From positions 62,001 through 126,000 of the forward strand of contig JADZAP010000040.1 of the NCBI GenBank assembly GCA_020852705.1: a stretch of 64,000 bases of DNA. The letters run 5' to 3'. The notes under the pieces were generated by a model that saw nothing but the letters and a program-made list of their open reading frames with translations, had not been told where the DNA came from and searched no databases. Position numbers and translations under genes: made by a program. The stretch is from Ignavibacteria bacterium (lineage in GTDB: Bacteria; Bacteroidota; Ignavibacteria; Tepidaquicellales; OLB5). Below, piece by piece: positions 1-64,000 of this stretch (its first letter is position 1; the number at the start of each line of letters is the position of its first letter).

Positions 1-467
1 ATGTCATAAGGCATGCTTCAAATGGCGGGATAGTAATTGGGGTGTGTAACGGATTTCAGATACTTTGTGAAGCAGGATTGCTGCCGGGTGCCCTGTTGCG
101 TAATGCCAGCCTGAAGTTTGTATGTAAAAATGTCAAATTGAAAATTGAAAACAAAAATTCCATTTTTACCAGTGCATTTTCCGAAAATCCAGAATTCAAA
201 ACCGGCAAACTGACTGTACCGGTTGCTCACGGTGACGGCAATTACATTTGTGATTCAGATACTCTTAAAATGCTTAATGAAAACAATCAGGTTGTTTTTA
301 GGTATGAAACAAATCCTAATGGCTCAACTGATAATATTGCAGGGTTAATGAATAAACAGGGAAATATTCTTGGTATGATGCCTCATCCAGAAAGAGCAAG
401 TGAGCAAATAGTTGGTCTTAATGACGGAAGATACCTGTTTGAAAGTGTAATAAATTCAATAAATTAA
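1..467 (+). CDS. purQ: Phosphoribosylformylglycinamidine synthase subunit PurQ (3' part)
   Basis: Glutaminase subunit of FGAM synthase, supplying ammonia to PurL in step four of purine synthesis. The reading frame is open from the first bases of the window, so the 5' end lies outside. The nucleophile motif GVCNGFQIL (Cys codon at 45-47) and the C-terminal MPHPERA motif carrying the catalytic His and Glu of class I glutamine amidotransferases are both present, so the visible part looks intact. A GTG at 42 lies inside the conserved nucleophile elbow and cannot be the true start. The partner purL lies about 47 kb away on the other strand and is of the short type that needs separate PurQ and PurS. 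No purS is visible in the window. Confidence 0.95.
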
Positions 468-518
468 CTTATTTTTTTTTAAAAAAAAGACGGAAACTGT
501 TTTACATATTTTTTTATT

Positions 519-578
519 AGCAGTAAATTTATATTTAACTTAAAGTTTAGCCAGTAAATTATTTAACTTAAAATTAAA
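519..578. repeat. Imperfect 30-bp tandem direct repeat upstream of tatA
   Basis: Two adjacent copies of about 30 bases (519-548 and 549-578) share the core segments CAGTAAATT and ATTTAACTTAAA. They lie in the purQ-tatA gap, roughly 30 bases before the tatA start. This could be a promoter-proximal binding site or simply slippage in AT-rich DNA. The sequence alone does not decide. Confidence 0.4.
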
Positions 579-609
579 TCCGCAAAATTAAGCGGAAATG
601 GAGTAAAAT

Positions 610-795
610 ATGTTCGGTTTAGGACCGCAGGAAATTATTCTGATTTGTATTGTAATACTGGTTCTTTTTGGGGCAAAAAAGATTCCCGAGCTAATGTCAG
701 GTCTTGGCAAAGGCATGCGTGAATTCAAAAAAGCTTCTAAAGATATTGAATCTGAAATAAGCAATACAACTTCAGAGGAGAAGAAGACAAGCTGA
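610..795 (+). CDS. tatA: Twin-arginine translocase subunit TatA/TatE
   Basis: A 61-residue Tat protein with the classic layout: a short N-terminal transmembrane helix (about residues 7-22) starting with the FGLGPQE motif, an FGAKKIPEL hinge, an amphipathic helix (about 26-45), and a charged, serine-rich tail. TatA oligomers form the pore-like part of the Tat pathway that exports folded proteins across the inner membrane. A GGAG ribosome-binding site lies a few bases before the ATG. No tatC is in the window. gatA follows 25 bases downstream, so the two may be co-transcribed. A clear Tat substrate, the amine oxidase at 4445, is encoded nearby. Confidence 0.95.
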
Positions 796-820
796 ATATA
801 TCAGCTATTGGGAATTAAAT

Positions 821-2245
821 ATGTATAATGATTACGCTGCTTTGAAAAAAGAGCTTTATGCCGGTAATGTTACCTGCACTGAAGTTGTAAGGTATTATTT
901 AGATAATATAAACAAAGGAAAGCATTTAAACGCTTTCCTTTTAGTGTTAGAAACGGAAGCACTTAGACAAGCCTCTGAAATTGACTTAAAAATAAGATCC
1001 GGAAATGCAGGTAAACTTGCAGGAATGGTAATTGCCGTAAAGGATGTACTTTCATTGAAAGGCTATAAACTTACCTGTGGTTCAAAAATACTGCAGAATT
1101 TTGAAGCTCTTTATACAGCAAGTGCTATACAGCGGTTAATAGATGAAGATGCAGTAATTATAGGTAAAACAAATTGTGATGAATTTGCAATGGGTTCATC
1201 TAATGAAAACTCGGCATACGGAAATGTTCTGAATCCGGCAGATAATTCCTGTGTTCCGGGCGGTTCTTCGGGAGGCAGTGCTGCAGCAGTAGCTGCTGAT
1301 ATGTGCATGGTATCAATTGGTACAGATACAGGCGGCTCAATTCGGCAGCCAGCTTCATTTTGCGGTGTGGTAGGCTTAAAACCTACATACGGAAGGATAT
1401 CACGTTACGGACTTACTGCTTTTGCATCATCATTTGATACAATTGGTCCGTTTGCAAGAAATGTTAGTGATGCGGCACTTGCACTTGAAGTTATGTCTGG
1501 TTTAGATAAAAATGATTCTACTTCTGCCAATAAAAATAAGGAAGATTATATTTCAAAAATACATGAATTTTCTGCAGGAAAAATCAAGGTTGGTATAATT
1601 GCTGATCTTGATGAATCTGGGTTACAGCACGAAATTAAAGAAAGTATGAATAAAGCTGTTGAACAAATTAAATCATCTGGTGCAGAAATAATCCCAATTG
1701 AATTGCCAAATTTGAAATACTCCATACAAGCATATTATATTTTAACTACAGCCGAGGCATCAAGCAATCTTGCCCGATACGATGGGGCGAGATACGGTAC
1801 AAGGTCAAAAGATGCAAAAGTTCTTGAAGATATGTATGTGAACTCAAGGTCTGAAGGATTTGGAATGGAAGTAAAGCGAAGAATTATGCTTGGAACTTAT
1901 GTGCTTTCACACGGTTATTATGACGCATATTATAAAAAAGCACAAAGATTAAGAAGACTGATAAAGAATGATTTTAAAAAGGTGTATGATAAAGTTGATT
2001 TAATTTTGCTTCCAACTACACCGACAACTGCATTTAAAATCGGAGAAAAATCTAACAATCCACTGGCAATGTATCTGAATGATATATATACAACTGCTGC
2101 AAATCTTTCAGGAAATCCTGCTCTTAGTATTCCTCTAGGAAAAGATAATAATAATCTGCCGATAGGTTTACAGATAATTGGAGATGATTTTAATGAAGCA
2201 AAGGTTTTAGGACTTGGTGAATTTATACTAAAAAATACTGCTTAA
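821..2245 (+). CDS. gatA: Asp/Glu-tRNA amidotransferase subunit A
   Basis: Amidase-signature subunit of GatCAB, which hydrolyses glutamine and passes ammonia to misacylated Glu-tRNA(Gln), and in many bacteria to Asp-tRNA(Asn). The 474-residue length is normal. The Lys-cisSer-Ser triad is readable as K74 (in AVKDV), S149 (in PGGSSGGS) and S173 (in GGSIRQPA), with the spacing known from characterised GatA proteins. GatB and GatC are not in the window. The ATG at 821 is 25 bases after tatA. The gene ends convergently with the small unknown gene at 2258. Confidence 0.95.
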   Translation: MYNDYAALKKELYAGNVTCTEVVRYYLDNINKGKHLNAFLLVLETEALRQASEIDLKIRSGNAGKLAGMVIAVKDVLSLKGYKLTCGSKILQNFEALYTASAIQRLIDEDAVIIGKTNCDEFAMGSSNENSAYGNVLNPADNSCVPGGSSGGSAAAVAADMCMVSIGTDTGGSIRQPASFCGVVGLKPTYGRISRYGLTAFASSFDTIGPFARNVSDAALALEVMSGLDKNDSTSANKNKEDYISKIHEFSAGKIKVGIIADLDESGLQHEIKESMNKAVEQIKSSGAEIIPIELPNLKYSIQAYYILTTAEASSNLARYDGARYGTRSKDAKVLEDMYVNSRSEGFGMEVKRRIMLGTYVLSHGYYDAYYKKAQRLRRLIKNDFKKVYDKVDLILLPTTPTTAFKIGEKSNNPLAMYLNDIYTTAANLSGNPALSIPLGKDNNNLPIGLQIIGDDFNEAKVLGLGEFILKNTA

Positions 2246-2257
2246 AATTAATATATT

Positions 2258-2578
2258 TTATACTGAAGTAAATTCTGCTGCATAATTATTTACATCAAAT
2301 GCTTCAAATTCCTCTATGCTTATTTCAATTATTTTCTTAAGCTGAAGGTATATCACATCTTTTGGGGTACCAATATACCATTCTTTGCTTTTTTTAATCT
2401 TAAAAGTTTTTAATATATCTGAATCGAGAATACTTTTTACTTTGCTTAAGTCATCAGGATTATTTATAATAAATCCCCGAACAAAGCATTTACCTATAAA
2501 AAAGTAATAATCCATTTTAAAATTTATCGAGATATTTTGTAAGGCAATAATAGCCTTTTTCAGCTGATCTTTTGTCAT
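2258..2578 (-). CDS. Hypothetical protein, 106 aa
   Basis: Not recognised. A compact, charged, mixed-composition protein of 106 residues with no signal peptide, membrane segment or known motif. It is probably soluble and mixed alpha/beta, with an aromatic-rich centre (MDYYFF, EWYIG). It has an ATG start, occupies otherwise empty sequence convergent with gatA, and its amino-acid composition is protein-like. It is likely a real, lineage-specific gene. Confidence 0.6.
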   Translation of the reverse strand: MTKDQLKKAIIALQNISINFKMDYYFFIGKCFVRGFIINNPDDLSKVKSILDSDILKTFKIKKSKEWYIGTPKDVIYLQLKKIIEISIEEFEAFDVNNYAAEFTSV

Positions 2579-2731
2579 AATTGCAAAAATACCTAATTAT
2601 AAATATATTATAAAGAGAAAAATTACAGTTTAATGATAATGTATTTTTAAATCATTTAAATTATTTATTTTTAAAAATTAACAAGAATGACTAATATATT
2701 AATGTTTCATTTAGTATAATTGCTAATTCCA

Positions 2732-3298
2732 ATGAAAAAAATTAAAATAGTTTGTATTGGCGGCAGCTTAGAAAGCGGATCAACTACGTTTGCAGCGTTA
2801 AAATACACAGCAGATATCTTAAAAGATACAGGTGCTGATGTATATATTGCAGATTTAAAAAAACTAAGTTTACCGCTTTTTAGCTATAAAAATCTTAGTA
2901 AAATTAAAAACAAGAATTTTAAGATATTAATTAAAAAAGTAACCGAAGCAGATGGATTTCTGTTTGGTTCGCCAGAGTATCACGGAACAATAAGTGCTGC
3001 ATTTAAAAATACCATAGATTATCTTGAAATCCTCTCAAAACATAACCCGCCGTATTTAACATTAAAACCGGTAGGATGTATTGCTGTTGGTGGTGCAGAA
3101 AATTCGGGGATTTCAACATTAAAAACAATGATAAGTATTGTTCACAGTTTACGGGCATTGGCAGCCCCTGCAAGTGTTGCTATTAGTTATGGTAAAAATA
3201 TTTTCGATATTAATGGCAACACAAATGATAAAACGGTTCAGCGAAGACTTAAAAGACTTGCAAATGAAGTTTACATGTTATCTGAAAAATTGAGATAA
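2732..3298 (+). CDS. NADPH-dependent FMN reductase family protein
   Basis: Flavodoxin-fold oxidoreductase of about 188 residues. The N-terminal GSLESGSTT segment after the first beta strand is the FMN-phosphate loop. GSPEYHGTISAAFKN in the middle is the hallmark of NADPH-dependent FMN reductases and related azoreductase/ArsH-like proteins. The ATG at 2732 is preferred over a TTG 12 bases upstream because the first beta strand begins right after it. The substrate cannot be told from sequence. The arsenate reductase about 4 kb away is a weak reason to consider an ArsH-like role, but no arsenic operon is present. Confidence 0.85.
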   Translation: MKKIKIVCIGGSLESGSTTFAALKYTADILKDTGADVYIADLKKLSLPLFSYKNLSKIKNKNFKILIKKVTEADGFLFGSPEYHGTISAAFKNTIDYLEILSKHNPPYLTLKPVGCIAVGGAENSGISTLKTMISIVHSLRALAAPASVAISYGKNIFDINGNTNDKTVQRRLKRLANEVYMLSEKLR

Positions 3299-3368
3299 AT
3301 ACATAAATCTTAATTTTACATTTTAATTATATTAATATAATTGTTATATATTAATTTATTTAATCATC

Positions 3369-4433
3369 ATGATAAAGAAAAATTACAAAAAAAGGGTTTT
3401 GATAAGTGCAATTCCTATTATTATTTTTTTGTTTACTGCCTCAATCATTGTTTGGCAGCAGATACAAACTGAAACAAAAACAAATCAGAATTCAAATAAT
3501 ATTGTAAATACAAAAAAAGATACTTCTGTATCAAAAGAAGAATCAGAAATCCCTGATACAGTTAAAATAGGGGCATATATATTTTCTGTTTATGATCTTG
3601 ACTTTCCCAACAACAAAGTTAATGTTGACTTTTATTTATGGTATATTGCACCCAAAGATAGTATGTCACTATTAGAAAATCTTGAAGTAACAAATTCATC
3701 TGAAGTTGAAAAATCTTATGAAATGAATGAAAAAAGGGGAGACAAGTATTTTCAATCAGTAAGGATAAAAGCTAAAATAAAACAGGATTGGAAAGTAGAG
3801 AATTTTCCATTTGATAAACAATTAATAAAGGTTAAGGTAGAAGATTTTGATAAAGATAATACTAAATTGATATTTATAGCAGATACCTCTGCAAGTAAAC
3901 TTGATAAAGATATTCATATAGATGGCTGGAAATTTATGGATTTTGGAATTAAGATTGATAATCATTTATATGAAACCAATTACGGAGATCCTGATATACC
4001 TGTGAATGAATATTCATCATACTCAAGGGCAACTCTTAATTTTACATTAGAACGAGAGGGAAACGGACTTTTCTTTAAGCTTTTCATTGGGTTGTTTATT
4101 TCTGTTCTGATTTCACTATTAACATTTTTTGTAAATCCTCTTGATCTTGATCCAAGATTCGGTCTTTCAGTTGGCGCAATATTTGCAGCTATTGCCAGCC
4201 AATACGTTATAACTTCAACATTGCCTCAAAATGAAAAACTGACACTTGTTGATAAACTTCACGATGTTTCATTCATTTATATTTTTATTTGTATTTTAGT
4301 TTCAACAATCTCACTTCGTTATATGAAACAAGGTATGACTGATAAATCTATAAAATTGGATAGATACAGCTTTTTGATATGCGCTTCAACATATCTAATT
4401 TTTGTAATCTATTTTATAAGTAAATCAATTTAA
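3369..4433 (+). CDS. Pentameric ligand-gated ion channel-like membrane protein
   Basis: 354 residues. There is an N-terminal hydrophobic segment (about 10-28), a polar linker, then an extracytoplasmic beta-rich domain (about 64-230) with a DFYLWY strand and WKVENFPFDKQ at about 141-151. The latter matches the FPFD-x-Q signature of the Cys-loop region in neurotransmitter-gated channels, but the flanking cysteines are absent, as in other prokaryotic members. Four helices follow (about 233-255, 262-283, 297-316, 332-352), the M1-M4 arrangement of this superfamily. The second begins with the DPRFGLSVGAIFAA motif. The fold assignment is inference from motif and topology. Ligand and ion selectivity are unknown. 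It precedes the amine oxidase gene by 11 bases, so the two are probably co-transcribed. Confidence 0.6.
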   Translation: MIKKNYKKRVLISAIPIIIFLFTASIIVWQQIQTETKTNQNSNNIVNTKKDTSVSKEESEIPDTVKIGAYIFSVYDLDFPNNKVNVDFYLWYIAPKDSMSLLENLEVTNSSEVEKSYEMNEKRGDKYFQSVRIKAKIKQDWKVENFPFDKQLIKVKVEDFDKDNTKLIFIADTSASKLDKDIHIDGWKFMDFGIKIDNHLYETNYGDPDIPVNEYSSYSRATLNFTLEREGNGLFFKLFIGLFISVLISLLTFFVNPLDLDPRFGLSVGAIFAAIASQYVITSTLPQNEKLTLVDKLHDVSFIYIFICILVSTISLRYMKQGMTDKSIKLDRYSFLICASTYLIFVIYFISKSI

Positions 4434-4444
4434 AATAAATTATT

Positions 4445-5806
4445 ATGACAACCAGAAGAGAATTTCTGAAAAACGGAGCTATAATTGCGGCTGGAGCAGC
4501 AATAATACCTAATTCATTCAGTATTAATAAATTAGTTAAGCCAAAAGTTGTTATAATAGGTGCAGGCTTTGCCGGTCTTGCAGCAGCATACAGACTTAAA
4601 CAAAAAGGGTGTGAAGTAACCATACTTGAAAGCAGGAACCGCATTGGAGGCAGGGTATTTTCTTATAATATAGATAAGTCTGAAAACCTTGTTATAGAGC
4701 TAGGGGCAGAGTGGGTTGGTGCATCACATGAAAGACTTATTGCAATGTGTAATGAGTTTGGTCTGGAGCTATTTAATAATCAATTTGAAACTCATTTAAC
4801 ATTTGAAGGTGAATACTTTCCAAATGGTAAATGGGGTTATTCGGCAGAATGGAAAAATAAATTTGAACAATTGTTAAAAGATTATGCAAATTTTACAGAT
4901 GAAGATAAAAAAAGACTTGATAAAATGGATTGGTGGAGATACCTTGTTAATAACGGTATTTCTGAAAGAGATCTGCAAATAAGAAACTTGTTAGACAGTA
5001 CAGATTTTGGTGAATGTATAAGGCATGTTTCTGCCTATGCAGCGTTTGCAGAATATGCTGAATCTAGTGAAAAAAATGAAATGGATTACAAAATAAAAGG
5101 AGGGAACAGTCTATTTGCTCAAAAGATTGGAGAACGGATTGGTACTGAAAATATTTTACTTAAACATAAAGTTACAGAAATAAACCAAGCAGATGGTAAG
5201 GTTGATGTAAAATGTGCTAATGGTACATTTTTTTCAGCAGATAGTCTTATATGTGCGGTACCCACTTATTCTTTGTTAAAAATAAACTGGAAGCCTGTTT
5301 TACCAAGTGAGAAAATTACTGCATTAAATGAGCTGCAATATGCACGTATTTGCAAGCATGCAGTATTGTTCAGTGATAGATTTTGGAAGAATAATGATTT
5401 TGATATGGTAACTGATATTTATGGTCACTATTTCTATCATGCTACAAAAAGTCAGCCCGGAAAAAAGGGGGCACTAATTTCTTATACAATTGGTGATAAA
5501 GCTGATGTTGTAAGCAGACAAAATGACAGGTTTAATGCTGAAATGATAGACACTTCTCTAAAAACTGCATTTGGAAATGTGAAAGATAAAATAGTGAAGC
5601 AAGTAAAATATTATTGGGGTTTGGATGAATATACAATGGGTGCTTACGCACTTTATGGTACAGGACAGTGGTATAATGTTATGCCTGTATTAAAGAAAAG
5701 ATTTATGAATACCTATTTTGCAGGTGAACATTTGGCAGACTGGCAGGGATTTATGGAAGGTGCTATTAATACTGGAGAAGAAGCTGCTGATGAAATTATG
5801 GGTTAA
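4445..5806 (+). CDS. Tat-exported flavin-containing amine oxidase
   Basis: 453-residue FAD-dependent amine oxidoreductase of the monoamine oxidase family. The N-terminus TTRREFLKNG followed by an alanine-rich hydrophobic stretch is a twin-arginine signal, so the enzyme should fold with FAD and then cross the inner membrane. The Rossmann motif IGAGFAGLAAA, the LESRNRIGGR segment that follows it, and the C-terminal YFAGEHLADWQGFMEGA FAD-binding segment are intact. Family members oxidise amines or amino acids to imines, giving hydrogen peroxide. The substrate here is unknown. It starts 11 bases after the channel-like gene, which raises the possibility that an extracytoplasmic amine is the shared ligand and substrate (inference). 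Confidence 0.88.
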   Translation: MTTRREFLKNGAIIAAGAAIIPNSFSINKLVKPKVVIIGAGFAGLAAAYRLKQKGCEVTILESRNRIGGRVFSYNIDKSENLVIELGAEWVGASHERLIAMCNEFGLELFNNQFETHLTFEGEYFPNGKWGYSAEWKNKFEQLLKDYANFTDEDKKRLDKMDWWRYLVNNGISERDLQIRNLLDSTDFGECIRHVSAYAAFAEYAESSEKNEMDYKIKGGNSLFAQKIGERIGTENILLKHKVTEINQADGKVDVKCANGTFFSADSLICAVPTYSLLKINWKPVLPSEKITALNELQYARICKHAVLFSDRFWKNNDFDMVTDIYGHYFYHATKSQPGKKGALISYTIGDKADVVSRQNDRFNAEMIDTSLKTAFGNVKDKIVKQVKYYWGLDEYTMGAYALYGTGQWYNVMPVLKKRFMNTYFAGEHLADWQGFMEGAINTGEEAADEIMG

Positions 5807-5823
5807 TATTGTTTACAATAAAA

Positions 5824-6771
5824 TTATTTTTGTAAATTTTTAATAAAATCAACATACGTATCTTCTAGCTCTGATATAGGTTTGCCTGTTATGGATTCAA
5901 GCTGTGTAATACCTGTATTATCTTCGTGGATTGTATCGCGGAATTCTTTATAATATTTTTCAAGAATCCCCATTTGCTGAAGGTACATCAGAAGGTATCT
6001 GGACTGTGCATAATAGAAAGAAGCTCTTTTACTGTAAAGTTCATCATCGTTGGTTTTCATAAGATACTCCAATCCGGTATATGAATTATCCTTTAAAGCC
6101 CTTTGAATAGCCAGCATTCTCATACTATAATCAGCAATCAGGTTTCCGTTTGAGAATGTTGATTTTTCATTCATTGCAGCAAGACCTTCTTCAAACCATG
6201 AAGGAGCGTCAGGAAAATCTGCTTTTAGGAACTTGTGAGTTAATTCGTGTTTTATACTGCCTTTCCAGCTTACATATCTAATTACAATTACATTTTTAGA
6301 AATTTTAAAAAACCCATAGGGAGATATATCGCTTTCGGGGATATCATAATTTTTTAGAACAAAATTTTTATAAGTATTAAAATCTTTAAACAAGTAAACC
6401 GGAGTAACATTTACAGGAAGTTTATTAACATAATTATTTTTCATTGCATCAATAGTATTTCTAATATCATTATCTATTAGCTTGTATGTTAAATCCTCAT
6501 CCAAATCAGAAAATATAACAAAATATCTAAATTTTGTATTTGACATGCCATCCGGAATAAGCAGTGATTGTGAATTAATAACAGAGTTATAGTTCAAATT
6601 ATCATAAGTTTCTTCAATTTCAGAAAGTGTACTTTTTGTATCGGCGGTGTTTTGCTGAGTATCAGTTTCAACTTTTAAATAATTATTATTATCTTCAGAA
6701 ACTTGCAGCCGATCATCGTGGCTGCTGCATGCAGCAAGTGTTGCAAGAATTATTATTGAGTATATTTTCAA
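5824..6771 (-). CDS. Lipoprotein with gluzincin-type zinc peptidase motif
   Basis: 315 residues beginning with a lipoprotein signal peptide (LAAC, Cys15), followed by a low-complexity linker to about residue 60. The catalytic-looking region is HELTH (175-179) plus WFEEGLA at 192-198. This matches HExxH zinc peptidases of the MA clan, where the Glu before Gly is the third ligand (E195). Protein substrate and role are unknown. The start is TTG at 6771, because no ATG precedes the lipobox. The gene is divergent from arsC and convergent with the amine oxidase. Confidence 0.75.
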   Translation of the reverse strand: MKIYSIIILATLAACSSHDDRLQVSEDNNNYLKVETDTQQNTADTKSTLSEIEETYDNLNYNSVINSQSLLIPDGMSNTKFRYFVIFSDLDEDLTYKLIDNDIRNTIDAMKNNYVNKLPVNVTPVYLFKDFNTYKNFVLKNYDIPESDISPYGFFKISKNVIVIRYVSWKGSIKHELTHKFLKADFPDAPSWFEEGLAAMNEKSTFSNGNLIADYSMRMLAIQRALKDNSYTGLEYLMKTNDDELYSKRASFYYAQSRYLLMYLQQMGILEKYYKEFRDTIHEDNTGITQLESITGKPISELEDTYVDFIKNLQK

Positions 6772-6903
6772 ATATTTTTGAATTAATTATTATTCTTTTA
6801 GATCTGAATTATTTGTTTTATACAGTTTATTTGTTACTGGTTTGAAATTATAACAAAATTCAATCATATTAATTATTGTTTGTTATAATTTTTATAAAAT
6901 TTT

Positions 6904-7350
6904 ATGAAAATGAAAGTTAATTCTGAATATATAAAAAGAATACTGTTGATATGTACCGGAAATACCTGCCGCAGTCAGATGGCAGAAGGTATTTTGAAAA
7001 ATACCAATGCTAATCTTCAGGTATTTTCAGCAGGTACAAAACCGGAGGATAAAGTGAATCCTATTGCGATTAAAGTAATGCAGGAATTAGGGATAGATAT
7101 CAGTAATAATATTCCAAAGAGTGTGAATATCTTTAAAGCTGAAGATTTTGATTATGTAATTACATTGTGTGATAATGCAAAATCTATATGCCCGGATTTG
7201 ACCGGTTTAGTAAAAAACAATGTGCATGCAAAATTTGAAGATCCTGCTTGTGCCATTGGAAACATGGAAGAAAAATTAGAAGTGTACAGGAATATAAGGG
7301 ATAAAATTAATGTTTATTTTAGGGATTTTATTAAAGAAATTCAAAATTAG
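6904..7350 (+). CDS. arsC: Arsenate reductase, thioredoxin-coupled (LMW-PTP fold)
   Basis: 148-residue enzyme of the low-molecular-weight tyrosine phosphatase fold. The P-loop CTGNTCRS (Cys17, Cys22) and the redox pair Cys89/Cys96 in TLCDNAKSICP have the spacing of the Cys10/15/82/89 set in Staphylococcus ArsC. The Asp of FEDPA (about 113) fits the general acid. Such enzymes reduce arsenate to arsenite with electrons from thioredoxin, and a trxB is at 29586. No arsR, arsB or acr3 is adjacent, so the gene stands alone. Its stop overlaps by 4 bases the stop of the convergent histidine kinase gene. Confidence 0.85.
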   Translation: MKMKVNSEYIKRILLICTGNTCRSQMAEGILKNTNANLQVFSAGTKPEDKVNPIAIKVMQELGIDISNNIPKSVNIFKAEDFDYVITLCDNAKSICPDLTGLVKNNVHAKFEDPACAIGNMEEKLEVYRNIRDKINVYFRDFIKEIQN

Positions 7351-9899
7351 TTTTCAAATTTTATCCTGTAAGAAGTTCCATTGATGCTTTCCATGGAAAT
7401 GCTGCCATCAATTTGTTCAACAAGAGTATTTACTAATTGCAAACCAAGCGAATGTGTTTGCTTGAAATTGATTTTATCAGGAAAGCCAATTCCATTATCT
7501 GAAATATAAAGTTCAAAATAACCATTATTAAGGTTGGATATAACAACATTTATTTCGCCTCTTCTTCCATCAGGAAAAGCATATTTTAATGAATTGGAAA
7601 TTAGTTCATTAAGTATTAAACCGCAGGGAATAGCTTTATCTATACTTAAATTAATGTTTTCAGCATTTATATAAATCTTAATCATATTTTTATTGGAATT
7701 AAATACATTTAATAAATAATTTGTTAACTGTATTATGTATTCCTTAAAATCAATATCAGAAAAATCTTTTGACTGATAAAGTTTCTGATGAACAAGAGCC
7801 ATTGATTTAACCCTGTTTTGACAATCAATTAATTGATCAAGCGATTCTTCATCATTTACATAACTTGATTGCAATTTTAGCAGACTTGATACAACTTGAA
7901 GGTTATTTTTTACTCTGTGATGTATTTCTTTCAATAAAAGCTCTTTTTCTTTTAAAGATTTATTGATCTTTTCTTCAGCAATTTTTCTATCAGTTACATC
8001 AATAAGAATGCCTGATAGGTATGAATTATTTTCATCAATTCTTACCCTGAACATATGATCTTCTATCCAGATGTATGAACCATCACTTTTCCTGATCCTG
8101 AACTCAAGTATCAATACATCATCATCGAAACATTTATGCCATTGTTTAATACCTTGTTTAACTTTCATCAAATCATCAGGATGTATAATTTTTCCAAAGA
8201 AATATTTTTCAGTTAATATTTCTGAAGGCAGATAACCCGTCATTTCAAAGATATTTTCGGAAATAAAATCAGTACCGGCACCAGACTGATAAATAACTAC
8301 CTTTGGCAGATTTTTAATAATTGCTGAAAGTTTGGTTTCTGTTTCCAGAACCTTAAGCCGTGTTTTTTTCTGTTCAGTTATATCAATCATAATACCGGAA
8401 TAATAAGGTTTATTGTTTTCAGGAGCTGCAAGAAACATGTGGTCTTCAATCCAAACAATTTTATTGTTTTTAGCTTTTACCTGAATTTCATTGCTTAAAA
8501 CTCCTTTTGCACCGCTTTTTTTCCATTCTGCAACATTGTTATCATAAATTTTTATTTCTTCTTCATTCATTAAACTGCTAAAAAGCTGGGGGTCATTCAT
8601 AAATTCTTCACTTGTATATCCAAGTATATCAAAAATATTTTCAGTTACAAAATTTACATTTTCACCATATTCATAAATAGCAACGTTAGGCAGATTGTTT
8701 AATATGGCAGCAAGTCTTGCCTGTGTTTGCTTTAGTTTTAATTCAGCTTCAATTTTTTCGGTTATATCAACTAATTGAGAAATCCGCTGAAAAGTTTTAC
8801 CGGTATAATCACGCAGTATGTTAACCCGAAGATCAGCATAAATAATTTTACCGTTTTTATGTATATACCTTTTTTCATAGTGAAAGTGTGTTTGTGTTCC
8901 GTTTTTAGATTGCTGCATAACATCAAGGTCTTTGCTTATATCTTCGGGATGAGTAATATCTTCATACGTCATATTGGCAAGTTCTTTTTTAGAATACCCA
9001 ACAATATCACAGTATGCTTTATTTACTTTAATGTAGTTTTTACTCATATCTGTAAGAGACATTCCAATTGGTGCATTATCAAAGATCATCTGGAATTGCT
9101 GTTCACTTTTTTTAAGGGCAGCTTCAGCACGTTTTCGGGCAGTTACATCACGTCCTACGGTTTGATATTCAAAAATTTCACCGTTATCATCAAGTATAAC
9201 AGTATCAGTCCATCTAAGCCATCTAATATCACCATCTGGTTTTATAATTCTGTGAGTAAAATGACCAATTCTGTTTTCTTTATTAAGCGAAGCAAAAAAC
9301 CTTGAGAATCTTTCAAGATCTTCAACCGGCATTTGAGGAATATACTTTTTACCAATTAACTCATTTCTGCTTTTATCAAAATATTTACAGTAAACATCAT
9401 TAACATAAGTAAAAGTGCCGTCCGGTTTCCATCTTGTGATCATTTCTGATTGCTGTTCGACAAGAGTTTTATATCTTTCCTTGCTTTCCAAAAGCTCTTT
9501 TTCCATTATTTTACGCTCGGTCAAGTCTATCATTACACCATACAGTGATTTTGGTTTTCCGTTTTCAAGTGTTATTGAAACAATATCCTTGAACCACTTT
9601 ATGCTTCCGTCAATTGCAATCATTCTGTATTCATATTCATGATCTTTGCATAATTCAATATGATGTTTACTGAATAAAATTGCCCACTCTTTATCTTCAT
9701 GATAAAGATGATCATACCAAAATCCTTTTGTGAACCATTCATTTTTATCGTATCCCAATATGGATTCTGCTTTTCTGCTTACGTATCTAAAACACTTCTG
9801 AGTAAGATCAAATTCATAAGAAATAACATTTAAGCCTTCTATAAGGTCGCGAAATCTTTCATTAGTAGATATTTCAGATTTATTTAAAATATTATCCAA
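7347..9899 (-). CDS. Multi-PAS sensor histidine kinase (HisKA_2/HWE-like)
   Basis: 850-residue kinase without transmembrane segments. Five PAS/PAC units are visible, ending at about residues 130, 258, 382, 512 and 641; each closes with a D-[ILV]-T-x-[RQK]-K type PAC end. The last two are near duplicates, sharing NLPxVxIY and WIEDHMF. The transmitter has EIHHRVKNNLQ (His660/661), typical of HisKA_2 kinases, then an N box (LNELISNSLKYAF) and G boxes (DNGIGF, HSLGLQLV) of the ATPase domain. It probably senses a cytoplasmic signal such as redox state, light or a small ligand. No response regulator is adjacent. The start appears to be TTG at 9899, as the upstream in-frame stretch has no ATG. Confidence 0.9.
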   Translation of the reverse strand: MDNILNKSEISTNERFRDLIEGLNVISYEFDLTQKCFRYVSRKAESILGYDKNEWFTKGFWYDHLYHEDKEWAILFSKHHIELCKDHEYEYRMIAIDGSIKWFKDIVSITLENGKPKSLYGVMIDLTERKIMEKELLESKERYKTLVEQQSEMITRWKPDGTFTYVNDVYCKYFDKSRNELIGKKYIPQMPVEDLERFSRFFASLNKENRIGHFTHRIIKPDGDIRWLRWTDTVILDDNGEIFEYQTVGRDVTARKRAEAALKKSEQQFQMIFDNAPIGMSLTDMSKNYIKVNKAYCDIVGYSKKELANMTYEDITHPEDISKDLDVMQQSKNGTQTHFHYEKRYIHKNGKIIYADLRVNILRDYTGKTFQRISQLVDITEKIEAELKLKQTQARLAAILNNLPNVAIYEYGENVNFVTENIFDILGYTSEEFMNDPQLFSSLMNEEEIKIYDNNVAEWKKSGAKGVLSNEIQVKAKNNKIVWIEDHMFLAAPENNKPYYSGIMIDITEQKKTRLKVLETETKLSAIIKNLPKVVIYQSGAGTDFISENIFEMTGYLPSEILTEKYFFGKIIHPDDLMKVKQGIKQWHKCFDDDVLILEFRIRKSDGSYIWIEDHMFRVRIDENNSYLSGILIDVTDRKIAEEKINKSLKEKELLLKEIHHRVKNNLQVVSSLLKLQSSYVNDEESLDQLIDCQNRVKSMALVHQKLYQSKDFSDIDFKEYIIQLTNYLLNVFNSNKNMIKIYINAENINLSIDKAIPCGLILNELISNSLKYAFPDGRRGEINVVISNLNNGYFELYISDNGIGFPDKINFKQTHSLGLQLVNTLVEQIDGSISMESINGTSYRIKFEN

Positions 9900-10098
9900 T
9901 AATTTTTGCTTAAATAGAATTAATTGTCCCGAAAGATATGCAATATATCAAAAATTGTAATTAACGTAAATGGGTGATAATAAAATATCTTAAACCTGTA
10001 ATTACTTGAAGTTTAAAAAATACAATTAAAAATAAAAGTTATTATAGCATTAAATAGTACTATTTATCATACTTTTACAGGTTACTTATATTAAACAC

Positions 10099-10317
10099 TT
10101 ACTGAACATCAGTTATTATTACGGGGAGTTTGGGATTATGCGGAATATCTTTGGCTTTTGATTGATTAATATAACCTATCAGCATGTAAACTGTTATCAA
10201 GGCAATATGAATTGTAACGGCAATTATCAATCCCTTCAAAGTGAATGATTTGTGAAGTTTTTTTAACTCAGTTGCTCCATATTTATTATTGTTGATAAGA
10301 ACAATATTATCATTCAT
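10099..10317 (-). CDS. Short TonB N-terminus-like membrane protein (possibly truncated)
   Basis: 72 residues: a cytoplasmic N-terminus containing KYGATELKK, one transmembrane helix (about 29-49) with a histidine (TIHIALI), and a short periplasmic end. The YGAxELK-helix-His arrangement resembles the N-terminal anchor of TonB proteins in the Bacteroidetes/Chlorobi group. The proline-rich spacer and C-terminal receptor-binding domain are missing, and the following 200 bases show no continuation in any frame. It could be a decayed tonB or a functional mini-protein that contacts ExbB/ExbD. Confidence 0.5.
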   Translation of the reverse strand: MNDNIVLINNNKYGATELKKLHKSFTLKGLIIAVTIHIALITVYMLIGYINQSKAKDIPHNPKLPVIITDVQ

Positions 10318-10399
10318 AATAATCCAAAAGATATTAATTATAACAAACTTTTAATATTATACAATTTACACTGTAAAATGTTCCAAATTAAAATTATAA

Positions 10400-12487
10400 T
10401 TATGAATTAATTGTTTTTTCTTTTTCTAAATTTTTTAAATATGTGTATATTTCATACTGTGATCTGAGAGGCGGTGAATCTTGAACTGAATTGTATAGAT
10501 TAGTTTGTCTTTCGTCAATTATTCTTGCCTTAATATTATCATTAAGTTTAATATCTATTATATGTTTAATAATATTTTTAAGATTTTCATCATAAACAGG
10601 GAAACACACTTCCACTCTCCTGCTTAAATTTCTTTTCATCCAGTCAGCACTAGAAAGATATAACTTTTCTTTTCCTCCGTTATTAAAAATGAAAATACGG
10701 TCGTGCTCAAGGAATCTATCAACAATACTGGTTACATGTATATTTTCACTCATACCTTTAACACCGGGAAGCAGACAGCAAATTCCTCTTACAATCAGAT
10801 TTATCTTAACTCCTGCATTACTGGCATCATAGAGTTTTTTTATTATTCTTTCATCTTCAAGACTGTTAAGTTTAACAGTAATTGAGGCATGGTTACCAAG
10901 TTTTGCAAAATTTATTTCATTATCAATCATTTCAGCTAATTTCTGTCTCATTCCGTATTGAGCAACCAGCAAATGTTTAAAATGGTAATCAGGTTTTTTA
11001 TCTTCAAGAAATTCAAAAACATATTTTACTTCATTTGTAATTTCATTTTTTGCAGTAAATAGCCCAAAATCTGTATATAATCGTGCAGTTTTTTCATTAA
11101 AGTTACCGGTAGAAAGGTAAGTATAAATTTTTTCTTTACCTCGTTCAATTCTGGTTATCATTACAAGTTTTGCATGCACTTTTAAGCCGGGCATACTATA
11201 AAGTACTTTTACCCCGGCTTTCTGTAATTCTTCAGCACTATGGATATTTATTTCTTCATCAAATCGTGCTTTAATTTCAACAAATGCAGTTACTTCTTTA
11301 CCTCGGTGTGCAGCTTTTATAAGAGCATTTACAATTTTGGAATTTTTTGCAACACGGTATAGAGTGATTTTTATTGATGTAACTTCATGGTCACTTGCAG
11401 CCTGTTCTAATGCATTTATTACATAGTCATATTTATGATAAGGGAAATAAAGAAGCCTGTCATTTTGTGATACAGACCCAAATATATCCCTGTTCTTTTC
11501 CAATTCGTATGATTTTAACGGTTTTAAATCAGAATAATATAGCCCTTTAATTCCCGGGTTTGGGAATTTAAAAAAATCACTGAAATTATGATATCTGCCT
11601 CCCGGAAAAAGGTCTTCATCTGCAAGAAGTAAAGCTTCTTTAAGAAATTTCAGAAAAGAGAGAGGTATTGTTCTATCGTAAAGAAATCTGGATGGTGCGC
11701 CGCTTGATCTTTTAGCAAGACTTTTTTTAATTTTATCCAGCAAATTACCCTGAAATTCATCATCAATATATAATTCTGCATCTCGGGTAAGTTTTACAGC
11801 ATAAGAATCATGAACATTGTATCCGTAAAATATTTGTGGTAAAAATAGCCGAATAATATCATCAAGGAAAATAATATAATTATTATTCCCTATTTTGGGT
11901 AATAAAATAAAGCGGTCAATATGATTAGTTGGTATTTCAACAATAGCATACTGGTATCGTTTTTTTTTCGGTTCTTTATGTGAATTATTAATATGTTTTG
12001 ATGAAAGCTTTACGGCAATATAAAGTCTGTGGTTTCGCAGAAAAGGAGTTATCTTTTTTTTTGCAATTATCATTGGCATAATATGCGGAATAACCTGAAC
12101 ATTAAATATTTCTGATACAAATTTCTTTTGAGTATCACTTAATCCGGTATGATCAATTAAAAATATATTATGATTTTCAAGTTCTGGTTTTATAATATTA
12201 ATAAAAACTCCGCTGAATTCTTCCTGCATTTTTACTACAGTTTTATGCAATTTATTCAGAAGCTTTTCAACATCAAACTTAAGTTCTTTTTTAGGTCCTT
12301 TTTTTAGGTCAAGCAATGCTCTTAAAGAGGCTACCCTGACCCTGAAAAACTCATCTAGATTACTTGAAAAAATAGCAAGAAATTTTATTTTTTCATAAAT
12401 TGGTGTGTTTGGATCTTTCGCTTCCTGCAAAACACGGTGATTAAACGCAAGCCAGCTTAACTCTCTGTTATAAAATTTATATTCCAT
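10400..12487 (-). CDS. ppk1: Polyphosphate kinase 1
   Basis: 695-residue PPK1, full length. It makes and degrades polyphosphate using ATP. The N-terminal domain starts with FYNRELSWLAFNHRV, typical of the family. The two PLD-like C-terminal domains carry the histidine that becomes phosphorylated (H438 in GLKVHAKL) and the second active-site histidine (H595 in LEHDRIF). The sixA-like phosphatase gene lies 29 bases upstream on the same strand, so the pair is probably an operon, an arrangement seen in other bacteria. Confidence 0.96.
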   Translation of the reverse strand: MEYKFYNRELSWLAFNHRVLQEAKDPNTPIYEKIKFLAIFSSNLDEFFRVRVASLRALLDLKKGPKKELKFDVEKLLNKLHKTVVKMQEEFSGVFINIIKPELENHNIFLIDHTGLSDTQKKFVSEIFNVQVIPHIMPMIIAKKKITPFLRNHRLYIAVKLSSKHINNSHKEPKKKRYQYAIVEIPTNHIDRFILLPKIGNNNYIIFLDDIIRLFLPQIFYGYNVHDSYAVKLTRDAELYIDDEFQGNLLDKIKKSLAKRSSGAPSRFLYDRTIPLSFLKFLKEALLLADEDLFPGGRYHNFSDFFKFPNPGIKGLYYSDLKPLKSYELEKNRDIFGSVSQNDRLLYFPYHKYDYVINALEQAASDHEVTSIKITLYRVAKNSKIVNALIKAAHRGKEVTAFVEIKARFDEEINIHSAEELQKAGVKVLYSMPGLKVHAKLVMITRIERGKEKIYTYLSTGNFNEKTARLYTDFGLFTAKNEITNEVKYVFEFLEDKKPDYHFKHLLVAQYGMRQKLAEMIDNEINFAKLGNHASITVKLNSLEDERIIKKLYDASNAGVKINLIVRGICCLLPGVKGMSENIHVTSIVDRFLEHDRIFIFNNGGKEKLYLSSADWMKRNLSRRVEVCFPVYDENLKNIIKHIIDIKLNDNIKARIIDERQTNLYNSVQDSPPLRSQYEIYTYLKNLEKEKTINS

Positions 12488-12516
12488 TAATTTATATTAT
12501 CAGTATTTTCATTAAA

Positions 12517-13026
12517 TTAAGCAATTAAGGATTTTTTGAACATTTTTGGGAAAATAAAATATTCTATGTTTCCAGTGTTATCTTTTATCTCTTTCCAAGT
12601 GTTGATTTCAAAATTTATTTTTACAATACCGCATGTTGGAATATTATCAATTCTTGTGCTGCTTATCCTGTTTGCTAAATTAGTAATACCGTTATTATGA
12701 CTGATTAAAAATACATTTTTGTGAGAGTCATCAAATGATTTTATAATATTAATGAAATCATTATACTCTGCTAAATATAACTTTTTTTCTTTCTTAATAT
12801 TCTTAAAATGATAACCGGTTTCTTTAGCAATTTTTTTTGCTGTATTAAATGCACGTTTTGCCGGACTGGAAATTATAAATGAAGCTATTTCATTTTTGAT
12901 ACTCAGAATCTGACCCATTAAAGATGCATCTTTTTTCCCTCTGGAGTTTAGAGGTCTTTGTTTATCGCTTAAAGCAAAGTTATCCCAGCTTGATTTTGCA
13001 TGCCTGATAAGAAATAGTGTGAACAT
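12517..13026 (-). CDS. SixA-like histidine phosphatase family protein
   Basis: About 169 residues of the branch-2-like histidine phosphatase (phosphoglycerate mutase) superfamily. LIRHAKSSW at the N-terminus holds the phosphorylated histidine. A second histidine follows in FLISHNNG. Members of this small group (SixA) remove phosphate from phosphohistidine proteins, but assignments for remote homologues are uncertain. The ATG at 13026 is chosen over a TTG one codon upstream. It is followed closely by ppk1 on the same strand. Confidence 0.8.
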   Translation of the reverse strand: MFTLFLIRHAKSSWDNFALSDKQRPLNSRGKKDASLMGQILSIKNEIASFIISSPAKRAFNTAKKIAKETGYHFKNIKKEKKLYLAEYNDFINIIKSFDDSHKNVFLISHNNGITNLANRISSTRIDNIPTCGIVKINFEINTWKEIKDNTGNIEYFIFPKMFKKSLIA

Positions 13027-13171
13027 CAAATTTTAAATATAAAATATTTACAATAAATATAGTAATTAAGTAAAAATGAGATTTTTTTAAGTTTTATAAC
13101 ATGTATTGTAATCGCTTAATTTTTTCAAAGAAAATATTAATTTCTAGCGCATCACATTTTACTAACATTAG

Positions 13172-14635
13172 TTATGGTTTATAAAAAACCTTAATATCAA
13201 TATTTTCCCATGTAGTTTGGTCTGCAGCCAGATAATCAATAAACTCCCTTGACCATTTATGCTCATCACCTTCTTTACGGAATTTGTACAATGGGATTGA
13301 ATTACAGTTATTAACAGTGCCGGTATATTCTTTAACTTTTTTTATTCCCGGAATTGATTCGATTTCTTTTAGAGTAACATCGTCATGTACAAAGGGTGAG
13401 CCTTCCAGATAACTGCACCATACTATTAAAGCTTCAGAAGAGCTATCCACATTTTTTTGAGAAAGCAATGTATATCTTCTGCCTCCGGTTTGGCTTTCAT
13501 CCAGTGCATTTGCTACTTGATGCATATTAGTAATTATTCTGCTTGAAGGGTAATTAATTTCTGCAAATTTAGTTATATCTTCAGAAACTTTTTCAATTTC
13601 AAATTTATTGTGGAACGGTGTGCCAAAAGGACCTGTAATAAATGATATGATGAGAATAATTAATACTAGAAAATATTTAAATAAAGAACTTTTAATTTTA
13701 TTAAAGGTAAACCCTGCTCCAACTGCTGCTATTATTCCAAACACAGGACCAACCACTGCAACATATCTTAATTGACCTATACTGCAAGTTAAATTTAACC
13801 CTTTAAGAGCCAGTAACGTTTGAACAGCTAATCCACCAAAGAAAAATATGAACAGCAGTCCATATTTATTTATTTCTTTTCTTAAATACAATATAATTAT
13901 TGCAGAAATAAAAAATGCTGACTGCAAGAATCCAAATATTTTGGGTGAGTGAAGCAGGTAATAATACCAATCAACACCGACATCTATTTTTAAAAGTCTT
14001 GAGTGCAATGTCATATCATAAAAAAACTGAGTTGGGTTAAGTGTTATTAAAGTTGTATAAATATACCATAATATCGGTCCAATAAATGCGAGATATAGAA
14101 TTTTGTAATTTTTTTTGTAAGCATAAATTAAAAAATATACTGCACATACATAGGAATATTCCTGCCTGAAAATAAATATCAGCGATGAAGATATTAAAGC
14201 AGCTTTTTGATTATTTTTAAGGTAATAATAAAATGATAATAATATTAAAAACCCTGCAGGCAGTTCGGCAAGAGAGGTATAAGATATATTAAATAAAACG
14301 GGCTGAAATCCGATTAACGGAATAACCCATTCGGCATAGGGTACATTTTTATATTTCAGAATTTTATATGCTATAAAAATTGTAAGCAGAAATATTAGTG
14401 ATGAAAAAATTTGTACACCTTTTAACCCAAATTGTGCAGGAAGCGCAAAAAGAAGAACTCTGCCCATTCTGTGCCATGCACCGGTGCTTTGTGTAAATGA
14501 TTCAAAAAAGTGCCTGTTAAAATTAAAATGACTTGAATCATCTATAAAATAAAAACCGTCAGAGTTAATTATCCATACAGCCTGCACGGCAATTAAAACC
14601 GCCCAGAATACATATTTTCTATAATTGCTTTGCAA
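13172..14635 (-). CDS. Polytopic membrane protein, GT-C glycosyltransferase-like
   Basis: 487 residues with about ten hydrophobic helices over the first 340 residues and a soluble C-terminal region of about 140 residues. The first periplasmic loop holds FIDDSSHFNF, an acidic pair in the place where GT-C transferases (ArnT/PMT type) keep their catalytic Asp. Such enzymes transfer sugars from polyprenyl-phosphate donors to lipids or proteins on the outer face of the inner membrane. Donor and acceptor are not predictable. The start is TTG at 14635, since no ATG precedes the first helix. It stands alone, separated from its neighbours by non-coding gaps. Confidence 0.65.
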   Translation of the reverse strand: MQSNYRKYVFWAVLIAVQAVWIINSDGFYFIDDSSHFNFNRHFFESFTQSTGAWHRMGRVLLFALPAQFGLKGVQIFSSLIFLLTIFIAYKILKYKNVPYAEWVIPLIGFQPVLFNISYTSLAELPAGFLILLSFYYYLKNNQKAALISSSLIFIFRQEYSYVCAVYFLIYAYKKNYKILYLAFIGPILWYIYTTLITLNPTQFFYDMTLHSRLLKIDVGVDWYYYLLHSPKIFGFLQSAFFISAIIILYLRKEINKYGLLFIFFFGGLAVQTLLALKGLNLTCSIGQLRYVAVVGPVFGIIAAVGAGFTFNKIKSSLFKYFLVLIILIISFITGPFGTPFHNKFEIEKVSEDITKFAEINYPSSRIITNMHQVANALDESQTGGRRYTLLSQKNVDSSSEALIVWCSYLEGSPFVHDDVTLKEIESIPGIKKVKEYTGTVNNCNSIPLYKFRKEGDEHKWSREFIDYLAADQTTWENIDIKVFYKP

Positions 14636-14780
14636 ATTATTATGTTAAAAATGAACTCTAAAATACTTTTATAATAAATCCTTATCAATGAAATAAGTAT
14701 GAGGGATACAAGAACTTTAAAATATTAAAATTTTGGCAGATCTTGTTCAAGAAGATAAGAATATATAATTATAAAATTAT
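14636..14780. other. Non-coding gap between the GT-C-like gene and the tRNA terminator
   Basis: About 145 bases of AT-rich DNA between the GT-C-like gene and the hairpin downstream of tRNA-Thr. It presumably holds the promoter of the minus-strand GT-C-like gene, but no convincing element was identified. Confidence 0.5.
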
Positions 14781-14805
14781 AAAAGGAGATAGTATATCTC
14801 CTTTT
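14781..14805 (-). terminator. Rho-independent terminator after tRNA-Thr
   Basis: Inverted repeat AAAAGGAGATA / TATCTCCTTTT with a 3-base loop, placed a few bases beyond the 3' end of the tRNA on the minus strand and followed by a T-rich run. The A/T-rich flanks would let it act on either strand. Confidence 0.75.
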
Positions 14806-14809
14806 TGTG

Positions 14810-14882
14810 AGCTAGCGACCGGGATCGAACCGGTGACCTGCGCATTACGAATGCGCTGCTCTACCAGCTGAGCTACGCTAGC
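14810..14882 (-). tRNA. tRNA-Thr (anticodon CGT)
   Basis: 73-base cloverleaf on the minus strand. The acceptor stem GCTAGCG pairs with CGCTAGC and the discriminator is T. There is a D arm with GCTC/GAGC, an anticodon stem GCGCA/TGCGC with loop TTCGTAA (anticodon CGT, reading ACG), and a T arm with GGTTCGATCC. The 3' CCA is not encoded. It lies 26 bases after the ahcY stop and may be processed from the ahcY transcript. Confidence 0.95.
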
Positions 14883-14908
14883 TAATTTACTTTTCAGTTA
14901 TAAATAAG

Positions 14909-16234
14909 TTAATACCTGTACCATTCTGGTTTATATGGTCCATCAACTTCTACCCCAATATATTCAGCCTGTTCGTTTGTTAGTTTTTCTAATTTAGCGC
15001 CAACTTTAGCAAGGTGAAGTCTTGCAACTTTTTCATCAAGATGCTTGGGAAGTACATAAACTTTATTTTCGTAGTTTGAATGATTACTCCAAAGCTCTAT
15101 TTGTGCAAGTGTTTGGTTTGTAAATGAGTTTGACATAACAAATGAAGGATGTCCCATTGCACAACCTAAATTAACTAATCTTCCTTCTGCAAGTATTATT
15201 ACTTCATTGCCTTCAATATTATATAAATCAACCTGAGGTTTGATGGTAACTTTTGTATTGCCATAATTTTTATTCAGCCAAGCCATATCAATTTCATTAT
15301 CAAAATGACCAATATTGCAAACTATCGCTTTATCCTTCATTGATTTAAAATGACGTTCGGTTATGATATTTAAGTTACCGGTAGCAGTTACAAGTATATC
15401 ACAAACTTTTGCAGCTTCATCCATGGTGTTTACCTGAAACCCATCCATTGCCGCCTGCAATGCACAAATAGGATCAGCTTCTGTAACCATTACTCTTGCA
15501 CCTGCTCCGCGAAGTGATTGCGCAGACCCTTTACCAACATCTCCGTAACCTGCAACTACTGCAACTTTACCAGCCATCATTATATCAGTAGCTCTTCTTA
15601 TAGCATCAACCAAAGACTCTTTGCAGCCGTATTTATTATCAAATTTTGATTTTGTTACCGAGTCATTAACATTTATGCAGGGCAAGGGAAGTGTACCCTT
15701 TTTCATTCTTTCATATAGTCTGTGAACACCAGTTGTAGTTTCTTCACTTATACCTTTAATACCAACAATAAGTTCGGGATATTCATCAAGAACCATGTTT
15801 GTTAAATCGCCACCGTCATCAAGTATCATATTCAGCGGTTTATCAAATGAGCCGAAAAATAAGGTCTGCTCTATACACCAATTGAACTCTTCTTCATTCA
15901 TACCTTTCCATGCATAAACCGGAATACCGGCTGCAGCTATAGCTGCTGCAGCATGATCTTGTGTTGAGAAAATATTACAAGAAGACCACTTTACTTCAGC
16001 ACCAAGCTCAACAAGTGTTTCAATTAATACAGCGGTTTGAATTGTCATATGAAGACAGCCAGCAATTCTTGCACCTTTTAAAGGTTTTGAGTTTCGGTAT
16101 TCATCCCGTATAGCCATTAAACCGGGCATTTCTGCTTCAGCAAGTTTAATTTCCTTTCTTCCCCAATCAGCCAGCGCAAGGTCTTTTACTTTAAATTTTT
16201 CAAGTTTTAAATCTTTTTCTAATGTTTTAGGCAT
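14909..16234 (-). CDS. ahcY: Adenosylhomocysteinase
   Basis: 441-residue S-adenosylhomocysteine hydrolase. It splits SAH into adenosine and homocysteine, removing the product that inhibits SAM-dependent methyltransferases. The NAD-binding motif [18 protein letters not shown], the substrate-site [13 protein letters not shown] and [10 protein letters not shown] segments, and the C-terminal EWYRY that completes the NAD site of the neighbouring subunit are all present. It lies downstream of the macro-domain gene and aspS on the same strand with small gaps, and is followed by tRNA-Thr. metK, the SAM-making enzyme, is at 50705. Confidence 0.97.
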
Positions 16235-16264
16235 ATTTATTAAATTTATTATATAAATTAATTA

Positions 16265-16807
16265 TTATTTATTTTTTTCAAGTTCAATGGTAAATGTTTT
16301 AAAAGTATCTTCATCATATAAACAAAACACAACTTTTTCAAGTGTTGTTTCAAGTTTTTCCTTATCAGATTTTATAAAGTGCTCTGTAACAGTATCAACT
16401 ATTATTTTACTGCTTTCAGCAATTGGATATCCAAATATTCCTGAGCTTATAGCAGGAATTGCTATTGACTTCAGTTTTTTCTTTTCAGCAACAACAAGTG
16501 AGTTTTCAACTGCCATTTTTAATTTTTTGGCTTCACCGGATTTACCGTCTCTATATCTGGGTCCTACAGCATGAATAACATGTTTAGCTTTCAGATTTCC
16601 GCCGCTAGTTATAACAGCGCCGCCTGTAGGTACATTCCCAATTTTATTTGATTCCTGCTGAATTATCATACCGCCCCTTTTAACAATAGCTGCAGCTAAG
16701 CCGCCATTGTGCATTAAGAAAGTGTTTGCGGGATTTACAATTGCTTCTGTATCAAGAAGAGTTATATCACCTTTTAGTACAACTATTTCAGTTTTTCCTA
16801 TTTTCAT
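16265..16807 (-). CDS. Macro domain protein (ADP-ribose/OAADPr-hydrolase type)
   Basis: 180-residue stand-alone macro domain. DITLLDTEAIVNPAN holds the conserved Asp and Asn that bind the adenine and distal ribose. HNGGLAAAIVKRGG is the glycine-rich catalytic loop, and AISSGIFGYP the diphosphate loop. This pattern fits the MacroD/YmdB group that hydrolyses O-acetyl-ADP-ribose or removes ADP-ribose from proteins. It lies between aspS (6-base gap) and ahcY (30-base gap), so all three are probably one operon. Confidence 0.9.
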   Translation of the reverse strand: MKIGKTEIVVLKGDITLLDTEAIVNPANTFLMHNGGLAAAIVKRGGMIIQQESNKIGNVPTGGAVITSGGNLKAKHVIHAVGPRYRDGKSGEAKKLKMAVENSLVVAEKKKLKSIAIPAISSGIFGYPIAESSKIIVDTVTEHFIKSDKEKLETTLEKVVFCLYDEDTFKTFTIELEKNK

Positions 16808-16813
16808 AATTAA

Positions 16814-18607
16814 TTATCCGTTTAAAGAAATTCCCAGATCTTTTAATTGTTTGTCATCCACAGGGCTTGGTGAATTATCCATCAAGCCAACAGCACTTGT
16901 TGTTTTTGGGAATGCAATAGTTTCTCTTATATCTTTTGTTCCGCATAATGTTGCAATAATTCTGTCAAAGCCAAGTGCAAAACCTCCATGCGGGGGTGCA
17001 CCGTATTTAAATGCTCCAAGCAGAAATCCGAATTTTTCTTCCTGTTCCACTTTGGATAATTTTAAAACGCTGAATACCTGAGATTGTATATCACCTCTGT
17101 GAATTCTGATGCTGCCTGAGCCAAACTCGCTTCCATTGCAAACCATATCATAGCAATTAGCCCTGATGGATGTAAGCAATTCAATATTTGCTGCAGGGTC
17201 TTTACATCCATCGGCAAGTTTTGTCAAGTCAGCTTCATGAGGCATTGTAAATGCATGATGCTCAGCAACTACACTTTTTGAATCATCATCATACCCAAAT
17301 AGCGGGAAATCATTTACCCAGAGAAGTTCATCTTTTGTTTCATCCACCAGATTAAACTGTTCAGCAAGTTTTAATCTTAAATTTCCAAGTCCGTTTAATA
17401 CTTTTTTCTTTTCACCGGAGAGAATAAATAAAACATCCCCTGCTTCTGCTGAAAATTCATTTTTAATTCCTGACTGAATATCTTCATTTAAAAACTTTAA
17501 CATTGGTGAAGATACAGTTCCATCAGAATTATATTTAATATAACCAAGGCCGCCGAATTTTAAAGATTTTACGTAATTGGTCAGTCCGTCAATTATCTTT
17601 CTGGTTACTTCCTGCCCGCTGAGTTTTATACCTGCAACAATACCTTTTGCTGTTATAGCATCAGAAAAAATTTTAAATTCACTTTTGCGGACTGTTTCGG
17701 TTATATTAATAATTTTTAATTCACCTTTAATTCGCAAATCCGGTTTATCGGTTCCATAAATAGCCAAAGCTTCATCGTAGCTCATAATTCTAAATGGCTG
17801 TTTTAATTCAACCCCTTTAATATTTTTCCAAATATCACATATAACACCTTCTACAACATTAAACACATCCCGTTCATCAACAAATGACATTTCAAGATCA
17901 ATTTGGGTAAATTCGGGCTGTCTATCAGCTCTTAAATCTTCATCCCTGAAACATTTGCATATCTGTACGTATTTGTCAATTCCGCTAACCATTAATATTT
18001 GCTTATAGGTTTGCGGTGATTGGGGCAGTGCGTAGAATTTTCCTTTGTGAACCCTAGAAGGTACTAAATAATCACGAGCTCCTTCGGGAGTTGATTTCAT
18101 TAAAATAGGTGTTTCAACTTCAACAAAGTTTTCGCGTTCAAAATATTTATGAACAATATTATATACTTTGCTTCTTAAAACAAGATTTTCCGCAATTTTT
18201 TTTCTTCTTAAATCAAGGTAACGGTATTTGAATCTTAATTCTTCTGATGCTTTAATATCCTCTTCAACTACAAAAGGGGTTACCTCTGATGTGTTTAAAA
18301 CTTCAATATTTTCGGCTAATACTTCAATTTCACCGGTTGGCATATTTGGATTTACAGAAGTTCTTTGTTGTACCTTTCCGCTTGCAGAAATTACATATTC
18401 AAGTCCTAAGGAATTTGCAATTTTATATATTTCCTTATATTCAGAATTAACAGTTACCTGTGTAATTCCGAATCTATCTCTTATATTCAGAAAAATAACT
18501 CCGCCAAGATCACGAACTTGTGATACCCAGCCATTTAATACAACAGATTTACCGGTATCGCTTAATCTTAGCTCACCGCATGTATTGGTTCGTTTGGTAA
18601 ATTTCAT
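16814..18607 (-). CDS. aspS: Aspartyl-tRNA synthetase
   Basis: 597-residue bacterial-type class IIb synthetase. It has an N-terminal OB-fold anticodon domain (about 1-105), a catalytic domain with motif 2 around FRDEDLRADRQPEFTQ, a GAD-like insertion domain (about 290-410), and motif 3 GFALGFDRII near the C-terminus. It charges tRNA-Asp. Whether it also charges tRNA-Asn, to feed GatCAB (gatA at 821), cannot be settled here. It reads divergently from hldA and probably leads an operon with the macro-domain gene and ahcY. Confidence 0.97.
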   Translation of the reverse strand: MKFTKRTNTCGELRLSDTGKSVVLNGWVSQVRDLGGVIFLNIRDRFGITQVTVNSEYKEIYKIANSLGLEYVISASGKVQQRTSVNPNMPTGEIEVLAENIEVLNTSEVTPFVVEEDIKASEELRFKYRYLDLRRKKIAENLVLRSKVYNIVHKYFERENFVEVETPILMKSTPEGARDYLVPSRVHKGKFYALPQSPQTYKQILMVSGIDKYVQICKCFRDEDLRADRQPEFTQIDLEMSFVDERDVFNVVEGVICDIWKNIKGVELKQPFRIMSYDEALAIYGTDKPDLRIKGELKIINITETVRKSEFKIFSDAITAKGIVAGIKLSGQEVTRKIIDGLTNYVKSLKFGGLGYIKYNSDGTVSSPMLKFLNEDIQSGIKNEFSAEAGDVLFILSGEKKKVLNGLGNLRLKLAEQFNLVDETKDELLWVNDFPLFGYDDDSKSVVAEHHAFTMPHEADLTKLADGCKDPAANIELLTSIRANCYDMVCNGSEFGSGSIRIHRGDIQSQVFSVLKLSKVEQEEKFGFLLGAFKYGAPPHGGFALGFDRIIATLCGTKDIRETIAFPKTTSAVGLMDNSPSPVDDKQLKDLGISLNG

Positions 18608-18741
18608 AGAATTACAAAAATACGCAATTTTTTAAAGGGTTTCAATGAAATAGATTTATTATGTTTTCAATTGAATAAGCAACCATTTAACTATATATTT
18701 GCTTAATTTTATTCATTTTTGCAAATTTCATTAATAACAAT

Positions 18742-19731
18742 TTGAATATTACCGAAGCAAAACTAAAAAATATTTTCAAATGCTCTAAAGGCAAAAAAAT
18801 TGCAATAATAGGCGATGTGATGCTGGATAAATATGTTTACGGAACAATATCACGCATTTCACCGGAAGCACCTGTACCTGTTATTGATGTTGATAAAACA
18901 GAATACAAACTTGGCGGTGCAGCAAATGTTGCAAATAATATAAAAGCTTTAGAAGCTGAACCTATTCTAATAGGTGTTATTGGTAATGACTATGATTCAA
19001 AACATTACCTTGACGTTATGAAAATGCTAAAGCTTTCAACAATTGGCATTTTAAATGATACCACAAGACCAACTACAGCAAAAACCAGAGTAATTGCACA
19101 TGCACAGCATGTATTAAGGGTTGATAGTGAGATAAAAGAAAATATCAGTTCATCAAGCAGAAAGAAAATATTATCCTTTTTCAAAAAAAATATTGGCTCA
19201 TTTGAAGCGGTTATATTGCAGGATTACAATAAAGGAGTTTTAACACCGGAATTAATAAAAGAGATTATTTTAATTTCCAGAAAAAACAAAAAACCTGTTT
19301 ACGTTGATCCTAAATTTCATAATTTTTTTGAATATAAAGATGTTACAGTATTTAAGCCAAACAGGAAAGAAACATCTGATATACTTGCAATGAAAATTGA
19401 CGGGGAAGATTCAGTTAAACAAGCCGGAAGGCAGCTGATTGATAAGCTTAATTGTGAATATCTTGTTTTAACACGCGGTGAAAAAGGTATGATGTTGTTT
19501 GATAAGGAAAAAGATAAGACAGTTATTCTTAATATTCCAACAAAGGCAAGAAAGGTAGCAGATGTATCAGGTGCTGGTGATACGGTGATTTCCACCATTG
19601 CAGTAATGCTTGCAGGAGGAGCTAATATGATTGAAGCTGTAATGCTTGCAAATCAAGCAGCTGGAATTGTTTGTGAAGAAGTAGGAATTATTCCAATATA
19701 TAAACAAGCATTAATGGATTCATATAAATAA
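18742..19731 (+). CDS. hldA: D-glycero-beta-D-manno-heptose-7-phosphate kinase (RfaE domain I type)
   Basis: 329-residue PfkB-family kinase matching the N-terminal half of bifunctional HldE. The GDVMLDKYVYG segment, the RISPEAPVPV signature typical of heptose kinases, GGAANVANN, and the catalytic GAGDTV motif near the C-terminus are visible. It makes heptose 1,7-bisphosphate for the inner core of lipopolysaccharide. The start is TTG at 18742: the first in-frame ATG falls inside the first conserved motif. The separate adenylyltransferase gene follows 44 bases on. The heptose phosphatase (gmhB) and isomerase (gmhA) are not in the window. Confidence 0.9.
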   Translation: MNITEAKLKNIFKCSKGKKIAIIGDVMLDKYVYGTISRISPEAPVPVIDVDKTEYKLGGAANVANNIKALEAEPILIGVIGNDYDSKHYLDVMKMLKLSTIGILNDTTRPTTAKTRVIAHAQHVLRVDSEIKENISSSSRKKILSFFKKNIGSFEAVILQDYNKGVLTPELIKEIILISRKNKKPVYVDPKFHNFFEYKDVTVFKPNRKETSDILAMKIDGEDSVKQAGRQLIDKLNCEYLVLTRGEKGMMLFDKEKDKTVILNIPTKARKVADVSGAGDTVISTIAVMLAGGANMIEAVMLANQAAGIVCEEVGIIPIYKQALMDSYK

Positions 19732-19775
19732 TAAGTAAAAATTTCGGCAATTATTGATAAAATCTTCTGAATAAT

Positions 19776-20264
19776 TTGGAACAGTTAAAAAATATTTTTA
19801 GATCAACCGATGACCTTAGCTTTATAGATAAATTAAAAGCTATAAGTAATAAAATAGTTTTTACAAATGGTGTTTTTGATATAATTCACCGCGGACATGC
19901 TGAGTATCTAACTGAAGCAAAATTACTTGGAGATATATTGATTGTTGGGCTGAACTCAGATAGTTCTGTTCGTAATATTAAAGGTGATAAACGCCCGATA
20001 GTTGATGAAAAAAGCAGAGCTTATGTGCTTTCTAAATTAAAACCTGTTGATTATGTAATTATATTTGATGAAAATACTCCATATAATTTAATAAATATCA
20101 TTAAACCTGATATTCTAGTAAAAGGGGCAGATTGGTCTGAAGATAAAATTATTGGAGCTGATATTGTTAAGGAAAACGGCGGAGAAATTAAACTTATAAA
20201 ATTTGTAGAAAATAATTCTTCCACAAATATTATAAACAGGATAATTCAGCTTTACACAAAATAA
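19776..20264 (+). CDS. hldC: D-glycero-beta-D-manno-heptose 1-phosphate adenylyltransferase (RfaE domain II type)
   Basis: 162-residue nucleotidyltransferase corresponding to the C-terminal half of HldE. GVFDIIHRGHAEYL contains the HxGH nucleotide-binding motif, and GLNSDSSVRNIKGDKRP is the family signature. It activates heptose 1-phosphate to ADP-heptose. There is no methionine before the FTNGVFD strand, so the TTG at 19776 is the likely start. It directly follows the kinase and precedes the TamB-like gene by 5 bases, giving a tight envelope operon. Confidence 0.92.
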   Translation: MEQLKNIFRSTDDLSFIDKLKAISNKIVFTNGVFDIIHRGHAEYLTEAKLLGDILIVGLNSDSSVRNIKGDKRPIVDEKSRAYVLSKLKPVDYVIIFDENTPYNLINIIKPDILVKGADWSEDKIIGADIVKENGGEIKLIKFVENNSSTNIINRIIQLYTK

Positions 20265-20269
20265 TTTAT

Positions 20270-23200
20270 TTGGCTGAAGAAAAAAAAATAGAAAATCCAG
20301 ATATCAATAAAACCCCAAAAGCTGAAAAAAAATCAGTGGTTTTAAAGGAAAAGAAAAAAAACCGGATTTTTCAACGGCTGGTATTGATTTTTTTTGCATT
20401 ACTTTTATTTATTACACTGCTATTATCTTTTACACAAACCTCATTATTCAGAAACTGGCTGAAAAGTTATGCAGTTGATACTATTAATGAACATTTTGCA
20501 GAAAAAATGTCAACTATTTCAATTGGTGAAATTGATGGCAATTTTTTCAGTGAATTAGTAGTAAAAGATGCCCTTATAAAAATTAAAAATGATGAAATGG
20601 TTAAGTTTGATTTTGTTAAGATAAAATATAATATATTTGGTCTTCTTGATAAACATATTGATGTAGATGAAGTTGTGCTGCAAAATCCAAGTGCAAACTT
20701 TTTTAAAGTGGTTACAAATAAAGGTGATACAACATGGAATATAATTTACTTATTTGAATCAGCAAAAGATACGGTTGAAAAATCTGAAGAATTTGACTGG
20801 AAAATAGATGTAAAAAGGCTGCGTATTAATAATCTTAATTATATTATGTATGGTGCAATGCCATACAATGCATCAGTACTAAATAATATTAAACAGGAAA
20901 AGAGCTTAACAACAGAAAACTTGAAGATTGGCAGCTTTAATTTTGAAGCAAAAGCTGAGTATGACAAAAATGCAATAAAGCTGTGGATAGATCAATTAAG
21001 TTTTAACACAAATTTTGGTTTAGATTTAAAAGGGCTATCGGGTGAGTTTTACCTTTCATCTTCGCGTGCAGAAATAAATAATCTGAATATTGAAACCTCC
21101 AAAAGCTGGATTGAATCAGAATACATTTTTATTGATAAAATAAATCTGGTTGATTTTGGAGAAATTAAAGGTCTGGAAACATTTAAGGGCAAAGATAAAC
21201 AGCTAAGACTTGATCTTCATGCAAAAAATATAAATTTTGATGACCTTAAAGCTTTTCTTCCGGCTGTAGATTTTCTTGATAATGAGGTTGCCTTCGATAT
21301 GAAATGCAAAGGAACATTTGATGATATTAATGTTGAATCATTAAAATTGCGTACTGCCAACAGTAATTTTGAATTTGCTGGAAGAATGAAGAATTTAACT
21401 GAACCCGATAAGCTATGGTTTGATGTGGTAGCAAGAAATTTAAAAATTGACCCCCGTGACACAAAAATATATACACCCGGTTTGCCTATACCAGACTATT
21501 CACATGTTGGAATAGTAACAGGGGATATTAATTATAAAGGTGAGCCAATTGATTTTGAAACAACATTTGATGTACAATCATCAGCAGGTAATGCCAAGGG
21601 ATTTTTTAATTTGAATCTTAAAACTCCTAATTTTAATTACAGTACTTCGGTAGATATTTCCGGAGGAAACATTGGAAAAGTTATTAAAAACCAGAAGCTA
21701 GAAAGCAACATCAACGGCCATATTGAAGCTATTGGAAGCGGTTTTGCATTAGGAACAGCAAACACAACTTTAAAATATGCAATTAATGATACAAAACTGC
21801 TTGATCAAAAAATTGATAAATCTCAGGGTTCAATTACTTTGAATGGATATAATGCTGAAACGGATGTACAATATGTATCAGGTAATTTTGACGCAATTGT
21901 TAAAGGCAATGTTAATATAAGAGATTTTAATAATCCGGTTTATAACCTTAAGGGCAGCGTAAAAAATTTGGATATTTCACAGTTTACAAAAAATCAAAAA
22001 GATAAAAGCAGCTTGACCTTTGCTTTTGATATTAACGGCAGAGGAATTTCACCGGAAAGACTTGACGGAACATATCATATAAATTTATCAAATTCTTATT
22101 ACGCTGATTATAATTTTACTGCAACACCAATTGACCTGAAAATTTCTTCAAGCGGAACTGATAATTACATAAATCTTAGCAGTAATCTTGTTGATTTTAA
22201 TGCGAAGGGTACTTTTAAAATAGCTGAAATAGGCAATGTTATTGCATCAAATATTGAAATGGTCCAAAATGAGATATCAAAAAAATTCAATCTTGATACC
22301 CTAATGCCGGTTAAGTCTTTAAATATTTCAAATAGTGATATAAATTTTACATACAATTTTAAAACTAAAGACCCTAAAGCAATTTCTAAACTGTTCTATG
22401 CAGATGATATTTATTTTAACGGAAATGTGAATGGTTACATTAAAAACTCTGCTAACGGATTTGACGGATATTCAAATATAAGACTAAATGAATTTGTTTA
22501 TAAAGATACTGTTTTTGCAGTAAAAAATGTTCGCTCTGAATTAAAATATCTTAACAGCTATATTAATTACAGAAATAACCCGGAAGGTGATTTTAATTCA
22601 TTTAATTCAGACATAAAGTTTTCTGCAGATACAATGCAGATTAATAAACAAACTTATGATAGTGTAAAAACAGAATTCATTTTAGGTAATTCTAATCAGT
22701 TTTTCAAAATGAGTGCCAGGCAGGATTCTACACTTGCAGTGAATTTAAAAGGCAATGTAAATCTTTCTGCTGATACTGTATTAATGATTTTAGATACCTT
22801 ATTTGCAGGTTTTAACAGGATTGATGTTACAAATTCAGATAAACTGATTGTTAGCTATCATCCGCGCTCATGGAGAAAGGAAATAAATTTTGATCAATTT
22901 GAACTTAATGGTGAATTTTTAAAATTCAATATTGGCGGAGCATATTCATTTGCCGATACAAGTAATTTATATCTTGAAGCAAGAGATATAAGTATTCCGG
23001 CAATCATGGATTTAGTAAATAATCCCAAAAATTTGTTTACAAAAAAACCCAGATATGATGATTACAGCGTTTTATTTAAAGGAAAAATCAGACGTGTTTT
23101 ACTTACATTTAACGGTAAAATAGATGACCCAAAACTTAGTATGGAGTTAAATACAAGTTTATTGCGGTATGATAATAATAAGGTTGGAAGGGTTGATGCA

Positions 23201-24883
23201 TTTATTGATTATTCAAATAATAATCTTGCCGCAGATATTTTAATGAGCAATGCTCAAGGTAGTGGTAAGCTTCGCCTTACCGGTAATATTCCGTACAGTA
23301 ATCCATTTGTAACACCTGATAGTTTAACATACGCATCAGTTCTTGAAAAGCCGCTTGATCTTGACTTGAAAGCTACAAACTTTCAGATTAATTTTTTCAG
23401 CAAAGCAATACCTAATTTTACTGATCTTCGAGGTTTTCTAGATGGTGAAATTATGGCGAAGGGAAATATAAATGCTCCGCAATTGAGCGGAAATGCTACA
23501 ATTACACGCGGGAGATTATTTTTTACATGGAACGGTCTATATTACAGGTTTGAATCTAATTTAAAAACTGATGGTTCTGATATTGTAGTAGAAAGATTTT
23601 CGGTATATAACGATAGAGATAAAGATAGACACATTGATGTTTTTGGTAAAATTAATTTTGCCGGGTTAAAGGTAAATTACATTGACCTTGAAACAAGAGG
23701 GGATATGTATTTTCTTGACGGTTCCTCAATACAAAACAGGTTTGGCTTTTACGGTGAAATGCTTGGCGGAGTTGGAGATCCGCCAATAAGGATACAGGGT
23801 AATCTGAAGAATTTATTGGTTTCGGGACAGCTTAATATTAAAAAAGCTAAGCTGTTTTTTCCTGCAATTTCAAGTATGGCGTATGATGTTTACAGTGATG
23901 ATTTTACATATAGAATACTAACCGATCCTTCCGGATCAAAATTTCTTGATACTACAATTACCGTTACAGAAGAGGATATTGGAAGTCTAGACCCATTTTT
24001 AAGATATAACTATATTCTTGAAAAGCGTGAACCAACTGTTGCAGACTACATTACTTATGATCTGGATATAGTTATGGAAAAAAATGTTTTGGTAAATGTA
24101 AATATGAACAGTCTCACCCGTGAAGAGTTAAATGGCGAATTTACAGGTAACTTAAAGCTTGATAACCGCACACCGGACAGGAGATTTCAGCTTTTTGGAA
24201 GAATGAATATAGTTGGAGATTCATATTACAGATTCTACAAAAATTTTTCTATAAATGATAGTTATCTGGATTTTAACGGTGACTACAATAATCCTGAGCT
24301 GCATATAAAAGCTCAGTACACAAATTACCGTACTTTGCCAGATAATTCACAGGAAAAGATGTATGTACTGCTTGATATTACAGGTACTAGATATAAACCG
24401 CTACTAACACTTTCTTTAATGGATAACAGCGGAGTTAAGCAGGAAGGTAACGATGCGCAGACAAAAGCACTTTCTTATCTGTTATTTGGGGCACCAATAC
24501 CTGTTGGCTCAACGGCATTGGGAAATTTGGGTAATAATTTTGGTTCAGGTTTGGCATCATCACTATTGTATGAAGCACTCAGAAATATAGCCCCATGGAT
24601 TGTAAATACAGAGCTTATATATACCGGTGGTAATCTGAATACGACTGATATTAAAATTACTTCAGCATTTGGAGATGCAGTTGTAAAGTTTGGCGGAAAG
24701 ATTTTAAGCAACATTAACAATTTTGAAGTTAGTGTGGAGTATCCTCTGAATAAGCTTTTAAATTTTGATATATCAAATAACCTGCTTATACAGATTTCAA
24801 GATCAAGAGCAACAACTTTTGATTTAAGCGGGTCAACTGACTTTGAATCAAGAGCGGGTTTATCATATAAAATAAGATATTAA
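20270..24883 (+). CDS. tamB: TamB-like translocation/assembly module protein (AsmA superfamily)
   Basis: 1537 residues. A charged cytoplasmic N-terminus and a single transmembrane anchor (about 36-55) are followed by a very long beta-strand-rich periplasmic stretch with repeating short amphipathic strands. It ends in a TamB C-terminal domain of DUF490 type containing LSYLLFGAPIPVG and FEVSVEYPLNKLLNFDIS. TamB and related AsmA-like proteins form hydrophobic-groove bridges that move phospholipid, and help outer-membrane protein assembly. No tamA or bamA homologue is next to it. The start is TTG at 20270; no ATG occurs before the membrane anchor. rnr starts 16 bases after the stop. Confidence 0.85.
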   Translation: MAEEKKIENPDINKTPKAEKKSVVLKEKKKNRIFQRLVLIFFALLLFITLLLSFTQTSLFRNWLKSYAVDTINEHFAEKMSTISIGEIDGNFFSELVVKDALIKIKNDEMVKFDFVKIKYNIFGLLDKHIDVDEVVLQNPSANFFKVVTNKGDTTWNIIYLFESAKDTVEKSEEFDWKIDVKRLRINNLNYIMYGAMPYNASVLNNIKQEKSLTTENLKIGSFNFEAKAEYDKNAIKLWIDQLSFNTNFGLDLKGLSGEFYLSSSRAEINNLNIETSKSWIESEYIFIDKINLVDFGEIKGLETFKGKDKQLRLDLHAKNINFDDLKAFLPAVDFLDNEVAFDMKCKGTFDDINVESLKLRTANSNFEFAGRMKNLTEPDKLWFDVVARNLKIDPRDTKIYTPGLPIPDYSHVGIVTGDINYKGEPIDFETTFDVQSSAGNAKGFFNLNLKTPNFNYSTSVDISGGNIGKVIKNQKLESNINGHIEAIGSGFALGTANTTLKYAINDTKLLDQKIDKSQGSITLNGYNAETDVQYVSGNFDAIVKGNVNIRDFNNPVYNLKGSVKNLDISQFTKNQKDKSSLTFAFDINGRGISPERLDGTYHINLSNSYYADYNFTATPIDLKISSSGTDNYINLSSNLVDFNAKGTFKIAEIGNVIASNIEMVQNEISKKFNLDTLMPVKSLNISNSDINFTYNFKTKDPKAISKLFYADDIYFNGNVNGYIKNSANGFDGYSNIRLNEFVYKDTVFAVKNVRSELKYLNSYINYRNNPEGDFNSFNSDIKFSADTMQINKQTYDSVKTEFILGNSNQFFKMSARQDSTLAVNLKGNVNLSADTVLMILDTLFAGFNRIDVTNSDKLIVSYHPRSWRKEINFDQFELNGEFLKFNIGGAYSFADTSNLYLEARDISIPAIMDLVNNPKNLFTKKPRYDDYSVLFKGKIRRVLLTFNGKIDDPKLSMELNTSLLRYDNNKVGRVDAFIDYSNNNLAADILMSNAQGSGKLRLTGNIPYSNPFVTPDSLTYASVLEKPLDLDLKATNFQINFFSKAIPNFTDLRGFLDGEIMAKGNINAPQLSGNATITRGRLFFTWNGLYYRFESNLKTDGSDIVVERFSVYNDRDKDRHIDVFGKINFAGLKVNYIDLETRGDMYFLDGSSIQNRFGFYGEMLGGVGDPPIRIQGNLKNLLVSGQLNIKKAKLFFPAISSMAYDVYSDDFTYRILTDPSGSKFLDTTITVTEEDIGSLDPFLRYNYILEKREPTVADYITYDLDIVMEKNVLVNVNMNSLTREELNGEFTGNLKLDNRTPDRRFQLFGRMNIVGDSYYRFYKNFSINDSYLDFNGDYNNPELHIKAQYTNYRTLPDNSQEKMYVLLDITGTRYKPLLTLSLMDNSGVKQEGNDAQTKALSYLLFGAPIPVGSTALGNLGNNFGSGLASSLLYEALRNIAPWIVNTELIYTGGNLNTTDIKITSAFGDAVVKFGGKILSNINNFEVSVEYPLNKLLNFDISNNLLIQISRSRATTFDLSGSTDFESRAGLSYKIRY

Positions 24884-24899
24884 AAATACAAATAAAGAT

Positions 24900-27023
24900 T
24901 TGGGAAAAATAAAACTTAATGATATAAAGCCTTTAATACTGAACATATTCAAACGAAACCCTTCTGTTTCAATTAAATTCAATATGCTGTTTAATAAATT
25001 AAGGTTAAACAAATCGCTAAAAGCAGAAGTACGCAATGTATTGCGTGAACTTGTGGAAAGCGGTGAGCTGCAAAAAAACGGGAAGTATTATGAATATAAC
25101 AGCCGAACCTCATTTTATGAAGCGGAAATAATACTTGACGGAAAAAATGAATTTGCTGCTGAAATATCAACCGAAGCTGGAACACGTATATTACCAGTTA
25201 AAAAACGTAATTTACTTACAGCTTTACCTGGAGATAAAGTTCAGGTAACTATAATTGAATATGCCTATAGTGATGAAAAGGAAGCGATTGTTGAAAATAT
25301 TTTAAAAAGGGCAAAACATAGTATAGTTGGCAAGCTTCAGTTCAGCAGTAAAGGTGAGGATTATGCATTTGTAATTCCCGATGATCAAAAGTTCCGAAAG
25401 GATATTTTTATTCCCAAAGTAAATTTAAAAGGCGCTAAAGAGGGAGACAAGGTAATTTGTGAAATAATTAACTGGGAATATCAGGATCTTTCTCCTGAGG
25501 GTAAAATTATTCAGATATTGGGACAGGCAGGTGATGTAAAAACTGAATTTAAAGCGCTAATAAAAAAATATGGTCTTTCTAAATCTTTTCCAAAGAATGT
25601 AAAAGATGAACTTAAGGAATTGGAATATCAGGGGAAGTATAATATTACTCCAGAAGAAATTGCAAAGCGTATTGATTTGAGAGATGAGTTAATTTTTACA
25701 ATTGACCCTGTTGATGCAAAGGATTTTGATGATGCTGTATCACTTAATAAGCTCAAGAACGGAAATTTTCAGCTTGGTGTACATATTGCAGATGTAAGCC
25801 ATTATATTACAGAAGGCAGTGCGCTGGATGAAGAAGCATTGCTTCGTGGAACCAGTGTTTACCTTATGAATGATGTTGTGCCAATGCTGCCTGAAAAACT
25901 TTCTAATGATATATGCTCTTTAAAAGAAATGGTTGATAGATTGGTATTTTCATGTATTATGGAAATTGATGGAAAAGGAAACGTACTTAATCATAAAGTA
26001 CATAAAGCAGTAATCAGAAGCAAAAAAAGATTTAATTATGAAGAAGTTCAGAAGATATTAGATAATGGTAAAGGTTTATATTATGATAAGCTTTCTGAAA
26101 TGAACGAACTGCATAATATTTTGTTTAAAAAGCGGCTTGATGAAGGGAGCCTTGATTTTGAATCTGCTGAAATGAAGGCAGAAATTGAAAATGGACTGAT
26201 AAAAAATATAAAGCCCAAAGAACGATTGGAATCAATGCGTTTGATTGAAGATTTTATGCTCATAGCAAATAAATGTGTTGCACAGTTTATAAAGCTTCAT
26301 AAGAGAAAAATACCATTTGTGTACAGAGTACACGACACTCCAGATAAAAAAAGAATTGCAGAACTTTCGCAGTTCGTAAAGCAATTTGGTATAAATCTTA
26401 ACCCTGAAAGTAAACGTTCAATCCAAAAAATGCTGTTAAGTATAGAAGGTAAACCTGAAGAATTTCTTATTAACGATATAACTATTAGAGCAATGTCAAA
26501 AGCAGTGTATTCGGAAGAAAATATTGGACATTACGGACTTGGTTTTGACTTTTACACACATTTTACCTCACCAATAAGGCGTTATCCTGATCTGATTGTT
26601 CATAGAATATTATTTGAAGTAATCAGCGGATTCAATTTAAAACGTGCTCAGCATTATCAAAAAGTACTGCCTGATCTTTGTAAACAATCAACCGAGAGGG
26701 AAATAAATGCAGTGCAGGCAGAGCGGGAAGCAATAAAAATTTTACAATGCCAGTATATGGAAACAAGAGTTGGAATGGAATTCAAAGGTATTGTTTCAGG
26801 AATTAGCGAGTACGGCATTTACATTGAATTAACTGATACAATGATTGAAGGTATGGTAAGATTGCGGGATCTGAATGATGATTATTATATTTTAGATAAG
26901 CAAAATTATCAAATAATAGGAAGGCGGCGCAGAAAGAAATACAGGCTGGGTGATAAAGTTAAAGTAAAAATTAAAAAAGCAGATACTGAGCACAGATGGA
27001 TTGATATGTTAATTGTTAATTGA
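24900..27023 (+). CDS. rnr: Ribonuclease R
   Basis: 707-residue RNase II/R family 3'-5' exoribonuclease. The order is an N-terminal winged-helix domain (about 1-65), cold-shock domains (about 70-210), the RNB catalytic domain with DPVDAKDFDDAV holding the metal-binding aspartates, and a C-terminal S1 domain (about 620-705). It degrades structured RNA and takes part in rRNA and mRNA turnover. It lacks the long basic tail of the E. coli enzyme. The start is TTG at 24900; the next methionine would cut into the winged helix. It ends one base before the convergent priA stop. Confidence 0.95.
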   Translation: MGKIKLNDIKPLILNIFKRNPSVSIKFNMLFNKLRLNKSLKAEVRNVLRELVESGELQKNGKYYEYNSRTSFYEAEIILDGKNEFAAEISTEAGTRILPVKKRNLLTALPGDKVQVTIIEYAYSDEKEAIVENILKRAKHSIVGKLQFSSKGEDYAFVIPDDQKFRKDIFIPKVNLKGAKEGDKVICEIINWEYQDLSPEGKIIQILGQAGDVKTEFKALIKKYGLSKSFPKNVKDELKELEYQGKYNITPEEIAKRIDLRDELIFTIDPVDAKDFDDAVSLNKLKNGNFQLGVHIADVSHYITEGSALDEEALLRGTSVYLMNDVVPMLPEKLSNDICSLKEMVDRLVFSCIMEIDGKGNVLNHKVHKAVIRSKKRFNYEEVQKILDNGKGLYYDKLSEMNELHNILFKKRLDEGSLDFESAEMKAEIENGLIKNIKPKERLESMRLIEDFMLIANKCVAQFIKLHKRKIPFVYRVHDTPDKKRIAELSQFVKQFGINLNPESKRSIQKMLLSIEGKPEEFLINDITIRAMSKAVYSEENIGHYGLGFDFYTHFTSPIRRYPDLIVHRILFEVISGFNLKRAQHYQKVLPDLCKQSTEREINAVQAEREAIKILQCQYMETRVGMEFKGIVSGISEYGIYIELTDTMIEGMVRLRDLNDDYYILDKQNYQIIGRRRRKKYRLGDKVKVKIKKADTEHRWIDMLIVN

Positions 27024-29531
27024 TCAGTAAAAACTAAGCGGGTCAACATCAATATCAATTCTTTCGCTTGATTTAAGCTTCAATCTACTTGTAAATTCAA
27101 GCAGTTTTTGCATCAAAGTTTCGCTTTGTAAAATATTTTCACTCGAAGATTTCATAACTTTTAAAATAACATGAATTCTGTATAAATTCTTAATTTTATA
27201 TATCAAAGCGGGCGCAGGTTTTAAAAGTTCTATATAAATTTCATTTTTAAATTGTGCAAGTTTACCGTTTAAAAAATGATATATTTTCCATGCATAATTA
27301 TTAACATCAACCTGTGAAGGAGACGATACTTCAATAAGTATCATTTTTGAAAAAGGGGGATAGGAATGAACCTGCCGGTGCTTAATTTCTTTATCAAAAA
27401 ATGCAATATAGTTATGTTTTTCAACAAGCGGGTAAATGTAATTATCAGGATTCATGGTTTGTATTACAACTTTTCCGTTATTACTAATCCTGCCGGACCT
27501 TCCCGATACCTGCATTAACAACTGAAAGGTTTTTTCTGATGCTCTGAAATCAGGTATAAATAAGCCAATATCAGCAGAAATTACTCCTACCAGAAAAACA
27601 TTAGGGAAATCGAGTCCTTTGGAAATCATTTGAGTTCCGATTAATATATCAAATTCACCCTTGTGAAATGAATTAAGTATCTTTCTGTGTGCATCTTTTC
27701 CTTTTACTGTATCAGCATCCATACGCATTGTTTTTGCACTTGGAAATAATCTTTGTATCTCCTCTTCAATTTTTTCTGTTCCAACTCCAACAAGTTTTAA
27801 ATTTGGGCTGCTGCATATTTGGCATACTGAAAGCAAATTTTCTGCTGAACCGCAGTAATGACATCTCAGATTATTTTTATATTTATGATATATCATTGTG
27901 ATATCACAGTTACGGCACATCTTTACATTTCCGCAATCTAAGCACTGCTGGTAAGCAGAATAACCTCTCCTGTTCTGCATTAAAATAATATTTTGCTTTT
28001 TCTTTAAAGCAAAATCAATATAAGCAATCAATCTTGATGAAAGTACTCTTTGCTCGGCAGTTTCGTATTTTTTATATTTACTGGGATTTTTAAGTTCATC
28101 TATCATATCAACAATTTCAACCGCCGGTTGTTTAGTTTTTAAAGCACGGTGGGGCAGTTCAAGCAGGGCATATTTACCTGCTTTATAATTGTAAAAGCTT
28201 TCCATTGAAGGGGTAGCCGAGCCAAGTATTACAACAGCATTATTGAATTTTGCTCTTACAATAGCAGAATCCCGGGCGTTATATTTTGGGTTTTTATCTG
28301 TTTGTTTGTATGAATGATCGTGCTCTTCATCAACAATAATTATTCCAAGATTATTAAGCGGTGCAAAAAGTGCTGAGCGTGCTCCAATAACTATCTTAAT
28401 TTTTCCTGTTGAAATTCTGCGGTTAACATCAAATTTTTGTCCCTCATTTAATTTACTGTGTATTACACCTACAATTTCACCAAAATAAGTTTTGAACCGA
28501 TGTATAAGCTGCGGAGTTAGGGAAATTTCGGGAACAAGAACAATTGCTGTTTGCTTTTTTTCAAGAACATTTTTAATAGTTTCAATGTAAACCTGAGTTT
28601 TTCCGCTGCCTGTTACTCCAAAAAGAAGAAATGTTTTAAATTTACCTAGTGAACTGCTAATTTTTGTAAGAACATCTTTTTGGTCGGGGTTTAGCTCTAA
28701 AATTTTATTATCTTCACTAAATTCATGCTCCCCTTCACGATTTGTTTCAATTTCAAATAATATTATAAATCCCCGCTTTTCCAGAGCTTTTAAAACTGAA
28801 AGAGCTGATTTTGTATTCTTTAAAATTTCAGATACTTTTGCTTTTGATATTTCATTTTCAATTAAATACTTCAGGACTTTTACCTGACACGCAGAGCGGA
28901 ATTTGTTTTCTTTAAAAAATATGTCAAGTGAAGTTTTAGTATAACCGCTAAACTCATCAAGCAGATCAAATTTAAGCCACCGTTCAAATTTAGCTTTGAA
29001 TCTTTCTGCAGAAAGAATCTGCTTTTGTGTAATCACACCTTTTGCGGCAAGGGTTTGAACTGCGCTTCTAACAGTTGATGATTTAAGGCGATTTTGTAAC
29101 TGTTTTATTGTTAATGATTTATCCTTTAAAAGTGAAATTATATTTTTCTGAAGTGAACTATACGGTATATTTGGTATTATAGATGCAGACCTGAACAATA
29201 CTTTTGATTCAACAGTAGTTCCTTTTGGAATTGCAGTAAAAAGTACTTCACCAAGAGGACAAATATAATATGAAGAAAGCCACTTACAGAATCGTATCAT
29301 TTCATCATTAACAATTGGTTCAGAATCAAGCAGCTTTTTAACAGGTTTTACTTTATTTAGTTCTGTATCATGCTGTATTGAAATTACAATACCTGTTAAT
29401 TCTTTACTGCTAAGCGGGGCAAGTACACGCATTCCCGTTTTAATCATATCACATAGCTCATCAGGAACAATGTATGTAAAATGCTGCCAAAGAGGCAGAT
29501 TAAATGTAATATTTGCATAAAGCTTTTTCAT
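27024..29531 (-). CDS. priA: Primosomal protein N' (replication restart helicase PriA)
   Basis: 835-residue superfamily 2 helicase. It recognises stalled forks and reloads the replicative helicase. The order is an N-terminal 3'-DNA-binding domain, winged-helix region, Walker A (GVTGSGKTQVY), DEEH box, and zinc-binding cysteines in CLDCGNVKMCRNC, CHYCG and CQICSS within the helicase core. This is followed by the QMISKGLDFPNV and QVSGRSGR helicase motifs. Its ATG directly follows a perfect 24-base palindrome plus an A/T run (29532-29560), which may terminate trxB transcription or regulate priA. Confidence 0.96.
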   Translation of the reverse strand: MKKLYANITFNLPLWQHFTYIVPDELCDMIKTGMRVLAPLSSKELTGIVISIQHDTELNKVKPVKKLLDSEPIVNDEMIRFCKWLSSYYICPLGEVLFTAIPKGTTVESKVLFRSASIIPNIPYSSLQKNIISLLKDKSLTIKQLQNRLKSSTVRSAVQTLAAKGVITQKQILSAERFKAKFERWLKFDLLDEFSGYTKTSLDIFFKENKFRSACQVKVLKYLIENEISKAKVSEILKNTKSALSVLKALEKRGFIILFEIETNREGEHEFSEDNKILELNPDQKDVLTKISSSLGKFKTFLLFGVTGSGKTQVYIETIKNVLEKKQTAIVLVPEISLTPQLIHRFKTYFGEIVGVIHSKLNEGQKFDVNRRISTGKIKIVIGARSALFAPLNNLGIIIVDEEHDHSYKQTDKNPKYNARDSAIVRAKFNNAVVILGSATPSMESFYNYKAGKYALLELPHRALKTKQPAVEIVDMIDELKNPSKYKKYETAEQRVLSSRLIAYIDFALKKKQNIILMQNRRGYSAYQQCLDCGNVKMCRNCDITMIYHKYKNNLRCHYCGSAENLLSVCQICSSPNLKLVGVGTEKIEEEIQRLFPSAKTMRMDADTVKGKDAHRKILNSFHKGEFDILIGTQMISKGLDFPNVFLVGVISADIGLFIPDFRASEKTFQLLMQVSGRSGRISNNGKVVIQTMNPDNYIYPLVEKHNYIAFFDKEIKHRQVHSYPPFSKMILIEVSSPSQVDVNNYAWKIYHFLNGKLAQFKNEIYIELLKPAPALIYKIKNLYRIHVILKVMKSSSENILQSETLMQKLLEFTSRLKLKSSERIDIDVDPLSFY

Positions 29532-29560
29532 AAAAAAGGGATAGGTTTAAACCTATCCCT
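29532..29560 (-). terminator. Perfect 24-bp palindrome with T tract abutting the priA start
   Basis: Arms AGGGATAGGTTT and AAACCTATCCCT (29537-29560) are exact complements with no spacer. On the minus strand they are followed by six T and then directly by the priA ATG. Shape and position downstream of trxB suit a rho-independent terminator. Contact with the priA start codon means it could also act as an attenuator, or as an operator in DNA form. Confidence 0.7.
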
Positions 29561-29585
29561 GCAAAAATAAATAAATTAATTTTAA

Positions 29586-30536
29586 TTAACCGTGATGCTC
29601 TTCTAGGTATCTTTCAACATCTATTGCTGCCATGCAGCCGGAACCTGCTGCAGTAACTGCCTGCCTGTAAACATGATCCTGTGCATCTCCGCAGGCAAAT
29701 ACTCCTTCAATATTTGTTTTTGTATTAATTTTGCTGGTTTTAATATAACCGTTATCTTCCAAATCTATTTGTCCTTTAAAAATATCGGTATTAGGTTTAT
29801 GTCCAATACCTAGAAAAATTCCCTCAACTTCCTGGTCATATACTTTTCCTGATTTTAAATTTTTAAGCTTTGCGTGTGTAACACGTTTTTTACCGTCTTC
29901 ATTAACTCCAACAACTTCTTCTAAAACAGTATCAGTAAGAAGTTTAATCTTAGGGTTTTTCTGTGCTCTTTCAAGCATTATTTTTGAGGCTCTGAATTCA
30001 TCTCTTCGGTGTACAATCATAACTTCTTTGCCAAATTTTGTTAAATAGTTTGCTTCTTCCATGGCTGTATCACCTCCGCCAATCACTATAATCCGCTGAT
30101 TTTTAAAGAAAAAGCCGTCGCAGGTTGCACATGCTGAAACACCGAATCCCATATATTCTGCTTCACTTGGTAAACCAAGCAGTTTGGCGGATGCTCCGGT
30201 AGCAATTATTACTGCTTTAGCCAGATGTTCTTGATCTTCAGAAAATAATTTAAAAGGACGGGATGAAAAATCAACTTTATCAATAAATTTAAAACGGCAA
30301 TCAGCCCCGAACCTTTGAGCTTGTTTGCGCATAACATCCATTAATTCCGGACCCATTATACCATGTTCAAATCCGGGATAATTTTCAACTTCAGTTGTAA
30401 TAGTAAGCTGACCACCTGGCTGCATTCCTTCAAAAACAATGGGCTTTAAATTTGCTCTTGCAGTATATAATGCTGCAGTTAATCCTGCGGGACCAGAACC
30501 TATTATAATTACATTGTGTACATTTTGTTCACTCAT
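29586..30536 (-). CDS. trxB: Thioredoxin-disulfide reductase
   Basis: 316-residue low-molecular-weight NADPH-thioredoxin reductase. It has the FAD-binding motif IIGSGPAGLTAALYTARA (about 11-28), NADPH site VIGGGDTAMEEA (from about 151), redox pair CATC (Cys136/Cys139), and the C-terminal GVFACGDAQDHVYRQA FAD segment. It recycles thioredoxin, which could serve the ArsC encoded at 6904. The gene lies downstream of the TPR protein gene on the same strand, 49 bases away. Confidence 0.97.
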   Translation of the reverse strand: MSEQNVHNVIIIGSGPAGLTAALYTARANLKPIVFEGMQPGGQLTITTEVENYPGFEHGIMGPELMDVMRKQAQRFGADCRFKFIDKVDFSSRPFKLFSEDQEHLAKAVIIATGASAKLLGLPSEAEYMGFGVSACATCDGFFFKNQRIIVIGGGDTAMEEANYLTKFGKEVMIVHRRDEFRASKIMLERAQKNPKIKLLTDTVLEEVVGVNEDGKKRVTHAKLKNLKSGKVYDQEVEGIFLGIGHKPNTDIFKGQIDLEDNGYIKTSKINTKTNIEGVFACGDAQDHVYRQAVTAAGSGCMAAIDVERYLEEHHG

Positions 30537-30585
30537 AGTAGTATAGTAACATTAATTATGAAAATATTTTCTAACAGATTAATTT

Positions 30586-32244
30586 TTATTTGTATTTATC
30601 AACTTTTTGTTTAATTAATTCATTATCTGGATTAATGCTTAAGGCATCATTCCAAGCCTTAAGGGCTTTAATAATTTCTCCCATAGCTTCATATATATCG
30701 CCAAGATGATCAAGTAAAGTTTCATTTTTGCCAAGGTTAACTGCTTTGGTAATATATACAGCTGCATTTTTATAATCTTTAAGTTTAAACAATATCCAGC
30801 CAAAAGTATCAAGATAAGAAGCATTTTCTGGCTCTGCATCAATAGTCTTTTTTGACATATCTTTTGCATACATAAGATTCTCACCTATTTCAGAAAGGTG
30901 ATAGGCATAATTGTTCATCAATTGAACATTATCAGGATAATATTTAAATGCTTCTTCATATAGTTTAGCGCATTCAGAATTCATTTTAAGGTCATCATAT
31001 ACCAAACCTAAATTACTGAAAGTATTCAAATCCTTTGGGTTAATCTCAAGGGCTTTTTCAAGGTAAGGTAATGCAGAACGGTTATCGCCAAGTCTGTAAT
31101 ATGAATTGCCTGTTAAATACTGCAGTCTGAAATCATTGCTGAATTTAGCGGCTCCGGTTTGAAATATTTCAACAGCTTTTTTAAAATTATTTATTTCGTA
31201 ATAATAGAAACCCACCTGTATATATAGTTCAGAAGATGTATCGGTTCTTGAAAGAAGGTTTGCAAATCTAACATCTGCGTCCTGAGGATTATCCTTAGCA
31301 TCAATATAAATAAGATAATATTCAGGCATCCATTCATTTGGATATGCATTGTTTAGGTTTTGAAGTATATTTCTTGAAACTCCAAGTGCTTCTTTATCTT
31401 CTGCGGATGCCTGCAGAAAAGCTACTGCAACATCCATTTTAGTCATAAAATCCACACTATCGCGGTTCATTAGTTTACCATACTTATCAAATGCTTCCTG
31501 ATTTCTGTGCTGTCTAAAATACAATTTTATTACTTCAGTCTGTACATCACGGTTATTGGGATTTGTTGAAAGAATTTCTTCGTAAATCCTGATAGCATTA
31601 TCATAATCCGGTATTTTAACATAGGCAGCAGCAGCTGAATATTTGAGGTTAATATCTGTTGGATTTAGCACAAGAAGTTTTTCAATTGTTGCGGCAGTAT
31701 TAGCATAATCTTTATAAGATTCATAAATATCAACCATCCTTAAGAGTACAGTTTCTTCATATTGGAAATTTTCAGTTATATTTTCATAATACTTTAATGC
31801 TTCAGAAGGCATCTTCAGGGCTTCGTACATTCTGCCGATATTATAAATGATATTAATATCATCCGGTTTTTTGGCATAAATATCCTGCAGATATTTTAAA
31901 GCATTAGTGTAGTCGCCAAGAACAATATATGTATCAGAAACTTGTTCTTTATAAACCAAGTTTTCTGGATTCAACTTAATTGCTTCTAAACCAAACTCTA
32001 AAGCCTTTTTATGCTGGGTGATATTTGAATATAGTTTAGAAAGAGCAAAATAAATTCCCGCAGCTTTTTCAATTTTTAGTGCCTGATTGTATTTATCAAT
32101 AGCCGCAAGATAGTTATCTTTTAGTTCAAAAGTTTTTGCCTCAATAAAAAGCTCAACTGCTTTATCATCTAAAGGCAATTCTTGCGCTGAAATTAAACCA
32201 GAAAAGGTTAAAAACAGGATAAAATATAGGAAGATTCTTCTCAT
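30586..32244 (-). CDS. Exported tetratricopeptide repeat protein
   Basis: About 552 residues: a signal peptide (MRRIFLYFILFLTFSGLISAQ) then some 13-14 TPR-like helix pairs filling the rest, with typical positions such as LNPENLVYKEQVSD and INPKDLNTFSNLGLVYDDL. The start at 32244 is chosen because the signal peptide begins there; a TTG further upstream would place 13 residues before it. TPR arrays bind other proteins, so it may be a periplasmic or outer-membrane scaffold. The partner is unknown. Confidence 0.85.
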   Translation of the reverse strand: MRRIFLYFILFLTFSGLISAQELPLDDKAVELFIEAKTFELKDNYLAAIDKYNQALKIEKAAGIYFALSKLYSNITQHKKALEFGLEAIKLNPENLVYKEQVSDTYIVLGDYTNALKYLQDIYAKKPDDINIIYNIGRMYEALKMPSEALKYYENITENFQYEETVLLRMVDIYESYKDYANTAATIEKLLVLNPTDINLKYSAAAAYVKIPDYDNAIRIYEEILSTNPNNRDVQTEVIKLYFRQHRNQEAFDKYGKLMNRDSVDFMTKMDVAVAFLQASAEDKEALGVSRNILQNLNNAYPNEWMPEYYLIYIDAKDNPQDADVRFANLLSRTDTSSELYIQVGFYYYEINNFKKAVEIFQTGAAKFSNDFRLQYLTGNSYYRLGDNRSALPYLEKALEINPKDLNTFSNLGLVYDDLKMNSECAKLYEEAFKYYPDNVQLMNNYAYHLSEIGENLMYAKDMSKKTIDAEPENASYLDTFGWILFKLKDYKNAAVYITKAVNLGKNETLLDHLGDIYEAMGEIIKALKAWNDALSINPDNELIKQKVDKYK

Positions 32245-32417
32245 GGGAAATGTAAATATAGCCCTACAATTTTTGAATTTCAAAGTAAAAAGCAGGGTAA
32301 AATTAATTTATAAAATTATATACTGTTTAATACTTTAAAAAAAGTTAAATTAGAAACTCAAAGTTGATAACATAAAAGAAAGAAAAGAATTCCAATTTAA
32401 TATTAATGTATTTTAAG

Positions 32418-34199
32418 ATGAAAAATTTAAAGGTTTTTTCAATCCTGTTTATTTTAGTTTGTACAAGTATTTCATATTCTCAATTTACAAAATTTGTATA
32501 TAACCAGCCGGTAATTCCGGATGTTATGGGGTATATAAATGTTTTAGAAACTGACGGATACAGTACCTATAATGCAGTGTATAATGTTGATTCTTTTCCA
32601 CTATTCACCGGTTTTCCAAAAACTTTTAGCGGTGTTGGATATGAAGGCGGAATTTTATGCAATATGGATTCTGACAACGATTTAGAAATAGTTAGAAATA
32701 TAGGTTATACAATTCAGGCATGGAATTATGACGGTTCAAATGTTCCGGGATGGCCTGTAACAGTACCAACATATCAGCTTGAATGTGCCCCATCTTATGG
32801 TGATGTTGATGGTGACGGTCAGGAAGATATTGTTGTTACAAACCACGGCTTAACATCAGGCGGGTTTATTTTTGCATACAGAAAGAACGGAACAATGCTG
32901 CCGGGTTTTCCTGTAAATCATGGTTACAGTTCAAGAACACCTGTACTAGCTAATGTTGATAACACACCTGCTCTTGAAATTATTGTGAATAAAAGGCAGT
33001 CGGGTGCAAATCAGGTGAGTATATACACCGGTACAGGAGCAGTACTTTCGGGCTGGCCCCAAAGTATTAACAGTGTTCCTGCCTCAAGCTCTGCAGTTGG
33101 TGATATTACAGGAGACGGACAGCCTGAAATAGTTTCAGAATCATACAATTCATTGTATGCATGGGATAGAAACGGGAATTTACTTACTGGATTTCCTTTT
33201 ACAATGCCAAATTCTGATGTAAATTCATACTCATCACCAGTGCTTGCAGATGTAGATGGTGATAATATACGTGAAATTATATTTGGTACACATGTATCGG
33301 GAGGCGGGGGCTATGTTTATATTCTGAAAAATAACGGAACAATATTAAGCGGCTGGCCTAAACAGGTAAATCAATGGATTTATGGACCCCCTGCAGTAGG
33401 TTATATAAATAATGATAATGTAATTGATATTGCCGTGGGAGATCAGGTTCTTTCAGGCTCGCCAATGGACCAACTAAATGCGTGGGATAAAAACGGAAAT
33501 TCCCTTCCGGGATTTCCGATAAATTCTCTTTGGGCTATTAACAATCAGGTTTCTATTGGTGATATTGATAACGATAATAATATGGAATTAATTATTGACG
33601 ATAATACACAAAACTCAGGCAGAGGACAATATCATGCATTTAACCATGATGGAACGCCACTTGCTGGCTGGGACGTAAATGTTGACGGTACAACAATGTT
33701 CAGCATGCCTATGCTTGGTGATCTAAACAGGGATGGTTTGATGGATATTTCAGGCTCAGGAGGTATATTTATAAATCCTGCTTATACTTTTGTATATTTA
33801 TGGAATACGGGAATAAATTATAATGCGAATAAAATAGTAATTCCCATGTTTCAGTATAACAGCAGACATAACGGAGTATATGGTGATAATCCATTGGTTG
33901 GTATTCAGCCTGTTTCCGGAAGTATTCCAAAAAAATTTATGCTGATGCAGAATTACCCAAATCCTTTTAATCCTTCAACAAAAATAAGGTTTTTAATTCC
34001 GTTAAATAATATTGGAAAAACTAAGTTAATTGTTTATGATATAAACGGAAAGTTTGTAAAGGAAATAGTAAATAGTGAGTTAACTGCCGGAGAATTTGAA
34101 GTTGAGTTTAATGCTGCAGGGCTTTCTTCAGGAATTTATTTTTATGAGTTAACTTCGGGTAATACAAAGTTAGTTAATAAAATGATACTGATAAAATAA
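32418..34199 (+). CDS. Secreted FG-GAP/VCBS-repeat protein with T9SS C-terminal sorting domain
   Basis: About 593 residues. There is a signal peptide, then a beta-propeller-like series of repeats with calcium-loop motifs of D-x-D-G-D type (DVDGDGQEDIVV, DITGDGQPEIVS, DVDGDNIREIIF, DIDNDNNMELII, DLNRDGLMDIS). It ends with a type IX secretion sorting domain: QNYPNPFNPSTKI followed by the GLSSGIYFYEL segment and a short basic tail. It should be exported by Sec, moved across the outer membrane by T9SS and anchored or released. The ligand is unknown. The ATG at 32418 is preferred over one four codons upstream because the signal peptide starts there. No T9SS machinery genes are in the window. Confidence 0.9.
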   Translation: MKNLKVFSILFILVCTSISYSQFTKFVYNQPVIPDVMGYINVLETDGYSTYNAVYNVDSFPLFTGFPKTFSGVGYEGGILCNMDSDNDLEIVRNIGYTIQAWNYDGSNVPGWPVTVPTYQLECAPSYGDVDGDGQEDIVVTNHGLTSGGFIFAYRKNGTMLPGFPVNHGYSSRTPVLANVDNTPALEIIVNKRQSGANQVSIYTGTGAVLSGWPQSINSVPASSSAVGDITGDGQPEIVSESYNSLYAWDRNGNLLTGFPFTMPNSDVNSYSSPVLADVDGDNIREIIFGTHVSGGGGYVYILKNNGTILSGWPKQVNQWIYGPPAVGYINNDNVIDIAVGDQVLSGSPMDQLNAWDKNGNSLPGFPINSLWAINNQVSIGDIDNDNNMELIIDDNTQNSGRGQYHAFNHDGTPLAGWDVNVDGTTMFSMPMLGDLNRDGLMDISGSGGIFINPAYTFVYLWNTGINYNANKIVIPMFQYNSRHNGVYGDNPLVGIQPVSGSIPKKFMLMQNYPNPFNPSTKIRFLIPLNNIGKTKLIVYDINGKFVKEIVNSELTAGEFEVEFNAAGLSSGIYFYELTSGNTKLVNKMILIK

Positions 34200-34245
34200 T
34201 ATTTTTGATCACAATAAAACATCAGGTAAATATTTTAAAAAATCA

Positions 34246-36609
34246 TTAGAATTCAATATTTACACCGGAATTAAAACTGCGGTTGGGGGCTTGAGTTCTT
34301 TCAAGTTCCTGATATGAATTGTTAAACAGATTATTTACTGCAAAGAAAACAGCAGTATTGCCAAAAAGTTTTTTGCTTAACTTTATATCAAGCAAAAAAT
34401 ATGCTTTTGGCTCTTCATATTTATAAAAAAGGTCTTCATCTACTTTACTTACGTATTTTCCGTTTATATTAAGATTAAAATCAAAATAATTAAAATCTGA
34501 AGAGAAGTTTATTAAATGTTCAGGTTTGTAAGGTAAAAAATCTTCTTTTCTGTTAACAGATAAGTCACGGGCATCAATCAGACTATAATTAAAACTGAAT
34601 CCATAACCAAAAATTTTATTAAATAAATTAAAATCACTTTTATAATCTATTAAAAATTCCAATCCTTTTATTTGGGCTTTAGCAATATTCTGCACCTGAA
34701 AAGGTCCGTTTACATTTCCGCCAATATTAACATACTGAATAAGATTGTTATACTCGTTTATATACGCGGATACATCAAGAGTAAATCTTTTAAGATACTG
34801 TTTTCGGAAACCAACTTCTGCAGAAATCATTTCTTCGGGTTTAAGCAACGGGTTGAATACAAAATTAAATCCTCCAAAAAGTTCTTTCTTAAAATACAAT
34901 TCAGCAATTGAAGGTGATCTGAATGCTCTGCCAATCAAGAATCTGAATGAAGTATTTTCAAGTATTTTATTTGAGGTAATAGGTGAATATAATAGTGAAA
35001 TTTTTGGACTTAATTGAATAAATTTATTTAAGCCAACGACTTTATTATAGTCAATTCTTAAGCCGGCTGTTGCAGAAAGAATATTACTGCCTGATTTATC
35101 AACAAAAATTTTATGCTGATCCTGAACAAATACACCAAAATTATTAACCTGCTGATCACCATATAAAATTTCAGCTGGATTAGAGCGTACAACATTCCAC
35201 TGTAAATCGGTACCTGTAATGAAATAATTTCGTTTTGAAAATTGAATATCAAATTGAGAAATATTACCGAAATTATAGCTTTTTATTGTTGTTTCCAACG
35301 CTTGACCGGGCGGGGCATATTGAATGGAAACAAAATTTTTAGGGTTAAAATACGAAAGACTATTCAGTTTATAATAATAAAATCTGCTGGTATATTTTGT
35401 ATTTTTTGATGGAACTGCAGTATAGAAAACATCAATACTTTGAGTTTCCTTTTTTATTCTGTCACCCAGATACTGCGGATTGGTTTTATAGGGATCTGCA
35501 AATTTGCCCGGATCTTTGCGCCAGTAGTGGGGAAATGCACTGTTTGATTTTGTGTACTGCAAAGTTATTTCAAGATCCCTGTTTCTGAAAACATCATACA
35601 TTATCTTAGCAAGTCCGCCATAAAATTCATAATCTGTTTGCTGAGCATGTCCATCATTTTGATTGTAATTTATGTTTAACAGATATGCCAGCTTTTTAAA
35701 TGTATTGCTGTGTATAAGATCAAAGCTTTTAAATGTTAAAAGTTTGTTTGTGAATTTAAGACTATCATTAAGCGGATTATAAAAGCCATAACTGCCGTTA
35801 AAACTTGTAAAAGATTTATATGTCGGTTTTTTAGTAATAACATTTACAACGCCCCCAATTGCAGATGAACCATAGAGTGAAGAAAATGCTCCTTTAACAA
35901 CTTCAGTTCGCTCAATAATGGATGTAGGTATAAGAGACCAAAGAGCACCTTTTGAATCACCGGTTAATGAAGGTCTGCCATCAAGCAGCAACAGAACACG
36001 ATTTCCAATACCGCCTCCAGCAACATCACTAGAGCCCCTAATTGAAAGTCCTTGAACATTAATGCCGCTTGTTTTAAATACTGTAACACCCTGAACATCA
36101 CTTAAAACTTCATCAAAAGTTAATGGATTTCGGTTTTTAATATCATCTGAGCTGACAATTGAAATTGATGAAGGAGTTTGTTTAAGAGTAAGCTCGGTTT
36201 TTTCTGCAGTTACATTTATTTTATCAGTTTCAATATTTACGGGAGTTAAAAAAATGTTAATAGTTTTATTTTCATCTGCTATAAGAGAAATATCAGTTTT
36301 TTCATTCTTAATATATCCAAGCCGAGAAGAAATAATTTTATAGATACCCGGCTGTAAATTATTGAATTCAAAGTTGCCAAAAATATCAGTGAATTTTTCA
36401 GTTTTATATAGAGGATTTAGGTTTGTTGACTCAATTTTAATGTTTACCATGCTTACTGCACCTTCGTTTGTCAGGTCAATAACTTTCCCTTTAATGCTTC
36501 CTGAATAATCATCAGAATAAATTTCAGGAAGTAAAACTAAAAAAATAAACAACACTCCAGCATATAATGCTAAAGTGTTGTTTGAGAAGTTATTAATAAG
36601 TAATCTCAA
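34246..36609 (-). CDS. TonB-dependent outer-membrane receptor with carboxypeptidase-like N-terminal domain
   Basis: 787 residues. A signal peptide is followed by a carboxypeptidase-regulatory-like beta-sandwich domain (about 35-115), a plug domain (about 135-260) with ERTEVVKGAFSSLYGSSAIGG, and a 22-strand-type barrel ending in an aromatic C-terminus. It imports siderophores, vitamin B12 or other scarce ligands using TonB energy. The TTG at 36609 lies 4 bases after the stop of the frameshifted lipoprotein gene, so the two probably share a transcript. No specific ligand is evident. Confidence 0.9.
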   Translation of the reverse strand: MRLLINNFSNNTLALYAGVLFIFLVLLPEIYSDDYSGSIKGKVIDLTNEGAVSMVNIKIESTNLNPLYKTEKFTDIFGNFEFNNLQPGIYKIISSRLGYIKNEKTDISLIADENKTINIFLTPVNIETDKINVTAEKTELTLKQTPSSISIVSSDDIKNRNPLTFDEVLSDVQGVTVFKTSGINVQGLSIRGSSDVAGGGIGNRVLLLLDGRPSLTGDSKGALWSLIPTSIIERTEVVKGAFSSLYGSSAIGGVVNVITKKPTYKSFTSFNGSYGFYNPLNDSLKFTNKLLTFKSFDLIHSNTFKKLAYLLNINYNQNDGHAQQTDYEFYGGLAKIMYDVFRNRDLEITLQYTKSNSAFPHYWRKDPGKFADPYKTNPQYLGDRIKKETQSIDVFYTAVPSKNTKYTSRFYYYKLNSLSYFNPKNFVSIQYAPPGQALETTIKSYNFGNISQFDIQFSKRNYFITGTDLQWNVVRSNPAEILYGDQQVNNFGVFVQDQHKIFVDKSGSNILSATAGLRIDYNKVVGLNKFIQLSPKISLLYSPITSNKILENTSFRFLIGRAFRSPSIAELYFKKELFGGFNFVFNPLLKPEEMISAEVGFRKQYLKRFTLDVSAYINEYNNLIQYVNIGGNVNGPFQVQNIAKAQIKGLEFLIDYKSDFNLFNKIFGYGFSFNYSLIDARDLSVNRKEDFLPYKPEHLINFSSDFNYFDFNLNINGKYVSKVDEDLFYKYEEPKAYFLLDIKLSKKLFGNTAVFFAVNNLFNNSYQELERTQAPNRSFNSGVNIEF

Positions 36610-36613
36610 TTAA

Positions 36614-37112
36614 TCAGAAATTAATTATTTTTTTAGCCGTATCTAACCAAGAAAGGAAGTTAATATTTTCAAGTCCAACATCAGAATGTAAACTATCTTT
36701 TGATGGGTTCATCCAGCAAGAAGGATTACTATTTGTGTCACACCCTCTCATGCCCAATAAATAAACAGAACCTTCCGTATGGAGTTCTAATAAAGGCTGA
36801 TGTTGTAACATAAGACCCAGCTGAAAGTCCGGTAATTTCATACGTGCCTGTATAAGTATTACCATTTTTTACTAATGTAATTGTGTCACTTCCGCTAGGC
36901 GGACCCGCAGGGGGCCAAGAAGAATAAACAGATACATCATAATATCCGTTATTATAGACTCTGTTTGTATCAACAAATGTAATTGTACCGCGAATTGTAC
37001 CTGCAGGTACGTTTGTATTATTAGTAACATTATCATTGCCGCAAGAGTTAATTAATATACCAATAATTGCAACAAAAGCAAAAAGAGAGGTGTATTTTAA
37101 TATTTTATTCAT
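36614..37112 (-). pseudogene. Frameshifted lipoprotein gene related to the one at 42670-43782
   Basis: Two overlapping frames together make one protein. The first (from the ATG at 37112) gives a lipoprotein signal (LINSC) and a beta-sandwich-like domain with GTITFVDTN and SSWPPAGPP. It then runs into a stop at about 36738 after the TPYG segment. The second frame continues with GSVYLLGMRGCDTNSN and ends FLSWLDTAKKIINF. These two parts align in order with the C-terminal domain of the intact lipoprotein at 42670, which has GRITFADNN, DNWPPEG, VYGCDTN and MLSWADSTKNIF. A +1 shift near 36775-36800 is required to join them. It could be a true mutation, a sequencing error or, less likely, programmed frameshifting. 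Without the shift the product is 124 residues. Confidence 0.75.
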
Positions 37113-37256
37113 TTTAATAGTTATTATAAATTAAATTAATTGATAAGTTATATTACAAATTTAAATTTTTATATCACATAATAATATGATACAAATCATA
37201 ATCAAAAAAGATTTTAATCTGTTATTACGAATTATGAAAATTAAACAGGGGAAGAT

Positions 37257-37367
37257 TTATTTTACAGAAAAATATGTTATCAAGGCGGGGACAATAAGCC
37301 ACAAAATCCCTTTAATCAGGAAGAAAAGAAATCCTGCAACCCCCAATCTTTTAAGCCAATTTGACAT
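37257..37367 (-). CDS. 36-residue single-helix membrane peptide
   Basis: ATG at 37367 to TAA at 37257. The peptide begins MSNWLKRLGV and contains one hydrophobic helix (about residues 9-33: GFLFFLIKGILWL and onward) with a basic N-terminus. It starts 11 bases after the stop of the monooxygenase gene on the same strand, so the two look like an operon. Similar short peptides of pattern W-L-K-R-x-G-x-x-GFLFF-x-x-KG occur in this bacterial group as far as I recall, but no function is known to me. It is too short for usual gene callers. Confidence 0.6.
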   Translation of the reverse strand: MSNWLKRLGVAGFLFFLIKGILWLIVPALITYFSVK

Positions 37368-37378
37368 TTTTAATGCAC

Positions 37379-37708
37379 TCAACGTGCAATTATTTCATAA
37401 GTTTTAAAATCAGAACTCATTGGCGGCTCTTCGCCTTTTTCTTTAGCAAGTTTTATATCTTCAAAACCTCTTTTATGACCTTCTATAAATTCAGGTGATT
37501 TTGTCCATGTTTTAAAATTTTCTTCACTTTCCCAATGACTTACTATCAGATAGTTATCATTATTTTTTGTTGGTCTTAAAACTTCCATGTGTTTAAACCC
37601 TGGAATACGGTCAATAGCACCTGCGCGGGTTGCAAATAACTGCTCAAATCGCTCTCTGTAGTGCGGTTTACAATTTATATAGTTTATAGCTACAAATTTT
37701 TTTTTCAT
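37379..37708 (-). CDS. Antibiotic biosynthesis monooxygenase / IsdG-like domain protein
   Basis: 109 residues with the dimeric ferredoxin-like ABM fold. The pattern PGFKHMEVLRP, then SHWESEENFKTWTKSPEF and EGHKRG resembles heme-degrading monooxygenases of the IsdG/HmoA group. In those the Trp and the His are the active-site and heme-ligand residues. Heme degradation would liberate iron. A TonB-dependent receptor is near, but on a separate transcript unit. A general ABM role remains possible. Confidence 0.75.
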   Translation of the reverse strand: MKKKFVAINYINCKPHYRERFEQLFATRAGAIDRIPGFKHMEVLRPTKNNDNYLIVSHWESEENFKTWTKSPEFIEGHKRGFEDIKLAKEKGEEPPMSSDFKTYEIIAR

Positions 37709-37847
37709 TTATTAGTTACTTTTTTAGTTAAACAAACATAATAAGTAATATCGGACTATTCAAGTCCAATTTAATTATATGCTTCCATTTAAAAGCGTAT
37801 TTTTTTATTCCTTATAATTTTATCATATATAACAGATATTTGCGGAT

Positions 37848-39629
37848 ATGCCGAAAAAAAATATTAAAGCAGGTCAAATCAAAAAAATACCGGAAAAGAT
37901 TCATAATTTTAAAATATTGTATAATGCAGTAATGCCCTTAATATTTTTAATTATGATTATTTTAATTACAACATTTAATATTTCGGGAGATGATGATATA
38001 TTCTGGCATCTTGAAACCGGGAAGTATATTACGCTACACAAAGTTATACCATCAACAGATGTATTTGGATTAACCACAAGCAGCAATGAGTGGGTGCCGT
38101 TTGAGTGGGGTTTTGATTTTTTGTTTTACAATGTTTACAGTTTAGGAGGATATACTGCAATTTCAATTCTTAGATCGCTGATATTTGCAATTATATTTTA
38201 TCTTTTATTTCGTTTAACACAAAAACTGAAGCTGAATTATGGGGTTACCGGAATAATTATGCTGTTGTTAACAGCAGGGCTTTTTGAAAGATTACTTATA
38301 AAACCACAGATTATTTCTTATTTGTTAACAACTGTAATACTTTACATTTTTTTATCATATAGTATAGCTAAAAGATCTGATGCAAAGTTAATTTTTTTAT
38401 TGCCTGTAATTTTTCTTATTTGGGCTAATATGCACATGGGGGTTTTGTTAGGATTGGTATTGTTTTTTTTATTTATAATTTCTGAGTTAATACAGTTAAA
38501 ATTTACATTGACTAATACCAACAATACCGATCCTGTTACAAAAAGTAATTTAATAAAGCTGCTTATAATATTTGTTTGCTCAATAGCTGCAATATTTATA
38601 AATCCATTCGGAATAAAAACTTATATATATGTTTACAATCATCTTCAGATGAAAATGATTAATGAAGTATATGAGTGGTATTCACCGTTTAATAAATTAT
38701 TTGAAGGGTCAATGTATATTTATATTTATTATACATTCTTATTTCTTAGTTTAATTGGTATTTTTATTGCACTTAGAAATAAATTGATATTTCCGCTTAT
38801 TTCTTTAATAGTTTTTTTAATATTTTCCTTTAGGTCAACAAGATATTCAATTGATTTTATGCTGATTTCATCAATATTTCTTTTGATAGTTTTTTCCTAT
38901 GCCGCAGTTTTTTTAAAAAATTCATTTTTCAATAAACCTTATACTGCTGTTTTCACTCTCGTCATTGCATTTTTGGCAATAATTCTGTTACCGGGTAATA
39001 ATTTATATACAATGTTTAATTATAACAGAGTATTTGGAACATCTGTTGATAAAGTTTATTATCCTGTAAATGCCGTTGAGTTTATAAGGAAGAATAATAT
39101 TATTAACTTTGAGAGCAGAATTTTTAACTCATTTGGTATTGGCGGCTATTTGATATGGAATTTTAACGGTGTAAGAAATTTTATTGACAGCAGAAATCTG
39201 AATGATGATATTTATTTTACATATAAAATGATAAATAACAAACAGCATGGATTTGAACAAAAATTCAACAGCTTAAATTTTGATGTAGTATTTTGGTATT
39301 ATCAAAAATTACCGTGGAATAAATCTGAATTAAATACTTCTATACTTTCATACTTGTTTAAGAACAGTGATGTATGGAAATTAGTTTATTGGGATGATGA
39401 TGCCTTTGTGTTTGTTAAAAATACAGAAAAATATAAGGATATAATTGAAAAATATGAATATAAATATGCTATACCATACTTTTATACATACGATAAAGAA
39501 CCGCTAAAGGCAGCTTTAGTAAACGATCCCGTGGGAGTTACCAATGAAATAAAACGGAATTTAAAAGAAAATCCGGATGGAATTTTTATACGGGCAATGG
39601 CTAAAAGTTTTGGAGTATCAGCACAATAA
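37848..39629 (+). CDS. Polytopic membrane protein, GT-C-like
   Basis: 593 residues with 10-12 hydrophobic helices in the first 400 residues and a soluble C-terminal region of about 190. The first loop carries SGDDDIFWHLETGKYI and the next section VPSTD...EWVPFEWGFDF. An acidic cluster followed by WHLxxG is recurrent in uncharacterised membrane proteins of this group that resemble GT-C glycosyltransferases. It is likely involved in envelope glycan or glycoprotein synthesis (inference). It is flanked by a clear terminator (39628-39655). Confidence 0.6.
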   Translation: MPKKNIKAGQIKKIPEKIHNFKILYNAVMPLIFLIMIILITTFNISGDDDIFWHLETGKYITLHKVIPSTDVFGLTTSSNEWVPFEWGFDFLFYNVYSLGGYTAISILRSLIFAIIFYLLFRLTQKLKLNYGVTGIIMLLLTAGLFERLLIKPQIISYLLTTVILYIFLSYSIAKRSDAKLIFLLPVIFLIWANMHMGVLLGLVLFFLFIISELIQLKFTLTNTNNTDPVTKSNLIKLLIIFVCSIAAIFINPFGIKTYIYVYNHLQMKMINEVYEWYSPFNKLFEGSMYIYIYYTFLFLSLIGIFIALRNKLIFPLISLIVFLIFSFRSTRYSIDFMLISSIFLLIVFSYAAVFLKNSFFNKPYTAVFTLVIAFLAIILLPGNNLYTMFNYNRVFGTSVDKVYYPVNAVEFIRKNNIINFESRIFNSFGIGGYLIWNFNGVRNFIDSRNLNDDIYFTYKMINNKQHGFEQKFNSLNFDVVFWYYQKLPWNKSELNTSILSYLFKNSDVWKLVYWDDDAFVFVKNTEKYKDIIEKYEYKYAIPYFYTYDKEPLKAALVNDPVGVTNEIKRNLKENPDGIFIRAMAKSFGVSAQ

Positions 39630-39655
39630 AAGCCATGTAATTGCATGGCTTTTAT
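39628..39655. terminator. Bidirectional rho-independent terminator
   Basis: Inverted repeat AAAAGCCATG / CATGGCTTTT with a 6-base loop (39628-39653) and T-rich flanks on both strands. It sits between the convergent membrane protein gene and the M16 peptidase gene. Confidence 0.85.
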
Positions 39656-39670
39656 TTACACTTAATTAGT

Positions 39671-42616
39671 TTAGTATCCAAATATCTCTTCTAATGTTAA
39701 ATACTTTATGTTACCGTATTTGCTTAATGTTTTAATATCAAGCTTATTTTTATCACCAAGAACAAGTATAGTATATTTTGAGTTTTTTATATTTTCAGCG
39801 GCAAACTTTTTTATATCATCCATTGTGATATTTTGTGCCTTTTCATAAATATCTTTACGTATATCGTAGTCTAACCCAAGTTTTTGTGAAGCAAGGTAAC
39901 TTGAAAGCACTGAGCTTTTTGTTATCCTGTCAGTACGCAGTTTTTGCAAAAGGTTATCTTTTGCTGAAGTAAAAGTTAAATCTGAAACCGGCATATCATT
40001 TAACAGCTGAAAAAGTCCGGAGATAGCTTCAGGCAGTTTATCTGACTGCGTACCTATATAAGCAATGTTATAATGTGAATTATCAAGTTTTGAAGGAATA
40101 GTATATGATGAAAATGTACTGTAAGCAAGCGCTTTGGACTCTCTTAACTCCTGAAATACAATACCGGACATACCGCCGCCAAAATATTCATTATACACAG
40201 AAATAAGAGGAATTTTTTCTTTATCATAATTTTCTTTTTTACTTAATAGCAGTATTTCTGCCTGAACCATATCAGGATAATTTACAATATATACATTATT
40301 CTCATTTGTAGAAAGTTCTGGATAAACAGCAGGTGGCGGCGGATCTTTAAAAGCATCACCGGAAGATTTATATTCTTTGCTAAGTTTTCCTGTTATTGTT
40401 TCCTGATTTTCTGGTCCGTAATATAGTATTTTTTGTTTAAACTGATGAAGTCCTTCAAGAAGATTTATCAAATCTTCGGGTTTTATGGAGTTTAGTTCCT
40501 GTTCGGAATAAATATCTGTAAATGGTGATTTAGCACCGTATTTTCCATAAGAAAGCATTGCACTCCAAAGGATCTTATCTTTATTTAGTTTATCATCATC
40601 ACGGACTTTTAATATATCCTGAACAAGGTTTTCCAATGCTTTATTTTCGGGCTTTAAATCGTTCATAACTTCTTCAAGTAAAGCCATTGATTTATCAAAA
40701 TTTTCATCAAGTCCGTTTAATGATAGTACTGTTTCATCATCATCTGCTGAAATTGAATACGTACAGCCAAGTTTATAAAATTCTTCCTTAAGCTGTGAAG
40801 GAGTGTATTTGGATGTGCCAAGATAACTGAAATAGCTTACTGCAAGCGGTATGAGTTTATTATTAAATGAACCGATATTATATATAATGTTCAAATTGAA
40901 AAGTTCATTCTCTTCATTTTTCTTATATAGAAACGGGATATTGTTTTTTATTGTAAGTTTTGAGAGATCTTTATTGTAGTCAACAAAAACAGGATTAATT
41001 TCATCAGGTTTCATTTCAGCAATTTCATTTAAAAATATGCTTTTATCCTGTCTGTTTACTTCAACGGGAGTAATTTGTGGCTTATTAACCTTTTCTACAT
41101 TTTTATCTTCGCCAGTTCTTTTATAAACAACAACATAATTGTTCCCATAATTTTTATTTACAAATTCAATTATATCCTGTTTTGTTATTTTTGAAAGTCT
41201 TCCTATCCGGTTAACTTCATCCTGCCAAGGAATATCCTTTACAAAAGCATCAACCATATTTCCGGCTCTTGAACGGTTTGATTCCTGTGATTTTATATCG
41301 GAAAGTTTCAGATCATTAATTATAGCAGTAAGAAGCCAGTCAGGAAACTCTCCTTTTTTAACTTTTTCAACTTGTTCAAGAAGCAGTTTAGTAACATCTT
41401 CAAGTTTTTGCCCTTCACGCGGATTGCCGTATATTACATGTGCAGAGTAATCTTTATTAGTAACCATAAATGAACCAGAAGTAAGAACCTTTTGGTTCTG
41501 ATTAAGATTTAGATCAAGCAATCCGGCAGAACTGTTAGCAAGGATCAAATCAACTAAAGAAGCCAGATCATTTTCTCTTGAATTTGCTCCGGGGAATCTG
41601 TATGCCAGCATAACAAACTCAGCTTCGGGTCCGTAAACATTTTTAATTATGGGTTTTAAAATTGGTTTTTCTATGGGAGAAATAAATTCAGGTACATTTG
41701 AAGATTGCTTATCGCCCCAATATTTATCAATAAGTTCAATTGTTTTTTCCGGATCAAGATCTCCAGAAAGAACAATTGCCATATTATTTGGAACATAATA
41801 TGTTTTATAATAATTAATTACTTTTTTAATGGAGGGATTTTTTAAGTCTTCAATTGTACCAATTGTTGTTTGTGTGCCGTAAGGATGTGTGGGAAAGAGA
41901 TTACGAGAAAGTTCATCCCAGGCTTTATCATTATCATCATCAAGACTTATGTTTTTTTCCTCATATACAGCTTCAAGCTCGGTATGAAAAAGTCTCATAA
42001 CAGGATTCCTGAATCTTTCAGCTTCAATTTTTAGCCAGCGTTCAAGCTGATTTGATGGGATATCGTTGGTATATACAGTCTGCTCAACCGATGTATATGC
42101 ATTTGTACCGATAGCTCCTATTATGGACATCATTTTATCATATTCATTGGCAATGGCATATTTAGCTGCCAGACCTGATACACTATCTATTTGGTGATAG
42201 ATTATTTTACGTTGTTTAATATCTTTAGTTGCCCGGTGTTTTTCATAAAGATTAATAATTTCATCAATCAGCGGCTTTTCTTTTTCAAAATCTTTAGTCC
42301 CGTATTTATCAGTTCCCTTAAAAAGCATGTGTTCCAGATAATGAGCAAGCCCGGTAGCATCATGAGGATCCATTTTACTTCCTGTTTTTACCGGTATGTA
42401 AGTTTGAATTCTAGGTTCATCTTTATATACACTTAAATAAACAGTCAAGCCGTTATTAAGTTTGTAAATCCTTGTATTGGTAGGATCATTTTTAACAATA
42501 CTGTAAGTATATTTACCATCAGTAATAGTTTGTATCTGTGTAAAAACATTGTATGTAAAGAAAAATAGTACTGAAGCAAATAAAACTATTGCTTGAGGTT
42601 TATATTTGTTGATCAT
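39671..42616 (-). CDS. Exported M16 family zinc metallopeptidase (pitrilysin-like)
   Basis: 981-residue protein with an N-terminal signal peptide or anchor (about 8-26) and two M16 halves. The inverted zinc motif HYLEH (H92, E95, H96) is in the first half, with a downstream acidic region AVYEEKNI that supplies the third ligand. The second half lacks the motif, as usual for this clan, in which the two halves form a closed chamber. It probably degrades peptides in the periplasm. It lies downstream of the Mla locus and the FnIII lipoprotein on the same strand, with a 53-base gap. A link to envelope quality control is inference. Confidence 0.92.
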   Translation of the reverse strand: MINKYKPQAIVLFASVLFFFTYNVFTQIQTITDGKYTYSIVKNDPTNTRIYKLNNGLTVYLSVYKDEPRIQTYIPVKTGSKMDPHDATGLAHYLEHMLFKGTDKYGTKDFEKEKPLIDEIINLYEKHRATKDIKQRKIIYHQIDSVSGLAAKYAIANEYDKMMSIIGAIGTNAYTSVEQTVYTNDIPSNQLERWLKIEAERFRNPVMRLFHTELEAVYEEKNISLDDDNDKAWDELSRNLFPTHPYGTQTTIGTIEDLKNPSIKKVINYYKTYYVPNNMAIVLSGDLDPEKTIELIDKYWGDKQSSNVPEFISPIEKPILKPIIKNVYGPEAEFVMLAYRFPGANSRENDLASLVDLILANSSAGLLDLNLNQNQKVLTSGSFMVTNKDYSAHVIYGNPREGQKLEDVTKLLLEQVEKVKKGEFPDWLLTAIINDLKLSDIKSQESNRSRAGNMVDAFVKDIPWQDEVNRIGRLSKITKQDIIEFVNKNYGNNYVVVYKRTGEDKNVEKVNKPQITPVEVNRQDKSIFLNEIAEMKPDEINPVFVDYNKDLSKLTIKNNIPFLYKKNEENELFNLNIIYNIGSFNNKLIPLAVSYFSYLGTSKYTPSQLKEEFYKLGCTYSISADDDETVLSLNGLDENFDKSMALLEEVMNDLKPENKALENLVQDILKVRDDDKLNKDKILWSAMLSYGKYGAKSPFTDIYSEQELNSIKPEDLINLLEGLHQFKQKILYYGPENQETITGKLSKEYKSSGDAFKDPPPPAVYPELSTNENNVYIVNYPDMVQAEILLLSKKENYDKEKIPLISVYNEYFGGGMSGIVFQELRESKALAYSTFSSYTIPSKLDNSHYNIAYIGTQSDKLPEAISGLFQLLNDMPVSDLTFTSAKDNLLQKLRTDRITKSSVLSSYLASQKLGLDYDIRKDIYEKAQNITMDDIKKFAAENIKNSKYTILVLGDKNKLDIKTLSKYGNIKYLTLEEIFGY

Positions 42617-42669
42617 AAAATTTAAATTGATTAAAATTTGTAATTAATCCTTGGGGAAATTTCAAAGTA

Positions 42670-43782
42670 TTAAAAAATATTCTTTGTTGAATCTGCCCAG
42701 GAGAGCATATTTATATTATTTATTCCGTTACCGTTGATTATACTGACGGTACCGGGTGAATTTAATGCACAGTTAGAAAATAACACTCTGTTGGTATCAC
42801 ATCCATAAACTGATTTAAATTTAAGAACGTTTACAAGACTGCCGGTTTGTGTGTAAACTGTAACATGATAATTTCCGTTTGCAATATTATTAATAGAATA
42901 ATCTGCAAAATATACATTATTAATAAACTTGATTGTAAGTGAATCAAGAAAATCAGGTGTTAAACCCTCAGGTGGCCAGTTATCAGTTTTATAAACGCCA
43001 ATAAAGTAAACATTTATTGGTTGTATAAAATTATTATCTGCAAATGTAATTCTACCGGATATACTTGAAGGATGAGGTCCGTTAACCGTTGTAAATTGAA
43101 ATATCTGAGACCAGTCACCTGTACTTGCACCATTGGAATTGGATGCATTAACCCGCCAGAAGTAACTTGTTCCTGTGTTTAAAATAAAATACGGCGCCTG
43201 CAATGTAGATACAGGAATATTTCCTGAATCTAGTACTAACTGGCTGAAATTTTGATTTAAAGAAAGTTGCAGTCGGTATATTTCTGCTGTAAATGAATTT
43301 TCCCAATCGAAAAGAGGCAGGAAAGGAATTCCGTTTGAATTATTAGCAGGGCTTAACAAAACGGGAGCAGCCGGAGGGTTTAAAAGCATTCTAAATCTTC
43401 TTGTTTCAGACCATTTAGAAAAATTGCTGTTACCAAGTACTGCACGGACTTTCCAATAATAATAAATGTTTGTTTGAAGTAGCCCTGCAGGAATAACAAT
43501 AGAAAGAAAATCTCCGGTAGAATCAATATAATGGGTGGTAATAAAATTAGCATCTGCCGAAAGAACCGCCTGATATGATACAGCATCAGGATATTGTGCC
43601 CATTTAATTTCAGGGCTATTTGAAATTATTGTTGAGTTATTTGGCGGTTCAATAAGAGTCATATTTAATATCGGATCATTATTTACAGGTGTTTCAGTAA
43701 GTTCTTCTTTTTTACATGATGAAAGAAATATGGTAAACAAAATAGAAACTAAACTAATTCTTATTATTGATTTGCTGTTCAA
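42670..43782 (-). CDS. FnIII-domain lipoprotein overlapping mlaD
   Basis: 370 residues. A lipoprotein signal peptide (lipobox ending at Cys23, LSSCKKE) is followed by two fibronectin type III-like domains (about 36-135 and 137-230) with YYYWKVRA and SYFWRVNA strands. The C-terminal domain of about 130 residues (GRITFADNN, DNWPPEG, VYGCDTN, MLSWADS) is shared with the frameshifted lipoprotein at 36614. The start is a TTG at 43782 inside the end of mlaD (29-base overlap), which suggests coupled translation with the Mla genes. It may be an outer-membrane partner of the lipid transporter (inference). Confidence 0.75.
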   Translation of the reverse strand: MNSKSIIRISLVSILFTIFLSSCKKEELTETPVNNDPILNMTLIEPPNNSTIISNSPEIKWAQYPDAVSYQAVLSADANFITTHYIDSTGDFLSIVIPAGLLQTNIYYYWKVRAVLGNSNFSKWSETRRFRMLLNPPAAPVLLSPANNSNGIPFLPLFDWENSFTAEIYRLQLSLNQNFSQLVLDSGNIPVSTLQAPYFILNTGTSYFWRVNASNSNGASTGDWSQIFQFTTVNGPHPSSISGRITFADNNFIQPINVYFIGVYKTDNWPPEGLTPDFLDSLTIKFINNVYFADYSINNIANGNYHVTVYTQTGSLVNVLKFKSVYGCDTNRVLFSNCALNSPGTVSIINGNGINNINMLSWADSTKNIF

Positions 43783-44806
43783 GTTTTAACTTTTGTTCTA
43801 ATTCTCTTAATTCTTTTTCTTTTTTGATAAGTTCCTGCTCTTTAATTCTGATTTCAAGAGCTTTTTTATCATAATTTTTTTCCCAATCTGTTTTATCCCA
43901 GTAACCAATATCCTCAAAATATCCTTTAAACAGGAAATTATGTTTTAAAGCTTCCATGTTTTGACTAAAACTGAAAGAGCCATTTTCCAAATTTTGAGTT
44001 GTTAAATTAGCATTTGCAATCATTTGTTTCAAGTTATTTGCAAAAGCAGTATCAGTAATTAAAGTACCAACAATGCTTTCATTGGAATTCATTTTCCTTA
44101 CAATTTCAGCTATTTCGCGTGTTATTTTACTAACTTCGCCAGATAGATTTTGCAAATCACCAGAAACATTACCAACAGTATTGGTTACTTGGGCAAATAC
44201 GGTGTTAAGCTGACCTGAATAACCTGTATATGATTTGAATGTGGAGTCAACGCTTCTATACAGATTATCATTATTTATAAGCTGCCCAAGTGTTCCTTCG
44301 CCTTTATTAACTTTAGCAGAAATTTCAGAAAGATCTTTGGTTAAATTACTTGCATTAACACCTGATTCTTTCAGACTGTTCATAATATCGGCAACTTCAA
44401 TCGGTTTAACAGATGCAATCATTTCTCCTTCCTGAACTTCAGGGGTGCCCGGAGTACCCGGAGTAAGATCAATAAGTTTATTTCCTACAAGACCATCAGA
44501 ACCGATAGTAGCTTTAGAATCTTTTTTAATATACTTTTGATTGCTTTTTACAATTGTCATAGTAACCAAAACCCTGTTTGCTGCAACTATATCCACACCA
44601 TAAATTTTACCAACAACAATACCATTAAGTCTAACTGAGCCGCCGGTTTTAAGTCCGCTTACTGTTTCAAACTCTGATTTAATAGTAATAGTTGGTGTAA
44701 AAATGTTATCTTTACCTCCAAGAACAAATATTACAATAATAAATAGAATAAATCCGGCGATAATAAATAAACCTACCTTTAATTTTTTTTCATTATTTAT
44801 TTCCAT
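43754..44806 (-). CDS. mlaD: MCE/MlaD family substrate-binding protein
   Basis: 350 residues. There is a membrane anchor (about 10-30), an MCE domain (about 38-117) with SGLKTGGSVRLNGIVVGKI and DGLVGNKLIDL, and a long helical C-terminal region ending in a charged coiled coil (KEKELRELEQKLKLEQ). MlaD hexamers bind phospholipid and pass it between the inner membrane and periplasmic carriers. The C-terminal extension is longer than in E. coli MlaD, resembling proteins that build a needle-like tunnel. It lies 39 bases after mlaF. Confidence 0.92.
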   Translation of the reverse strand: MEINNEKKLKVGLFIIAGFILFIIVIFVLGGKDNIFTPTITIKSEFETVSGLKTGGSVRLNGIVVGKIYGVDIVAANRVLVTMTIVKSNQKYIKKDSKATIGSDGLVGNKLIDLTPGTPGTPEVQEGEMIASVKPIEVADIMNSLKESGVNASNLTKDLSEISAKVNKGEGTLGQLINNDNLYRSVDSTFKSYTGYSGQLNTVFAQVTNTVGNVSGDLQNLSGEVSKITREIAEIVRKMNSNESIVGTLITDTAFANNLKQMIANANLTTQNLENGSFSFSQNMEALKHNFLFKGYFEDIGYWDKTDWEKNYDKKALEIRIKEQELIKKEKELRELEQKLKLEQQINNKN

Positions 44807-44845
44807 AATAACACCTTTAATTTAGATTATATAAACTTGATTATT

Positions 44846-45625
44846 TTATTTTCGTTCATAATTACTCAGCTTTTCTTTTTCATTGTTGTTAACATCTTCA
44901 AAAAATGAACGCACAAAATTATCAGTACTTTTTTCAAGCTCATCGTATGTACCTGATTCAGTATATTTACCTTCTTTAAGTACAACAATTCTGTTAGCAA
45001 CAATTTTTGCACAAATCATATCATGGGTAACTACAATAGAAGTTACATTATATTTTCTCTGCATTCTAACTATCAAATGACTTATATCTCTTGTTGTTTC
45101 GGGATCAAGACCGGTTGTTGGCTCATCCCAAAGCATTATTTCAGGATTCATAATAATTGTTCTTGCTACACCTATTCTTTTTTTCATTCCGCCTGAAAGT
45201 TCAGAAGGCATTTTATTTATTGCATCTAATAGCCCAACATCATTAAGTACCTCTTCTACCTTACTTTCAATTTCATTTTTATTCATATCAGTATTTCTTA
45301 TTAAGGGAAACATAAGGTTTTCACGAACTGACATTGAATCATACAAAGCTCCGCTTTGAAAAACAAATCCAATTTTTTTCCTTATGTAAAGAAGCTGCTC
45401 ATAATTAAGTTCAGGTATATTTTTTCCTAGTATTCTAAGTGTTCCGCTATCAGGAGAGATAAGACCAACTATACATTTTAATGTTACTGATTTTCCTGTT
45501 CCTGATTTTCCTAAAGTAACTACAGTTTCACCTTTTTTAAGCTGAAGATTAATATCCTTTAATATAACAGTACTTCCAAAGGATTTTTTTAAATTTTCTA
45601 TATTTATTATATAGTCTAAGCTCAA
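44846..45625 (-). CDS. mlaF: Phospholipid ABC transporter ATPase MlaF
   Basis: 259-residue ABC ATPase of the Mla (Ttg2A) type. Walker A is GKSGTGKS (39-46), the signature is ELSGGMKKR, Walker B is IMLWDEPTTGLDPE, and the H-loop histidine lies in VVTHD. It powers phospholipid transport with MlaE and MlaD. The first recognisable strand begins directly at the TTG of 45625, with no alternative ATG. The gap to mlaE is 13 bases. Confidence 0.95.
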   Translation of the reverse strand: MSLDYIINIENLKKSFGSTVILKDINLQLKKGETVVTLGKSGTGKSVTLKCIVGLISPDSGTLRILGKNIPELNYEQLLYIRKKIGFVFQSGALYDSMSVRENLMFPLIRNTDMNKNEIESKVEEVLNDVGLLDAINKMPSELSGGMKKRIGVARTIIMNPEIMLWDEPTTGLDPETTRDISHLIVRMQRKYNVTSIVVTHDMICAKIVANRIVVLKEGKYTESGTYDELEKSTDNFVRSFFEDVNNNEKEKLSNYERK

Positions 45626-45638
45626 AATTTATTTAACC

Positions 45639-46412
45639 TTATAAAATAATATTAGTAATCTGTACGGCAATCATATCCCAAATAATAACCATCAATGATG
45701 ATATTACCACTGATGAATTAGCAGCAATACCAACACTTTCAGTTCCTTTATCTGCAATATAACCTTTATAGCATCCAACAATTCCAATAGTAAATCCAAA
45801 AAAGAATGTTTTAACCACAGGACCAATTATCCCGCTGAATTTTAATGCATCAAACACTTCTCTAAAATACAATCCCAGCGAAACATCGCTAACTACATTT
45901 AACGCTATGTACCCGCCTATCAAAGCAATAGTATCAGCATAAATTATAAGTAACGGTATCATTAATGAAGTTGCAATAACCCGGGTTATAACAAGATAGT
46001 TAAAAGGGTTGCATGCAGATACCTCCATAGCATCAATTTGTTCTGTTACTTTCATACTGCCAATTTCAGCGCCAATACTTGAACCAATTTTTCCAGCACA
46101 TATCAGTCCGGTAATTACAGGACCTATTTCAAGAATTATTCCCAAGCCAATCATTGAAGGAATTAAAGAAGTAGCGCCAAAGGGCTGTAAAGTTGGAATT
46201 GCCTGAAGTGCCAGCACAAAACCTATAATGAAACCCGTTATGCCAACTAAACTTAATGATTTATAACCTATTTTAAAAAACTGTTTTAGTATTTCATTTA
46301 GGTTATAAGGAGGTTTAAATGCTTCCTTAAAGAATCGTATGGAAAAGTTTACTATTCCCCATGTTTCTAACAGGACACCTTTAAAAGATTTGGGTAAAAT
46401 TTCATTTAGCAC
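45639..46412 (-). CDS. mlaE: Phospholipid ABC transporter permease MlaE
   Basis: 257-residue MlaE permease with about five membrane helices. The conserved cytoplasmic coupling segment CAGKIGSSIGAEIGSMKVTEQ and the EVSACNP motif identify the family. It forms the homodimeric membrane core of the lipid transporter. The start is GTG at 46412. The order here is mlaE-mlaF-mlaD, then the overlapping FnIII lipoprotein. No mlaB or mlaC is next to them. Confidence 0.93.
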   Translation of the reverse strand: MLNEILPKSFKGVLLETWGIVNFSIRFFKEAFKPPYNLNEILKQFFKIGYKSLSLVGITGFIIGFVLALQAIPTLQPFGATSLIPSMIGLGIILEIGPVITGLICAGKIGSSIGAEIGSMKVTEQIDAMEVSACNPFNYLVITRVIATSLMIPLLIIYADTIALIGGYIALNVVSDVSLGLYFREVFDALKFSGIIGPVVKTFFFGFTIGIVGCYKGYIADKGTESVGIAANSSVVISSLMVIIWDMIAVQITNIIL

Positions 46413-46457
46413 ATTAAATATATATATTTAATTTAAATAATTTAGTTTAATAATCTG

Positions 46458-47177
46458 TTAATACTTTCTTCTTATATTTACATCTATAAATGGATTTGCA
46501 ATTCCAAGTATTACTCCAAATGATAAGTCAGTAATTTCCGGTTTATCTTTTGTAAACATGAATGTGTGACGTATCTTTATATGGGGATAAAATAATAATT
46601 TATGATTTCTAATCGAATAACCATAAGTAAGCTCGGGAAAAATACCATTGCCTTTAAAATCAGTGAAATATCCGGCTCCTACGGATAATACTGAAGTACC
46701 CTGAAGCATGTGTGATGGCTTAATTCCTGTTTTTAACAATATATCATATTTATATGATAGCCGTAGGTAGTTTTTAATTTTGCCTCCAAAAACTATTGAG
46801 TATTCAAATGCTGTTCTATGCTCACCAAATTTGCCAAATCCAATTGATATCTCTTTAGTTAAGCCGGCATAAACTTTTCTGCCAACATACTCAACAAGCG
46901 GATTTATTATATATATCGCCGTTAAAACTCCAATTGAAATAGGCAGTACTGAAGCTGATTTTGATGGTTTAGCAGCAGATTTAAATTTAATGGAATTTAT
47001 TAAAGTATATTTATCTGATTTTTTAGAGGCAATTGAAAAGTTATCGGATTTTACTTTATTAAAAGTTAAGGAAAAGTTAAGGGGCATGTCTAATTTCTGT
47101 GAATAGGAATTAATAGATAATGCAGCAGAAATGATTACCAAAAAAAATATATATATTATTTTGCTCCTGTTTATCAT
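46458..47177 (-). CDS. Predicted outer-membrane beta-barrel protein near mla
   Basis: 239 residues: a signal peptide (about 1-27), a polar linker, then alternating amphipathic strands with aromatic girdles (YVGRKVYAGL, LRLSYKYDI, LTYGYSIRN, and a charged end DVNIRRKY). It looks like an 8- to 10-stranded barrel. It is 45 bases upstream of mlaE on the same strand. It could be an outer-membrane partner of the transporter, replacing the lipoprotein MlaA, but this is inference. ATG at 47177 is chosen over a TTG just before it. Confidence 0.65.
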   Translation of the reverse strand: MINRSKIIYIFFLVIISAALSINSYSQKLDMPLNFSLTFNKVKSDNFSIASKKSDKYTLINSIKFKSAAKPSKSASVLPISIGVLTAIYIINPLVEYVGRKVYAGLTKEISIGFGKFGEHRTAFEYSIVFGGKIKNYLRLSYKYDILLKTGIKPSHMLQGTSVLSVGAGYFTDFKGNGIFPELTYGYSIRNHKLLFYPHIKIRHTFMFTKDKPEITDLSFGVILGIANPFIDVNIRRKY

Positions 47178-47257
47178 CAAATAATTCCAGTTGTTTTTAA
47201 AAATTTATCAGGAAGCTAATTTAAAGAAAATTATTTTATTATTAAAGCCCGGCTAGT

Positions 47258-49501
47258 TCATACTTCCATAATTTTATGTATAGAATTATAATAAGCATTC
47301 TTTGCAATTTCAAGCGGTATATTTATATCATTATTTATTTTGATATTTTTTCCGCCTACTATTCCAATGTTTGAAAACCCTGTATTATTTTCTTTACAGA
47401 TATTTTTAATTTTTTCTTCATTAACTGCATTATATGAAATTATTACTCTGCTATGAGATTCGTTGAAAAGCACAAAGTCTTTTCTAGTGTTATAATTTAT
47501 ATTAACAATGCAGCCAATAGGTGATGTTCTATTAATAATACAGGATTCTGTAAGTGCAACAGCTAAACCGCCATCACTTAAATCATGTGCTGAATTTAAA
47601 ATTGAAGATTTTGCAAGCAATAACAACGAAGTAATGAGCTTTGCTTCAATTTCAAGATCAAGTTCAGGGGCATCTCCTTTTACCATTCCATATTGCAGAT
47701 ATAAATATTCACTGCCTCCGATAGAGCTGCTGGAATTTATATTTCCAATTAATGCAATTTTATCACCATCATTTTTGAAATATGCAGTTACCATTTTTTC
47801 TGTATCTTCAATTAAACCAACCATTCCAATAGTTGGGGTAGGATAAACGGCATAGTCCGGTGATTCATTATAAAAGCTTACATTACCTCCGGTGACCGGA
47901 GTATTCAGTTTTCTGCATGCATCACCAATACCGCGAATTGCCTCTTGGAATTGAAAATAAACTTCGGGTTTATAAGGATTGCCAAAATTTAAACAATTTG
48001 TAATTGCAAGAGGTTCTGCACCGGTGCATGCAACATTTCTAGCTGCTTCACAAACAGCTGCCATTGCTCCTTTATAAGGATTGAGATAAACATATCTGCC
48101 GTTACAATCTGTTTTCATAGCTAATGCCTTGCGGGTTCCTTTTATCCGTACAACAGATGCATCACCTCCCGGCATTAAAATTGTATTTGTTCTTACCTGT
48201 GTATCATATTGTTCATAAACCCAGTTTTTATTGGTTATGTTTGGTGTTGAAAGCAGATTAACAAGAACTGTATTTAAATCTTCCGGTTCTGGTAATATTT
48301 CTTCATTAAGTGTATGAATTGTTTTAAGGTATTCCGGTTCTTTTGACTCCCTGATATAAACAGGGGCATCTCCGCCTAATACCAGAGTATTGGCTGGAAC
48401 TACTGCTTTTACTTTACCATGATATGTAACTTTTACATTAGGGTTGTTAGTAACAATACCAATTTGAACACAATTAAGATCCCATTTATCAAAAATATGT
48501 TTGGCAATATCCTCTTTGCCTTTTTGAATTACAACAAGCATTCTTTCCTGAGATTCAGAAAGCATAATTTCATAAGCAGTCATATTTTCTTCACGGGCGG
48601 GAACAAAATCCAGATTTATATCCATGCCTACACCTTCTTTTGCGCTCATTTCACTTGTAGAGCAAGTAATCCCTGCGGCACCCATATCCTGCATACCAAT
48701 AACTACACCGCTTTTTATAAGTTCAAGTGATGCCTCGAGCAGAAGTTTTTCTGTAAAAGGATCTCCAACCTGAACAGAAGGTCTTTTAGCTTCTGATGCT
48801 TCTGAAATTTCTTCAGAAGCAAACGTAGCTCCGTGAATTCCATCCCTGCCTGTTGATGAGCCAACAATAAAAACCGGATTTCCTTCGCCTTTAGCAGATG
48901 CTTTGGCAACTTCATTGTGTTTTACAATTCCCACTGCCATTGCATTAACAAGTGGATTATCACGGTAACAATCATCAAAATAAATTTCACCTGAAACAGT
49001 AGGCACACCAAAACAATTTCCGTAATCGCCAATACCTTTAACAACATTTTTAAATAGGTATTTTATACGTGAAGTATCTGAACTTTTTGATGTTAAACTT
49101 CCAAAGCGCAGTGAATTAAGTGCAGCAATAGGGCGAGCACCCATAGTGAATATATCACGGAGAATACCGCCAACACCTGTTGCAGCTCCCTGATATGGTT
49201 CAACCGCAGAAGGATGATTGTGTGATTCAATTTTAAAAGCTACAGCAAGACCATCGCCAATATCTACTAGGCCTGCATTTTCTTCACCTGCTTTTACAAG
49301 CAGTCTGCCTCCTGAGCGCGGCAGTTTTTTTATTTCAAGTATTGAATTTTTATATGAGCAGTGTTCTGACCACATAACTGAATATATTCCAAGCTCTGTA
49401 TAAGTAGGTTTTCTGCCAAGTATCTCGAGTATCCTGCTATATTCTTCTTCAATTAAACCAAATGTTTTGGCAAGTTCTAAATTTACTTCGGGTTCGGGCA
49501 T
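47258..49501 (-). CDS. purL: Phosphoribosylformylglycinamidine synthase subunit PurL
   Basis: 747-residue short-type PurL, the synthetase subunit that works with PurQ and PurS to make FGAM. It contains SEHCSYKNS near the N-terminus, [18 protein letters not shown], and [14 protein letters not shown] in the C-terminal half, all typical of the family. It lacks the C-terminal glutaminase domain of the long E. coli form, in line with the separate purQ at the start of the window. The ATG at 49501 is supported by the conserved start. Confidence 0.97.
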
Positions 49502-49600
49502 TTATTTAACAAACATTAATTGTTGAATTTATGAAATCTTTTTCAAAAATAAAAAAAACTAATCTTATATATTAAGTAAGAATTATAACCTAGAAATAAA

Positions 49601-50347
49601 TTATAATGCATTATAATATTTTTTTTCAAAATATAGACTAGTGCCTGCAACAACAAGCACAGGTTTCATAAACACATTAATAACAGGTAGAAACATCATC
49701 AAAAAGGAAATTAATCCAAAACCATACGATACCATTTTTCCGCTGCTAGTTACCTTAAGTTTAGAACGAAAATACATTTTTTTTCTTGTCATGGGATAAT
49801 CAAGAAAATCCAATGCATTATAATAACACGAAAAAACAAATCCCAGAACAGCAGAAGTAACTGATCCAATTGCCGGAATTAAATTCAGTAAAAAAATAAA
49901 AAACATTATCACTAAATAAAATAAAAGTTTTTGAACTTCACCTTTTATACTGATATATGCATCTTCCCAGAACCCCATTTTATGTTCTTTTTTTCCGGTT
50001 ACAATTTCTTCAACCCTTTGAGAAATTTCTTCGTTAAATGGTGCGGTAATAATATTACCAAATATAATAAATAACAGGTAGCAAACAAACAAAGTAATAA
50101 GAAAACCAATTGTAAGCAGGGCGTAATGAAAAAATCTAAGCCAAAACACAGTATCAGAATTCTTAATACCGAGCCAATTTTCAAGCGAACCCATTAGCCA
50201 GCTGTATGTTATAATAAAAATGCTCCCATAGATAAATAAATTTATCAGCATAGGAGCAATTGAATATTTTATTAAAATCTTGTGTAAAAAAAAGAACTTT
50301 AAGCTTCTAAACGGGTATGTAAAACCGAATAAGAAGTCTTTCATCAT
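49601..50347 (-). CDS. CysZ/EI24-family membrane protein
   Basis: 248 residues with four or more hydrophobic segments. Typical EI24/CysZ features are present: FGFTYPFRSLKFFFLHK at the start, YCNALDFLDYP-like (CYYNALDFLDYPMTRKK), and NLIPAIGSV. CysZ is a sulfate permease in enterobacteria, but most members in other groups are uncharacterised. No cysteine or sulfate genes are next to it. Two adjacent ATG codons, 50347 and 50344, are possible starts. Confidence 0.8.
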   Translation of the reverse strand: MMKDFLFGFTYPFRSLKFFFLHKILIKYSIAPMLINLFIYGSIFIITYSWLMGSLENWLGIKNSDTVFWLRFFHYALLTIGFLITLFVCYLLFIIFGNIITAPFNEEISQRVEEIVTGKKEHKMGFWEDAYISIKGEVQKLLFYLVIMFFIFLLNLIPAIGSVTSAVLGFVFSCYYNALDFLDYPMTRKKMYFRSKLKVTSSGKMVSYGFGLISFLMMFLPVINVFMKPVLVVAGTSLYFEKKYYNAL

Positions 50348-50704
50348 TTTTTAATCCTTAAAGTTATCAGTTATTTTTATCCCCAAAAGTATCATAAAAA
50401 TGTTAATTCATCTAATTTAGAATTAATTTATATTTTCAAATCTATATTAAATTTTCCTTGGGAATAAAAATTTACAGACTGAGCACCTGCAATAAGTTAT
50501 TTGATCTTATTTTCTTTTAGTAATTTTAATAACTCTTTGAAGTCTTGTTACATTGCCATAAGAAAGTATTAAGTAGTTATAAATGTAATCTTCATATAAC
50601 TTTCTTTTTTGGAAAACGAAAGATTCCGCCAATATTTAATATCAGATTCTTCCTATTCCTTAAAAATTTCTGAAAATTTTTATTTTTAGTTTCTTATTTT
50701 TTGT
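50348..50704. other. 357-bp region between the CysZ-like gene and metK
   Basis: No intact gene. It contains the 3' flank of metK and the promoter region of the CysZ-like gene, plus an open stretch at 50507-50635 (minus) that may be a decayed regulator C-terminus. No riboswitch-like fold was recognised. Confidence 0.6.
50507..50635 (-). pseudogene. Possible remnant of a Fis-type HTH (sigma54-regulator C-terminus)
   Basis: An open minus-strand stretch of 43 codons reads FQKRKLYEDYIYNYL followed by SYGNVTRLQRVIKI and a TAA at 50507. This fits the K-x-x-F-E-x-x-Y-I-x-x-x-L then GNVTRAA-LGI pattern of the C-terminal helix-turn-helix of NtrC-type activators. The alanine and LGI positions have changed. 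No recognisable AAA+ domain is upstream. The similarity is short and may be chance. Confidence 0.3.
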
Positions 50705-51847
50705 TTATTTAATCTTTTTAAACAGGTTTACAAGGTCAAGTTTTTCCCAAGTAAATTCTTTTTCGTTTCTGCCAAAGTGTCCATAAGCAGCGGTTTTTCG
50801 GTAAATGGGTCTGCGAAGTTTTAATCTTTCCATAATTCCTTTTGGTTTAAGGTTTACATTTTTCTTTATAAATGCTGCAATTTTATTATCAGAAACTCTG
50901 CCGGTACCGTTGGTATCAACAAATATGGAAACAGGATCAGCAACTCCAATTGCATAGGAAAGCTGTATCATACATTCTTTAGCAACTTTAGCTGCAACAA
51001 TGTTCTTAGCAAGATGCCTTGCAGCATAAGCTGCGCTTCTATCAACTTTACTTGGATCTTTGCCGGAAAAAGCGCCGCCTCCGTGCGGGGCTTTTCCGCC
51101 GTAGGTATCTACAATTATTTTTCTTCCGGTTAAACCGGTATCACCATGCGGACCGCCAATTTCAAATCTCCCTGTTGGATTTACATGGAATACAGTTTTT
51201 TTATCCAATAGTCTTGCAGGAATTACCGTTTTAATTACATTCTTTATTACATCTGCTTTTATTTTTGCCTGTGATACACCGGGATCATGCTGAGTTGAAA
51301 TTACCACTGTATCAACCCGTAATGGTTTGTTTTTATCACTATATTCAATTGTAACCTGAGATTTTGAATCCGGTCTTAAATAAGGCATTAATTTAAGGTT
51401 ATGCTTTCTTATGTTAGCAAGTTTTTTAACCAGTTTGTGGGCAAACACCAGAGCAATAGGCATAAATTCAGATGTTTCGTTAGTGGCATAGCCAAACATC
51501 ATACCCTGATCACCTGCTCCGCCCGTATCAACTCCCATTGCAATATCTGTTGATTGTTTGTTAATGGCACTCATAACGTTAATTGAGTGGAAATCAAATC
51601 TATAGTCACCTTTAGTATAACCAATTTCTTTAACAACGTTTCTTACAATTTTCTGAATATCGGTGTAATGTGTAGTGGTAATTTCACCACCAACTAAAAC
51701 TAAGCCGGTAGCGCAGAATGTTTCGCAAGCTACACGAGCTTTAGGGTCATGTGTAAGTATATCGTCAAGTATTGCGTCAGATATCTGGTCGCAGACCTTA
51801 TCGGGGTGGCCTTCACTAACAGATTCTGATGTGAAAAAATAAGACAT
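50705..51847 (-). CDS. metK: S-adenosylmethionine synthetase
   Basis: 380-residue methionine adenosyltransferase, making SAM from methionine and ATP. It has [16 protein letters not shown] at the N-terminus, the [12 protein letters not shown] signature and the [17 protein letters not shown] loop, all intact. A Shine-Dalgarno AGGAG (51855-51859) lies 7 bases before the ATG. It follows the Fe-S protein gene by 30 bases, so may be co-transcribed with it. No SAM riboswitch is visible in this short leader. Confidence 0.97.
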
Positions 51848-51877
51848 TATTTATCTCCTGTATTTATTAATTTTAAT

Positions 51878-53875
51878 TTATTTACTTGATTCAAGAATTA
51901 ATTCTGCAAAATCTTTAACTTTAACATCTTCAGATCTTCCTTTTTCCTTAACACCGTCTGTCATCATTGTCATACAAAACGGACAGGCAGTAGAAATTAC
52001 ATCAGCATTTGTTCTTAATGCTTCTTCAGTTCTTTCAATATTAATTTTCTTCCCAATTTTTTCTTCCATCCACATTCTTCCTCCGCCTGCTCCGCAGCAA
52101 AGCCCTTTATCTTTGCTGCGCTCCATTTCAATAATATCTCCATTATTTACTTGCTTTAAAAGATCTCTGGGTTCTTCATAAATATTATTATATCTGCCAA
52201 GGTAGCATGAATCATGATATGTTATTTTTGTATCAATTTTTTTTGTTTCTTCAATTTCAATTTTCTTTTCATTAACCAATTCACTAATAAATTCACTATG
52301 ATGAACAACTTCATAATCACCGCCAAATGCCTTATATTCATTACCGATAGTTTGCATGCAATGAGGGCAGCTTACAAGAATTTTTTTAAAATTGTACTTT
52401 TTCATAGTTTCAACATTTTCTTTTATTAAGGTTTGAGCAAGAAATTCATTTCCCAGCCTTCGGGCAGAATCACCATTGCACTTTTCTTCTTTACCAAGAA
52501 CAGCATAATTTACCTTTGCTTTATCAAGTAATTGTGCAACCGAACGCGAGACATTCTGGTATCTTGCATCAAAAGCGCCAGCGCATCCCACCCAATAAAG
52601 TACATCAAAATTATTTTTTTCTGAGGCAACAGGCACAGTAATATCCAAGTTCTCAGTCCATTTTAGTCTGTCACTTTGCGGATAAGCCCATGGTGCGCCA
52701 TTATTTTCCATATTACCAAAAACTGTCATAAGTTCATCAGGAAACCTTGATTCACTTTGAACAAGAAAGCGTCTCATATCAACAATGGGATTAACATGTT
52801 CAATATTTACAGGACACTCTTTAACACAAGCCATACAGCTTGTACAAGCCCATAGTTCGTCATCAGTAATATAATATTCAGAAACTAATTTTTTCTGTTC
52901 AATTTCTTCAGGGATATTTTTATTTGCAGCCATTAATGGTGCCTTTTCTGAAGTACGCTCCCGAATATTCATTATAATTTTTCGGGGAGAGAGCGGTTTG
53001 CCTGTTAAGTTTGCCGGACATGATGCAGTACATCTGCCGCATTCTGTGCATGCATAGCCATCAAAAATTTCCTTCCATGTAAGCTGCTCAATATCACCTG
53101 ATCCAAGAAATACATTTTCTTTTTCAAAATCAATTTCTTCAGTATCAAGTGTTTGAGGACCAAGTTTACTTAAATATACATTGGGCAGTGATGTAACAAT
53201 ATGGAAGTGTTTAGAATAAGGAAGGTAATTCATAAATAAAAGTACAATTGAAATATGTGCCCACCAGAAAATATTGTAGAAAGTTATTTCATTGCCTTTA
53301 AATAAAACGGAAAGTTTTGATGAAATAAAATGTGCAGAATAATAAGTTGCATAATCAGGATGTATGGCGGTTTTTACAGCATTTACACCAAACATTGTCA
53401 GCATAACTCCCATAATCATACAAAGTATGAATGTCGCATCTGCATTTGTGCTGCCATCACCCTGCAGTCTTTTTGGATGTAAAACATATCTTCTGAAAAG
53501 GGCATAAATAACAGAAAGGATAACGAGCAGTCCAAAAACATCCTGAGATATAAAAAATATCTTTGAAATTCCGCCAAACATTCCCAGCGAAAAATTTGAA
53601 TAAAATCCCTGAATTATAGCTTCTGTAACAGCTGTAATAAGCACAAGAAAACCCCAGAATATCAAAGCATGCATTAATCCGGCTGCCGGTTCTCTGAATA
53701 TCTTAGACTGACCAATGCCTATTTCCAGTACTTTTTTTAATCTTTTTAGAGGTGATGCGAACCTGTTTTCTGCTCTTCCGAGCATTAGGTAAGAACGAAT
53801 TCTAAAAAGATTAAAAATAAACAGAGATAGCGCTGCCAGAAAGAGTATAATGAATACAATATTTTGAATGTGCAT
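51878..53875 (-). CDS. Membrane-bound heterodisulfide reductase-like iron-sulfur protein
   Basis: 665-residue fusion. An N-terminal membrane domain with about five helices (1-220) resembles the NarI/HdrE-type cytochrome b subunit. It is followed by two 4Fe-4S motifs (Cys276/279/282/286 and Cys344/347/350/354) and two cysteine-rich CCG domains (Cys466, 503, 506; Cys557, CCGAGGG at 593, Cys631). Such HdrDE/DsrMK-like proteins pass electrons between a quinone pool and a soluble donor such as ETF or a disulfide. The partner is unknown. metK follows. The gene is divergent from lon. Confidence 0.85.
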   Translation of the reverse strand: MHIQNIVFIILFLAALSLFIFNLFRIRSYLMLGRAENRFASPLKRLKKVLEIGIGQSKIFREPAAGLMHALIFWGFLVLITAVTEAIIQGFYSNFSLGMFGGISKIFFISQDVFGLLVILSVIYALFRRYVLHPKRLQGDGSTNADATFILCMIMGVMLTMFGVNAVKTAIHPDYATYYSAHFISSKLSVLFKGNEITFYNIFWWAHISIVLLFMNYLPYSKHFHIVTSLPNVYLSKLGPQTLDTEEIDFEKENVFLGSGDIEQLTWKEIFDGYACTECGRCTASCPANLTGKPLSPRKIIMNIRERTSEKAPLMAANKNIPEEIEQKKLVSEYYITDDELWACTSCMACVKECPVNIEHVNPIVDMRRFLVQSESRFPDELMTVFGNMENNGAPWAYPQSDRLKWTENLDITVPVASEKNNFDVLYWVGCAGAFDARYQNVSRSVAQLLDKAKVNYAVLGKEEKCNGDSARRLGNEFLAQTLIKENVETMKKYNFKKILVSCPHCMQTIGNEYKAFGGDYEVVHHSEFISELVNEKKIEIEETKKIDTKITYHDSCYLGRYNNIYEEPRDLLKQVNNGDIIEMERSKDKGLCCGAGGGRMWMEEKIGKKINIERTEEALRTNADVISTACPFCMTMMTDGVKEKGRSEDVKVKDFAELILESSK

Positions 53876-54124
53876 AAGACGAAATTATTGAAAATAGAGG
53901 AAAATATAAAGGTAATTGTAATTTCTGTTTTCTTAAACTTACTCTAATTTATCAATTTCTAATAAAGATTAATTTTGATTTATTAGGCTGTTATTAATAA
54001 AATAAAATTGAAAAATTGCAATTTTCTGAATTAATAAGGATCTATTAAGTGAAAAATTGAAATTTATTTATACAATAATTTAATTGAATTGAAACTCCTT
54101 AAAATTAAAAGTATTTTTGTGATT

Positions 54125-56572
54125 ATGAATGAATTTAATGAAATTTCAATGCCGGAAGAGGTAAAAATAGAAAATAAATCAGATCTTCCGGTAAAACTTC
54201 CTGTAGTACCCCTTAGGGATATTGTTATATTTCCTTATATGATGTATCCAATACTTGCAGGCAGAGACTCCACTATTAATGCAATAAATTATTCATTGGA
54301 GAAAAATAAATATGTATTGCTGCTTACACAAAAAGACCATAAAGCAGAGGAAGCAGAGATAAATAATCTTTACGAGTATGGCACAGTTGCAAAAATACTG
54401 CAGGTAATTAAACTTCCAAATAACCTTATAAAAGTTTTGGTGGATGGTATTGCACAGGCAAAAGTTATATCCGTTGAAAAGAATAACTTTATTGAATCCA
54501 CAGTTCAGTATATTTTTCCTCCAATTGATGAAACAACAGAACTGAAAGCATTAATAAGACAGGCATCTAAACTTTTTAATGATTATGTTGTAAATCACAG
54601 GGGAGTTGCACAGGAATCACTTCTTGCCTACGAAAATATTAAAGAACCCGACAGGAAACTTTATTATATTGCCTCAACAATTCTTGTTAGTATTCAGCGC
54701 AAACAACGGCTACTGGAGCTTTCAGTACTTTTTGATCAGTATTATGAACTTATTGATATTTTAAGCAGTGAGCTGGAAATTTTTAAAGTTGAAAAAGATA
54801 TTGAAACAAAAATAAACCAAAGTATGCAAAAAAATCAGCGAAGGTTTATTGTACAGGAGCAAATCAGGATATTGCAGGATGAGCTTAATGATGAAGATGA
54901 AACGGACCCTGATTTTATTAAACTGAAAGATTCCATTCAGCAATCAAAAATGCCAAAGGATGTAAAAGATAAAGCAATGGAGGAATTTCAGAAACTGAAA
55001 AAAATTCCGCCAATGTCTCCGGAGGCAACTGTATCCCGTAATTTTCTTGACTGGATGGTAAGTGTGCCATGGAAAATTTTTACTAAAGATAACCTTAATA
55101 TTGAACATGCTAAGTCAATTTTAGATGAGGATCATTTTGGAATTGAAAAACCTAAGGAAAGAATTCTTGAACATATTGCAATATTAAATAATTTAGAAAA
55201 CCGCAAAAAAGGAAGTAAAGAACTGGCTGAAATAAAGGCAAGAGCACAAATTTTATGTCTTGTAGGACCGCCTGGAGTTGGTAAAACATCGTTAGGGAAA
55301 TCAATTGCAAGGGCATTGAACAGAAAATTTGTAAGGATCTCACTTGGCGGCGTTCGTGATGAGGCAGAAATAAGAGGGCACAGAAGAACTTATATAGGTT
55401 CAATGCCGGGTAAAATAATCCAATCTATGCGAAAAGCAGGCACAAATAACCCTGTGATTTTGATGGATGAAATTGATAAAATGGGCATGGATTTCAGGGG
55501 AGACCCCGCAAGTGCATTGCTTGAAGCATTGGATCCTGAACAAAACAATACATTTAATGATCATTACCTTGATGTTGATTATGATCTTTCAAGAGTATTG
55601 TTTATTACTACAGCAAATGTTCAATATAACATACCGCTTCCTCTGCAGGACAGGATGGAAATAATACAGATGCCGGGATACCTTGAACATGAAAAGCTTG
55701 AAATTGCAAAGCGTCATATTATTCCCAAACTTTTAAAAGAGCACGGCTTAACAGATGATGATGTATCTTTATCAGATAATTCATTAAAAAAGATTATTAA
55801 TGAATACACCCGCGAAGCCGGTGTAAGAAACCTTGAGAGAGAAATTGCTTCCTTAATGAGAAAGATTACAAAAAAGATTGTATTGGATAAGGTAAAAACC
55901 AACGGGTCAATAAAAAAGAAAAAAAGTGATACAGTGAATGTGAACGGTGAAATAGTAGAAAAATATCTTGGTGTACCAAAGTTCAAAGAAAAGCAGGCTG
56001 ATAAGGAAGATAAAATAGGCAGTGCCGTTGGATTAGCATGGACAAGTATGGGCGGCGATATACTTGATATTGAAGTTTCCGTAATGCCGGGAAAGGAAAA
56101 ACTTACTTTAACCGGACAGCTTGGTGATGTTATGAAGGAATCAGCTTTAGCCGGATTTACATATATCAGGAGCAACTCAAAAAAATTTGGGCTTGCTGCA
56201 AATTTTTTTAACAATAAAGAAATACATATTCATATTCCAGAAGGAGCTATTCCAAAAGATGGTCCTTCTGCAGGAATAACTATGACAATAGCAATGATAT
56301 CTGCATTAACAGGAAATCCAACACGAAGTGATGTTGCAATGACAGGTGAAATAACACTTCGGGGAGAGATACTTCCAATTGGAGGGTTGAATGAAAAACT
56401 GTTGGCAGCACAAAGAAGCGGTATTAAAAAAGTTATTATACCTGCGGAAAATGTAAAAGATTTGAAAGAGATTTCTGATAAAATAAAAAAAGGTTTGGAA
56501 ATTGTAAGTGCAGAAAAGCTTGATAATGCATTACCGCATTTATTTAAGAAGAAATTTATGAAGAAAAAATAA
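54125..56572 (+). CDS. lon: ATP-dependent protease Lon
   Basis: 815-residue Lon, counting from the ATG at 54125; a TTG 12 codons upstream is less likely. It has an N-terminal substrate-binding domain (from about 25), a AAA+ module with Walker A GPPGVGKT (about 381-388), and a C-terminal protease domain with catalytic Ser715 (DGPSAG) and Lys758 (GLNEKL). The 43-residue Ser-Lys spacing is the same as in E. coli Lon. It degrades damaged and short-lived proteins. The 249-base divergent upstream region has no recognisable CIRCE element. A strong terminator follows. Confidence 0.97.
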   Translation: MNEFNEISMPEEVKIENKSDLPVKLPVVPLRDIVIFPYMMYPILAGRDSTINAINYSLEKNKYVLLLTQKDHKAEEAEINNLYEYGTVAKILQVIKLPNNLIKVLVDGIAQAKVISVEKNNFIESTVQYIFPPIDETTELKALIRQASKLFNDYVVNHRGVAQESLLAYENIKEPDRKLYYIASTILVSIQRKQRLLELSVLFDQYYELIDILSSELEIFKVEKDIETKINQSMQKNQRRFIVQEQIRILQDELNDEDETDPDFIKLKDSIQQSKMPKDVKDKAMEEFQKLKKIPPMSPEATVSRNFLDWMVSVPWKIFTKDNLNIEHAKSILDEDHFGIEKPKERILEHIAILNNLENRKKGSKELAEIKARAQILCLVGPPGVGKTSLGKSIARALNRKFVRISLGGVRDEAEIRGHRRTYIGSMPGKIIQSMRKAGTNNPVILMDEIDKMGMDFRGDPASALLEALDPEQNNTFNDHYLDVDYDLSRVLFITTANVQYNIPLPLQDRMEIIQMPGYLEHEKLEIAKRHIIPKLLKEHGLTDDDVSLSDNSLKKIINEYTREAGVRNLEREIASLMRKITKKIVLDKVKTNGSIKKKKSDTVNVNGEIVEKYLGVPKFKEKQADKEDKIGSAVGLAWTSMGGDILDIEVSVMPGKEKLTLTGQLGDVMKESALAGFTYIRSNSKKFGLAANFFNNKEIHIHIPEGAIPKDGPSAGITMTIAMISALTGNPTRSDVAMTGEITLRGEILPIGGLNEKLLAAQRSGIKKVIIPAENVKDLKEISDKIKKGLEIVSAEKLDNALPHLFKKKFMKKK

Positions 56573-56586
56573 GTAACAATCAAATT

Positions 56587-56613
56587 AAAAACCCCGCATT
56601 TTGCGGGGTTTTT
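56587..56613. terminator. Bidirectional rho-independent terminator after lon
   Basis: GC-rich hairpin AACCCCGCA / TGCGGGGTT with a tiny T loop, flanked by A and T runs on both sides (56587-56613). It serves lon (plus) and the beta-barrel gene at 56635 (minus). Confidence 0.9.
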
Positions 56614-56634
56614 GTTTTACTTGTTTTTGTTTTA

Positions 56635-57495
56635 CTATTTATCAGGAAGCTTATATCTTTTTTCTTTTACACCAAAGAAATAACTAACACCTGCACTTAC
56701 CGTAAAATAGGCAAATTGTTTCCATGCGGCATATTCAATTATTTCAGGAGGGGCATCATCGTTTAAACCAACTTCGGTAATAGGCGGGTTAACTGATTCA
56801 TCAAGAAACGGAGTTTCAGATTTTTTAAGAAGCAAATTAGCATGAGTAAATCTAAGTCCAAAGTTAAAACCAAAATCTTTATTAATTCCGCTTTCCAATC
56901 CGAGAAATACCTGATAACCAAGTCTTAAACTGCTGGTGATCTTAATTTCAACTCTATTGTTATCGGGGTTTATGAGTTCAGATTTTCCGCTTATTACACT
57001 TAATAGGGGATTAATCCCCAGAAAATATTTAATTTTGTGTGTTGGAGTAAAATTATACTCAATACCAACTCCGCCATTAAAAGAATTATAAGAAACTTTA
57101 CCTTCCTCAGTGTTTTTTGCAATCAGGTTACTTTCAAACCTATCAAAGCCGGAAATAAAATCCAGCCAGAAGTGTCCTTTTTTTTCAAGCGGTAACTTAC
57201 CTATAAGATTAAAACCGTAACCGTTTCTTGCACCAAAATTTTTACCGGTTAAAAAATCATTACGGCTGAAACCTCCATTATGGCTTGTCAGCTCCATTGC
57301 TCCGGAATTAAATCCTCCATTAAAGTGAATTATAAATTTCGGAACAGTCATGGATTTGACTATTGTTAATATTCTGGATTTTTCAGTTTTTATTGTATCT
57401 ACTTTTATTATATAAGTCGTATCTTGTGCCTTAACATTAAGGCACAGCATTAATAACAATAATACAGAAAATATTTTGAATAGAATTTTAAACAT
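56635..57495 (-). CDS. Predicted outer-membrane beta-barrel, type 2 (module 1, copy A)
   Basis: 286 residues with a signal peptide (ends KAQ), then a predicted beta-barrel of about 12 strands. Family features are KNFGARNGYGFNLIGKLPL, FDRFESN, GKVSYNSF, GVGIEYNFTP and a C-terminal SYFFGVKEKRYKL. It most resembles the barrel at 58939: both have YNFTPxH(K/R)(I/F)K and FFGVKEKRYKL. It is the last gene of the unit SPOR lipoprotein-barrel-barrel, 15 bases after the upstream barrel. Function is unknown. It could be a structural, adhesive or transport barrel. Confidence 0.75.
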   Translation of the reverse strand: MFKILFKIFSVLLLLMLCLNVKAQDTTYIIKVDTIKTEKSRILTIVKSMTVPKFIIHFNGGFNSGAMELTSHNGGFSRNDFLTGKNFGARNGYGFNLIGKLPLEKKGHFWLDFISGFDRFESNLIAKNTEEGKVSYNSFNGGVGIEYNFTPTHKIKYFLGINPLLSVISGKSELINPDNNRVEIKITSSLRLGYQVFLGLESGINKDFGFNFGLRFTHANLLLKKSETPFLDESVNPPITEVGLNDDAPPEIIEYAAWKQFAYFTVSAGVSYFFGVKEKRYKLPDK

Positions 57496-57510
57496 TAAAC
57501 AGGCAGATAA

Positions 57511-58353
57511 TTATTTTTTATTTTTTAAACCAATATAAAAATTAACACCGGCATAAAAAGAACTGAACATAAATTGTTTCCATCCGGAATAAGGTATAGA
57601 TTCACCGTTCACTATATCATCATTCAGATATGTTTCGTTTATTGATGTTGATACCTGTGATTTTTTGCCTAATATATTAGCATGTGTAAGTCTGTAACCT
57701 AAATTAAATCCAAATTTATCATTTACTGCATATTCAAATCCAAGAGTTAAACTTAACCCAAACCTTACAGAATTTTTGATTTTTACATCAAAATCAGTAC
57801 TATCTGTAGCAAGCACCGCATTACCGCTTATCATATTTGCCTGAAGTTCAATGCCGGCAAATGGTTTGAATTTTCTTGCGGGATTAAAATTATTTTCGAT
57901 ACCTAAACCAAAACTAAATACATTGTATGAAACCTTTCCTTCTGGTGATTCTTCAATAACAAAATTACTTAAAAACCTGTTATATCCGGTTGAAACATTC
58001 AATCTTACATTTCCGGCTTTATGTAGTTTTATTTTGCCGGTAAGCATAACACCAAAACCATATCTTGTGCCAAAATTAGCTCCGCTAACAAATTCATCCT
58101 TGCGAAATAATGTATTTTCACTTCCAGCCATATCAAGATGACCGATATTGTAATTAAAACTTAGCTGAATTGTTGCAATTGGTGCAACACCCGTTCTTAT
58201 GGAATTAATAATATTACTGGGCGCAATGGATGTGTAAAAAGTATCTTTAGGGTTATAATGAGTTGAGTCTTCACCTTGTGAAAAGGTAACTGATGTAACT
58301 ATAAAAAGAATCAAAATTAATATGTATGAATTTCTTTTTATCATTAATTGCAT
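57511..58353 (-). CDS. Predicted outer-membrane beta-barrel, type 1 (module 1, copy B)
   Basis: 280 residues, signal peptide (ends TFSQ) and a barrel of the same family as its neighbours. It has GANFGTRYGFGVMLTGKIKL, AGNVRLNVSTGYNRF, VSYNVFSFGLGIENNFNP and YAGVNFYIGLKNKK. It is closest to the barrel at 59767, with which it shares GNVRLN(V/I)S, VSYNVF(S/A)FG(L/V)GIEN and QAN(M/I)I(S/N)G. Its ATG at 58353 follows the SPOR gene's TAA directly (TAAATG), so translation is probably coupled. A second ATG at 58344 is possible. Confidence 0.75.
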   Translation of the reverse strand: MQLMIKRNSYILILILFIVTSVTFSQGEDSTHYNPKDTFYTSIAPSNIINSIRTGVAPIATIQLSFNYNIGHLDMAGSENTLFRKDEFVSGANFGTRYGFGVMLTGKIKLHKAGNVRLNVSTGYNRFLSNFVIEESPEGKVSYNVFSFGLGIENNFNPARKFKPFAGIELQANMISGNAVLATDSTDFDVKIKNSVRFGLSLTLGFEYAVNDKFGFNLGYRLTHANILGKKSQVSTSINETYLNDDIVNGESIPYSGWKQFMFSSFYAGVNFYIGLKNKK

Positions 58354-58764
58354 TTAGAATTTTCTGGTTATAACAAATGCATCAGAATATCCTTTAGAGC
58401 GGACATACTCTGTATATTTTACAGCTTCTGAACGGTTATTAAATTTACCAATCCTTATTTTATGAAGACTGCCCGAATATTCATGATATACTCCGCTGCC
58501 TAAATCACCTACCGCCTGATTATAAAATCTTTGAAAATTTTCATTTATTGAAAATGCACCAATCTGAATGGTAAATGTATATCTTTCAGAATTATTTTTA
58601 TTTTCATCTATGGTGATCTTTTTTAAAGTATCAATTTTAATTGTTTTTTCGGTATAATCAACCTTATACTGCTCAACTTCATACTCACCCGATGTACAAG
58701 ATGAAAAATAAAAAGCTGCTAAAAATATAATTAACAGCAATAATATTTTTAATGTTTTCAGCAT
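58354..58764 (-). CDS. SPOR-domain lipoprotein (module 1)
   Basis: 136 residues from the ATG at 58764. A lipoprotein signal (FSSC, Cys23) is followed by a short linker and a C-terminal SPOR domain (about 60-135) with FTIQIGAFSINENFQRFYNQ and HKIRIGKFNNRSEA. SPOR domains bind septal peptidoglycan strands without stem peptides. The residues after the cysteine (CTSGEYEVE) resemble those in the other two lipoproteins of the cluster. An ATG further upstream exists but gives an extra 8 residues before the signal. Confidence 0.8.
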   Translation of the reverse strand: MLKTLKILLLLIIFLAAFYFSSCTSGEYEVEQYKVDYTEKTIKIDTLKKITIDENKNNSERYTFTIQIGAFSINENFQRFYNQAVGDLGSGVYHEYSGSLHKIRIGKFNNRSEAVKYTEYVRSKGYSDAFVITRKF

Positions 58765-58938
58765 AATATCTAAATCAATATAAGCCATTATCTTAATAAA
58801 AACAAGACTTGTAAAGGGTTAATTTAAAATAACTATATAAGTAGTTAATAAATAAAGGGGTTGGATAAATTTGAAATTTTAGCACTTAAATTTTTTAAAT
58901 TTAACAATTTTAGCTAACCAAAATAGGAGTTTTGTAAG

Positions 58939-59757
58939 TTAGTTAAGTTTATATCTTTTTTCTTTTACTCCAAAATAAAAATTAACCCCTGCCATAATAC
59001 TGTAGAAAGAAAAATTCTTATTGTTATTACCTGCTAATTTTAAATTAGGGTCAGCTTTATCCCTTAATTGAAATTCTGTTTCTGAATTAGTACCTTTTGA
59101 ATTTTTGTAAAATGCGTTAGCGTTAATTAATCTTGCAGCTACATTAAGCCCAAAAGAATCGTTTATATAATATTCAGAACCTATTGATAAGCCATAACCA
59201 ATCCTGAAGGAATTTGTAATTTTATATTCTTCATTATAGGGCGGTCCAATTCCACGATTTTCAAACCATATTTTTACTTTACCGTTTATCATACTTGCAT
59301 TAAGTTCTGCCCCAATATATAATTTAAATCTATGTCTGGGAGTAAAATTATATTCCGTACCAAGTCCTGCGGTATAACAGTTATAATTTGCAAACCCATT
59401 ATCGGCAATAGTTTCCTTATCTCCAAAAGTATAAGAAAGTATCCTGTTGTATGTTAAAGATTGTGTGAATCTAAAACTCCCTCTTTTATTTAAAGCCAGC
59501 TTTGAAATTGCACTTACCCCATAACCTTTATCGGCACCAAAAGATTCACCATCATAAACAACTTTGGATTGGTAATCATCGTTATATGCCCCTGAGAGTT
59601 CAAATACAGATTGGTTATAATCAATATCAAACTGAAGAGTATATTTTGGAGTTGAACGAACAACCATATATCTTCTGATTATTGTTTTCTGAGCTTCTAA
59701 TTTTACCATATCAACAGCTAAAAGTAAAATCAGGGCTATAATAATCTTATTCTTCAT
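58939..59757 (-). CDS. Predicted outer-membrane beta-barrel, type 2 (module 2, copy C)
   Basis: 272 residues, signal peptide (ends LEAQ) and barrel. It has ESFGADKGYGVSAISKLAL, NRILSYTFG, GLGTEYNFTPRHRFKLYIG and MAGVNFYFGVKEKRYKLN. It shares with the barrel at 56635 the YNFTP and KEKRYKL segments, so these two occupy the same position in the two modules. It carries insertions in loop regions (for example around ENRGIGPPYNEE). The gap to the upstream barrel is 9 bases. Confidence 0.75.
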   Translation of the reverse strand: MKNKIIIALILLLAVDMVKLEAQKTIIRRYMVVRSTPKYTLQFDIDYNQSVFELSGAYNDDYQSKVVYDGESFGADKGYGVSAISKLALNKRGSFRFTQSLTYNRILSYTFGDKETIADNGFANYNCYTAGLGTEYNFTPRHRFKLYIGAELNASMINGKVKIWFENRGIGPPYNEEYKITNSFRIGYGLSIGSEYYINDSFGLNVAARLINANAFYKNSKGTNSETEFQLRDKADPNLKLAGNNNKNFSFYSIMAGVNFYFGVKEKRYKLN

Positions 59758-59766
59758 ACTTTAAAA

Positions 59767-60624
59767 TTATTGTTTAAACTTGTAAATAATATCATTTACA
59801 CCAAAATAAAAATTCATACCAAGGTAAAATGTGGTAAAAATAAAATTCTTAAATCCGCCGAATTCTATTTCACCTGTATCATCTTTTTTATCTCTAAGAG
59901 GTACCTCATCAGGGTTATCACTTGTTTTAGTTGATTTAAAAACCTGGTTAGAATTTGTGAGTTTAATTCCAAAGTTACCGCCAATCTTATTATTGAACAT
60001 ATACTCAAAGCCCATATAAACATTGTAACCAAGTCTGAAAGAATTTTTTATTTTTACATTTCTTGTAATACCTGTAGCCTGACTAGTTATTTCAGCTTTA
60101 CCGTTAATTATATTTGCCTGAATTTCACCGGCAATATATGGTTTTAATCTGAAGCTTGGATTAAATGAATTTTCTATTCCAACCCCAAAAGCAAAAACAT
60201 TATAACTAACATATCCGAATTTTGATTTACTAGAAAGAAAACTGCTGGTAAAACGGTTATAGTTTCCTGATATATTCAATCTGACATTGCCTTCTCTATG
60301 AAGTGGAAGTTTTCCAATAACAGAAATTCCATATCCGTTTTTAACACCAAAGTTCAATCCGCTTGAAAACTGTGCTGAATCAAAAACAGTATTAAAATTA
60401 GAAGAAAGCTCAGCCATACCTAAATTTATACCGCCTGAGATTTGCAGAGTAAATCTGGGGGGATTTTGTATTTTATAAGCGTTTTTTAGTTTAGCTCCGG
60501 TTGATTTAAACTTTGTTGTATCTTCTTTATTTGTATTTTCTATTTTATAAGAGCCGGTTCCGCAGCCAATTAAATAGGGTAAAATTGAAAATAAAAATAC
60601 AATAATAAAATATCGTAAATTCAT
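59767..60624 (-). CDS. Predicted outer-membrane beta-barrel lipoprotein, type 1 (module 2, copy D)
   Basis: 285 residues. Unlike the other three barrels, the signal ends in a lipobox (LIGC, Cys21), followed by CGTGSYKIEN and a spacer, then the barrel: LNFGVKNGYGISVIGKLPL, EGNVRLNISGNYNRF, VSYNVFAFGVGIENSFNP, FYLGMNFYFGV. It resembles the barrel at 57511 most closely. The lipid anchor on a barrel-like protein is unusual and may show that a lipoprotein N-terminus was gained by recombination with a SPOR-type gene. An OMP85-independent surface lipoprotein is another option. Confidence 0.72.
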   Translation of the reverse strand: MNLRYFIIVFLFSILPYLIGCGTGSYKIENTNKEDTTKFKSTGAKLKNAYKIQNPPRFTLQISGGINLGMAELSSNFNTVFDSAQFSSGLNFGVKNGYGISVIGKLPLHREGNVRLNISGNYNRFTSSFLSSKSKFGYVSYNVFAFGVGIENSFNPSFRLKPYIAGEIQANIINGKAEITSQATGITRNVKIKNSFRLGYNVYMGFEYMFNNKIGGNFGIKLTNSNQVFKSTKTSDNPDEVPLRDKKDDTGEIEFGGFKNFIFTTFYLGMNFYFGVNDIIYKFKQ

Positions 60625-60818
60625 GCTTGTTATAGATTCCCTACTAATTTTTTTAATGTATTTTTTTAAAAAATTTCTTTTGAACCTTAGCTAAATATAC
60701 TCGTAAAAAACAATACTTTCAAGCATTTACCTAAATCTTACTAATGCTACATTAAATTAAGAAAGATAAAAAATAAAATTAAATAAAATTTTTTTTAATT
60801 ATGTCTTTTTAAATTAAA

Positions 60819-61292
60819 TTATTTACTTTCACTTTTCATGGTTTGCTCAAGATAAAATGAATCTGAGTAACCCATTTCCCACAACTTGTATAGAAAAGCC
60901 AATGCTTCATCTTTTGTGCTGAAATTTCCCATTCTTATTTTATATAATCCATCAATATTTTTAACCGATATATCCATGTTTGCAAATTTTCTTTTAACTC
61001 TATCTGAATACCGTGAAGCATTACGTTCTTCATTAAATGCTCCAAGCTGTACACAAAAAGATTTTGTAACTGAAAGTTTTTCGCTAAATGTATTTTCAGT
61101 TGGTTTTACATCTTCATTTTTTTCAGTAATATCACTTTTAATTTCACTAAAAGGCGGTGTTTCTTGTTTTGGTTCTTCTTTAATTTCTATAGGTTCTTCA
61201 ACTTCTACTATATCATAAATTGGGGAGTTGCATCCAAAACAGAATGCCAAAGTTGCAATGAATATTGCTATTATTAAATAATTTTTAAACAT
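60819..61292 (-). CDS. SPOR-domain lipoprotein (module 2)
   Basis: 157 residues. A lipoprotein signal (CFGC, Cys21) is followed by an acidic, proline-containing linker (about 25-75) and a SPOR domain (about 78-150) with FCVQLGAFNEERNASRYSDR and YKIRMGNFSTKDEA. An AGGGAG ribosome-binding site lies upstream of the ATG. It begins the second SPOR-barrel-barrel unit, 194 bases before the barrel lipoprotein. The Cys-x4-Tyr-x-Ile pattern (CNSPIYDIV) matches the other lipoproteins of the cluster. Confidence 0.82.
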   Translation of the reverse strand: MFKNYLIIAIFIATLAFCFGCNSPIYDIVEVEEPIEIKEEPKQETPPFSEIKSDITEKNEDVKPTENTFSEKLSVTKSFCVQLGAFNEERNASRYSDRVKRKFANMDISVKNIDGLYKIRMGNFSTKDEALAFLYKLWEMGYSDSFYLEQTMKSESK

Positions 61293-61510
61293 TTTATTAT
61301 TTTCTCCCTATAAAATATAATTTTAAATTTAACTTTTGCCTTGGTTATTCAAAAATATAAGGTTATCGGTGAGTATCCAATAACGTGAATATGGTATGAA
61401 ATATTTTTATTAATATCATTTCCCTTGAAACTGAGAATTTTCCCAATTTAATTGAATAAAATAAATTTCGTTAGTAAAATGCTCACAATTCCAACTTGCA
61501 GAATATTTTC

Positions 61511-61588
61511 TCATACACAGTTGTTTTGACAAAAAATAATAGTATTAATTTTCATTATAAGGATCAATGCAAGCAATAAAATTTTCAT
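61511..61588 (-). CDS. 25-residue signal-peptide-like small open frame
   Basis: ATG at 61588, TGA at 61511, with a strong AGGAGG (61595-61600) 6 bases before the ATG. The product, MKILLLALILIM then a short tail ending in FCQNNCV, is nearly all signal peptide. It may be the stump of a decayed exported protein, a leader peptide or a real microprotein. Confidence 0.35.
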   Translation of the reverse strand: MKILLLALILIMKINTIIFCQNNCV

Positions 61589-61750
61589 TGAAAACCTCCT
61601 CATTTGCTTATATAAAAATAGTTGAATAAAATTCAATTTGCAATCATTAATGAAGTAAAAATTAATTTCTTTCATTTCATTAATCTGTTTGCTAATTTTG
61701 TGAAACAAAGGTTTCCTCTGATAAAAAGTGGAAATTATATATTAAATTTC

Positions 61751-61755
61751 AGGAG
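61751..61755 (+). promoter_or_regulatory. Shine-Dalgarno site of the PfkB kinase gene
   Basis: AGGAG five bases before the ATG at 61761, one of the few clear ribosome-binding sites in the window. It confirms that start. Confidence 0.7.
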
Positions 61756-61760
61756 AATTA

Positions 61761-62681
61761 ATGTCATTATTGGTAGTTGGCTCGCTTGCACTTGATACAA
61801 TTGAAACTCCGTTCGGAAAAGCTGAAAGGACCTTGGGGGGTTCTGCAACCTTTATTTCTGTTGCTGCATCATATTTTACACAACCGGTAAGACTTGTGGG
61901 AGTTGTTGGCGGAGATTTTCCTAAAAAAGATCTGGAATATTTAGAAGAAAGAGAAATTGATCTGGAAGGTTTGCAGATAAAAGAAAGCGGTAAAACCTTT
62001 CATTGGCACGGCAGATATAATTATGATTTAAATACCCGAGATAGTCTGGTAACCGAGCTTAATGTGTTTGCAGATTTCGATCCGATAGTACCTGAATCAT
62101 TCCGAAAAAGTCAATATCTCTGTTTGGGTAATATAAATCCGGAACTGCAGAAAAAAGTTTATTTGCAGATGGAAAATCCTTCACTCATAGTGGCTGATAC
62201 AATGAACTTCTGGATAGAAGGGAAGTATGATGCTTTAGTTGATGTTTTAAAACATATTCATGTTTTTATATTGAATGATTCAGAAGCTAGAGAACTTTCC
62301 AAAGAGGCAAATCTGTTTAAGGCAGCCAAAAAGATACAGTCAATGGGTCCTAAAATTGTGATTATAAAAAAAGGCGAGCATGGTGCTTTGCTGTTTTATG
62401 AAAATGAAATATTTTCAGCACCTGCATACCCGCTGGAATCAATTTATGATCCAACCGGTGCAGGAGATAGCTTTGCAGGAGGATTTATTGGTTATATTGC
62501 AAAAACAGATGATATTTCATTTGAAAATATGAAACGCGCTGTAATTTTTGGCAGCACCATAGCTTCTTTCTGTGTAGAAAAATTTTCTCTTGAAGGAACA
62601 AGAGATCTTTCAACACTTAAAATTAAAGATAGATTCAATGAGTTTACAAGATTTTCATCATTTGAACCGGCTGCACTTTAA
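61761..62681 (+). CDS. PfkB/ribokinase-family sugar kinase next to mtnA
   Basis: 306 residues. The GGSATFISVAAS N-terminal substrate loop and PTGAGDSFAGG (D236 the catalytic base) identify the family. The protein is short for an adenosine kinase, and the sequence between these motifs does not fix the sugar. It is followed 116 bases later by mtnA on the same strand. This suggests it could supply 5-methylthioribose 1-phosphate by phosphorylating methylthioribose (inference). Other roles such as nucleoside or fructose kinase remain possible. Confidence 0.85.
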   Translation: MSLLVVGSLALDTIETPFGKAERTLGGSATFISVAASYFTQPVRLVGVVGGDFPKKDLEYLEEREIDLEGLQIKESGKTFHWHGRYNYDLNTRDSLVTELNVFADFDPIVPESFRKSQYLCLGNINPELQKKVYLQMENPSLIVADTMNFWIEGKYDALVDVLKHIHVFILNDSEARELSKEANLFKAAKKIQSMGPKIVIIKKGEHGALLFYENEIFSAPAYPLESIYDPTGAGDSFAGGFIGYIAKTDDISFENMKRAVIFGSTIASFCVEKFSLEGTRDLSTLKIKDRFNEFTRFSSFEPAAL

Positions 62682-62797
62682 ACATAGCTTTTTATATGCA
62701 GGGTTAAAAATCATTTGATTAAATAATATATTTAATATCATTTAATTTAATTTTAAAATTATTGCAGCAATAAATTATAAAGTAAATTTATAAGTAA

Positions 62798-63880
62798 ATG
62801 ATAGATAAGCTTGAATACACAAATAAACATGAGCTTATTTATTTAGATCAAACACTTTTGCCTTTAAAGCAGAAGTATCAAAAAACAAAAAGTTATAAAG
62901 ATGTAGCTGAAGCTATCCAAAAACTCCGAATCAGAGGAGCCCCGTTAATTGGAATAGCTGCTGCTTACGGAGTTGTAATGGGAGTACATCATTATAAGAC
63001 TGAAAACCGTAAGAATTTTGAGATCCACTTTTATAAAGTAACCGAAACCCTTCGTAACTCACGCCCCACAGCTAAAAACCTGTTTTATGCTTTAGACCGT
63101 ATGACAAAGGTTTTTGAAGAAAATATTGAAAAAGAATTTTATGAAATTGAAGACCTGCTCTTAAGAGAAGCAGACGCGGTATTTGATGAAGATGCTGAAT
63201 TGTGCAAGCGAATTGGTGTTAATGGTTCTGAACTTCTTGGAGAAAAAATGACGGTACTTACACACTGTAATACAGGTGAACTTGCTACCGGGGGAATTGG
63301 TACTGCTCTTGGTATAATTTATACCGCTAAAAATCAGGGTAAGGAAATTTTTGTTTATGCAGATGAAACCCGCCCTATGCTGCAGGGCTCAAGACTAACA
63401 GCATTTGAGCTTTATGAAAACGGTATTGAATTTGATATTATTACTGACTCAATGGCGGCTATGCTGATGAAAGAAAAATTGATAGATTGTGTTATTGTTG
63501 GTGCCGATAGAATTGCAACTAATGGTGATGTTGTAAATAAAGTTGGAAGCTATTCACTTGCTGTTAATGCATCGTTTCATAAGATACCGTTTTATGCGGC
63601 AGCACCGGGAAGTACAATTGATTTTGATATCAGCACCGGTGAAGAAATTCCGATTGAAGAAAGGGATCCCGAAGAAATTACGCGTGTTAATGGAGAAAAA
63701 ATTACTAGCGATAAATATAATGTGATGAATCCTGCATTTGACCTTGTGCCAAATGAACTTATAACTGCAATAATAACGGAATATAAAATACATTATCCGC
63801 CTTATAATTTTGGAAGTTTAAAACACATGTTCCAAAGCTACATACAAACATTAAGAAATGAACAGGAAGATACAGAATAA
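62798..63880 (+). CDS. mtnA: S-methyl-5-thioribose-1-phosphate isomerase
   Basis: 360-residue enzyme of the methionine salvage pathway, converting methylthioribose 1-phosphate to the ribulose form. It is a member of the eIF2B-like family. RIRGAPLIGIAAAYG, THCNTGELATGG (Cys157) and VGADRIATNGDVVNKVG (Asp237) match the catalytic and binding motifs of MtnA rather than eIF2B subunits. The ATG is at 62798. recO starts 3 bases after the stop. No mtnP, mtnN, mtnB or mtnD is in the window. Confidence 0.95.
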   Translation: MIDKLEYTNKHELIYLDQTLLPLKQKYQKTKSYKDVAEAIQKLRIRGAPLIGIAAAYGVVMGVHHYKTENRKNFEIHFYKVTETLRNSRPTAKNLFYALDRMTKVFEENIEKEFYEIEDLLLREADAVFDEDAELCKRIGVNGSELLGEKMTVLTHCNTGELATGGIGTALGIIYTAKNQGKEIFVYADETRPMLQGSRLTAFELYENGIEFDIITDSMAAMLMKEKLIDCVIVGADRIATNGDVVNKVGSYSLAVNASFHKIPFYAAAPGSTIDFDISTGEEIPIEERDPEEITRVNGEKITSDKYNVMNPAFDLVPNELITAIITEYKIHYPPYNFGSLKHMFQSYIQTLRNEQEDTE

Positions 63881-63883
63881 TTA

Positions 63884-64000
63884 ATGCCAATTATAAAAAC
63901 AGAAGCCGTAGTTTTAAAGTGTGATAATTACAGAGAAACAAGTAAGATAATTACTTTTTATACTAAATCACACGGCAAAGTTAAGGGAATTGCTAAAGGA
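63884..64000 (+). CDS. recO: DNA repair protein RecO, N-terminal part
   Basis: The first 39 codons, open to the window end. TEAVVLKCDNYRETSKII followed by FYTKSHGKVKGIAKG is the N-terminal OB-fold of RecO, which binds single-stranded DNA and helps load RecA with RecR. The ATG at 63884 lies 3 bases after the mtnA stop, so the gene is probably in the same operon. Confidence 0.88.
   Translation, partial: MPIIKTEAVVLKCDNYRETSKIITFYTKSHGKVKGIAKG

Follow-up and report, generated by a model that had tools for sequence, protein, structure and literature searches.

A family-specific Ignavibacteria locus of SPOR lipoproteins and eight-stranded barrels: a tentative split OmpA

We analyzed a 64,000-nucleotide stretch of an Ignavibacteria genome (hereafter the window), in which six consecutive open reading frames on the minus strand encode two predicted SPOR lipoproteins (S1 and S2) and four predicted barrels (B1a, B2a, B1b and B2b). 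S1 (60819..61292; 157 amino acids) is followed, after a gap of 194 nt (60625..60818), by B1a (59767..60624) and B2a (58939..59757). Beyond a second gap (58765..58938) lie S2 (58354..58764), B1b (57511..58353) and B2b (56635..57495). In the window the stop codon of S2 abuts B1b (gap 0 nt), and 15 nt separate B1b from B2b. Order and positions are as given in an initial annotation of the sequence. Its start for S2 at 58764, yielding a protein of 136 amino acids, was preferred over that of the ORF caller (58788), because the orthologs begin at the same methionine; in one relative the ATG further upstream is not in the same frame, which supports this choice.

The SPOR domains first read from the letters of S1 and S2 were recovered by Pfam (PF05036; cut-off 21), with E 7.4e-13 (49.1 bits) for S1 and E 2.3e-8 (34.7 bits) for S2. 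S1 also matched the SPOR structure PDB 1x60 (E 2.8e-5). It comprises a lipobox with Cys21 (GC-NSPIYDIVEVEE), a linker of 61 residues to the conserved Gln82, and a C-terminal SPOR domain; A85, F86 and R120 are conserved as well. In S2, the lipobox (SC-TSGEYEVE) is followed by a linker of 44 residues to the conserved Gln. The SPOR domain of RlpA contacts glycan through Q270, A273, F274 and R309 (PMC6895207). At the corresponding positions of the aligned family SPOR proteins we found Q and A in 30/30 each, F or Y in 30/30, and R in 28/30. The glycan-contact residues of RlpA are thus retained in the SPOR domains of the family. S1 and S2 would bind denuded glycan and locate to the septum. S1 and S2 thus resemble RlpA, an outer-membrane lipoprotein with a C-terminal SPOR domain and the same Gln, Ala, Phe and Arg contacts. 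In contrast to RlpA, they consist only of lipobox, linker and SPOR domain, and their genes lie beside barrels. Pfam returned SPOR only, with no DPBB lytic transglycosylase domain in S1 or in S2 (136-144 aa), and the NCBIfam RlpA matches of both were far under the cut-off. FtsN, DamX and DedD are, with RlpA, the closest known SPOR-domain counterparts of S1 and S2.

The barrels matched the OMP_b-brl family (PF13505), but B1b was the only one to do so above cut-off (E 5.7e-10); the match of B2b, for example, fell below it (E 0.0018). AF2 models of B1a (pLDDT 68.7, pTM 0.68) and B2a (pLDDT 72.8, pTM 0.66) were built on 14 and 17 sequences, respectively, and are of modest confidence. The B1a model has eight long strands, and that of B2a is likewise 8-stranded. 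Structural matches were to OmpA, NspA and OmpW (Z 14-17 for B1a, Z 17-20 for B2a), and a structural search among viral models returned other small barrels only. B1a and B2a are thus predicted to be 8-stranded barrels of the OmpA/NspA/OmpW kind, and B1b and B2b would be 8-stranded by homology. Both ends of B2a are conserved in the ortholog alignment (KRYM..VRS at the N-terminus, EKRYKL at the C-terminus). Pfam detected the OmpA_C peptidoglycan domain (PF00691) in none of the four barrels, and the B1a and B2a models end at most about 10 residues past strand eight.

B2a, B1b and B2b have ordinary signal peptides, whereas B1a has its own lipobox (Cys21, GCGTGSYKIE). G20, C21, Y26, I28 and E29 are invariant in 14 B1a orthologs, and a stretch of fixed length (37 residues) leads from the cysteine to strand 1. 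The post-cysteine peptide of B1a resembles those of S1 and S2, following the pattern C-x-S/T-x-x-Y-x-I/V. When scored with a 28-residue profile around and after the B1a cysteine, the SPOR lipoproteins of the locus outranked all unrelated lipobox ORFs in the compared set. Among the matches listed for the motif in the genome, only those of B1a and S1 stand behind a signal peptide. S1, S2 and the one barrel B1a are accordingly predicted lipoproteins, which would be lipidated and sorted to the outer membrane. To our knowledge, no lipid anchor occurs in barrels of the OmpW/OprG, NspA or OmpX type. B1a and B2a share the predicted fold of these proteins, but differ in sequence (identity about 9-21%) and, for B1a, in the predicted anchor. 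The TolC family provides a precedent both for barrels with an N-terminal lipid and, in E. coli TolC, for a lipoprotein partner; its fold is different, and the abstract makes no mention of a SPOR domain (PMC13082787).

Throughout the family of the window (15 genomes, contig ends being taken into account), the order S1, B1a, B2a, S2, B1b, B2b recurs between lon and a pfkB gene. Barrels of this kind thus have SPOR genes as neighbours in other genomes too. We did not find this six-gene order in the sister family or among the remaining genomes of the class set (n=197). In a tree of the family sequences each slot forms a single ortholog clade (100/99 for B1b and for B2b), indicating that all six genes have been long retained. 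One MAG has S1-B1a-B2a with the second half missing, and in one family member S1 is lacking from the locus; both observations speak against the functional reading given below.

The flanking lon and pfkB-mtnA genes are conserved to the same degree, so the common order may be plain synteny. There is a substantial possibility, though short of an even chance, that these genes are neighbours without partnership. In that case S1 and S2 would be septal SPOR lipoproteins of an ordinary kind, and the barrels would form a locally expanded surface or pore family. Class-wide, most SPOR lipoproteins of the S1/S2 type have no barrel neighbour, and related barrels at other loci have no SPOR neighbour, one set adjoining a copper-type ATPase gene; both observations fit mere neighbourhood, as do the separate terminators described below. 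However, S2 directly adjoins B1b as one unit in nearly all genomes, the block has stayed whole in some relatives despite gene gains on both flanks, and S1, S2 and B1a have their post-cysteine peptide in common, all of which argue for partnership. In another family of the class a SPOR lipoprotein adjoins an unrelated FadL-type barrel at 3/4 loci and lies one gene apart from it at the fourth. A class-wide SPOR-barrel system was rejected, the SPOR neighbours in other families being deoC, folD, prmA, a Big_5 (Ig-like-domain) gene and others.

An intrinsic terminator occupies the B2a-S2 gap in 11/13 family genomes; it is strong overall and weak in the window itself. The same gap contains a nearly invariant block immediately 5' of S2. 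This conserved terminator suggests that B1a-B2a and S2-B1b-B2b are separate transcription units. In three close relatives a further intrinsic terminator lies directly 3' of S1, which is thus probably a transcript of its own in some relatives. B2b is followed by an intrinsic terminator, scoring above all shuffles, before the convergent lon. Candidates for the Bacteroidota-type promoter (TTG-N18-22-TAnnTTTG) upstream of S1, B1a and S2 were mostly no better than in shuffled sequence. The description of the locus as two SPOR-barrel-barrel modules is therefore imprecise where transcription is concerned.

The initial annotation had attributed this layout to duplication of the whole unit, with barrels in the same slot most alike. 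The motifs cited in its favour (e.g. GNVRLN and YNFTP) are truly common within slots, but the window identities do not bear out the claim: B1a-B1b share 39.3% vs 39.1% for B1b-B2b, and B2a-B2b 35.0% vs 35.1% for B2a-B1a. Within-genome mean identities across the family were 38.9% for B1a-B1b and 37.5% for B1b-B2b, and the B2a-B2b value (32.8%) was next to the lowest (32.7%); the best partner of B2b was B1b in 10/13 genomes. The best ingroup barrel tree splits first-slot from second-slot barrels with weak support (82/61), and pairing within modules was not rejected (p-AU 0.32). With outgroups added, the tree was (B2a,(B2b,(B1a,B1b))). Thus, of the two sister pairs predicted from whole-unit duplication, B1a with B1b is recovered weakly, while B2a and B2b are not sisters once outgroups are included. 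Fixed alignment columns number 3 for the within-module pairing and 1 for the slot pairing. S1 has its nearest relative (96/90) not in S2 but in S1x, an extra SPOR gene in the S1-B1a gap of three other genomes; grouping S1 with S2 was not rejected (p-AU 0.107). In addition, a lone fifth barrel is placed next to B1b in the tree, and additional barrels group with B2a. Tandem duplication of one SPOR-barrel-barrel unit, a matter of evolution separate from function, is thus supported in part but not established, and is less likely than not.

As to function, our leading interpretation, advanced tentatively and with rather less than even confidence, is that of a family-specific envelope locus acting as a split OmpA. 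S1 and S2 would be outer-membrane lipoproteins whose SPOR domain, on a flexible linker of 44-61 residues, grips glycan strands stripped of peptides. Such glycan is the product of amidases at the division septum, and an amidase that could make it is encoded in the genome. The four 8-stranded barrels, devoid of a peptidoglycan-binding part, would reside in the outer membrane and receive wall binding in trans from the SPOR lipoproteins. Gathered in this way at the septum, the barrels (B1a being lipidated as well) would tie the outer membrane to new wall during cell constriction. We infer that the SPOR proteins and barrels are in contact. A link between peptidoglycan and outer membrane, as originally suggested, is thus plausible, given the conserved glycan-binding residues and the predicted lipidation of S1, S2 and B1a.

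The proposed system would share with OmpA the 8-stranded barrel, and with OmpA and Pal/OmpA-type tethers the tie between outer membrane and peptidoglycan. In contrast to these tethers, none of the six locus proteins has an OmpA_C domain, and wall binding would fall to separate SPOR lipoproteins recognizing denuded glycan. Note that the genome encodes three ordinary OmpA-family wall-binding proteins (PF00691), so that tethering does not depend on the locus alone; replacement of OmpA by the locus was rejected on these grounds. A more specific arrangement, in which S1, S2 and lipidated B1a, marked by their common post-cysteine peptide, form one outer-membrane complex with the other three barrels that reads denuded septal glycan, appears unlikely. 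It is more improbable still that the barrels are OmpW/OprG-like small-solute channels or receptors, which the SPOR lipoproteins keep at new poles for transport rather than anchoring: OmpW and OprG are near structural matches (Z 14-18), but OmpA-type barrels match the models at least equally well, and the locus contains no enzyme, transporter or regulator gene.

We found no literature joining SPOR with Ignavibacteria. Titles and abstracts on SPOR, barrels and the outer membrane, and on Ignavibacteria barrels, likewise contained no system of this composition, in line with the initial annotation.

In conclusion, these results suggest that the locus may be an undescribed device joining outer membrane and cell wall at division sites, as in the split-OmpA reading. 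How the two layers are held together during constriction is poorly known outside Proteobacteria, and Ignavibacteria are almost unstudied at the level of the envelope. The locus offers a small and clear set of parts for testing. If its SPOR lipoproteins recruit the barrels, they would provide a further coupling of outer membrane and wall besides OmpA, Pal and Lpp, one with specificity for the septum built in.

The six ORFs proposed in the initial annotation were all recovered on the minus strand, in an Ignavibacteria genome (G000) of 2.9 Mb and 97.6% completeness whose close named relatives include the MAGs Chlorobi bacterium OLB5 and Ignavibacteria bacterium UBA2360. They encode, in order, the SPOR lipoprotein S1 (60819-61292), the small outer-membrane barrels B1a (59767-60624) and B2a (58939-59757), a second SPOR lipoprotein, S2 (58354-58764), and the barrels B1b (57511-58353) and B2b (56635-57495). 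S1 and S2 each contain a clear SPOR domain. B1b was the sole barrel to match OMP_b-brl above cut-off; B1a, B2a and B2b gave weak matches below it. The proposed S2 start at 58764 agrees with the orthologs, and in one relative the ATG further upstream is not in frame.

The order S-B-B-S-B-B was found throughout the family. A single contig carries the whole block, or nearly all of it, in each of G000, G001, G002, G005, G006, G008, G009, G010, G011, G012 and G013; the G003 block is spread over two contigs, and those of G004 and G007 are interrupted by contig ends. G008 (two contigs, 100% complete) carries the full set. The G014 locus has B1a-B2a-S2-B1b-B2b and lacks S1. In MAG BA9, S1-B1a-B2a is followed by unrelated genes and neither B1b nor B2b was found in the genome, which may reflect either loss or mis-assembly. 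The block is flanked by lon on one side and a pfkB-mtnA pair on the other, and in the sister family these flanks are not adjacent. Among 197 genomes of the class, no close barrel relatives (E below 1e-25) occurred outside the family; SPOR lipoproteins of the S1/S2 type are common across them.

Several variants were noted. Three relatives have an inserted gene between S1 and pfkB (L029:8917-11079, L033:8790-10961, L062:4487-6730) whose large product, of about 720-750 aa, starts with NGWIWQNPLPQG or a similar sequence. In three genomes S1 and B1a are separated by a further SPOR gene, S1x (L027:3828-4325, L032:9895-10434, L034:8725-9243); the glycan-contact Arg is lost in two copies, and one lacks a lipobox Cys. 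Extra barrels lie beyond lon in two relatives (L032:2065-2883, L024:4651-6534), the first in L024 with an apparent frameshift near the C-terminus. Elsewhere, related small barrels form tandem arrays of three to five beside a heavy-metal/copper P-type ATPase (L047:2361-7029, L046:4257-8978, L036:4484-6996). The arrays enclose a secreted protein resembling CopZ/MerP, LptG adjoins them in two genomes, and they may be an outer-membrane set linked to copper. The sister family has SPOR lipoproteins in tandem pairs directly upstream of folD and prmA (L092:4022-6613, L093:5451-8113, L094:5329-7937), with deoC nearby and no barrels.

The initial annotation had explained the locus by duplication of the whole SPOR-barrel-barrel unit, predicting that B1a would pair with B1b and B2a with B2b. 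Every barrel slot formed a single clade (98-100% support), as did S2 and, at 93/94, S1. In a barrels-only tree B1a did pair with B1b (82/61); within-module pairing was 3.2 log units worse (p-AU 0.32), and the third possible pairing had a p-AU of 0.096. With outgroup barrels included, however, B2a and B2b were not sisters, the topology being (B2a,(B2b,(B1a,B1b))) with weak support (81/49 and 90/83). In this tree the extra barrels that G003 and G011 carry beyond lon grouped beside B2a (100/99) and a solitary fifth barrel beside B1b. In at least two genomes (L042:4334-5979, L040:4037-5685) this fifth barrel gene is divergent from one for a small secreted protein whose cysteines form a cluster of the CTCSCDACRNC type. 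Mean within-genome identity was 38.9 for B1a-B1b, 37.5 for B1b-B2b and 32.7-34.4 for the remaining pairs; three fixed 2+2 columns favoured within-module pairing and one slot pairing. Among SPOR proteins, with class outgroups, S1 grouped with S1x (96/90), and S1+S2 was not rejected (p-AU 0.107). The predicted slot pairing was thus recovered for one of the two barrel pairs, and whole-unit duplication is one among several possible histories, a weaker claim than first made.

AlphaFold models of B1a (pLDDT 68.7, pTM 0.68) and B2a (pLDDT 72.8, pTM 0.66) each have eight long strands, with OmpA, NspA and OmpW as top structural matches (Z 14-20). B2a, B1b and B2b each start with an ordinary signal peptide. 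B1a has a lipobox with invariant Gly-Cys, placed exactly 37 residues from strand one in 14/14 sequences. A profile of 28 B1a residues, starting one before the Cys and excluding nearly all of the signal peptide, placed the locus S1, S2 and S1x above every unrelated lipobox ORF in a set of 49 (E 0.001 to 0.13). Typical peptides are GCNSPIYEIVE (S1), GCSSGEYDVDE (S2) and GCGSGSYKIE (B1a). At the DNA level the motif had numerous chance matches in two genomes; behind a signal peptide it occurred only in B1a and S1 of the locus, among 44 loci examined plus the locus itself. Given the short motif and the small set, the resemblance is suggestive of a shared post-cysteine peptide, which may be a common sorting or docking signal or reflect a common origin of the N-termini.

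A hairpin with T-run follows B2a in 11/13 genomes and B2b in 10/12, scoring in both cases above all 60 dinucleotide shuffles, with arms that vary between genomes yet remain complementary. The window's own terminator after B2a is weak, with 6.7% of shuffles scoring at least as high. After S1, such a hairpin was found in G002, G008 and G012, and no terminator was seen in the window. Together with the short gaps in the window between S2 and B1b (0 nt) and B1b and B2b (15 nt), the terminators indicate that S1, B1a-B2a and S2-B1b-B2b are likely separate transcription units.

We tentatively favour a mechanism, possible rather than probable, in which the SPOR lipoproteins, from the outer membrane, would bind denuded glycan at the septum and retain or collect the barrels at that site. 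The genome encodes an amidase that could produce this ligand. In 30 aligned SPOR proteins, Gln, Ala and Phe/Tyr were conserved in 30/30 and Arg in 28/30, and the equivalent RlpA positions touch denuded glycan (PMC6895207). The domain search found no wall-binding domain in any of the four barrels. In the window, linkers of 61 (S1) and 44 (S2) residues separate the Cys from the conserved Gln and, if unfolded, could span the distance from outer membrane to wall. The strongest rival, itself a serious possibility though short of even probability, is that SPOR genes and barrels are neighbours without partnership; its strength comes from flanking genes conserved as well as the block, from terminators parting the units, and from the separate occurrence of both protein types elsewhere.

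In another family of the class, a SPOR lipoprotein gene directly follows a FadL/OMPP1-type barrel gene in three loci (L083:4564-6053, L095:4243-5988, L096:5602-7340) and is one gene off in a fourth; an MlaD-domain gene lies further along (domain confirmed in L083). These loci hint that SPOR lipoproteins may also be combined with barrels of unrelated type. In conclusion, the searched literature contained no description of a locus like that of the window, which is real, conserved and built from known parts; a SPOR-barrel partnership there is a hypothesis.
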